From assembly GCA_013289145.1 (NCBI GenBank), contig JABDAM010000012.1:1-39248 (forward strand): a stretch of 39,248 bases of DNA, read 5' to 3'. Position numbers and translations under genes: made by a program. The DNA comes from Alphaproteobacteria bacterium. Its GTDB lineage: Bacteria > Pseudomonadota > Alphaproteobacteria > UBA11073. This document shows, in pieces, positions 1 to 39,248 of the stretch (the first letter of the stretch is position 1; the number at the start of each line of letters is the position of its first letter). The notes beneath the pieces were generated by a model that did not search any database, was not told the DNA's origin, and saw only the letters and a program-made list of their open reading frames with translations.

Positions 1-34
1 CCGCTAGCAAATCCGGGAAACCACAGAGGAAACC

Positions 35-694
35 ATGAAGTTTTTTATCGACACCGCCGACATCAAAGAAATCAAGGAATTAGCCGCATCAGGCCTTCTG
101 GACGGCGTGACAACGAACCCGTCACTGGTCGCGAAATCCGGCGCGGCGAATTTTATCGAATTAATTACGGAGATTTGTAAAGTCGTGCCAGGGCCGGTGA
201 GCGCCGAGGTTGCCGCGATGGATTACGATACCATGCTGAAAGAGGGCGAACGCCTGGCGAAAATCGCGCCGAATGTGACGGTGAAATTGCCGCTGACTTA
301 TGATGGGCTGCGTGTTTGCAAAGTCCTGTCAGGCCAAGGCATCATGACGAATGTGACTCTGTGCTTTTCCGCGAACCAGGCGTTGCTGGCGGCCAAGGCG
401 GGGGCGACGTTTATTTCGCCCTTTATCGGGCGGCTGGATGACGTCAGCATGGACGGCCTGCAATTGATTTCCGATATCGTGCAGATTTACCGCAATTATC
501 CTGAACTCAGCACAGAAGTTCTGGCGGCGTCTATCCGTCATCCGGTCCACATGCTCGAATGCGCCAAAATCGGCGCGGACGTGGCGACGATGCCGCCTGC
601 GGTATTGAAACAGCTGTTCAATCACCCACTGACGGACAAAGGCCTGGCGCAATTCGCAGCGGATTGGGAAAAATCAGGACAAACAATTTTGTAA
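35..694 (+). CDS. tal: Transaldolase (TalC/FSA-type small transaldolase)
   Basis: A 219-residue protein of the short transaldolase / fructose-6-phosphate aldolase family. It transfers a dihydroxyacetone unit between sugar phosphates in the cytosolic non-oxidative pentose phosphate pathway. The N-terminus [13 protein letters not shown] and the DGVTTNPSL motif (about 23-31) are family hallmarks, and Lys84 in VTVKLPLT is the expected Schiff-base lysine. Glu58 (SAEV) and Phe in SPFIGR, where true FSA enzymes carry Gln and Tyr, favour transaldolase over aldolase activity; that substrate call is inference. AGAGGA lies 5-10 bases before the ATG. The length is normal and the gene is intact. It is followed by about 90 bases before bamD. 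Confidence 0.93.
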
Positions 695-785
695 TCTTGC
701 AAGTATTAAAAAAATTGCAAAATTCCGCACATTCGCATTACCATCCTAATCTCCGCGACCGGCCTCTGGAGTTGCGGAGGTGTCT

Positions 786-1610
786 GTGCTAAGAAAGCTT
801 ATGCGCTTTGAGAGAGTTTTATTGGCCGTCGCCCTCTGCCTGCCATTATTGGCTGCTTGTGCGAGTACAAAAGATGACGATTACGTCGAGCGTCCGGCTG
901 AAGAGATTTACAATTCCGGCATCAAGAAATTCAACGAGCGCAACTACACCAGCGCGGCTAAGGAATTTGATGAGGTCGATCGTCAGCATCCCTATTCCGA
1001 ATGGGCGCTGCGCGCGCAATTGATGGGGGCCTATAGCTATTACCAAGGCTTGAATTACAAGGAAGCGTTAAAGGCGTTGGAAAACTTTATTCAAGAAAAT
1101 CCGGGCTATAAGGATGTCGGTTACGCCTATTACCTGCGTGCCTTGTGTTATTATGAACAGATCGTCGACATCACGCGCGATCAACAGACGACTAATTTCG
1201 CGCTGGAGGCGCTGCGCGACGTCACAACGCGTTTTCCCGACACCGAATACGCGCATGACGCGCAGTTGAAAATTGATTTGGCGCTCGGCCAGCTGGCCGG
1301 GCATGAAATGGATATCGGGCGTTATTATGAGCGTCACGGCATTTATCAGGCCGCGATCAATCGTTACCAGGTCGTGGTGAAAAATTATCAAACCACCGGC
1401 CAGGCGCCCGAAGCGCTGCATCGCATGGTGGAATGTTATCTAGCGCTGGGCCTGACGGATGAGGCGAAGCGCGCCGCGGCGGTATTGGGGTATAATTACC
1501 CGAATAATCCATGGTACCGCAAAGCCTATGCGCTGCTGGTCAAGGATGGCGCGGCGCCTGCGGGTGATGAAGATGGCTGGCTGCACCGGCAGGTAAAGGC
1601 GGTTTTCTAG
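786..1610 (+). CDS. bamD: Outer membrane assembly lipoprotein BamD
   Basis: A 274-residue TPR lipoprotein of the BAM complex, which inserts beta-barrel proteins into the outer membrane; it acts at the periplasmic face of that membrane. A signal peptide with lipobox LLAAC gives lipidated Cys25. Tetratricopeptide-like helices follow (AEEIYNSGIKKFNERNY, YSYYQGLNYKEALKAL, YYERHGIYQAAINRYQ). The reading frame is open to a GTG at 780, but that codon overlaps the ribosome binding site GCGGAGG (774-780). The GTG at 786, 5 bases after it, is the better start; ATG 801 is possible but too far. In alphaproteobacteria bamD often precedes recN and ligA, as it does here. Confidence 0.93.
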   Translation: MLRKLMRFERVLLAVALCLPLLAACASTKDDDYVERPAEEIYNSGIKKFNERNYTSAAKEFDEVDRQHPYSEWALRAQLMGAYSYYQGLNYKEALKALENFIQENPGYKDVGYAYYLRALCYYEQIVDITRDQQTTNFALEALRDVTTRFPDTEYAHDAQLKIDLALGQLAGHEMDIGRYYERHGIYQAAINRYQVVVKNYQTTGQAPEALHRMVECYLALGLTDEAKRAAAVLGYNYPNNPWYRKAYALLVKDGAAPAGDEDGWLHRQVKAVF

Positions 1611-1690
1611 GCTGGTCCCGGGGCAAGATTTATTGCTTATTTTCTGGCCGAAAAGGTGACAAATCTAAGGAAAATACATTATAAATAACT

Positions 1691-3343
1691 GTGCTCACCC
1701 ATCTTGCCATTCGCGATGTTGTTTTGATTTCGGCGCTGGACCTAACGCTTGCGCCGGGCCTGACGGTCATGACCGGCGAAACCGGCGCGGGAAAATCGAT
1801 TATTCTGGATGCGTTGGCACTGGTGCTGGGCGCGCGGAGCGAAGCACGGTTAGTTCGTACGGGTGCGCAGCAGGCAAACGTGACGGCAAGTTTTGATCTG
1901 CCGGCTAAAAATCCCGCGATTAAAATTTTACGTGATCAAGGCATTACAGTTGGCGATGAGCTTATCATCCGCCGCGTGGTGGGCGCAGACGGCAAATCCA
2001 AAGCATTCATTAACGATCAGCCCGTCGGCATTGCGCTGCTGCGCGAGATTTCGCCCATGCTGGTGGATGTGCATGGTCAATTTGATAATCAAGGTTTGTT
2101 GGACCCTGCGACGCACTTGGCGCTGCTTGACCGTTTCGCGGCGCATGAAAAGTTATTGTCTGTCGTTGCGGCGGCATACGGTGATTGGCGTGACAAGGAG
2201 TCCGCATTAGCGAATTTGCGTGAAACCGCCGCCAAGGCTGCCGCGGAAGAGGCTTTTTTACGTGCCGCCGTTGCAGAACTGGAAGATCTGTCACCGGAAG
2301 CTGGTGAGGAGGAAAAACTCGCCGCGCGACGTACGTTTTTGCAGCAGCAGGAAAAATTATTTGAAGTCCTGCGTTACGCGGATGAAGGGTTGGGCGGCAT
2401 GGAAACCACCTTGCTGGATGTGCGGCGGCAAGTGGAAAAAGTGATGGATAAAACCGGCGCGATTTTATCGCCGCTGTCGGGCGCGATGGATGCATTATAT
2501 GACGCCGTTGCGAACGCGCAAAGCGCTGCGCAGAGTATCGCAGACGAAATTAACAACGACGATCAAAGTTTGGAACAATCCGAAGCGCGTCTCTTTGCTA
2601 TCCGCGCACTGGCACGTAAGCATCACTGCACGGCAGATCAATTATCCGAAAAACGCCGCGAATTTTCACAGGCATTAATGCTGATTGAAGATCAAGGGGA
2701 TTTCATGGCGCGTCTGGAAAAGGAAACCGCGGGAGCGCGCGCGCGCTATATTACGGCGGCGGAGAAATTATCCGCTTCGCGCAGTGCGGCTGGGGATAAA
2801 TTATCCAAAGCAATTCAAAAAGAATTGGCGCCGTTAAAATTGGAAAAAGCGACTTTTGCGGTAGCGGTTGAGCCGCTGAATGAAAGCCAATGGAGCGCGA
2901 ACGGCGCGGATTCCGTTCGGTTTATGGTGGCGATGAATCCGGGGCAACCGCTCGCGCCGCTGCATAAAACCGCTTCGGGCGGTGAGATGGCGCGGCTGCT
3001 CTTGGCGATCAAGGTTGTTTTGGCGAAGATCGAAAATATTCCCGTGCTGGTCTTTGACGAAGTCGACACCGGTATCGGCGGCGCGGTAGCGGAGGCGGTG
3101 GGTGAACGCCTGCAGAAACTCGCGCTTGATGCGCAAGTGATTGTTATCACGCATGCCCCGCAAGTTGCGGCGCGCGGCGCAAACCATTGGCGCGTTGCGA
3201 AATCGCAAAAAGCGAAGCAAACGATGACGCAGGTGGAAGTTTTAAATGACAACGACCGCCGCGAAGAAATCGCGCGTATGTTATCCGGCGCGGAAATTAC
3301 GGGTGAAGCACGCGCCGTGGCTGAGCGCATGCTGGCAGGATAA
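1691..3343 (+). CDS. recN: DNA repair protein RecN
   Basis: A 550-residue SMC-like ATPase used in double-strand break repair in the cytosol. Walker A is GETGAGKS (29-36). A central coiled-coil region, roughly 150-370, is rich in Glu, Lys and Ala. The C-terminal half has the ABC-type signature ASGGEMARLLLAIK and Walker B VLVFDEVDTGIGG. The start is GTG; its N-terminus LTHLAIRDVVLI matches the family and no in-frame ATG precedes the ATPase motif. I saw no alphaproteobacterial LexA-type GTTC-N7-GTTC site in the 80 bases upstream. ligA begins 9 bases after the stop, so the two are probably co-transcribed. Confidence 0.95.
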   Translation: MLTHLAIRDVVLISALDLTLAPGLTVMTGETGAGKSIILDALALVLGARSEARLVRTGAQQANVTASFDLPAKNPAIKILRDQGITVGDELIIRRVVGADGKSKAFINDQPVGIALLREISPMLVDVHGQFDNQGLLDPATHLALLDRFAAHEKLLSVVAAAYGDWRDKESALANLRETAAKAAAEEAFLRAAVAELEDLSPEAGEEEKLAARRTFLQQQEKLFEVLRYADEGLGGMETTLLDVRRQVEKVMDKTGAILSPLSGAMDALYDAVANAQSAAQSIADEINNDDQSLEQSEARLFAIRALARKHHCTADQLSEKRREFSQALMLIEDQGDFMARLEKETAGARARYITAAEKLSASRSAAGDKLSKAIQKELAPLKLEKATFAVAVEPLNESQWSANGADSVRFMVAMNPGQPLAPLHKTASGGEMARLLLAIKVVLAKIENIPVLVFDEVDTGIGGAVAEAVGERLQKLALDAQVIVITHAPQVAARGANHWRVAKSQKAKQTMTQVEVLNDNDRREEIARMLSGAEITGEARAVAERMLAG

Positions 3344-5380
<2,037 letters not shown>

Positions 5381-5512
5381 TCATAAATGCTTGAACTGCT
5401 GTCTGCGCATACTATATCACGGTGTGAAAAGGGGAAAACTGTGAAAACCGCCAAAGCCATCCGCCGTTCGAAACCATTATACTAAGGCACCGATTTTGAG
5501 GTATAGTTAACC

Positions 5513-6100
5513 ATGGGACGCAAGCTCAGTTTTTGTAAGGATGATGCGCTGGCCAAGGCGCGGGATATGTTCGGTCGCCGCGGCTATGAAAAAACCTGCA
5601 TGCGCGATGTGGCGAATGAATTGTCTGTGCCGGTGGCGTCTTTGTATCATTCCTTTGGCGATAAAAACGCGTTGCTGACAGCGTCGCTGGAAGCGTTTTT
5701 TGAAGGTACGGTGAAACCTAAAATGCTCGCCCTGGCCGCCGCCGAACATCCTATGGCGGCGATTGAGGCGCACTTTGCGGGCTTGATTGAATGCTACAGC
5801 AATCCGGAAAACACGGCACGCGGTTGCGTGATGCTTCATGCCGCGGGTGATTTGGTGGAACAGGTGCCTGAGGCCGCGCGCCTTGCCAAACAAATGATGA
5901 AATTTTCCCGCGAACAATTTATGGCGGCGATTGAGCGCGGCCAGGAATTGGGCGAAATTACACGTGTGCATGACGCCGAATTTTTGTCCGCCCATTTAAT
6001 GGCGAATGTGATTGCCATCAAAACCTGGCTCCGCATGGGGGCAACGGTGGACCGTTTGCAAAACTATACGCGGCAGGCGTTGGCGATTTTGCGGCCATAG
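5513..6100 (+). CDS. TetR/AcrR-family transcriptional regulator
   Basis: A 195-residue one-component repressor-type protein. The N-terminal helix-turn-helix spans about residues 10-55 (ALAKARDMFGRRGYEKTCMR, then VPVASLYHSFGDKNALL), typical of TetR proteins. The ligand-binding half contains GCVMLHAAGDL, similar to regulators of reactive-electrophile or redox genes such as the NemR group; this is only a resemblance and the ligand is unknown. No obvious target gene sits next to it: clpB follows 42 bases later and ligA precedes by 132 bases. The upstream gap holds two TGTGAAAA copies 17 bases apart (5423 and 5440), which could be regulatory or chance. Confidence 0.85.
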   Translation: MGRKLSFCKDDALAKARDMFGRRGYEKTCMRDVANELSVPVASLYHSFGDKNALLTASLEAFFEGTVKPKMLALAAAEHPMAAIEAHFAGLIECYSNPENTARGCVMLHAAGDLVEQVPEAARLAKQMMKFSREQFMAAIERGQELGEITRVHDAEFLSAHLMANVIAIKTWLRMGATVDRLQNYTRQALAILRP

Positions 6101-6142
6101 GCCCATCTTGCATTCCTGTTATTTCATACGCATATTTAAGCC

Positions 6143-8758
6143 ATGAACTTCGAACGCTATACTGAGGCTTTGCGGGGTGTCCTGGCGGCGGCGCAGACGC
6201 TGGCGATGCGCGAACATCATCAGATGCTGGCGCCGGCCCATGTGCTGCGCGTGCTGCTGGATGCCGAGGAGGGTTTTGCCAATAACCTGATCCGCGACGC
6301 GGGCGGGGATCCGACCCTGCTGATGCGGGCAGCGGATGAGGCGATTAAGAAAATCCCAGCGGTTGAAGGTTCCGGTGCGGGTCAATTACGTTTGGCCCCT
6401 GAGACCGGAAGGATTTTTGACGCGGCGGAACAGCTAGCCGATAAAAACCGCGATCATTTCGTCACACTGGATCACTTGTTGTTGGCCTTCGCCATGACGA
6501 CCGAAGACGGTTGGCCCGAAGCGATGCGTCTTGCCGTCATCACGCCGCAAAAACTGAACAAAGCCATCCAGGCCGCGCGCAAAGGCCGCAAGGCCGACAG
6601 CGCCAACGCCGAACAACAATATGACGCGCTGAAAAAATACGCACGCGATCTGACGGCGGCGGCATTTGAAGGTAAGCTCGACCCTGTCATCGGGCGCGAT
6701 GAGGAAATCCGCCGCACGATCCAGGTTTTGGCGCGCCGCACGAAAAACAATCCGGTCTTAATCGGCGAACCCGGTGTGGGCAAGACCGCGATTGTCGAAG
6801 GTCTGGCGAACCGCATTATTTCCGGCGATGTGCCGGAAAGTTTGAAAAACAAGCGCTTGCTGTCGCTCGATCTCGGCGCGCTGATCGCTGGTGCGAAATA
6901 CCGCGGCGAATTCGAAGAACGCCTGAAAGCCGTGCTGGAAGAAATCAAAAACGCCGCAGGTGAAATTATTTTATTCATCGACGAATTACACACGCTGGTT
7001 GGCGCGGGCAAGGCGGACGGCGCCATGGATGCGTCGAACATGCTCAAACCCATGCTGGCGCGTGGAGAACTTCGCTGTGTCGGCGCGACCACGCTGGATG
7101 AATACCGCAAATATATTGAGAAAGACGCAGCGCTGGCGCGGCGTTTCCAGCCGGTTTTTGTGGATGAACCGACGGTTGAAGATACGATTTCCATCTTGCG
7201 CGGATTAAAAGAAAAATACGAAGTGCATCACGGCGTTCGGATTACCGACAGCGCGATTGTCGCTGCCGCGACGCTGTCCAACCGTTATATCACCGACCGC
7301 TTTTTGCCCGATAAGGCGATTGATCTAGTGGATGAAGCCGCATCGCGTTTGCGGATGGAAGTGGATAGCAAACCCGAAGAGATTGACGAACTCGATCGCC
7401 GGATTATTCAATTAAAAATTGAGCGCGAGGCGCTGAAAAAAGAAACTGATACGGCCAGTGCGGCGCGTTTGGAGCGCCTCGCGAGCGAACTCGGCGAATT
7501 CGAAGACGAGAGCGCGAAATTGACGACGGCGTGGCAGGCGGAAAAAGACCAATTGAACGCGGCGCAGAAATTGAAAGAGCAATTGGATGCCGCGCGGACG
7601 GAATTGGATCAGGCCCAGCGTGGCGGGAACTTCACGCGTGCAGGAGAGTTGACGTACGGCGTTATCCCGCAACTCGAAAAACATCTGAAAGAAGCGGAGG
7701 CGCATAACAAAGACCGCACGCTGAATGAAGAAGTGCGCGCCGCCGACATCGCCGCGGTTGTGAGCCGCTGGACGGGTGTGCCGGTGGATAAAATGCTGGA
7801 AGGTGAGCGGGAAAAACTACTCCGCATGGAAGAGGAACTGGAGCGGCGCGTCGTCGGCCAGAACGAAGCCATTCACGCCATTTCGAACGCCGTCCGCCGC
7901 GCGCGGGCAGGTTTGCAGGATCCTAACCGTCCGATTGGTTCGTTCTTGTTCTTGGGCCCCACGGGTGTGGGAAAAACCGAACTCACCAAAGCGCTTGCCG
8001 CGTTTTTATTCGACGACGACACGGCCATGATCCGTATGGATATGTCTGAATATATGGAAAAACATTCTGTCGCACGTTTGATCGGCGCGCCGCCGGGATA
8101 TGTGGGGTACGATGAAGGTGGGGCATTGACCGAGGCCGTGCGCCGCCGTCCGTATCAGGTGATTTTATTCGATGAAGTGGAGAAAGCGCATCCGGATGTG
8201 TTTAACGTGTTGTTACAGGTGCTGGATGACGGGCGTTTGACCGACGGTCAAGGCCGTACGGTTAATTTTAAAAACACCATGATTATCATGACGTCGAATT
8301 TAGGTTCAGAATATCTGACGGATGAAAGTTTATATCGCCGCGGCGACAACGGCGCCGATGAAATCAGCGCGGATGCCAAGGAAAAAGTGATGGCGACGGT
8401 GCGCGCCGCCTTTCGCCCTGAATTCCTTAACCGCTTAGATGAGATTTTATTGTTCCGCCGTCTTTCGCGCGCGGATATGGGGTGGATTGTGGATATTCAA
8501 TTACAACGCTTGGGCAAGTTACTTGAAGACCGCAAGATCAGCCTCGACCTCACGCCCGCGGCAAAAGAATGGCTGGGCGATCACGGCTATGATCCCACCT
8601 ACGGCGCGCGTCCCCTCAAACGCGTCATCCAGCGTGAATTGCAAAATCCGCTGGCGCAGGAAATTTTAGCGGGCAATATTCGTGAAGGTCAAAATGTGGA
8701 AATCGATGCCGGCAGCGATCACTTGCAAATCGGTGCAGCGAAAACTAGGGCGGCCTAG
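6143..8758 (+). CDS. clpB: ATP-dependent protein disaggregase ClpB
   Basis: An 871-residue Hsp100 chaperone that works with DnaK to solubilise heat-aggregated proteins. Two Clp_N repeats come first ([10 protein letters not shown] onward), then AAA+ domain 1 with Walker A GEPGVGKT (208-215), a ClpB-type middle coiled coil (about 400-530), and AAA+ domain 2 with Walker A GPTGVGKT (about 605-612). The C-terminal small domain has [11 protein letters not shown]. The N-terminus matches the family. CTTGCATTCC at 6107-6116, followed 14 bases later by CATATTT, could be a promoter, but the spacing is long for a heat-shock sigma site. The stop codon shares the palindrome CTAG (8755-8758) with the stop of parC on the other strand. 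Confidence 0.97.
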
Positions 8759-10983
8759 AGGCGAAAACCTTTCAATGCCACGCGGCCGGCTTGCGCGCGT
8801 TCGCCTATGAAGTCTTTGAGTTCCGCTGCCGTCAGTTCCTTGGTTTTACTGCCGGATTCCCAGGCAAGACCTTCTTTTAGCGCGAATGCGCGTGCCCCGT
8901 TGATGCCTTCCTTGGTTTTAATCAGCTGCACGCCTTTGCCTTTATTCATTTCGGGCAATTGATCCATTGGGAAAACTAACAGCTTGCCGTTCGCGCCCAG
9001 CACGGCGATGTGATCGGCATTCGTCGGCACAGGTGCGCAGACTTTCGCCTCAGCGCCCGCGGGCGGATTGAGGATTTGTTTGCCGGATTTCGTTTGCGCC
9101 AGGATTTCTGATTGCGGCACGATGAAACCGTGGCCGCTGTCCGATGCGACAAGCAATTTGCCCGCCGGATCATGCGCGAACAGCGTGACGACATCATTGC
9201 CTGCCCCGATATCGATAAGAAGTTTTAATGCCTCGCCATGTCCGCGCGCAGAGGGCAGGGCATCGGCGCCGACGGCATAAAATTTTCCGTTCGTGGTGAA
9301 GAGCAAAATTTTATCTGTCGACCAGGCATTGAAGACCATGCCTTCGCGGTCGCCTTCTTTATATTTAATTGTGTCGCGTGCGGTATCGTGGCCTTTGAAC
9401 GCGCGAATCCAGCCTTTATCGGAGCAGACGACGGTGATGGCTTCGCGTTCGACCGGAATGGCTTCTTCAAGATTAATTTCGGCGGGCGCGCTGGCGATTT
9501 CGGTCCGGCGGCGGCCAAGCGGCGTGTCAGGACCGAAATGTTTTTGCATCGCCTTGACTTGATCCGCAATGGCGGACCAGCGTTTCCTTTCGTTGCTGAT
9601 CAGGTCCAGCAGCGCGGCCTGTTCTTCGCGCAGCACCTTATCTTCACCGCGAATTTCCATTTCTTCGAGTTTGCGCAGGTTACGCAGGCGCATGTTCAAA
9701 ATCGCCTCGGCCTGGGTGTCCGTCAGTTTGAATTTTTTCATCAGGACGGGTTTGGGCTCGTCCTCAGTACGGATAATGCGAATAACTTCATCTAGATTCA
9801 AATAGGCAATCAATAAGCCGCTCAAAATTTCCAGGCGTTCTTTAATTTTATTGAGGCGCCACTCACTGCGCCGCACCAGCACTTCGTGGCGGTGATCTAG
9901 AAACGCGCGCAGCAATTCTTTCAAATTCATCACGCGCGGCACGCGGCCTTTGTCGAGCGCGTTCAGGTTTATGCCGATACGGTTTTCCAGTTCCGTCATG
10001 CGGAATAACTGCGCCATCAAAACATCAGCATCCACGTTGCGCGATTTTGGGATCAGGACGAGGCGGATATCTTCTGCGCTTTCATCCCGAACATCTTCGA
10101 GCAGGGGCAGTTTTTTCTCATGCAGCAGCGCATCAATCCTTTCTTCCAATTTGCCCTTTTGCACCATCCACGGAATTTCCGTGATGACGATTTGATATCC
10201 GCCGCCGTGCAGTTTTTCGATCTCCCATTTCGCGCGCAAACGCAGCGAACCTCGGCCCGTGGTATAGGCCTGCTCAATCATTTCGCGATCTTCGACCAAC
10301 AAACCGCCCGTGGGGAAATCCGGGCCGGGCATATGGGTGAGGAGTTCGGCAATCGTGGCCTTGGGCGATTTAATCAGGTGTAACAACGCGCTGCAAATTT
10401 CCGCGACGTTATGCGGCGGAATAGACGTCGCCATACCCACGGCAATCCCACTCGCGCCGTTTGCCAACAGATTGGGAAAGGCAGCGGGCAGAACGACGGG
10501 TTCTTTACCCGTGTCGTCATAGGTCGGGCGGAAATCGACAGTGTTTTCGTCAATGCCTTGCAACAGCAATTCTGCGGCGGTCGTCAGGCGTGATTCCGTA
10601 TAACGCATCGCGGCCGGGTTATCGCCATCAATGTTTCCGAAATTCCCCTGGCCGTCGATGAGGGGATAACGCGCGGCGAAATCCTGCGCCAGGCGCACGA
10701 GAGCATCGTAAATGGAACTGTCACCGTGCGGGTGATAATTACCCATCACTTCACCGACGATTTTCGCGGATTTTTTCGGCGGGTTGGCGGGGCGCAAAAA
10801 TAGTTGCGACATCGCGTATAACAGGCGGCGGTGAACGGGTTTCAATCCGTCACGCGCATCGGGCAGGGAGCGCGATGTGATGGTGGAAAGGGCATAGGCC
10901 AGATACCGCTCCGCCAGCAAATCCGTCAGGGGGGCGTTGTGGATGATTTCCTGAATGGCGGTAGGGGTATTTTTACGACTCAT
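8755..10983 (-). CDS. parC: DNA topoisomerase IV subunit A
   Basis: A 742-residue type IIA topoisomerase subunit that decatenates replicated chromosomes. The N-terminal breakage-reunion domain has catalytic Tyr128 ([11 protein letters not shown]) and a quinolone-determining stretch [15 protein letters not shown] with serine and aspartate at the usual Ser/acidic positions, so no classic resistance substitution is visible. A coiled-coil tower precedes a C-terminal beta-pinwheel domain (repeats such as [15 protein letters not shown]). The length fits ParC rather than GyrA, and the GyrA box is not seen. alr lies 7 bases upstream in the same direction, so parC is probably the last gene of this reverse operon. 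Confidence 0.94.
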
Positions 10984-10990
10984 AGCACTG

Positions 10991-12127
10991 TTATAAATAG
11001 ACTCGCGGCACGCGCAAATTGGTGGAAGTCAGGATTTCGTGGGGCGTCGTCTCCAGCGTTTCGGCGAGCTCTGCGACGGTAATTGTTTCTTTGTCTTGCG
11101 CGCCGATTAAAACCACTTCATCACCATTATAAGCCGTGCCGCCGGGGCCGATATCCACCATCATTTGATCCATGCAGACGTTGCCGACAATGGGATGGCG
11201 CGAGCCGCGGATAAGGACTTCGCCGCGTCCGGACAGGCGACGGAAATAGCCGTCGCCATAACCGACCGGCACTGTGGCGATGCGCGTGTCATGCTCGGCA
11301 TGGAAATGCTGGCCGTAGCTGATGCCTTGGCCAGCGTGGATGACTTTGAAATAGACGACTTTGGATTTTAATGTCATCGCCGCGCGCAGCGGCAGAACGT
11401 TTTGCAAATGTGTCCCGGGCGCGACGCCGTATAGGATCAAACCCGGCCGCACCATGTCGAACGTTGCTTCGGGCAACGTCAAAATCGCCGCCGAATTTGC
11501 CGTATGCGCATATTGCCACGTGATGCCGCGGGAGCGCAGATAATCCAGCGTTTCGTGAAAGCGGCGTAACTGCTCACGCGCGAAAGTTTGATCCGCTTCA
11601 TCCGCCGTGGCAAAATGCGAGAAAACGCCGATGATATCGCAATTCCGTGCGGCCAGAACCGCATCGGCGAAAGGTGACAGGCGATCCCATTGCACGCCGA
11701 TACGCCCCAGACCCGTATCAATTTTCAAATGCACCCGCGCGCGGCGGCCGGATGCGGCGGCGGTTTCATCAATTGCGTGCAATTTATCGGCGGACGAAGC
11801 GGTGATGTCCAAATCATAATCCAGATAATGCGCAATCTGCCCGCCCCAAATGCCGCCGAAAACCAGAATAGATTTTGTGATGCCTGCGCGGCGCAATTCA
11901 ATGCCTTCTTCTACCAATGCGACGCCGAGATAATCTGCGCCATCTGCCGCCAGTTGCCGAGCGCATTCAGCCAGGCCATGGCCATAGGCGTTCGCCTTCA
12001 CTACCGCCATAATTTTCGCCGCGCCGACATGCGCGCGGATGCATTGCAGATTATGCGTGAGCGCGGATAGATCCACTTCCATCACGGTAGGGCGTAGTTC
12101 TTGCGGTGCGATGGCTGTTTGCATCAT
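10991..12127 (-). CDS. alr: Alanine racemase
   Basis: A 378-residue fold-type III PLP enzyme that interconverts L- and D-alanine for peptidoglycan. The PLP lysine is Lys44 in VVKANAYGHG, and the second catalytic base is the Tyr in the C-terminal GQGISYGQHF. The frame is open further upstream to 12196, but that extension lies inside recO. The ATG at 12127 overlaps the recO stop as ATGA, a usual translational-coupling arrangement; ATG 12124 is the next codon and equally possible. Family length agrees with these starts. Confidence 0.95.
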   Translation of the reverse strand: MMQTAIAPQELRPTVMEVDLSALTHNLQCIRAHVGAAKIMAVVKANAYGHGLAECARQLAADGADYLGVALVEEGIELRRAGITKSILVFGGIWGGQIAHYLDYDLDITASSADKLHAIDETAAASGRRARVHLKIDTGLGRIGVQWDRLSPFADAVLAARNCDIIGVFSHFATADEADQTFAREQLRRFHETLDYLRSRGITWQYAHTANSAAILTLPEATFDMVRPGLILYGVAPGTHLQNVLPLRAAMTLKSKVVYFKVIHAGQGISYGQHFHAEHDTRIATVPVGYGDGYFRRLSGRGEVLIRGSRHPIVGNVCMDQMMVDIGPGGTAYNGDEVVLIGAQDKETITVAELAETLETTPHEILTSTNLRVPRVYL

Positions 12128-12858
12128 GCCGCCATTTGATTTTGGAAATAATTGAGCAGACGTGAACGGACTTGGTGCAGTGGCTGATACTGCCAAACCT
12201 CCATATGCCGTTCCAGAAAATATCCCGTTAATTGCAGGCCCGCGCGGATCTCATGTGGCATAGCAGTAGCCGGGCTGATAATAAATTTCGGCAAGGGTAG
12301 CAGGTTGCGTTCATATCCAACCGCTGCCGCCGCCGTCGCCGCGCGACCGGTTTTGGGGGAAACGTAGGCGAGTTGTGTGACATCGCGCGAACCTGTCATC
12401 GCGCATTGCGTGAGGTCCAGGCCGTAACCCAATTCCGCCAGCAGTTTTAATTCCAGCATGACATATTGCGCGGCCCATTCGGAACCGGAGAGATTATCAA
12501 AAAATTTGGCTGCGGCGATAAATAAATTCGGATAGGGGTGATATTCCGGTAGCATGCGCGCGAGCAGCGGGCAAAGAAACTGTAACGCCGCCAGCCGCGC
12601 CGGATCGTGCAACACACCGACGCTGGGATTATGTACGAGTTCGAGTTGCAGTGTCCCAAGCTGCGACATGATTTTATGCGTCAGCGTGAGATTCACGCGG
12701 TTGCCGGGCTGAACATTCGGCTGTTGCCGTCGCCCCTGGCCGCCGAACAAAAATCCTGCGATGCGGCCGTGCGCGGCGGAGAGGATATTCACAATCGCAT
12801 GATTCTCCCCATGCGCACGCAGATCCAGAATAATACCGCTGTCGGTGAGGTCGTTCAT
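12124..12858 (-). CDS. recO: DNA repair protein RecO
   Basis: A 244-residue mediator that helps RecR load RecA on gapped DNA. It has an N-terminal OB fold (DSGIILDLRAHGENHAIVNI, then AAHGRIAGFLFGG) and a helical C-terminal part containing the alphaproteobacterial pattern DLTQCAMTGS followed by YVSPKTGRA. The reading frame can be extended two codons to a TTG at 12864, but ATG 12858 is the natural start; I see no good ribosome binding site for either. It sits 41 bases after era and overlaps alr by 4 bases, as expected for this operon. Confidence 0.92.
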   Translation of the reverse strand: MNDLTDSGIILDLRAHGENHAIVNILSAAHGRIAGFLFGGQGRRQQPNVQPGNRVNLTLTHKIMSQLGTLQLELVHNPSVGVLHDPARLAALQFLCPLLARMLPEYHPYPNLFIAAAKFFDNLSGSEWAAQYVMLELKLLAELGYGLDLTQCAMTGSRDVTQLAYVSPKTGRAATAAAAVGYERNLLPLPKFIISPATAMPHEIRAGLQLTGYFLERHMEVWQYQPLHQVRSRLLNYFQNQMAA

Positions 12859-12899
12859 TATCAATTATTCTAATGGATTCTACGCGAAATAGGGAGGAA

Positions 12900-13811
12900 T
12901 TACGCCTTAAATTCTAGTCCCCAATTTTCATAATGCTCCGGATCATCCTGCCAGCGTTCGGCGACTTTGACGTACAAAAACAGGTGCACGGGCTTGCCCG
13001 CCAGTTCGGCGATTTCGGCCTGGGCGGCTTCGCGGATTTCGCGGATTTTCGCGCCGCCCTTGCCGACCACGATGGCTTTTTGCCCTTCGCGTTCAACCAG
13101 AATAGTTTGCTGGATTTTCGCGCTGCCGTCGCGGAAATTTTCCCAGGTGTCGGTGACGACGGTGGAAACGTAGGGTAATTCCGCGCCCAGGTGGTGATAC
13201 AATTGCTCACGCGTCAATTCGGCGGCAATCAGACGTTCTGAAATATCCGTCAATTGGTCTTCGGGATAATGCCACGTGCCTTCGGGAATGGCCGCCAGCA
13301 ATTGCGATTTCAAATCCGCCAGGCCGTCATCATGTTTCGCCGCAATCATCAGGATTTTTTCAAAGATGCCGAGTTTTTCACATTCCGCGGCCAGCGGCAA
13401 TAATTTCAGCCGGTCGATTTTATCGATTTTGTTGAGCAATAGCCAAACATGCTCCGTTTTTTGTTCCTTGATCTGTTCGATGATAGGCTGCGTATGCGGA
13501 TCAATCTTGCCGCGCGATGCATCCATAATCAGCAGGCGAATGTCCGCATCCTGTTCTTCATTCCAGGCCGCGCGTACCATGGCACGGTCCAGGCGTTTGG
13601 CGGGTTTGAAAATCCCGGGCGTGTCGATGAAAATGATCTGCCCCACGCCCTCGGTCAGCACGCCGCGAATGCGGGAGCGTGTCGTCTGCGCCTTGGATGA
13701 AACGGCGGCGAGCTTGATGCCCAGCAAATGGTTCATCAACGTGGATTTGCCCGCGTTGGGTGCGCCGAGGATGGCGACAAAACCACAACGGGTTTGATGC
13801 GTTTCTTTCAT
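12900..13811 (-). CDS. era: GTPase Era
   Basis: A 303-residue GTPase that binds the 3' end of 16S rRNA and helps mature the small ribosomal subunit. G1 is GAPNAGKS (16-23), G3 is DTPG (63-66) and G4 is NKID (126-129). The C-terminal KH domain includes the GKGGAKIREI loop. In most relatives era directly follows rnc; here a 412-codon NUDT9-like gene separates them, leaving 56 bases before era. Confidence 0.96.
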   Translation of the reverse strand: MKETHQTRCGFVAILGAPNAGKSTLMNHLLGIKLAAVSSKAQTTRSRIRGVLTEGVGQIIFIDTPGIFKPAKRLDRAMVRAAWNEEQDADIRLLIMDASRGKIDPHTQPIIEQIKEQKTEHVWLLLNKIDKIDRLKLLPLAAECEKLGIFEKILMIAAKHDDGLADLKSQLLAAIPEGTWHYPEDQLTDISERLIAAELTREQLYHHLGAELPYVSTVVTDTWENFRDGSAKIQQTILVEREGQKAIVVGKGGAKIREIREAAQAEIAELAGKPVHLFLYVKVAERWQDDPEHYENWGLEFKA

Positions 13812-13867
13812 GTCGGGCAGTATATATGGGCTCGCTGCCTGAGGCTAGAAGCTTATCTTCACCAAGA

Positions 13868-15106
13868 TTAAAGGGGCGTTACGGGGGCTGCCGGAGTGGT
13901 ATCTTGCACTGTTGGCTTAACCCCAGCCGTGCAGGACTTAAGATAGCGGCCGATATCACGCATCTGCGCCATGATGGAGGGCTCGACGGCAATGCCTTTT
14001 TCCTGCCGGTCGAGCAGGAATGACGCGGCCATAAAAGCGAACATCGGGCCATGGCTGGCGAAGGCGTCGCGGATAAGGTCCGCGTCTAGTCGCAGCAACT
14101 TCACATCACTGGCATCATCACCGGGTGAGAATTTATAATCATATTTCGGGTTCTCGCCGCGAATATATTGCCATGTCGCATCATCCATCAAAAACCAGGA
14201 CAGGCGGGTTTCAATCCAGGCTTGGTTGGTGTTGCGATTGTCGTTCAATACAGGTCCGGCGAAGCATTCTTTGCCAGTCGCGATAACTTCATAAAGCCGA
14301 TCCAGAAATCCGGGATCTTCCTGTTGTACCTGCTGCAATTTGAAAGCAGTGATGGTCTGGTCGCACATTTCTTCGATATCGGCTTCTTTTAATACAATAC
14401 CGCCGTTCCGTGCCATTTTTTGTGCAATTACATTTTGTAATGCGGGTTCGACTTTTTTTTCATTTTCCTTAGAGAGCGGAATGGAACCGCTGATCATTTC
14501 TTCAAAGAATTCTTCCATGCGGCTTTGGATGATTGCATGCGTGTCCAGTACGAAACCGCCTTCATCCGTTTCTTGAAACTTGGCAAACCCGCCTGCGAAA
14601 GCCGGCGCGTTATTGTCAAATTTTCTTAGAATCCCAAGTGTTGCATAGGCTGCCGGCACGCCACTTCCATCTGGATGAATAATGATTACGCCGTTATCCA
14701 CGGCATGATTGGGGCCATAAACTCCCAATGATCCACGGCCTGTTAAACCTGTATTCATGTAGGGATTGATTGGCCGTCCGTTTACATCAAATTCATAAAC
14801 GGTTCCAGTATTGGTGGCGCGGCGCCCTTCATTCCATTGTTCACCTGGCTGCAGAGGGCAAGCCGCATCATCCGCCCAGGGCGCGCCAATCACGCCTTCA
14901 TGTGTGAACTCCACCGGATTGTCATAATTGCGCTCGACGCCTTTGTAACGGAAACTAACGCCTAAATGCTCCAGTTTTCCCAAATCCAGTGCCTCGGCCC
15001 CTGCGATTAAAACTTTGGCGAGATTAGTGATGTCGGTATCGACCAGATCGCTCGGCACCGCCTCTAATTGTTCCTGAAGGCCGGAAATTGAGTTTGGATA
15101 CTGCAA
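13868..15106 (-). CDS. NUDT9-family Nudix hydrolase-like protein (putative ADP-ribose pyrophosphatase)
   Basis: A 412-residue protein whose motifs line up in order with human NUDT9 and the TRPM2 NUDT9-H domain (recalled family features, not a database search): PVEFT (64-68), APWAD (75-79), the block 111-137 containing RPINP, GLTGRG and YGPNHAVD, RNTNQAWIET (291-300), PGDDASDVK (328-336) and ASH (350-352). The Nudix box is unusual. GG-x5-E is present (172-179), but about 11 extra residues precede EEFFEE (198-203), and the usual Arg of REUxEE is Glu. The two acidic metal ligands Glu202-Glu203 remain. A 90-residue insert (about 205-290) follows. Start: TTG, 7 bases after GGGAG; an ATG between them is out of frame. 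Likely substrate ADP-ribose (inference). Confidence 0.72.
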   Translation of the reverse strand: MQYPNSISGLQEQLEAVPSDLVDTDITNLAKVLIAGAEALDLGKLEHLGVSFRYKGVERNYDNPVEFTHEGVIGAPWADDAACPLQPGEQWNEGRRATNTGTVYEFDVNGRPINPYMNTGLTGRGSLGVYGPNHAVDNGVIIIHPDGSGVPAAYATLGILRKFDNNAPAFAGGFAKFQETDEGGFVLDTHAIIQSRMEEFFEEMISGSIPLSKENEKKVEPALQNVIAQKMARNGGIVLKEADIEEMCDQTITAFKLQQVQQEDPGFLDRLYEVIATGKECFAGPVLNDNRNTNQAWIETRLSWFLMDDATWQYIRGENPKYDYKFSPGDDASDVKLLRLDADLIRDAFASHGPMFAFMAASFLLDRQEKGIAVEPSIMAQMRDIGRYLKSCTAGVKPTVQDTTPAAPVTPL

Positions 15107-15167
15107 AAGCCATCTCCCATTGTGTTAAGTATAGCGACTTAATCTCTAGCAAAAGGCATTCTAAATG

Positions 15168-15848
15168 TCAAGTTTTCGTGGTTGCTAGGGTGTTCAACAA
15201 CGCTTCCGCCGCCGCTTTTTCCGCCGCGCGGCGGGAGGTTCCGGCGCCCTGCGCGGGTACGTGACTCTTGACAGAAACTTCAATCACAAATTCCGGCGCA
15301 TGGTCGGGGCCGGTGCGGCTGACTTCGCGGTAATCGGGCAGGGGCAGGCCGCGTGCTTGCGCCCATTCTTGCAGCGCGGTTTTGGGTTCAATCGGTGGCG
15401 CCAGATTGGCATTCAACAATGGCGACCAGAAACGCATGACGACCGCGCGGATGATCGTAAAATCGCTGTCCAGATAAATCGCGCCGATCATGGCTTCACA
15501 GGCGTCGGACAGGGTCGCGGGATTAACGATTTCATCGCCGATATATTCGCTGCTGGCCGCTTCGATCAATTTATGCAATTCCCACTGCCGCGCGATCAGC
15601 GCGCAAGTTTCCGCGCGCACCAATCCGGCATGACGTTTAGCGAGATCACCTTCGGATTCATCTGGAAAAGCCGACATCAGCATTTCCGCCACTACTAGCC
15701 CGAGCACGCGGTCTCCGAGAAATTCCAGCCTTTCATAAGCGGATGCTTTTCCGTTGGCGCGGCGGGAGGGGTGGGTCAGCGCATCGCGCAGAAAATTTTC
15801 ATCGGCGAACGTATATTGCAAAACGTTAAAGATGCGGTCGCGGCTCAT
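15168..15848 (-). CDS. rnc: Ribonuclease III
   Basis: A 226-residue double-strand-specific endoribonuclease that processes rRNA precursors and structured mRNAs. The signature ERLEFLGDRVL (39-49) and the second acidic cluster DACEAMIGAIYLD supply the metal-binding residues, and a double-stranded RNA-binding domain follows (about 155-226, ending in RRAAEKAAAEALL). The start is 3 bases after the lepB stop. The next gene in the operon is the NUDT9-like protein, not era. Confidence 0.96.
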   Translation of the reverse strand: MSRDRIFNVLQYTFADENFLRDALTHPSRRANGKASAYERLEFLGDRVLGLVVAEMLMSAFPDESEGDLAKRHAGLVRAETCALIARQWELHKLIEAASSEYIGDEIVNPATLSDACEAMIGAIYLDSDFTIIRAVVMRFWSPLLNANLAPPIEPKTALQEWAQARGLPLPDYREVSRTGPDHAPEFVIEVSVKSHVPAQGAGTSRRAAEKAAAEALLNTLATTKT

Positions 15849-15851
15849 GTC

Positions 15852-16685
15852 TTAATGAATGATATCTAACAGCCGTCCATAACGGATGGCAAAGGGCCAT
15901 TTCCAAACTGCCCATGCGGGCGTGTCGTCGCCCAGGGAAAAGAAAATAATCTCCGCGCGTCCGACGATGTTCTCATAAGGCACGAAACCTACCTTGCTCA
16001 TCACGCGGCTGTCCTGGGAATTGTCGCGGTTATCGCCCATCATAAAATAATGCCCGGGCGGGACGGTATATTCCGTTGTATTGTCCAATGGGCCGTCGTC
16101 AGTTTCCTCGATGATCGTGTGGTGCACGTTATTCGGCAAAACTTCATCATATTTTTGGAAATCGGCATCGCGGTTCTCATCATGATAATGAAAGGCGCCG
16201 AGCGGACGGCGTTCGACCGGCACGCCGTTGATATTTAAAACTCCGTGGATCATTTGAATCCGGTCGCCGGGCAGGCCGATGACGCGTTTGATGTAATCAA
16301 TCGTGGTATCGGTGGGCAGTTTGAAAACCACCACGTCACCGCGCTGGGGCAGGTGGCTGGCCAGAATACGGCCGTCAAAATTCGCGCCGTAACCGATCGA
16401 TTTCGCGCTATAACCGTAAGAAAATTTTGACACGAACAGATAATCACCCACCAGCAAATTCGGCACCATCGAAGTAGACGGGATATTAAAGGGTTCAAAC
16501 AAAAAGATGCGGATGAGCAGCGCCAGCCCAACCGCCCATAGGATGCTGGCAATCGTGCTTTCGCGTTTGACGGGGATAGGTTGGCGTTTGGGCAAAGGGT
16601 CGACGATTGGAGGCGGCGTGGCCGCACCTTTCACCCACTGGGTTTTTCTTTCCTCAGGCATCTGCGTGTTGGGCAAGTTTTCCAT
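15852..16685 (-). CDS. lepB: Signal peptidase I
   Basis: A 277-residue family S26 membrane protease that removes signal peptides from exported proteins. A Pro/Lys-rich cytoplasmic N-terminus of about 45 residues is followed by one transmembrane segment (about 46-64). Catalytic Ser72 lies in IPSTSMVP and Lys133 in IDYIKRVIGLPGD; box E is GDNRDNSQDSR. The ATG follows the acpS stop codon with no intervening base. Confidence 0.95.
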   Translation of the reverse strand: MENLPNTQMPEERKTQWVKGAATPPPIVDPLPKRQPIPVKRESTIASILWAVGLALLIRIFLFEPFNIPSTSMVPNLLVGDYLFVSKFSYGYSAKSIGYGANFDGRILASHLPQRGDVVVFKLPTDTTIDYIKRVIGLPGDRIQMIHGVLNINGVPVERRPLGAFHYHDENRDADFQKYDEVLPNNVHHTIIEETDDGPLDNTTEYTVPPGHYFMMGDNRDNSQDSRVMSKVGFVPYENIVGRAEIIFFSLGDDTPAWAVWKWPFAIRYGRLLDIIH

Positions 16686-17087
16686 TTATGCGTCCTTTGC
16701 GGCCGAAATAATCACCTGTGCCATGGCATAGGGATATTCATCCGTCATGGCAAGGTGGATGGCGGTTGCAGGCGAGATTCGATTAAGCAATTCCGCCGCG
16801 CGGCCGTGAAGTTTCACATTTGGTTTGCCGTTGGCGTCGTTCAGGATTTCCATTTGATGCATATGCAAACCACCGCGAAAACCGGTGCCCAGAGCCTTGG
16901 CGATGGCTTCCTTGGCCGCCCAACGCCGGGCGTAGGCGGCTGGCCGGGCATGATCTTTGCGCGCGGCGATATGGCCGTTTTCGGCAGGGGTGAAATAACG
17001 CTGCATAAAGCGCGCAGCTGTTTCGCCCGACAGAATTTTTTCAATTCTGCGAATGTCGCATATATCCAGACCAGTGGAGAGGATCAT
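16686..17087 (-). CDS. acpS: Holo-[acyl-carrier-protein] synthase
   Basis: A 133-residue phosphopantetheinyl transferase that activates acyl carrier protein with coenzyme A. GLDICDIRRIE near the N-terminus and RRWAAKEAIAKALG in the middle hold the Mg-binding acidic residues (Asp8 and the Glu of KEA). The length is normal. It is butted against lepB, with no bases between its TAA and the lepB ATG, and lies 42 bases after the unknown gene 17130-18014. Confidence 0.94.
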   Translation of the reverse strand: MILSTGLDICDIRRIEKILSGETAARFMQRYFTPAENGHIAARKDHARPAAYARRWAAKEAIAKALGTGFRGGLHMHQMEILNDANGKPNVKLHGRAAELLNRISPATAIHLAMTDEYPYAMAQVIISAAKDA

Positions 17088-17129
17088 CAGCCTATTTGGC
17101 TGAAAAATATGCTGAATGCCAGTGAATTC

Positions 17130-18014
17130 TTAAAGTTGAAAACTTGGTGGTCCGGATGGGATAAGGTTTTTAAATGTCATGAATTCCAGCAACAAGCCCG
17201 GATTGGCGAAATGCAGCCCAAGGCACAGGCCACGCAACAGCCGCATTCCGGTTTTCGGGCTGGCAACGCGGCGCAAGTCGACAATTTCAACCGATGTTTC
17301 ACCACGTTCCGTCATTTTTTTCAGGGCTTCCTGCGTATATTCTTGCGTAAAGTGCAAGAGGCTGGGGTAGCGCAGCATTTGTTCATAGGCGCGCTTGTTA
17401 GCGGCATCAAAGTCAGTTTTAGAGTGATCCTTAAGCAAAGTTTCTGCAGCAAAATATGGTCCCAATCCTGCATGAATATAGGTATATTTTTGAATTACTT
17501 TTGCACATAAATCATGCCATTCCCGGCTTTTTTCATGCAGGATTTCCGCTGCGTTCACAGCATCGCTCGCCGCAAAATCGATGATGGCTCCCGGAGCATC
17601 TCGATTTTCAAGAGCTATTTTGGAAAAATCCGTTACGCGCAAAGCAATCAGATGCGTGCGCAAAGTTTTATGCAGCTCAGGGTTTGTTGCGCCAACAACG
17701 GATTTAATCAGACGGTCCTGTTGCAATAAGTCTTCGATTTCCTCGTATTTAGGGCTGGTGGATAACATAATTCTTCCCGCCGTTTCTTCCTCTTCTATCT
17801 CGGAAATACCAAGGGCCAGACATGATAGGCTGCCATCGTGTTTATGGGTTTCGGCGTGCGCAATCTCAAAGAACAGTCCTTCTTGCAAGCTTCTATTTAG
17901 CTCTTCAGCGATTTCCAAGGGAAGTGTCAGGCGCGGCGCTGCTTCCAATTCCATGCGCTGGTCGGCGATGTCCGCGCACCATTTTTGCAATAGATTAGCA
18001 TTGCTATTACTCAT
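17130..18014 (-). CDS. Unknown protein between spoT and acpS
   Basis: A 294-residue soluble, mostly helical and acidic protein that I do not recognise. It has no signal peptide, no transmembrane segment and no clear catalytic motif. The N-terminal third is rich in Glu (for example SEIEEEETAGRI). The C-terminus is more hydrophobic and basic (GMRLLRGLCLGLHFANPGLL). The start is well supported: AAGGAAG lies 8 bases before ATG 18014. It leads the acpS-lepB-rnc series and has its own likely promoter, the motif at 18071-18098, which is shared with two other genes in the window. Its base composition is more AT-rich than acpS or lepB, which may mean later acquisition. Confidence 0.8.
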   Translation of the reverse strand: MSNSNANLLQKWCADIADQRMELEAAPRLTLPLEIAEELNRSLQEGLFFEIAHAETHKHDGSLSCLALGISEIEEEETAGRIMLSTSPKYEEIEDLLQQDRLIKSVVGATNPELHKTLRTHLIALRVTDFSKIALENRDAPGAIIDFAASDAVNAAEILHEKSREWHDLCAKVIQKYTYIHAGLGPYFAAETLLKDHSKTDFDAANKRAYEQMLRYPSLLHFTQEYTQEALKKMTERGETSVEIVDLRRVASPKTGMRLLRGLCLGLHFANPGLLLEFMTFKNLIPSGPPSFQL

Positions 18015-18070
18015 GAATAATCTTCCTTTTTAAAGTATACTACGCAAAATATGCCATAGGGGCTTTTGGG

Positions 18071-18098
18071 AATGCAAGGATTTTTTTACTTTCATCCC
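18071..18098 (-). promoter_or_regulatory. Shared bipartite upstream motif, copy B
   Basis: On the minus strand this reads GGGATGAAAGTAAA, six bases, then CTTGCATT, ending about 57 bases before ATG 18014. Of 25 aligned bases only two differ from copy A at 24701-24728, and the distance to the gene is almost the same. CTTGCAT could be a -35 element; CATATT about 18 bases further could be its -10. The conserved ATGAAAGTAAA would then lie near -45 to -55, where an activator binds. Reading it as a promoter is inference from position and conservation. Confidence 0.5.
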
Positions 18099-18130
18099 GT
18101 TCCGGATTTCCTGCGGCATTGAAAAAGCCA

Positions 18131-20293
18131 TTATTTCCCTTTTACCCGCTCAACGCCAAAGACATGCTCCGTCGCGCGGATGGCGGCCATGATGTTGGTG
18201 AGGTGGCGGAGATCTTTCACCTGGATATCGAGCAGCAGATCCATCACGTCCGGCGTGCGCCCGACGACCTTAAGGTTCACAATGCTCGCGTCGTGTTTCG
18301 CGATGGTGGTGGTCAGGGCCGACAGTGCGCCGGTGGCCTGGCTGATCTGGACGGACAAGCGTCCGGTTTGCACCTCAGCCGCCGCGACGCTGTCGCTATC
18401 CCAGGATAGGTCTAGCCAGCGTTCAGGCATATCGGCGAAACTTTCCAGCGTTTCACAATCAATCGTATGTGCAGTGACGCCTTTACCGGTTGTGATAATA
18501 CCGACGATGCGGTCGCCCACAACGGGGTGACAGCAGCGCGCCAAGTGGAGCGCCATGCCAGGGATGAGGCCGCGGATCGGGATGCCGGAAATTTTTGCAA
18601 CGCCTTTACTGGCTTTATTTACGCTAACGGGTTCGGACTCGACGGGCTTTTTATCTTTCAGGCCGGGGAAGATCGCGTAAAAGACTTCGCGTGCGGGCAG
18701 GCTGCCTGCGCCGATGCGCGCATAGAGATCATCATCCGCCGGCGATTTGAACTTTTTCAAAATGCCGTGAATGCCTTTTTCGGTAAAGGTCGCGCCTTCG
18801 CTCTCAAAAACTTTTTGCAGCATCGCCTTGCCAAGCGATGAATATTCGTCGCGCTGTTGCTGGCGCAGGTATTTGCGGATATGCGCGCGCGCTTTGCCGG
18901 TAACCACAAAACGCTCCCAGGTCGGCGAGGGCGCCTGTTTTTTCGAGCGCATGATCTCAACCTGATCGCCGTTTTTCAGCACATGGTTGAGCGGCACCAT
19001 GCGGCTGTTGACCTTCGCGCCCACCGTGCTGTCACCGACGCGTGAATGCACGGCATAGGCAAAATCCACAGGCGTGCCGCCGCGCGGCAGGGCGACGAGT
19101 TCGCCTTTGGGCGTGAAACAGAAAACCTGATCCTGGAATAATTCTAATTTTGTATGTTCGAGGAATTCTTCCGGCTGCTGGGAGTTTTCTAAGATTTCCA
19201 GCAGCTGACGCAGCCAGCGGTATTGCTCGCCTTCCTTGGCGGCGCCTGTTTGCTGTTTATAGGCCCAATGCGCCGCCACACCCATTTCGTTGATCTCATG
19301 CATTTCATGCGTGCGGATTTGGATCTCAATGCGGCGTTTTTCGGGGCCGATCACCGTTGTGTGCAGACTGCGGTAACCGTTCGGTTTCGGGTTTGAAATA
19401 TAATCGTCGAATAACTCCGGCACCGCGCGGTAAGCGCCGTGGATAATGCCCAGCGCCTGATAACATTGTTCGATATTTTCCACGAGCACGCGGAAGGCGA
19501 CGATATCCGCCAGCGCTTCGAAACCGACGTGCAGGCGTTCCATTTTACGCCAGATGGAATAAGGGCGCTTTTCACGGCCGTAAACGTCAGCATCGGGCAG
19601 GCCGCCTTCGGTCAGTTTTTCCTTCACGTCATTAATAACGCGGTCGACGATGCTGATATTTTCATTGTCTTCTTTTAATGTCGCCATGCGCTTGGTGATG
19701 CTGTCGTGCACATCGGGGTATAATTCGCCAAAAGCGATATCCTGTAACTCTTCCTTGATGCGCGAGATCCCGATACGTTCCGCGAGCGGCGCATAGAGTT
19801 CCAACGTCTCACGCGCGATGCGTTGGCGTTTTTCCGGATCCTTAATAAAATGCAGCGTGCGCATGTTATGCATGCGGTCCGCCAGTTTGATCAGCAGAAC
19901 GCGGATATCCTCCGACATCGCCAGAACCAGTTTACGAAAGTTCTCCCCTTGTTTTGCCGCCGCGCCCTGGACCTCTAGCTGCGATAGTTTGGTCACGCCG
20001 TCGACCAGGCGCGTGATGTCCTTGCCAAATTGCTTTTCTAATTCGTCGTGCGTGGCCAGGGTATCTTCCAGCGTGTCGTGCAACAGTCCCGCTGCGATAG
20101 TTTTCCAATCGAGCTTCATCCCGGCCAGAATGCCCGCCACCTCCACCGGATGAGAGAAATAAGGATCGCCTGAGGCCCGCTTTTGTGAGCCATGCATTTT
20201 GACGGTGTAAACGAACGCTTTGTTTAACGCGTCTTCATCCGTGGACGGATCATAGGCGCGCACCTGTTCGACAAGCTGGTATTGGCGGATCAT
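18131..20293 (-). CDS. spoT: Bifunctional (p)ppGpp synthetase/hydrolase (Rsh/SpoT)
   Basis: A 720-residue stringent-response enzyme that makes and degrades (p)ppGpp. The hydrolase domain is intact: YFSHPVE (His48) and HDTLED (72-77). The synthetase domain holds the NPKPNGYRSLHTTV substrate loop and EIQIRTHEMHEINE. TGS (CFTPKGELVALPRGGTPVDFA in the sequence), a helical region and a C-terminal ACT domain follow. Both halves look active, as in the single Rsh of most alphaproteobacteria. In relatives it sits next to rpoZ; here about 3.3 kb of other sequence lies between. A perfect inverted repeat lies immediately before the ATG. Confidence 0.95.
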   Translation of the reverse strand: MIRQYQLVEQVRAYDPSTDEDALNKAFVYTVKMHGSQKRASGDPYFSHPVEVAGILAGMKLDWKTIAAGLLHDTLEDTLATHDELEKQFGKDITRLVDGVTKLSQLEVQGAAAKQGENFRKLVLAMSEDIRVLLIKLADRMHNMRTLHFIKDPEKRQRIARETLELYAPLAERIGISRIKEELQDIAFGELYPDVHDSITKRMATLKEDNENISIVDRVINDVKEKLTEGGLPDADVYGREKRPYSIWRKMERLHVGFEALADIVAFRVLVENIEQCYQALGIIHGAYRAVPELFDDYISNPKPNGYRSLHTTVIGPEKRRIEIQIRTHEMHEINEMGVAAHWAYKQQTGAAKEGEQYRWLRQLLEILENSQQPEEFLEHTKLELFQDQVFCFTPKGELVALPRGGTPVDFAYAVHSRVGDSTVGAKVNSRMVPLNHVLKNGDQVEIMRSKKQAPSPTWERFVVTGKARAHIRKYLRQQQRDEYSSLGKAMLQKVFESEGATFTEKGIHGILKKFKSPADDDLYARIGAGSLPAREVFYAIFPGLKDKKPVESEPVSVNKASKGVAKISGIPIRGLIPGMALHLARCCHPVVGDRIVGIITTGKGVTAHTIDCETLESFADMPERWLDLSWDSDSVAAAEVQTGRLSVQISQATGALSALTTTIAKHDASIVNLKVVGRTPDVMDLLLDIQVKDLRHLTNIMAAIRATEHVFGVERVKGK

Positions 20294-20294
20294 A

Positions 20295-20321
20295 GGATGA
20301 CATACATACTATATGTCATCC
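20295..20321 (-). promoter_or_regulatory. Perfect inverted repeat before spoT (hairpin or operator)
   Basis: GGATGACATA (20295-20304) and TATGTCATCC (20312-20321) are exact inverted copies around a 7-base loop. On the coding strand a run of G precedes the left arm, and the spoT ATG follows the right arm after a single base. In RNA this would be a 10-pair stem between the only Shine-Dalgarno-like G run and the start codon. As DNA it could be an operator: CTTGCC, 17 bases, TAGTAT overlaps it as a possible promoter. The structure is seen; both functions are inference. Confidence 0.55.
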
Positions 20322-20360
20322 CCCCCTTGGCAAGTGTACAACGCCCAGGAAAACCCGAGG

Positions 20361-21656
20361 TTATAGTTTGGGGGCTGAATTATTGACCGCAACCACACTG
20401 GCGCGCTGGCGACCGCCGGCTGTGATCGTTGCCTCACGTGCCTGGTGGCGGCTTTCCAGGAGTTGGTTTAAATTCGGCGCATAAGCACTGATGAAATTAT
20501 CTTTCGGGCCAAATTTATGTTTTGCAGTGCCGGGCGCCAGTCTTTCAACTTCGGCAAAGTCATGTTTAAAGTTTGCAATCTGCTCAATCATGGAAGCCGC
20601 TGAAAGTTGAACTGCGGCATAGGGATCATCAGGCTGTACCTTCTGTAGGTTTAGAATGGACGCCGTTATACCTATCATAGTCCGCTTTGCTGTTGCTTGA
20701 TGCACATCCAACTTTAGCTGGTAATCCAATTGTGGCAATGACGCTGCGATATCTTTCATTTCACCTAGATCACGCTCTATCTGTTCTCTAGGTTCTGCAA
20801 CATGGCTACGATATTGGTCATAATACCAACCGAATGCAGGCATGACAATAAAGATAAGATAACCTGGCGGTGTTTTTTCCAGAATATGCCGCATGTTAAG
20901 GCACCCGGAAGCTAGAGTGGCTTGCGCTTTTTTTGCAAGCTCGCGGGGGCTGCCTATCAGTCTGCCAGGTGCGTCTTCCATGCCTTCCGGATCTGAGTAT
21001 GAGAGGGATTTCTCAACACAATTATCAAAACAAGCATCAAGCGCAATTTTTTCCTTAACAAGCTTGGCAATCGCCATGGCTGTTGCATCGTTGTCTGAGA
21101 CACGATATTTTGTTACTTTAAATGCTTCTTTACTTCTTATCATTCCCTGAATATGTTGGGCTAGGTCTTCAAGTTTATCGGTGGAAATGCCATTCTTTTT
21201 GACATGTTCAGCAACCATGTACAGGATGGGTTCGTCAAATTTAACTTCACCTTTTTGTGCCTGTTCATGTTTTCTTGCAAGATGCGCAGCTTCCTGGCTT
21301 TCAAACGATTTCTTTATATCTTTCAGTTGGAAAGAATATCTGCTAAACGGAGAGCGGAGAGTTTTATGGGTGGGTTTATGGCCCTGTACCCCTAAGCTCA
21401 GCTCTATTTTCAAGTGCGTTGTTTTTCTTTTGTGGGGCGATTCAAAGCCTTCGACAACAACTTGAGACAGCACCTTGTTAAAGAGCCTATAATGATCAGC
21501 GGGTATTTGCCCGCTCTCTTTTTGTGCAACAAGGAAGCTAAGGACGCTAAAATGACTGACCCATACTGGATAATGTTTGGAGGCCTCGTTTGAATCTTCA
21601 GGCGCCGTTTTTGGCGCTTCTACCTGCTCTAATGAGGCTGCTGGTCCTAAAGGCAT
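20361..21656 (-). CDS. Unknown protein with one membrane segment
   Basis: A 431-residue protein I cannot assign. It has a Pro/Glu-rich N-terminus, a basic and helical middle, one probable transmembrane stretch near residue 265-280 (GYLIFIVMPAFGWYYDQY), then a helical C-terminal third. No enzyme motif was recognised. The start is supported by AGGAGAT 7 bases before ATG 21656. Codons and base composition are clearly more AT-rich than the neighbouring spoT and rpoZ. It lies inside what is normally the rpoZ-spoT junction, which suggests an acquired or lineage-specific gene. A TATAAT at about 21705-21710 upstream could be a -10 box. Confidence 0.75.
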   Translation of the reverse strand: MPLGPAASLEQVEAPKTAPEDSNEASKHYPVWVSHFSVLSFLVAQKESGQIPADHYRLFNKVLSQVVVEGFESPHKRKTTHLKIELSLGVQGHKPTHKTLRSPFSRYSFQLKDIKKSFESQEAAHLARKHEQAQKGEVKFDEPILYMVAEHVKKNGISTDKLEDLAQHIQGMIRSKEAFKVTKYRVSDNDATAMAIAKLVKEKIALDACFDNCVEKSLSYSDPEGMEDAPGRLIGSPRELAKKAQATLASGCLNMRHILEKTPPGYLIFIVMPAFGWYYDQYRSHVAEPREQIERDLGEMKDIAASLPQLDYQLKLDVHQATAKRTMIGITASILNLQKVQPDDPYAAVQLSAASMIEQIANFKHDFAEVERLAPGTAKHKFGPKDNFISAYAPNLNQLLESRHQAREATITAGGRQRASVVAVNNSAPKL

Positions 21657-22216
21657 TTGCGATATCTCCTGATCTAAAAAATTAAGTTAAAAATTTATAT
21701 ATCTTCATATTATAATAAGTATGTTACAGGATTATGAAAATAACCGAAAAAAAGAAGGTTTTTTTCTGTAAATCACCAACCCCAAATGGGTGGCAAAAGC
21801 CATCCGCATATTATCACATACAAGAGAGATTTAAGCTTATGAGTTTTTCTGGTGCGGACTTGGCCGGGCTAAGAATTTTCGCGTTCCCCGAATTCCGCGT
21901 CAAAATCCACTTCCGGCTGTTCGGTGCTACGCAGAGTGAGTGGAGAAATTCCCCTTGTTTTGAACGGATTTTCCCGTTACGATGCAGGTGGTTCGGCAAT
22001 CAGCCGGATTGGGGCTTCAAAACTCCTCTACATGCGGTTGGCATCAGCTGATTTGATGCCGCTTCCTAGGCTATGACGCCGGGGGGCGGCGCTATATGTC
22101 CAGGCCTCGCGGCTAAAAAGTGCCGCGCCATTTCATGTAGATGGTTTTGAACCTCCGGCGGCCAGCGAGCTTTCGGCTTGTTGGTTGCTATTCTTGCGAC
22201 GCGCGGAGAGGCAACG
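21657..22216. other. 560-base stretch without a supported gene
   Basis: Between the unknown gene at 20361-21656 and the prepilin gene. The first 120 bases are AT-rich and probably hold the leftward promoter. A forward open frame at 21734-22051 has no sensible start or protein-like composition and I do not accept it. On the reverse strand 21869-21976 is a relic of an rpoZ-like tail (separate entry). At 22086-22127 GCGGCGC and GTGCCGC can pair (7 pairs, one G-U), a possible RNA structure in the prepilin leader. GGAGAGG at 22205-22211 is the prepilin ribosome binding site. Confidence 0.6.
21869..21976 (-). pseudogene. Relic resembling the C-terminal tail of rpoZ
   Basis: A 35-codon reverse frame with no start codon, closed upstream by TAA (21977-21979). 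Near its end it encodes TEQPEVDFDAEF, against TEQPDVDFDAEF at the end of rpoZ (rpoZ 3' end at 23561-23620). Over the 34 best-matching bases four differ, mostly at third codon positions, so similarity is kept at protein level. The 5' part does not resemble RpoZ. Both copies point the same way and flank the prepilin gene. It may be a decayed partial duplication, the far junction of an insertion, or a repeat family that also forms the rpoZ tail. Confidence 0.5.
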
Positions 22217-23557
22217 ATGGCAAAGATTTTAAATCATTTTGGTTTTTCATTGGTTGAATTGTCGATTGTTTTATTGATCACGGGATTGCTAATCGCGGGT
22301 GCGGCGCAGCTGACCGCCAATATGCAAAAACAGCGGGGCGATCAGGCGCAAGCGAACCAGATGCGCACCGTTATTACCGCATTGGAACGTTTTCTATCGG
22401 ATCAGCAAGGCGCACTGGCCGGGCAATTGGCGGCGGGCGGCGCGGGACAGCTTTTGACGGCTTTGAACGTTTCGGGCGTGCAAGCCCAGAATTTTTTTCA
22501 GCAGCATTATCTGCCGGGTACAATTAATTTAAACGGTTACACTATCGGCGTCGCCCGGCTGGCGGATATCGGCGGCACGAATGGCACGGTCAATTTGCGC
22601 GGACTGGTTTTATATCAGCCTTCCAATCCATTGGACGACAGCCGCCTGGCGCGCATCAGCACGCTTATCGGCGCGGAAGGCGGCATGATTTCCAATACAG
22701 CTACCACTCCCTTTAATGTTAATGGCGCTTTTGGTGCTTGGAACGTTAATCCATCGGTTTATCGTTTAACAGGCACCGCAGGCCGTATTGCCGCCTATAC
22801 GACCACGCAAGATGCGCAGATAAATACCAATCTGCTTTCACGCGTCGCAACCGGCAATCCTGAAGCGAACAAAATGGAAACCAATCTAAATCTCGGTGGC
22901 AATGTTGCCAGTGATGCAGGCGTTTTGGGTTTTCGCCTGACCACAGCCGCGCCGGGCATGGTTTGCGATTCCGGGGTTCTGGGAATTTATAATGCGGATG
23001 GCGCGACTTATGCCAATCCGGCTTATCCGCTTGATAGTACTTTCCATAACGCGATTGTCACCGGGCGCAACGGTTCTTCCGTGACGGGCCTTTATCAATG
23101 TTTACAGGCAATAGACGGCAGCAGCCAATGGGAATGGCAGCAGGTTCAGGCGCTGGCCTGTGGGGGCACTAATCAGCAATGGGGTTTTGTGACATCAGGC
23201 CCCTATTCGGGTCAGGGCAAGCAAGTTGACGATAACCGCGCCTTGCCGCCAGCGTCGCTGTTCAGGGCGGGGAATCCCTTTTCTTTGACCAATACATCTA
23301 ATTGCGATTGGGTGGTTGCCTTTAACGTGCAAAACACAGGCTGCAATTCCAGCAATTTCAACGCGGGCGTGAAAATCACAGCGCCGCAAAATACTTATTT
23401 AGGCACAATAGAACAGGATAGCCCCGGCAGCTATCATGGAAATTCCAACACCAACCGGAATGTCATTGAATTTATACCGCCCGGGGCAACCGCGTCGATT
23501 TACTATGGCGGGTGCCCCCATAATAGTTATGTTTATAACATCATGGTATATAGATAG
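22217..23557 (+). CDS. Type IV prepilin-like protein (pilin/adhesin)
   Basis: A 446-residue protein with a class III signal: short basic leader, then G-FSLVELSIVLLITGLLI, where prepilin peptidase would cut before Phe and N-methylate it; Glu at +5 is present. The remainder is Gly/Asn/Thr-rich and beta-like, with scattered cysteines (for example MVCDSG, QALACGG, SNCDW, NTGCNSS, GGCPHN) that could form disulphides. Large size and this layout recall minor pilins or PilV-type tip adhesins more than major pilins. No pilus assembly genes are nearby. Start: ATG 22217, 5 bases after GGAGAGG; the longer open frame to 22178 would spoil the leader. It converges on rpoZ with 3 bases between stops. Confidence 0.8.
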   Translation: MAKILNHFGFSLVELSIVLLITGLLIAGAAQLTANMQKQRGDQAQANQMRTVITALERFLSDQQGALAGQLAAGGAGQLLTALNVSGVQAQNFFQQHYLPGTINLNGYTIGVARLADIGGTNGTVNLRGLVLYQPSNPLDDSRLARISTLIGAEGGMISNTATTPFNVNGAFGAWNVNPSVYRLTGTAGRIAAYTTTQDAQINTNLLSRVATGNPEANKMETNLNLGGNVASDAGVLGFRLTTAAPGMVCDSGVLGIYNADGATYANPAYPLDSTFHNAIVTGRNGSSVTGLYQCLQAIDGSSQWEWQQVQALACGGTNQQWGFVTSGPYSGQGKQVDDNRALPPASLFRAGNPFSLTNTSNCDWVVAFNVQNTGCNSSNFNAGVKITAPQNTYLGTIEQDSPGSYHGNSNTNRNVIEFIPPGATASIYYGGCPHNSYVYNIMVYR

Positions 23558-23560
23558 GAA

Positions 23561-23980
23561 TTATTCCTTCTCTGCAAACTCCGCATCGAAATCCACGTCG
23601 GGCTGTTCGGTGCCGTCGCCCAGTTCGTCCATTTCTTCTTCCATCGCGCCTTGTGCCAGTTGGGCGAATTCGGCGGTTTCTTCGTGGATCGGCGGCATAT
23701 AGCCTTCTTCGCCGGTCATGAATTCATCCAAGTCCGCATCATCTTCCGGCGTTTCAATCACGCGCTGGTAGGATTTAATGAGGTCTTCTTTGACGTCTTC
23801 CAGATTAATCGTCTGGGCGGCCACTTCGCGCAGGGCGATCACGGGCAGTTTGTCGTTATCCTTTGGCACTGTAATCTGAGCGCCGCCCGTAACGATGCGG
23901 CAGCGCTGAGAAGCCATCATGACCAATTCAAAACGGTTGGGGATGACAGTAACGCAATCTTCGACGGTAACGCGGGCCAT
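23561..23980 (-). CDS. rpoZ: RNA polymerase omega subunit
   Basis: A 139-residue omega subunit that stabilises beta' in RNA polymerase. The N-terminal core MARVTVEDCVTVIPNRFELV and ALREVAAQTINLEDVKEDLI are typical. The acidic C-terminal tail of about 60 residues (GEEGYMPPIHEE, MEEEMDELGDG, DVDFDAEFAEKE) is long, as often in alphaproteobacteria. AAAGGAA lies about 6 bases upstream of the ATG. Its tail sequence recurs as a relic at 21869-21976. Confidence 0.93.
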   Translation of the reverse strand: MARVTVEDCVTVIPNRFELVMMASQRCRIVTGGAQITVPKDNDKLPVIALREVAAQTINLEDVKEDLIKSYQRVIETPEDDADLDEFMTGEEGYMPPIHEETAEFAQLAQGAMEEEMDELGDGTEQPDVDFDAEFAEKE

Positions 23981-24011
23981 TTGGGTTCCTTTAGCTTTAT
24001 GAGAGGGCGGA

Positions 24012-24040
24012 ATAAAGCAAATCTGCCACCTGGACGCAAG
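24012..24040 (-). promoter_or_regulatory. Candidate rpoZ promoter
   Basis: On the minus strand CTTGCG (24035-24040), 17 bases, then CTTTAT (24012-24017), about 30 bases before the rpoZ ATG. The -35 is close to the alphaproteobacterial TTG core but the -10 is weak. It is the only reasonable pair in the short gap between rpoZ and the unknown gene upstream. Confidence 0.35.
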
Positions 24041-24073
24041 GGAAAAATAGATTTTGACCTTATATTATATGGA

Positions 24074-24649
24074 TCAGGGCTGTTGCCCAAGGACCCGCGC
24101 CAATCGCTTTATGCCGGCAGCAAGCTCACCGGGTACAACAGGAGCTTCCGCCTTCGCCTTAACGGCTTCTATGGTTGTATCCCCAGCTTTACACACGTCC
24201 TTGGTAATGGAATTGGGCACCCATTTAAATAGTGTGGGCAAATATTTGGCAAAACCGCTTGGATCCGATCTCCAGTCGAGAGAGCTTGCTACGGCTGCTT
24301 GCAGCAATACGGTTTCGGTTACAGCCCCCGGCACATGGCGGGCGACTTCGGAAAGGTGATCCATAAGAAACGCAGATTTTTCCGCCACGGTTAACAGCAA
24401 GGCTTCGGTTATGAGATCAGGCGCGTATTGGGCGATTTCGGGAAGGTACGAGCTAATGTCGTAATAGTCATTGTCCGAAACTGCGGCAAAAGCCGGTAAA
24501 ATCTGTGGGACAAGTTGTTTGGCGGTGTCATGCATCGGGTCCGCCGGGGATTGAATCGCCAAAATCAAGCCTCCCATTAATTCGTGGGCGTCCATTTCCG
24601 CTGTGACCACAAGGTTGTAGGCGGTCTCGTAATTCTCCTGATTAGACAT
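24074..24649 (-). CDS. Unknown helical-repeat protein
   Basis: A 191-residue soluble protein I do not recognise. It contains three degenerate repeats about 35-40 residues apart: LPEIAQYAPDLITEALLLTV, LSEVARHVPGAVTETVLLQA and LPTLFKWVPNSITKDV. Each looks like a helix, a Pro turn and a second helix, recalling HEAT-like or other alpha-solenoid repeats. No signal peptide or catalytic motif. ATG 24649 is preceded at 7 bases by GGAG; the frame extends four codons to a TTG at 24661 that overlaps this site and is less likely. It diverges from the NYN-domain gene and carries the shared upstream motif, copy A. Confidence 0.75.
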   Translation of the reverse strand: MSNQENYETAYNLVVTAEMDAHELMGGLILAIQSPADPMHDTAKQLVPQILPAFAAVSDNDYYDISSYLPEIAQYAPDLITEALLLTVAEKSAFLMDHLSEVARHVPGAVTETVLLQAAVASSLDWRSDPSGFAKYLPTLFKWVPNSITKDVCKAGDTTIEAVKAKAEAPVVPGELAAGIKRLARVLGQQP

Positions 24650-24700
24650 TAAATTCTCCAATTTTTACAATCGCCGTTATCCTAAGATATCCTATTTCTG

Positions 24701-24728
24701 AAATACAAGGATGTTTTTACTTTCATCC
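24701..24728 (-). promoter_or_regulatory. Shared bipartite upstream motif, copy A
   Basis: On the minus strand GGATGAAAGTAAA, six bases, CTTGTATTT, ending 52 bases before ATG 24649. It nearly matches copy B (18071-18098), and copy C lies 50 bases away on the other strand. TTGTAT could be a -35, with TAGGAT 18 bases on as a weak -10. The conserved ATGAAAGTAAA half would be an upstream activator site. Confidence 0.5.
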
Positions 24729-24778
24729 GCTGTAAGCATCTGAAAAATCGCTTTGGGATATTTATGGATTTTTTATCG

Positions 24779-24808
24779 CATGAAAGTAAATTTTTTGCTT
24801 GAATTTCA
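24779..24808 (+). promoter_or_regulatory. Shared bipartite upstream motif, copy C
   Basis: On the plus strand GCATGAAAGTAAA, seven bases, CTTGAATTTC, about 105 bases before the NYN-domain gene. TTGAAT, 18 bases, TATACT (about 24832) is a good promoter match. Copies A and C face away from each other in the 263-base gap, so the two divergent genes may answer to the same regulator. Confidence 0.5.
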
Positions 24809-24912
24809 TTTAACCTCTTGTTTATACTGTAAAAACACTTAGGGTACACAATGGGTAAATCATTGATTCGAGTGTAATCACTCACTGAACAAAAGAAATG
24901 AAAGGTATAACA

Positions 24913-25698
24913 ATGATCCACTATAATTCTGAACGCATGGCCATTTTTATTGATGGCGCTAATTTGTATGCAGCCGCGCGGGCTTTGGGCTTTGATATCG
25001 ATTATCGCCAGATGTTAAAATGGGTTTCCACGCGGGGACAATTGATCCGCGCGTTTTACTACACGGCGCTGCTGGAGGACCAGGAGTATTCTCCGATCCG
25101 TCCACTGGTAGACTGGCTGGACTACAACGGTTTCACCATGGTCACTAAACCGACCAAGGAGTTCACCGATGCTTACGGCCGTCGCAAGATCAAAGGCAAT
25201 ATGGACATCGAATTGGCGATCGACGTGATGGAAGCGGCAAATTACTGCCAGCACATTATGTTGTTCTCCGGCGATGGCGATTTCCGCCGCCTGATCGAAG
25301 CGGTTCAGCGCAAAGGCGTGCGCACAACGGTTGTTTCCACAATGAAGTCTAATCCGCCAATGGTCGCAGACGAACTGCGCCGCCAGGCTGATAACTTCCT
25401 GGAGCTGGCCGATATCGCGCATAACTTCCAGCGCAGCTATAACCGGGATGAAAATTCCGAGGAAGCACAGGCAGCTTACGCTCGCCGCCTGCAAGCGTCT
25501 GAAAATGCCGCAGCGCGTGCTGCTGCTGCCGGCGCTGCTGCTAGCGGTACGGGGCCGGTCACGCCTCAAACCGTATTGGCACAGCAAGCCGATAGCGAAG
25601 CCGTTGCAATGGACCAGGCCGAAGCTGCTGAAAGCGGTGAGCCAACGGTTCGCCGCCGCGGCCGCCCGCCAGCAGGTGAAAAAACCAGCGCGGCGTAG
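24913..25698 (+). CDS. NYN-domain (LabA/DUF88-like) protein with C-terminal AT-hook-like motif
   Basis: A 261-residue protein. The N-terminal NYN domain, a PIN-like putative ribonuclease fold, begins MAIFIDGANLYAAAR (Asp14), continues with KIKGNMDIELAIDVME and ends LFSGDGDFRRLIEAVQRKG; these acidic residues would bind metal. A low-complexity Ala/Glu linker (about 175-245) leads to RRRGRPP near residue 250, the core of an AT-hook, so it may also touch AT-rich DNA or RNA. ATG 24913 follows AAAGG by about 7 bases; ATG 24898 is in frame but has no site. Single gene, closed by a terminator at 25716. Target RNA unknown. Confidence 0.85.
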   Translation: MIHYNSERMAIFIDGANLYAAARALGFDIDYRQMLKWVSTRGQLIRAFYYTALLEDQEYSPIRPLVDWLDYNGFTMVTKPTKEFTDAYGRRKIKGNMDIELAIDVMEAANYCQHIMLFSGDGDFRRLIEAVQRKGVRTTVVSTMKSNPPMVADELRRQADNFLELADIAHNFQRSYNRDENSEEAQAAYARRLQASENAAARAAAAGAAASGTGPVTPQTVLAQQADSEAVAMDQAEAAESGEPTVRRRGRPPAGEKTSAA

Positions 25699-25715
25699 TT
25701 TTTACGCATCTTTTC

Positions 25716-25757
25716 AAAAAACCCTGCCCTGAATAATTTTAGCGGCAGGGTTTTTTA
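25716..25757 (+). terminator. Intrinsic terminator after the NYN gene
   Basis: AAAAAACCCTGCC (25716-25728) pairs with GGCAGGGTTTTTT (25744-25756) around a 15-base AT-rich loop and ends in a T run. It is the only clear Rho-independent terminator I found in the window. Confidence 0.85.
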
Positions 25758-25785
25758 TTTGCTGTGACTGTGCCAACAATCATCC

Positions 25786-26418
25786 ATGCCTTTAGTCGCG
25801 TTTGCCCCCAAAGATTGTCCATTATGCCCGCGCCTGTGTGCTTTCCGGGAGCAAAATAAGATCAAACATCCCGATTATTACAATGGCGCGGTAGCCGCAT
25901 TCACCGCGCCAAAAGTGAAATTACTGATTGTCGGCCTCGCGCCCGGTCTGCACGGCGCGAATAACACAGGGCGGCCGTTCACGGCGGATTATGCGGGCGA
26001 CCTGTTATATCCGACGTTGATTAAATATGGTTTTGCCAAAGGCGAATATAAAGAACGGGCGGATGACGGATTGGAACTGATCGATTGCCGCATCACCAAC
26101 GCCGTGCGCTGCGTGCCGCCGGAAAATAAACCGACGCCGGACGAAATTAAAACGTGTAACCAGTTTCTGAAAAAAGAAATTCCTTCATTGCCTGATGTCA
26201 AAGTCATCCTGGTTTTAGGCCTGATCGCGCATCAGGCGGCTTTGCGCGCCCTGGATATTAAACAATCCCAATTCAAATTCGCCCACGGTGCCATGCATCA
26301 GGCGGGTAATCTGACCATCCTCAACAGTTACCATTGCTCACGCTATAACACCAACACCGGGCGGTTGACGGAAAAAATGTTCCACGATGTTTTTGCGCGG
26401 GCACGGAGTTTGATTTAG
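25786..26418 (+). CDS. Uracil-DNA glycosylase, family 5 (UDGb type)
   Basis: A 210-residue iron-sulphur glycosylase that removes uracil, and often hypoxanthine, from DNA. Motif A is the block 50-68 (GLAPGLHGANNTGRPFTAD). It lacks the Asp/Asn general base of family 1, as UDGb does. The second motif is SYHCSRYNTNTGRLT. Cys11, Cys14, Cys109 and Cys124 fit the C-x2-C ... C-x14-C pattern of the 4Fe-4S cluster; NAVRCVPPENKPTP is also typical. No clear ribosome binding site precedes the ATG. It ends 7 bases from the convergent unknown gene. Confidence 0.9.
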   Translation: MPLVAFAPKDCPLCPRLCAFREQNKIKHPDYYNGAVAAFTAPKVKLLIVGLAPGLHGANNTGRPFTADYAGDLLYPTLIKYGFAKGEYKERADDGLELIDCRITNAVRCVPPENKPTPDEIKTCNQFLKKEIPSLPDVKVILVLGLIAHQAALRALDIKQSQFKFAHGAMHQAGNLTILNSYHCSRYNTNTGRLTEKMFHDVFARARSLI

Positions 26419-26425
26419 CTCCCGC

Positions 26426-26809
26426 TCAGGCCTCAAGCCGCCGCGACAACGTTATCGTGACTTTATTGCCGCGCACGCTTTGTACATATGGGGTTTCGGG
26501 ACTGTTAGCCTTAACAAACCGGGTGCCGTCAAAAAGAATGGCCCCACTGTTTATCAGGCCTTCTACTGTGTGCAATTGCAATAAAAAGCCGGATGATGGC
26601 TCACATTCATTCTTGGCAACCTGTACGGCATGCCGGGTTATATCATTGCTTGTTGATAGCGGGGCACAGGTGCCAATTGCCCGGAACACGGTCACGGGCA
26701 TAATGGTCCCTTCGAATCCTCGTTTTTGGGCCGTCTCTTGCGCAAATTTAACAATTGCATCAAGTCTTTTTTGAGCGGTTGTTTTTTCTGTCTGTGGTTC
26801 TGTTGTCAT
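26426..26809 (-). CDS. Unknown small protein divergent from xseA
   Basis: A 127-residue soluble protein, not recognised. The N-terminal half is helical (AQKRLDAIVKFAQETAQKRG); the C-terminal half looks like a small beta fold (AILFDGTRFVKA, NKVTITLSRRLEA). Start: ATG 26809 after GAGAGAG; the frame runs six codons further to a TTG at 26827 that lacks a site. It is transcribed away from xseA and towards the UDG gene. Confidence 0.65.
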   Translation of the reverse strand: MTTEPQTEKTTAQKRLDAIVKFAQETAQKRGFEGTIMPVTVFRAIGTCAPLSTSNDITRHAVQVAKNECEPSSGFLLQLHTVEGLINSGAILFDGTRFVKANSPETPYVQSVRGNKVTITLSRRLEA

Positions 26810-26837
26810 TGCTCTCTCATGGGTCAAGAATGCGGCA

Positions 26838-26866
26838 ACTAATCATATCTGGATCGGTTTTGTCAA
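26838..26866 (-). promoter_or_regulatory. Candidate promoter for the small unknown gene
   Basis: On the minus strand TTGACA (26861-26866), 17 bases, ATTAGT (26838-26843), about 30 bases before ATG 26809. The -35 is consensus, the -10 moderate. Confidence 0.35.
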
Positions 26867-26875
26867 AATAAATCT

Positions 26876-28234
26876 ATGGTTAAGCCCCATTTTTTGTTAC
26901 GTTGCCGCATGCAGCCAGCCCAAAATAACCTTCCGGTTTTAACTGTTTCCGAATTGTCCGGCGGCATCAAACGCGCGCTGGAGAGCAATTTTTCTTATGT
27001 GCGCGTGCGCGGGGAATTGTCGCGTGTCACGCATCACCGCAACGGCCATATTTATACGGATCTGAAAGACGACAGCGCGGTGATCAATACCGTCGCTTGG
27101 CGCGGCACTGCGGTGCCGTTCAAGCTGGAAGAAGGCCTTGAGGTTATCGTCACCGGGCGCGTGTCGTCTTTTCCCGGCATGTCGCGTTATCAATTGATTA
27201 TTGAAAGCATTGAACTCGCGGGTCTTGGCGCGATTTTGAAAATGCTGGAGGATCGCCGCAAAAAACTGGCTGCGGAAGGCTTGTTCGACGAGGAACGCAA
27301 AAAAACCATCCCACACTTCCCGCACCGTATCGGGGTGATTACATCGCCCACCGGTGCCGTGATCCGTGACATCATTCATCGTGTTACTGAGCGTTTTCCG
27401 CTGCACATTATATTGTGGCCTGTCGCGGTGCAGGGCGAAGGCGCAGCGGCGCAGATTGTTGCGGCACTGAATGGATTTAATGTATTGGCCGCCGATCATC
27501 CGCTCCGGCCCGACGTTTTAATTCTCGCGCGCGGCGGCGGCAGCGTGGAAGACTTGATGCCGTTTAACGATGAAGCGGTCGTGCGTGCCGTCGCGGCTAG
27601 CGCAATTCCTATCATTACCGCCGTCGGGCACGAAACCGATACAACGCTGGTCGATTACGCATCCGACCTGCGCGCGCCGACACCGACGGGCGCGGCGGAA
27701 AAGGCGACGCCTGTTCGCACGGATTTAATGCAGAGCTTGCGGCAAATCGCGGAGCGCAAACATATTTCCCTGCGCCGTGCTTTAGAAGCCGTCCGCCTGC
27801 GCCTCCGTCACAGTGACAGCGCCTTGCTCCATCCGCGCCGCCGCCTCGAACAATTCATGCAGCGGCTGGATGATTTGTCCGTGCGGTTCGAGCCATTGCT
27901 CGCCCGTTGGCTGATGCAACGCGGCCAAACCCTCACGCAACTTTCCGCACGGCTGCGTCCGCCCGTCGAACGCTTCGCCAACGCGCGTGACAACTTGGCG
28001 CAGCGTTACGCGCGCCTCACGCCCGCTTTGCAAAACCGCCTTAACCGGGCGCAACAACACCTTGAATCCCGTGCCGCACTGCTGGAAAGTTATTCGTATA
28101 AGAACACCCTCGCGCGCGGTTATGCGCTGGTGATGACGGAGCAGGGTGAAATCATTAAATCCGTAGCGGACGCCCGTAATCAACCGGTCATTCAGATCCA
28201 ATTCGCAGACGGCATCGCCGCTTTTAAGAATTAG
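26876..28234 (+). CDS. xseA: Exodeoxyribonuclease VII large subunit
   Basis: A 452-residue (or 441) nuclease subunit that, with XseB, degrades single-stranded DNA. An N-terminal OB fold (TVSELSGGIKRALE, YVRVRGELSRV) is followed by the catalytic core with PHRIGVITSPTGAVIRDII, LILARGGGSVEDLMPFNDE and AVGHETDTTLVDYASDLRAP, then a long Arg-rich coiled coil and the short C-terminal NTLARGYALV segment. Two starts are possible, ATG 26876 and ATG 26909. Neither has a good ribosome site, and the shorter gives the more usual N-terminus. Its TAG overlaps the TAA of the convergent gene (TTAG, 28231-28234). Confidence 0.94.
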   Translation: MVKPHFLLRCRMQPAQNNLPVLTVSELSGGIKRALESNFSYVRVRGELSRVTHHRNGHIYTDLKDDSAVINTVAWRGTAVPFKLEEGLEVIVTGRVSSFPGMSRYQLIIESIELAGLGAILKMLEDRRKKLAAEGLFDEERKKTIPHFPHRIGVITSPTGAVIRDIIHRVTERFPLHIILWPVAVQGEGAAAQIVAALNGFNVLAADHPLRPDVLILARGGGSVEDLMPFNDEAVVRAVAASAIPIITAVGHETDTTLVDYASDLRAPTPTGAAEKATPVRTDLMQSLRQIAERKHISLRRALEAVRLRLRHSDSALLHPRRRLEQFMQRLDDLSVRFEPLLARWLMQRGQTLTQLSARLRPPVERFANARDNLAQRYARLTPALQNRLNRAQQHLESRAALLESYSYKNTLARGYALVMTEQGEIIKSVADARNQPVIQIQFADGIAAFKN

Positions 28235-28725
28235 AGGGCGTATTCATTCAACGGGCGATGTTTGGCGTGGTGTGACCGGCGGTTGTTCGCGCGTAAAAGA
28301 TTTTTTGCTATTCGGGTCTGGTTCCTGATGTTATAAACGGCTTGGCGGGGAGATAGGGGAATAGTAACGACGTATGATGTTTCGCATTCGTTGCGGTCGT
28401 CCTCGCATACAAATATCCGGTGCAAAAAATCGGCGGGCTTTTTTTTCATTAAGGACGGCAGGAGCGAGGGAAGGTCCACATATATGCTTTCCCCATTATC
28501 ATGGCACGTCTTGCCATGCGAAATCATATCTGTCGGCGTGGCCAAGTAAACAGTATGGGGGCTGCTGAAAGTCGATTCAACAAAAGAAATATTGTGATCA
28601 AAAACGTCAACCCGCGCGGAGCCCCCGGAGCTTTCAATAAAGCATTCTTGTTGGGTATTAACCGCGATAGGCCTTAGTTTCTGGATACTATAGGTATCGT
28701 AAATTTTCTTAATTTCATCCGCCAT
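28231..28725 (-). CDS. Unknown protein converging on xseA
   Basis: About 164 residues from ATG 28725 (MADEIKKIYDTYS...). Extensions to ATG 28788 or to the frame's end at 28830 are open, but no start has a convincing ribosome binding site. The C-terminus is very basic (NLLRANNRRSHHAKHRP), suggesting nucleic acid or membrane contact. The rest is mixed alpha/beta, with FVCEDDRNECETSYVV. I do not recognise it. The codon use is less GC-rich than xseA. It diverges from aroQ. Confidence 0.55.
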   Translation of the reverse strand: MADEIKKIYDTYSIQKLRPIAVNTQQECFIESSGGSARVDVFDHNISFVESTFSSPHTVYLATPTDMISHGKTCHDNGESIYVDLPSLLPSLMKKKPADFLHRIFVCEDDRNECETSYVVTIPLSPRQAVYNIRNQTRIAKNLLRANNRRSHHAKHRPLNEYAL

Positions 28726-28887
28726 GGGCAGGCCATTACAGATGTGATTCCTGGAGAAATACGGCTGCGCCGATGTACCCTGCATCATCTGCTCTGTATT
28801 GATAAAAAGGATCGTCCACATTTTTTGCATCTGTATATCAGGCGGTTCATTGCCCCACTGTCCCCCTTAGACTATAGGTACAGGGCT

Positions 28888-29325
28888 ATGAAAGCAATTT
28901 TTATCTTGGGTGGCCCCAACCTGAACATGCTGGGCAAGCGGGATCCGGCGGTCTATGGCACGGCCACGCTGGCGGATCTGGAGGCCATGTGCCGCGCCCG
29001 CGCGGCGGAATTGGGCGTGGCGGTTGATTTCCGCCAGACCAACCACGAAGGCACGCTGATCGAATGGTGCCATGAAGCGCGTGAAGCCGCCGCGGCCATC
29101 ATTATCAACGCGGGCGGCTACAGTCATACCTCCATCGCTCTCATGGATGCCCTCGAAATCGCCGCCGTGCCGGTGGTGGAAGTGCATCTGTCAAACATCC
29201 ACGCGCGCGAGGAGTTTCGGCGACATTCGTATGTGTCGTTGGTGGCGAAGGAGATGATATGCGGGAAGGGCGCGCAGGGGTATTTGGAGGCTTTGGAGGC
29301 GGCGCTAAAATATCTGCGGCAATAA
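28888..29325 (+). CDS. aroQ: 3-dehydroquinate dehydratase, type II
   Basis: A 145-residue shikimate-pathway enzyme. ILGGPNLNMLGKRDP at the N-terminus, INAGGYSHTSIALMDA and EVHLSNIHAREEFRRHS give the active-site Asn, His and Arg; the catalytic Tyr lies in PAVYGTATL. Start ATG 28888; the upstream open frame to 28744 is not family-like. In many alphaproteobacteria aroQ precedes accB directly. Here a reverse-strand lipoprotein gene separates them, its stop one base from the aroQ stop. Confidence 0.95.
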   Translation: MKAIFILGGPNLNMLGKRDPAVYGTATLADLEAMCRARAAELGVAVDFRQTNHEGTLIEWCHEAREAAAAIIINAGGYSHTSIALMDALEIAAVPVVEVHLSNIHAREEFRRHSYVSLVAKEMICGKGAQGYLEALEAALKYLRQ

Positions 29326-29326
29326 A

Positions 29327-30037
29327 TTACATTCGCGGGTCTGAGTTTGTGTGAATGGCGCGGCTGTAGAAAGGGGTAATCCTATTCCCGCTCGCCTTGC
29401 ACAAAACATCCATAATTTGATCGGCATAACCATTGTATTTGGGGTCAAAGACAGTCTTGCGGGCAACAGTACCACTTCCGATGCAATCCATATACGCGAC
29501 AAAATTATTATTAAAGCGTCCGCTGTCGTTAACATCTTCAGCCCTGACAGGACGCTGGATCTCAACCGATGCAACCAATTTTTGACCGTAACGATTGCCT
29601 GTATCGTTGCTTTTGTCGGAATTATTAATATTTACCGTGAAGGTGTCAAACCCGACGATTCCCGGGGACTGAGCTGTCTTACTACCAGTTTTCTGAAAGC
29701 TGTAATCAATCCAAATATTGCAGAGATTTTTTGAATCCACATCTTTGTTGATTTCTTTTCCCTTGCCTGTGGCATCTTTTACGTAGGTGGCTTTGCCATA
29801 GGTCGCTTTCCCGGTTTTATAATCAATATAAGTCGCACCGCCGATGGGCCAGGTTAATTCGTTGGCGGCCAGCACGCTTTCTATGATAAGTTTTTGCGGT
29901 TTTGCGGGATCTGCCTGTGCCACGGGGGCGGCTGATACATCGCTCGATACATCATTCGGAACTGTTTTTTGGCAGCTAACAATAGCAAGTGCGGCTCCGC
30001 CAGCAATAGCAAAACGAGATAAACGGCTCAAATTCAT
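29327..30037 (-). CDS. Unknown secreted lipoprotein
   Basis: A 236-residue protein with a lipoprotein signal peptide (FAIAGGAALAIVSC, lipidation at the Cys after AIVS) and a Pro/Ala-rich linker. The rest is a probably beta-rich domain with Gly/Lys/Tyr-rich repeats (YIDYKTGKATYGKATYVKD) and three later cysteines. No family recognised. AGGAG lies 6 bases before the ATG. It diverges from accB and interrupts the aroQ-accB neighbourhood. Confidence 0.8.
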   Translation of the reverse strand: MNLSRLSRFAIAGGAALAIVSCQKTVPNDVSSDVSAAPVAQADPAKPQKLIIESVLAANELTWPIGGATYIDYKTGKATYGKATYVKDATGKGKEINKDVDSKNLCNIWIDYSFQKTGSKTAQSPGIVGFDTFTVNINNSDKSNDTGNRYGQKLVASVEIQRPVRAEDVNDSGRFNNNFVAYMDCIGSGTVARKTVFDPKYNGYADQIMDVLCKASGNRITPFYSRAIHTNSDPRM

Positions 30038-30184
30038 AGCAAACTCCTGATGCGAATGATTGGGGTATAAAGCCTCTTAAGGGGCACAGGTTTAGCTGTC
30101 AACAGGCGATTGTCTGTAATAAACTTGCCCAAAATGCAAAATCCGCGTAAAACGCCCCTGCAAATAACCCCGCAAGGACAAGCG

Positions 30185-30619
30185 ATGAATAAAATTACTG
30201 TTGATGAAGACGCAATCCGCAAGCTCGCCAAGTTGATGGAAGAAACGGGCCTGTCGGAGATTGAGGTTTCCGAGGGCGAGGCGCAGATCCGCGTCGCGAA
30301 ACATGCGGCTCCGGCTGCCTATGCGGCTGCGCCTATCGCGGCGGGCGCCGCTGTTGCGGCTGCGCCAGCGGCGAACGAAGTGCCGAAAGACGCCGTTACC
30401 GCGCCGATGGTCGGGACGGTTTATATGGCGCCGTCACCCGGCGCGCCGAATTTTATTTCCGTTGGCGGCAACGTGAACGCGGGTGATACGCTCTGCATCA
30501 TCGAGGCGATGAAGGTCATGAACCCGATCAAGGCGCCCAAATCCGGCACGATCAAACAAATCTTCGTTGAAAACGCCCAGCCGGTCGAATTCGGCGAAGC
30601 GCTGGTGGTGATTGGCTAA
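30185..30619 (+). CDS. accB: Biotin carboxyl carrier protein of acetyl-CoA carboxylase
   Basis: A 144-residue carrier protein for the first step of fatty acid synthesis. An N-terminal dimerisation helix, an Ala/Pro linker (about 41-64) and the biotinyl domain with EAMKVMN, Lys110 being the biotin site. ATG 30185 with AAGGA 6 bases upstream is chosen over the longer frame to 30110. Its stop overlaps the accC start as TAATG. Confidence 0.96.
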
Positions 30620-31962
30620 TGTTTGACAAAGTTCTAATCGCCAATCGCGGTGAAACCGCGCTGCGCATTCACCGTGCTTGCCGTGAACTGGGGATCAAAA
30701 CCGTCGCGGTGCATTCGACGGCGGACAGCGATGCGATGCACGTGCGCCTAGCGGATGAAAGCGTTTGCATCGGCCCGGCGCCTTCGCGCGAGAGTTACCT
30801 GAATATGGCCGCATTAATTTCCGCGGCGGAAATTACCGGCGCGGATGCGATCCATCCCGGTATCGGCTTTTTATCCGAAAACGCGCAGTTCGCGGAGATG
30901 GTGGAGGAACACGGCTTCACCTTCATCGGCCCTACGCCCGAACATATCCGCATCATGGGTGATAAAGCGACGGCGAAAAAAACCGTCGCGGGTTTGGGTA
31001 TGCCGGTGATTCAGGGCAGCGAAGGCGTATTGGAAACAGTGGATGCCGCAAAAAAACTCGCGGATAAAATCGGTTATCCCGTTTTGATGAAAGCTGTTGC
31101 GGGCGGCGGCGGCAAAGGGATGAAGGCCGTGCATAGTGCAGGCGAAATGTCGGAAGCGTTTCAGCTCGCGTCCGGCGAGGCGCAGGCCGCATTTGGTAAC
31201 GGCGGCCTCTATATGGAACAATTGCTGACCCAGCCGCGCCATATTGAGGTGCAATTGCTCGGCGACGGTCAGGGCAACGTCGTGCATTTCGGCGAACGCG
31301 ATTGTTCCATCCAACGCCGCCACCAAAAGGTGGTGGAGGAAGCCGGTTCGCCCGCCCTGAATGCCGAAGAACGTGCGCAAGTTGGCAAAATAGCCGCGCG
31401 TACGTGCAAATTGCTCGGCTATCGCGGTCTCGGCACCATCGAATTCCTTTATGAAAAAGGCAAATTCTATTTCATGGAAATGAATACGCGTTTGCAAATC
31501 GAGCACCCCATCACGGAAATGATCACCGGTGTCGATCTGGTGCGCGAACAAATCCGCGTGGCGTCGGGTGCGCCGCTGGCGTTCAAGCAAGAAGACATCA
31601 AATGGCACGGCCACGCGATTGAATGCCGCATCAATGCCGAGGATCCCAATACCTTCGCACCGTCACCGGGCAAGATCACGGATTTCCATCCGGCGGGCGG
31701 CCTGGGCGTGCGTTTCGACAGCGCGGTTTACGCGGGTTACAAAGTGCCGTCCCATTACGACAGCATGATCGCCAAACTTATCGTCCACGGCGCGAACCGC
31801 AATGATTGCCTGTTGCGCCTGCGCCGTTCGCTTGAAGAAACCGTCATCGGCGGGATTAAAACCAATCTGCCTTTGCACCTGCGCATCATCAACGATCCGG
31901 AATTCATCGACGGCAATTACAACATCCACTGGCTGGAACGGAAACTGGCGGAGGGGCTGTAA
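30619..31962 (+). CDS. accC: Biotin carboxylase subunit of acetyl-CoA carboxylase
   Basis: A 447-residue ATP-grasp enzyme that carboxylates biotin on AccB. The N-terminus is [20 protein letters not shown]; the ATP loop is [30 protein letters not shown] and [17 protein letters not shown] form the active site. The length is normal. TAATG overlaps link it to accB before and to the EamA gene after, so all three are very likely one transcript. Confidence 0.97.
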
Positions 31963-32888
31963 TGTCCGCGACGCAGCGGGGATCGTTATACGTGATCGCC
32001 GCCTGCATGGTTTGGTCCTGCGGCACGGTGGCCATGAAATTTTATTTGAATTATTTGCCCGCCATACCGACGGCTGTGATCAACGCCTTGCTGGCCTCCG
32101 CGATCGTGTTTTTATTTCAGCCGACATTAAAATCGGACGTTATCGCCGCTTGGCGCCGCGCGCCGCGAAAATTTTTATGGTTTGGTTTAACGGGCGTGGG
32201 TTTCGGCGCGGTCGGCTATAACCTGGCGCTGGTGCATATGCCGGTCAGTGTGGCGATTTCACTGGTGCGGTTGCAGCCGTTATTTATTTTATTTTTGGCG
32301 GCGGTCTGGCTGAAAGAAAAACTGCAAGGTTCGCAATTTATTTTTATTATCGCGGCGTTATGCGGCACGGTTTTCGTTTTGTGGCCGCAATTGCTGCCGT
32401 TGTTTTCGCAAGATCAAAAAATGGATTTTTGGCCGCTGCTGTTTATGGCCGTTTCCATCCTCGGCTACGCCACCGTCAGCGTCCAAGGCAAAGCGCTCAG
32501 CAACGACGGCTACCGCCCGGCGGTGCTGATTATTCTGCGTTTCGGGTTGGGCGGATTGATCTGCTTGCCGCTTTTGTGTCTGACGCCCATTGCGGATTAT
32601 GCGGCGCCCTGGTGGGCTTGGGCGCTGGTGCCTTGCGGCGCGGCGTTCAGCACGGCGCTCGGGTTCATGTTATATTACCGCGGCTTACCGTATATCAGCG
32701 CATCCTTGGCGGCCTTTGTGGAGCAAGCCTCGCCGCTATTCACCATCATCTTGGGCACGATCATTTTGCATGAAAAATTATTCACGGTGCAATATATCGG
32801 CGCGGCGGTTTTGGTGATCAGCATGGGCATGCTCGGCTGGCTGGAACACCGCGCCAGATTGATTGATGAAATCGTGCCGGAGAAATAG
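31962..32888 (+). CDS. EamA/DMT-superfamily transporter
   Basis: A 308-residue inner membrane protein with about ten hydrophobic segments in two EamA repeats, each ending in the typical pattern (ISLVRLQPLFILFLAAVWLK near 95-114; FVEQASPLFTIILGTIILHE near 260-280). These export metabolites or drugs; the substrate cannot be read from the sequence. It overlaps accC by one base (TAATG) and ends 2 bases before the proposed aat start, so it is inserted in the accC-aat junction. Confidence 0.9.
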   Translation: MSATQRGSLYVIAACMVWSCGTVAMKFYLNYLPAIPTAVINALLASAIVFLFQPTLKSDVIAAWRRAPRKFLWFGLTGVGFGAVGYNLALVHMPVSVAISLVRLQPLFILFLAAVWLKEKLQGSQFIFIIAALCGTVFVLWPQLLPLFSQDQKMDFWPLLFMAVSILGYATVSVQGKALSNDGYRPAVLIILRFGLGGLICLPLLCLTPIADYAAPWWAWALVPCGAAFSTALGFMLYYRGLPYISASLAAFVEQASPLFTIILGTIILHEKLFTVQYIGAAVLVISMGMLGWLEHRARLIDEIVPEK

Positions 32889-32890
32889 CG

Positions 32891-33466
32891 ATTACCGCGC
32901 TCACGCCTGAAATATTACTCGCCGCCTATGCGCAAGGCATCTTTCCCATGGCGCCCGCGCGCGGCAGTGATGAAATTCGTTGGTACGCACCCGATCCGCG
33001 CGCGGTTTTAAAACTGGATGAATTCCACGCGCCGCGGCGGTTGGTGCGGAGTTACCGCGCGCAAATTTATGACCTGACGATTGATAAGGATTTTCCTGCC
33101 GTCATCCGCGCTTGCGCGGAAACACGCGATGAAACCTGGCTGAATGATGAATTGATTGAACTTTATATCGAGCTGCACCGAACGGACTATGCCCACAGCA
33201 TCGAGGCCTGGCATGGCGGCCAATTGGTCGGCGGTTTGTATGGCGTTACTGTGCCGGGGCGGCCAATCTTTTGCGGTGAAAGCATGTTTTCCCGTGCCCG
33301 GGACGCGTCAAAGTTGTGCTTGGTGCGCCTCATTCAATGGCTGCGCGCGCGGAATTTCGAATATTTAGATGCCCAATTCCAAACCGGACATCTCGCCCAG
33401 TTCAACTTCCGCGAGATTTCGCAGGTGCAATATAATCAATTGCTGCAGTGCGAAATGGCTGATTAA
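32891..33466 (+). CDS. aat: Leucyl/phenylalanyl-tRNA--protein transferase, ATT start
   Basis: A 191-residue N-end-rule enzyme that adds Leu or Phe to N-terminal Arg/Lys for ClpAP degradation. Conserved blocks: AYAQGIFPMA, IRWYAPDPRAVL, FHAPRRLVRSYR, AHSIEAWHGGQLVGGLYGV and GESMFSRARDASK. The frame is open back to 32870 with no ATG, GTG or TTG before ATG 32948, yet that ATG lies inside GIFPM and would remove the conserved N-terminus. ATT 32891 gives ITALTPEILLAAYAQGIFPM, matching the usual M-T-x-LTPE start, and GGAGA sits 7-8 bases upstream. An AUU start is therefore the best reading, as known for infC and pcnB in E. coli; a sequencing error is the alternative. Confidence 0.85.
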   Translation: MTALTPEILLAAYAQGIFPMAPARGSDEIRWYAPDPRAVLKLDEFHAPRRLVRSYRAQIYDLTIDKDFPAVIRACAETRDETWLNDELIELYIELHRTDYAHSIEAWHGGQLVGGLYGVTVPGRPIFCGESMFSRARDASKLCLVRLIQWLRARNFEYLDAQFQTGHLAQFNFREISQVQYNQLLQCEMAD

Positions 33467-33532
33467 TTTTTGTTTCTAGACTCGCAATAAAATTGTTAGA
33501 AACTGATAAAGTTCTATTGGAGAATATCTGGC

Positions 33533-34819
33533 ATGATAAACGTAAACGATGGGCAAGTAAAAAGATTTGCCATCTGGACGAGCGGCGGTGATGCCTCCGG
33601 CATGGATACGGTGACCAACGGCGTTCACGCGGAATGTCAAAAAAGAGGTATTATTTTAATCGGCGTTCACAACGGTGTGATGGGCCTGGTCGGTGACACG
33701 TTGCTCGCCCAGACGATTTTGCGGCCTGGTGATTGGGAATGGCAGCAAGGCACTAGCCTGGGCAGTATTAAAGGCGAAAGAGAGTTTACAAAACAACAGT
33801 ATAAAAATGCCCGTCGCCACATCGAGACGTATGGCATCGACGGCATTATTGTGGTGGGCGGCAATGGTTCCATGGCTAAAACACAGGAATTCCTCGCGGA
33901 AGCAGGTATTTATGACATGCCGGTGATTGTGGTTCCCAAAACCATTGATAACGATGCGCCCAAGTTCGACGCGGATAACATCGGTTTTGCCAGTGCGGCA
34001 AAATTCGGGGGTACTTTTCTGCGCAACACAGACGGTTCATGCCAATCCATGGGGGCAACCATCCATGTTGTCAGGATTATGGGGCAGAAATATGGTTCGC
34101 TCGCCTACGAAGCGGTAAAGCAATCAAGATTTGAGCGGGATATGTACGGCGCTGCGGATATCGTTTTAACGCCAGAAGTTCTCTATAACCGGGAAAGTCT
34201 TTTTACCGCTGTTCATGCGGCTTTGAAAACTTCGGAATGGCGCACAGGCATTCAAAGAAAAGGGTTGGGCAGCGCAACCATCGTCATTGCGGAAGGCATT
34301 CCGGATGCGGATGGTATGTTTCGTGAAAGTAAAGTGTCGAACCAAATGATCAGATCCGATGATATGCAAAAATATGTTATGGATCTGCTGAAAACGGAAT
34401 TTCCCGATTATGCGATTAAAGATCCGGAACCGTCCTATACTTTGCGCGGCGCCACGCTTTGCGGTCGTGATCATGACGTTGCATTCGCAGCCGGGGAGTA
34501 TGCAGTTGCGCAATTAGATACCAATCCGAACTTGTACAGTGAGCCGCACATGATTCTTCACGGCTATCTCCCATCTGATCCCATGAGCATCATTTCCTTG
34601 ACGGAGGTGAATGGTGCCAAACGAACGCATATTACGCCTGCACAGGCGAAGGCGATCGGGAATGAATATGGCTTTGTTCTGGGGAATGAGCCGCCGGATG
34701 AAATCATCGAATTCTTTGCGCGCCGCGGTGCGCGTTGTCCGGTTTCAGGTTTGGGGGAATTGCCGCCTCCGCGCGTAAGATTAGCTAGATCGGCGCCGGA
34801 ATTGCTTGCTATCGCTTAA
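33533..34819 (+). CDS. Divergent 6-phosphofructokinase-family protein
   Basis: A 428-residue protein of the PfkA superfamily (phosphorylation of fructose 6-phosphate by ATP or pyrophosphate). Motifs: TSGGDASGMDTVTNG (usual GGDAPGMN), GGNGS at 109-113 (usual GGDGS), PKTIDND at 135-141 with the catalytic Asp, and MGQKYGSLA at 183-191. Asn111 replaces the Mg-binding Asp. Gly112 is ATP-type while Lys136 is the residue seen in pyrophosphate enzymes, so the donor cannot be told. It is about 100 residues longer than E. coli PfkA. Preceded by a 66-base gap with GGAG 10 bases from the ATG. It overlaps the convergent DUF2155 gene by 11 bases. Confidence 0.85.
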   Translation: MINVNDGQVKRFAIWTSGGDASGMDTVTNGVHAECQKRGIILIGVHNGVMGLVGDTLLAQTILRPGDWEWQQGTSLGSIKGEREFTKQQYKNARRHIETYGIDGIIVVGGNGSMAKTQEFLAEAGIYDMPVIVVPKTIDNDAPKFDADNIGFASAAKFGGTFLRNTDGSCQSMGATIHVVRIMGQKYGSLAYEAVKQSRFERDMYGAADIVLTPEVLYNRESLFTAVHAALKTSEWRTGIQRKGLGSATIVIAEGIPDADGMFRESKVSNQMIRSDDMQKYVMDLLKTEFPDYAIKDPEPSYTLRGATLCGRDHDVAFAAGEYAVAQLDTNPNLYSEPHMILHGYLPSDPMSIISLTEVNGAKRTHITPAQAKAIGNEYGFVLGNEPPDEIIEFFARRGARCPVSGLGELPPPRVRLARSAPELLAIA

Positions 34820-35429
34820 CTTCATTTCCGCATCCCACCACCCAGACATCATAAACCGGATGTTCGAGCGCGGATAATGATGGCGAAGATGAAAACATCC
34901 AGCCGCTGAAGCGCGCGACGAGCTCTTCGCCTTTCTTCTGTTCGACGATTTGCAAAAATGCCGCGGCGTCGGCGGGTTCCAGTGGCGGTCGGGCGCGGCA
35001 GGCGCGCACAGCGATGGTCAGCGCGCCGAAGTTGAATTGTTGTCCGATAGGGATGGTAAAGGTCTGCGTGCGGGCCGTGACTTTATCCAGCGCGCGTAAA
35101 ATCACGCTGGGATGCGCATCCCAGGTCGGCGGCGGTTCGGGGATGGCTGGCAATTGGGTATTATCCCCTTCGGCAACGATGCCGGGGATCGGGCCAGGCT
35201 GCTGCGCCGCGTTATCAGGATTTGGCATAACGGGTGCGGCGCCATTGGGCGCAATAACCGTTGTGGGGGCATTGTTCCCGGAGCCGTTTTGCATTTGTTG
35301 AATGACGTTATCGACAATGCTCGGCGGATTACTATTTGGCTGAGCCTGATCTTGCGCCTGTGAGGCGCCGGAAACCAGAAGCCAGAAACCAGAAATTACA
35401 ATACAAAGAAGGAGTATATTTTTACTCAC
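34809..35429 (-). CDS. DUF2155-domain exported protein
   Basis: A 206-residue protein: signal peptide (SKNILLLCIVISGFWLLVSG, then ASQAQ), a Pro/Asn/Gln-rich linker, and a C-terminal DUF2155 domain (VILRALDKVTARTQTFTIPI, VRACRARPPLEP, FSGWMFSSSPSLSALEHPVY). Function is unknown; in alphaproteobacteria it travels with an MCE protein and aat. Start: GTG 35429, inside the last codons of mlaD, with AAGG 5 bases upstream. The longer frame to 35525 lies inside mlaD and hides the signal peptide. Confidence 0.88.
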   Translation of the reverse strand: MSKNILLLCIVISGFWLLVSGASQAQDQAQPNSNPPSIVDNVIQQMQNGSGNNAPTTVIAPNGAAPVMPNPDNAAQQPGPIPGIVAEGDNTQLPAIPEPPPTWDAHPSVILRALDKVTARTQTFTIPIGQQFNFGALTIAVRACRARPPLEPADAAAFLQIVEQKKGEELVARFSGWMFSSSPSLSALEHPVYDVWVVGCGNEVKR

Positions 35430-35967
35430 TGCTACCTTCGGCCTTTGGTGCGGTGGGCATGGCAGGGCTGCTGGCGGGGGTTGCGCCCGCAGCGCCGGAT
35501 GAGGCATCCCCGGATTTATTATCACCCGAATGGCTCATGGAGAAAATAACCTGGCCGAGCAATTGCTCTAATCCCGGCGGAGATTGCGTCATCGTAATTT
35601 TATCATGGTTTTTCAGCATCTTATCATCGCCGCCGGGCTCAAGAGAGATAAATTTTTCGCCCAGCAACCCACTGCTGGTCACTAGCGCAGCGGAATCGAC
35701 CGGCAATTTGATATTATTATCCAAATCCAGGGTCAGAACCGCACGATATTTGTCATCCAGGCTCATCTTGGTGACGGTGCCGGCCTTTATGCCGGACACG
35801 CGCACGTCCGCACCTTCCTTGATCCCGTCGATTTTGGTGAAGGCTGCCGTCACCGTATAACCCGAAGGGCGCGCGGCATCTGCCGTATGCAGCGCAAAAC
35901 CCAAAAACGCCAAGGCCGTGATCAGCACAACCGCGCCCAAAGCTGTTTCCACAATATTCCGGTTCAT
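35422..35967 (-). CDS. mlaD: MCE/MlaD-type lipid transport protein
   Basis: A 181-residue membrane-anchored periplasmic protein. One N-terminal transmembrane helix (ETALGAVVLITALAFLGFAL) is followed by a single MCE domain (YTVTAAFTKIDGIKEGADVR, VSGIKAGTV, LLGEKFISLEPGG) and an Ala/Ser/Pro tail. It fits the substrate-binding subunit of the Mla phospholipid system; the ATPase and permease genes are not in the window, so the symbol is by family. ATG 35967 with GGAG 9 bases upstream is preferred over ATG 35982. It overlaps the DUF2155 gene by 8 bases. Confidence 0.88.
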   Translation of the reverse strand: MNRNIVETALGAVVLITALAFLGFALHTADAARPSGYTVTAAFTKIDGIKEGADVRVSGIKAGTVTKMSLDDKYRAVLTLDLDNNIKLPVDSAALVTSSGLLGEKFISLEPGGDDKMLKNHDKITMTQSPPGLEQLLGQVIFSMSHSGDNKSGDASSGAAGATPASSPAMPTAPKAEGSSE

Positions 35968-36165
35968 GCCCTTGCACTCCATGTTGAATCCAGCCGCAGT
36001 TTAAGGGCTTTGAGTCCAAATGTCATGAGGGAATAAAAGCAGCGGATTTTGCAGGATTTTAGCTGTTTTAGATCTATAGGCGCATGTAAAAAAAACTTGA
36101 CCTCATGCAACTGTATGCGCTACGGTTTTTAGCCATATGGAAATTAACGCGGGGTACTTCTTACA

Positions 36166-36642
36166 ATGTATAAGCCATATTTAACATCTCCAGCGCCATG
36201 CTATGCGCCAAAGTCAACTGGAGCTCTGAAATCAAATCGTGAAGATCAAGACGGTGGTCCTGATCCGGTGGACATTCACGTCGGCGGCCGTTTGCGCACG
36301 CTGCGCAAGCTGAAAAACTTCAGCCAGGAAAAACTGGCGCAGGCTTTGGGCCTGACGTTCCAACAGGTGCAGAAATACGAACGGGCGGACAACCGCATCG
36401 GCGCCAGCCGTTTGTATCAGATCGCCGATGCACTGGGCGTATCGGTCAGTTATTTCTTTGAAGGCTTCGGCAAAGCCGCGCGTGGTCCGGTTTACGCCCT
36501 GGCTGAAGATGGGGAGACGGGCGCCGAAGATGTCATGCAGCGTTCGGAAACCCTGAAACTGGTCAGCCTGTACTATCAGATCAAGGACGAAGCGACACGC
36601 AAGCAGGTCTTGGACATGGTACGGACGCTGGGCAAGCGATAG
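36166..36642 (+). CDS. XRE-family helix-turn-helix regulator
   Basis: A 158-residue DNA-binding protein. The helix-turn-helix lies at about residues 40-96 (VGGRLRTLRKLKNFSQEKLA, then TFQQVQKYERADNRIGASRL), typical of a large alphaproteobacterial XRE group that often controls stress or developmental genes. The C-terminal 60 residues carry a helical segment (ETLKLVSLYYQIKDEATRKQ). The first 35 residues are variable and the true start may be slightly downstream, as the ribosome site before ATG 36166 is weak. Upstream, TTGACC (36097-36102) is a good -35 and GCGCAT/ATGCGC (36080-36120) bracket it, a possible self-operator. Confidence 0.85.
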   Translation: MYKPYLTSPAPCYAPKSTGALKSNREDQDGGPDPVDIHVGGRLRTLRKLKNFSQEKLAQALGLTFQQVQKYERADNRIGASRLYQIADALGVSVSYFFEGFGKAARGPVYALAEDGETGAEDVMQRSETLKLVSLYYQIKDEATRKQVLDMVRTLGKR

Positions 36643-36831
36643 GGCTCCAAAAGCGCTCAGGCTGCCTGACGCGCAAGGCCTTAGGGGATAATGCATCAAA
36701 AAATGACAAACAACCCTATAGACCCCCCTAAGCGCGTAATGGTGTTGTCAATTTAATCCTATATCTGGCAAGATTGTTACGCGGCAATTTTGTGCCTCCC
36801 GCGGGTAAAACGGTTCAGATATCATGCCAAG
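36643..36831. other. Gap with long-loop inverted repeat
   Basis: Non-coding stretch between the XRE gene and the DUF4424 gene. CTTAGGGG (36680-36687) and CCCCTAAG (36725-36732) are exact inverted copies 37 bases apart, flanked by GCGC on both sides. No T run follows, so it is not a normal terminator. TTGTCA at about 36745 could be part of a rightward promoter, without a good -10. Confidence 0.45.
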
Positions 36832-37935
36832 ATGCCTCGGGGTAAAACCAATTCAGCGAACATCCGCCGTGCTGCAGTCCTGCTATACTTACTGGGTATA
36901 GGGGCGGGAATTTGTGTTGCGCTGCCGGGGCCTGCGCCTGCGCGCGCCGATGACGGCGAGGCGGGCATTGCCATGGGCAGCGTGGAATTCAAAAAATCTG
37001 ACGCCATTTCGATGGAAAAGGAAGATTTGTTTATCAGCATGGACAAGGTGAAGGTCGCGTTTGATTTTAAGAATAACAGCGATCAGGATTATACGACCCT
37101 GGTGGCTTTTCCGCTGCCGGAGCAAAGTTGTTATGAGGATGAGTGTGAAAGCGTTGACGGGCGCAAATATAATTTACAGCATGATCCGTGGAATGGATTT
37201 AATGTTGCCGTGAACGGTAAAAAAATTGCCTTTCAAAAGGAAGTGAAAGCCTGGGCGGGCGCAACGGACGTTACGGCGTTGCTGGCTAAATATAGCGTGA
37301 CCTTGGCGGGCGGCATGGCGGCCTTGGGGCAGATTGAAAAATTGCCCGATATGGCCAAGTCAGAATTGGCGGCGGCCGGCGCAATCAAGACTTGCGCACT
37401 GGATGAAGAAGCAACGCCGCAAGCGCAAAGCCCCTATTGCCCGCAATGGCGGATAGCGGAAAAGTATTATTGGCAGCAGACTTTCCCGGCAGATCGGATT
37501 ACGCATATCGAACATTCCTATGCGCCAGTGGCGGGTTCCGGAGAATTTTTTGGCTTTTATGCAGAAGATAAGAATTTAAAAGATTATTGCATTGACGGCG
37601 CAACGCAGGCCGCCATTCAGAATGAATATGACCGGAAGCAAAAAATTTATGAGAAAAATCCGGTTAACGGCGCCAGCTACGAAGGCGGTTTTAACACTAT
37701 CGGTTATATATTGAAGAGCGCCAATACGTGGATGGGGCCTATTAAAGATTTTCATCTCACTATTGAGAAGCCAAAACGAAATACCTATTTTCATTCACTT
37801 GGTATGGGAGTGCAAAAAACTTTCCTATCAACCTGCTTTGACGGGTTGAAGAAAACGGCGCCTGGAAAGTTTGAAGCATGGCGGCAGGATTTTACGCCGG
37901 ACACAGATATCAGTATGATTATTTATTACGAATAG
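36832..37935 (+). CDS. DUF4424-like exported protein
   Basis: A 367-residue secreted protein. Signal peptide with basic start (RGKTNSANIRR), hydrophobic core (AAVLLYLLGIGAGICVAL) and a likely cut after PARA before DDGEAG. The mature part begins with a DUF4424 pattern (MEKEDLFISMDKVKVAFDF, NNSDQDYTTLVAFPLPE). Five or more cysteines suggest periplasmic disulphides. Role unknown. ATG 36832 is the only in-frame ATG before the signal core; the frame also runs back to a TTG at 36790. A small membrane protein gene follows after 8 bases. Confidence 0.75.
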   Translation: MPRGKTNSANIRRAAVLLYLLGIGAGICVALPGPAPARADDGEAGIAMGSVEFKKSDAISMEKEDLFISMDKVKVAFDFKNNSDQDYTTLVAFPLPEQSCYEDECESVDGRKYNLQHDPWNGFNVAVNGKKIAFQKEVKAWAGATDVTALLAKYSVTLAGGMAALGQIEKLPDMAKSELAAAGAIKTCALDEEATPQAQSPYCPQWRIAEKYYWQQTFPADRITHIEHSYAPVAGSGEFFGFYAEDKNLKDYCIDGATQAAIQNEYDRKQKIYEKNPVNGASYEGGFNTIGYILKSANTWMGPIKDFHLTIEKPKRNTYFHSLGMGVQKTFLSTCFDGLKKTAPGKFEAWRQDFTPDTDISMIIYYE

Positions 37936-37943
37936 CAGGTTCC

Positions 37944-38432
37944 ATGTCCGACGCAGCCAAACCCGACAAAAAATCCAAAACCGGAAAAACCCCGGGGGCC
38001 AAAAAGGGCGGCGGGTTTATTGGGTGGTTTTTACTCTTTGCGCCGATCACGTTGGGGCTAGGGTATTTTTATCCGCCGCTGTTTATGCTCGTGGTGCTGA
38101 TGGCGCCGGGGTGGTTTGCTTTGATGTCGGACCAGGCTGAGGACCACGCCATGGCGGTTTGCGTCGGTTCGGGCACGCTGGCGGGGGCGGTCTTTACGGT
38201 TTCGTCTTATTTGCTGTCGCCGCCGATTTTTTCCAGCGCGATGGTTTTGATTCAACAGCCGCAGACCTGGCTGCTGCCCATGGCCGGATCGGCAGCGGGG
38301 GCGGTGATTTTCTATATTGTGCCGATGATGATCATCGAGAGCGTTTATATCAAAAACCAGGCACACAAAAAATTCCTGGAAGACAGTCAAAAGAAATTGA
38401 TCGAGGACTGGGGGCCGGAGGTTAGGAATTAG
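37944..38432 (+). CDS. Unknown small membrane protein
   Basis: A 162-residue protein with a Lys/Gly-rich N-terminus (about 1-24) and four or so hydrophobic segments (GWFLLFAPITLGLGYFY; LFMLVVLMAPGWFAL; VGSGTLAGAVFTVSSYLL; SAAGAVIFYIVPMMII), ending in a charged helix. No family recognised. ATG 37944 follows AGG by 5 bases. It probably shares a transcript with the DUF4424 gene. It converges on rpoH with 33 bases between. Confidence 0.75.
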   Translation: MSDAAKPDKKSKTGKTPGAKKGGGFIGWFLLFAPITLGLGYFYPPLFMLVVLMAPGWFALMSDQAEDHAMAVCVGSGTLAGAVFTVSSYLLSPPIFSSAMVLIQQPQTWLLPMAGSAAGAVIFYIVPMMIIESVYIKNQAHKKFLEDSQKKLIEDWGPEVRN

Positions 38433-38465
38433 GATTCTAGGATGATAAAAAATAATTTCTAAAAC

Positions 38466-39248
38466 CTACTTTCTGATTTCTTTTTCCACCTTTTCATACG
38501 CCTTTGCCTCAATCTGGCGCACGCGTTCGCGGGAAACGCCGAATTGTTGAGCAAGTTCTTCGAGCGTTGTTGGTTCGTCTTGCAGGCGGCGGGCGGTGAA
38601 GATGGTTTTTTCGCGTGGGCTGAGTTTTTCCATTGCGCTATGCAGCATCGTTATGCGGCTGTCCATTTCATCGTGCGCGATGACGGTTTGTTCGGCGCTG
38701 GCGTGCGGATCGGCGATGGTTTCAATCCATTCCGCTTCGCCGTCGAGGATCAGCGGCGCGTTGAGTGATGTATCGTGCGAGCCGATGCGCGCGTCCATTT
38801 CCATGACTTCGCGTGACGTCACGTTCAGGCGCTCGGCGATTTCTTCGGCCTGGGCGGGCGAGAGGGTTTCGTTTAGCGCCCGAATGGCGGCTTTAACTTT
38901 TTTTAAACCGAAGAATAATTTTTTCTGCGCGGCCGTCGTGCCGATTTTCACCAGGGACCAGGAACGCAGGACGAATTCCTGTATCGCGGCCTTGATCCAC
39001 CACATAGCGTAGGTGGACAGGCGGAAACCGCGTTCGGGGTCAAATTTTTTCACAGCCTGCATCAGGCCGATGTTACCCTCGGCGATCAGGTCGGAAACGG
39101 GCAGGCCGTAGCCGCGGTAGCTAAATGCCACCTTGGCAACCAGGCGCAGGTGGGACGTGATGAGCTGGTGCGCGGCGGCGCGGTCGCCGGTGTCGGCCAG
39201 ACGGCGGGCGAGCATGTATTCTTCCGTAGCCGACAGCATAGGGAAACG
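38466..39248 (-). CDS. rpoH: RNA polymerase sigma-32 factor RpoH, 5' end beyond the window
   Basis: 260 residues of a heat-shock sigma factor; the N-terminus is cut by the window edge. The first visible residues RFPMLSATEEYMLARR are internal in RpoH, so the ATG at 39239 is not the start; about 30 residues are missing. Region 2 (SHLRLVAKVAFSYRGYGLPV, LIAEGNIGLMQAVKKFDPER, STYAMWWIKAAIQEFVLRSW), the RpoH box QKKLFFGLKK, and region 4 (TTLEELAQQFGVSRERVRQI) are all present. It would direct transcription of chaperone genes such as clpB. Confidence 0.94.
   Translation of the reverse strand, partial: RFPMLSATEEYMLARRLADTGDRAAAHQLITSHLRLVAKVAFSYRGYGLPVSDLIAEGNIGLMQAVKKFDPERGFRLSTYAMWWIKAAIQEFVLRSWSLVKIGTTAAQKKLFFGLKKVKAAIRALNETLSPAQAEEIAERLNVTSREVMEMDARIGSHDTSLNAPLILDGEAEWIETIADPHASAEQTVIAHDEMDSRITMLHSAMEKLSPREKTIFTARRLQDEPTTLEELAQQFGVSRERVRQIEAKAYEKVEKEIRK

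What the first reader, a model, noticed from the sequence alone, without database searches (positions are those of the whole stretch)
13868..15106. NUDT9-family Nudix gene lodged between rnc and era
The protein carries the NUDT9/TRPM2-NUDT9H motif series in order, but its Nudix box has about 11 extra residues and Glu instead of the lead Arg, and a roughly 90-residue helical insert follows. It lies in the rnc-era operon, where these genes are normally adjacent. It could be an ADP-ribose or NAD-cap-related hydrolase tied to RNA processing, or a sensor that binds ADP-ribose with low catalysis. The family match and position are seen; the role is speculation.
Basis: partly seen in the sequence, partly recalled or inferred. 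Interest (0 to 1): 0.62.

Follow-up and report, generated by a model that had tools for sequence, protein, structure and literature searches.

The report
Bacterial NUDT9-like ADP-ribose recycling enzyme
The gene between rnc and era belongs to a rare bacterial branch of the ADP-ribose-cutting enzyme NUDT9; relatives and the same genome's other contigs suggest its real partners are the genes of a second NAD-making operon, not its RNA-processing neighbours.

Summary
The gene is real (412 codons, TTG start, minus strand) and NUDT9-related: a profile of 11 relatives hits human NUDT9 at E=3.7e-24. The lead Arg is replaced, but E199, F201, E202 and E203 are invariant in all 11. One relative without the loop insert aligns directly through the NUDT9 box (KEFFEE over REFGEE), and a published active NUDT9-H domain has AEFGEE, so catalysis is expected. 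The loop insert (about 11 residues) is real but absent from one close relative. The helical insert is about 48 residues, not 90, and varies. The rnc/era position is one lineage's insertion: rnc and era adjoin in the sampled genomes outside the genus, and the genus-mate has a different ORF there. Homologues lie in or accompany an accessory NAD operon (nicotinate phosphoribosyltransferase, nicotinamidase-like, NadD, NadE, PRPP synthetase; four linked loci, one a fusion to a XopQ-like domain whose structural relative binds ADP-ribose). The window's genome carries this operon on another contig (L051), with similar low GC3. Best reading: an ADP-ribose pyrophosphatase recycling ADP-ribose to AMP and ribose-5-phosphate for NAD resynthesis. 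Not shown: activity and fold (AlphaFold failed, two sequences only). New variant of a known kind.

The parts
13868..15106 (-). NUDT9-like gene, 412 aa, TTG start
   Evidence: ORF; phmmer to NUDT9 1Q33 E=1.4e-11; family of 11
15114..15118 (-). Shine-Dalgarno-like GGGAG, 7 nt before the TTG start
   Evidence: sequence read directly; N-terminus agrees with homologues
14696..14740 (-). GRGSLGVYGPNHAVD motif (residues 123-137) shared with NUDT9
   Evidence: alignments
14588..14593 (-). GG that opens the Nudix box (residues 172-173), invariant in 11 of 11
14513..14587 (-). expanded Nudix loop (residues 174-198) with about 11 extra residues and Glu198 at the lead-Arg position
   Evidence: insert absent in L036 homologue
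14498..14512 (-). EFFEE (residues 199-203), equivalent of NUDT9 EFGEE metal-binding helix
   Evidence: invariant E199, F201, E202, E203; homologue aligned through the NUDT9 box
14339..14482 (-). variable helical insert, about 48 residues (209-256)
14207..14242 (-). DNRNTNQAWIET (residues 289-300), NUDT9 DxRNTxxAWxET motif
14111..14122 (-). GDDA (residues 329-332), shared with NUDT9
14051..14059 (-). ASH (residues 350-352), shared with NUDT9
12900..13811 (-). era (neighbour, not a functional partner by the evidence)
   Evidence: Pfam MMR_HSR1 and KH_2
15168..15848 (-). rnc (neighbour, not a functional partner by the evidence)
   Evidence: Pfam Ribonuclease_3 and dsrm

Best explanation
The gene encodes a cytoplasmic ADP-ribose pyrophosphatase of a divergent NUDT9-like subfamily. 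It cuts ADP-ribose to AMP and ribose-5-phosphate. The cell's accessory NAD salvage operon (PRPP synthetase, nicotinamidase-like protein, nicotinate phosphoribosyltransferase, NadD, NadE; on another contig of this genome) turns ribose-5-phosphate into PRPP and, with nicotinate, back into NAD. In sister lineages the gene sits in that operon; here it sits in the rnc-era gap, where it is probably read through from the lepB-rnc transcript. Shown: homology, conserved metal-site residues, operon linkage in four relatives, co-presence in this genome. Inferred: catalysis, substrate, flow of products, co-transcription.
For: NUDT9 match E=3.7e-24 and direct box alignment; E199/F201/E202/E203 invariant; operon linkage in L041/L014, L035, L037, L038; own-genome operon L051; co-occurrence in 94 genomes, 6 of 8 versus 5 of 86, Fisher p=1.4e-5, not corrected for relatedness; operon includes PRPP synthetase in L041, L051, L052, L053; fusion partner resembles XopQ at E=1e-25, and XopQ binds ADP-ribose (PMC8910321); similar low GC3 of gene and operon, 0.51 and 0.39-0.57, against 0.60-0.66 in housekeeping genes; ADPR-to-PRPP recycling and NadM-Nudix fusions are established ideas (PMC3680494); AEFGEE NUDT9-H is active (PMC6461439).
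Against: No assay and no reliable structure. Five relatives have the phosphoribosyltransferase without this gene. G236 has the gene without the operon's transferase, and G407 only a divergent version of it. The GX5E glutamate and the box glycine are not kept. In the window genome the gene is not linked to the operon.
Confidence: 0.7

Rival explanations
1. ADP-ribose sensor: the domain binds ADP-ribose with little catalysis and regulates NAD genes or a partner protein, as human TRPM2 NUDT9-H or NrtR do.
For: Altered Nudix box; operon setting like that of NrtR regulators (inference; PMC6800001 for NrtR); fusion to a XopQ-like domain, XopQ being an ADP-ribose binder without nucleosidase activity.
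Against: Residues whose loss makes human TRPM2 inactive are kept in 11 of 11, apart from one Met and some Leu at F200 (PMC6461439); no DNA-binding or other known domain found.
Confidence: 0.13
2. Hydrolase acting on another nucleotide of NAD metabolism (NADH, NaAD, FAD, ADP-ribosyl conjugates), with the loop and helical inserts reshaping the pocket.
For: Inserts next to the active site; NAD operon context; XopQ-like fusion partner.
Against: DxRNTxxAWxET, GDDA and ASH motifs of NUDT9 are conserved; the inserts are missing or reduced in some relatives, so they do not define the family's substrate.
Confidence: 0.13
3. Enzyme tied to rnc-era functions, such as NAD-cap removal from RNA.
For: Same strand, gaps of 61 and 56 bases, no terminator-like site in the gaps.
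Against: No other genome tested has it there; genus-mate has a different ORF at the same spot with no remnant; no match to NudC or other RNA-related families above cut-off.
Confidence: 0.03

Closest known systems
NUDT9 (human mitochondrial ADP-ribose pyrophosphatase, PDB 1Q33)
   Same: Ordered motifs GRGxLGxxGPNHAxD, GG, EF-EE, DxRNTxxAWxET, GDDA, ASH; both halves align
   Different: No lead Arg, no GX5E Glu, 11-residue loop insert, about 48-residue helical insert; distant in sequence
TRPM2 NUDT9-H domains (invertebrate, active; human, inactive)
   Same: Next-best PDB matches; loss of the lead Arg also occurs in an active one (AEFGEE, PMC6461439)
   Different: No channel; keeps the EF that human TRPM2 lost
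NadM-Nudix (Synechocystis slr0787 type) and COG1058-PncC
   Same: ADP-ribose pyrophosphatase physically tied to NAD regeneration (PMC3680494)
   Different: Different Nudix lineage or a different fold; here the ties are to Preiss-Handler genes and PRPP synthetase
NARP1 (phage NAD reconstitution: Adps and Namat)
   Same: Rebuilds NAD from breakdown products (PMC12774641)
   Different: Here the transferase is nicotinate-type (best PDB match 2f7f), with nicotinamidase-like, NadD and NadE; ADP-ribose would be cut, not pyrophosphorylated
XopQ/HopQ1 nucleoside-hydrolase-like proteins
   Same: Homologous to the N-terminal domain fused to the L014 relative
   Different: Domain absent from the window protein

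Membership tests
NUDT9-like ADP-ribose pyrophosphatases | Statistically significant homology to NUDT9 over both halves | tested here: met
   E=3.7e-24, two stretches
NUDT9-like ADP-ribose pyrophosphatases | NUDT9-specific motifs GRGxLGxxGPNHAxD and DxRNTxxAWxET | tested here: met
NUDT9-like ADP-ribose pyrophosphatases | Core box E-F/U-x-E-E | tested here: met
   EFFEE; E199, F201, E202, E203 invariant, aligned to REFGEE via L036
NUDT9-like ADP-ribose pyrophosphatases | ADP-ribose hydrolysis | not testable with these tools
   needs an assay
NUDT9-like ADP-ribose pyrophosphatases | NUDT9 fold (cap and core) | tested here: inconclusive
   AF2 with two sequences, mean pLDDT 41
Canonical Nudix hydrolase | Full GX5EX7REUXEEXGU signature | tested here: not met
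   11 extra residues, Glu for Arg, no GX5E Glu; no Pfam NUDIX hit for the window protein; paralogue L039:5523-6716 meets GX5EX7REUXEE
TRPM2 channel | Channel domains | tested here: not met
   412 aa; no channel domain
NrtR regulators | C-terminal winged helix | tested here: not met
   no such domain found by Pfam or NCBIfam
NARP1 | NAMPT-like Namat plus Adps | tested here: not met
   operon transferase profile matches nicotinate phosphoribosyltransferases; the synthetase matches PRPP synthetases; activity not testable

The most novel reading that the evidence does not exclude
The NUDT9-like gene plus the duplicate, patchily spread NAD operon form a dedicated bacterial NAD-rebuilding module that rescues cells from NAD-destroying attack (phage defence, toxins or competitors), in which ADP-ribose is routed through ribose-5-phosphate and an operon-encoded PRPP synthetase.
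Probability: 0.15. Interest if true: 0.75.

Novelty: new variant of a known kind. Interest (0 to 1): 0.5.

Why it matters
It adds a rare, sporadic bacterial branch to the NUDT9/TRPM2 lineage that no Pfam or NCBIfam model recognises in the window protein, places it with a second complete NAD salvage set, and gives a directly testable route from ADP-ribose back to NAD. It also shows that an odd gene neighbour (rnc-era) can mislead about function.

Tried and rejected
Phage collection: no homologue; plasmids: only distant Streptomyces Nudix proteins; viral contigs: none. PADLOC: no hit for gene or operon. A remnant of the gene in the genus-mate's rnc-era gap: none. NAD auxotrophy as the reason for the salvage operon: rejected for this genome, which has NadA. 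NARP1 identity of the operon: rejected on sequence. Wider phylum sample: no further genome beyond the window's, though a sparse sample. Promoter and terminator scan: not above chance. Laying the whole genome in the Python box was not available.

Full report
What is there. The ORF at 13868-15106 on the minus strand has 412 codons, starts with TTG behind GGGAG, and lies 61 bases after rnc and 56 before era, all on one strand. It has no significant Pfam or NCBIfam match, yet phmmer finds human NUDT9 (1Q33) at E=1.4e-11 and TRPM2 chanzymes at 3e-8. The contig is unlikely to be a chimera at this point: era (85%), rnc (76%) and the surrounding gene order match the genus-mate G001 on both sides.

The family. 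Homologues are rare: 3 of 385 class genomes, one of them (G007) with two ordinary NUDT9-like proteins; 8 of 94 relatives of G236; no other genome in a phylum sample; none in phage records or viral contigs. Eleven proteins align (A2). The profile matches 1Q33 at E=3.7e-24 over both halves. In a tree the window protein sits, with weak support, among proteins of other families, from G423, G436, G453 and G402. Protein identity to these (45-51%) is about equal to or above that of the housekeeping protein Era (43-50%), which with the patchy spread suggests horizontal transfer (inference).

The Nudix box. E198 replaces Arg, but this position is E, K, M, R or S in the family, while E199, F201, E202 and E203 never change. 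The close homologue L036:8041-9255 lacks the insert and aligns through the box, KEFFEE over REFGEE; the diverged paralogue L039:5523-6716 has a full GX5EX7REUXEE. In NUDT9, RILGEE and REFGKK mutants are inactive, while Nematostella NUDT9-H with AEFGEE is active (PMC6461439). The window box EEFFEE keeps what matters in those tests, so activity is the default expectation. The helical insert is about 48 residues and mostly absent in G236; it is not a defining feature.

Position. In the sampled genomes outside the genus where both genes could be placed, rnc and era adjoin, including genomes that carry the gene elsewhere. G001 has an unrelated 147-aa ORF in the gap and no remnant of the gene. Both inserted ORFs begin inside the same 11-mer TGGCTTTTGCA (0 of 500 shuffles reach that length). 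The rnc-era link is therefore a feature of this lineage and says little about function.

Partners. In L041/L014 (MAG Co_bin.48; the same contig is G436 C119) the domain is fused behind a XopQ-like nucleoside-hydrolase domain and closes a run with PRPP synthetase, NAD kinase, NAPRTase, nicotinamidase-like protein and NAD synthetase, next to NadD. L035, L037 and L038 also place it with NAPRTase, a nicotinamidase-like protein and NadD, L038 also with NadE. G402, G423 and the window's genome hold gene and operon apart. In the window's genome the operon is on contig C5 (L051: NadD, two unknown ORFs, 896-aa NadE, HD protein, nicotinamidase-like, NAPRTase, PRPP synthetase). Gene and operon share a low GC3 (0.51; 0.39-0.57) against 0.60-0.66 of the window's neighbouring genes. 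Co-occurrence among 94 genomes: 6 of 8 with the gene have the strong NAPRTase, 5 of 86 without it do (p=1.4e-5; not corrected for shared ancestry, and two of the six are from one genus). The operon's NadE is a second copy in several genomes, and NadA is present in 6 of 10 including this one, so the operon is an addition, not the only source of NAD.

Mechanism. ADP-ribose is cut to AMP and ribose-5-phosphate; ribose-5-phosphate becomes PRPP; nicotinamide becomes nicotinate; NAPRTase, NadD and NadE rebuild NAD. That ADP-ribose pyrophosphatases feed NAD regeneration this way was proposed before, with NadM-Nudix and COG1058-PncC as precedents (PMC3680494). The XopQ link adds that the fused domain's relative binds ADP-ribose (PMC8910321). 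The transferase is nicotinate-type (2f7f) and the synthetase matches PRPP synthetases, so this is not NARP1 (PMC12774641).

Limits. No activity is shown. Five relatives have the NAPRTase without the gene.

Noticed in passing
L051:1033-10690 (G000 contig C5): Second NAD operon of the window's genome, with a long divergent NadE (896 aa), an HD-domain protein and two ORFs (296 and 368 aa) without Pfam match.
   Followed up: partly
L004:1042-1485 and window 15106: Genus-mate carries an unrelated 147-aa ORF in the same rnc-era gap; both inserts start inside the shared 11-mer TGGCTTTTGCA, suggesting a repeated insertion point.
   Followed up: partly
L002:27-959 and L003:1087-2070 (G007): Two NUDT9-like proteins (one with an intact Nudix box, REETG) that begin with a stretch resembling a signal peptide; possibly secreted.
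   Followed up: no
L039:5523-9743 (G407): Cluster of two NUDT9-like paralogues, a further Nudix protein and a GGDEF protein.
   Followed up: no
window 17130-18014 (-): 294-aa ORF between the relA-like gene and acpS with no significant Pfam or NCBIfam match, another orphan in a conserved gene run.
   Followed up: no
L014:4909-5970: XopQ-like nucleoside-hydrolase domain fused to a NUDT9-like domain in a bacterial NAD operon, a fusion I did not find described.
   Followed up: partly
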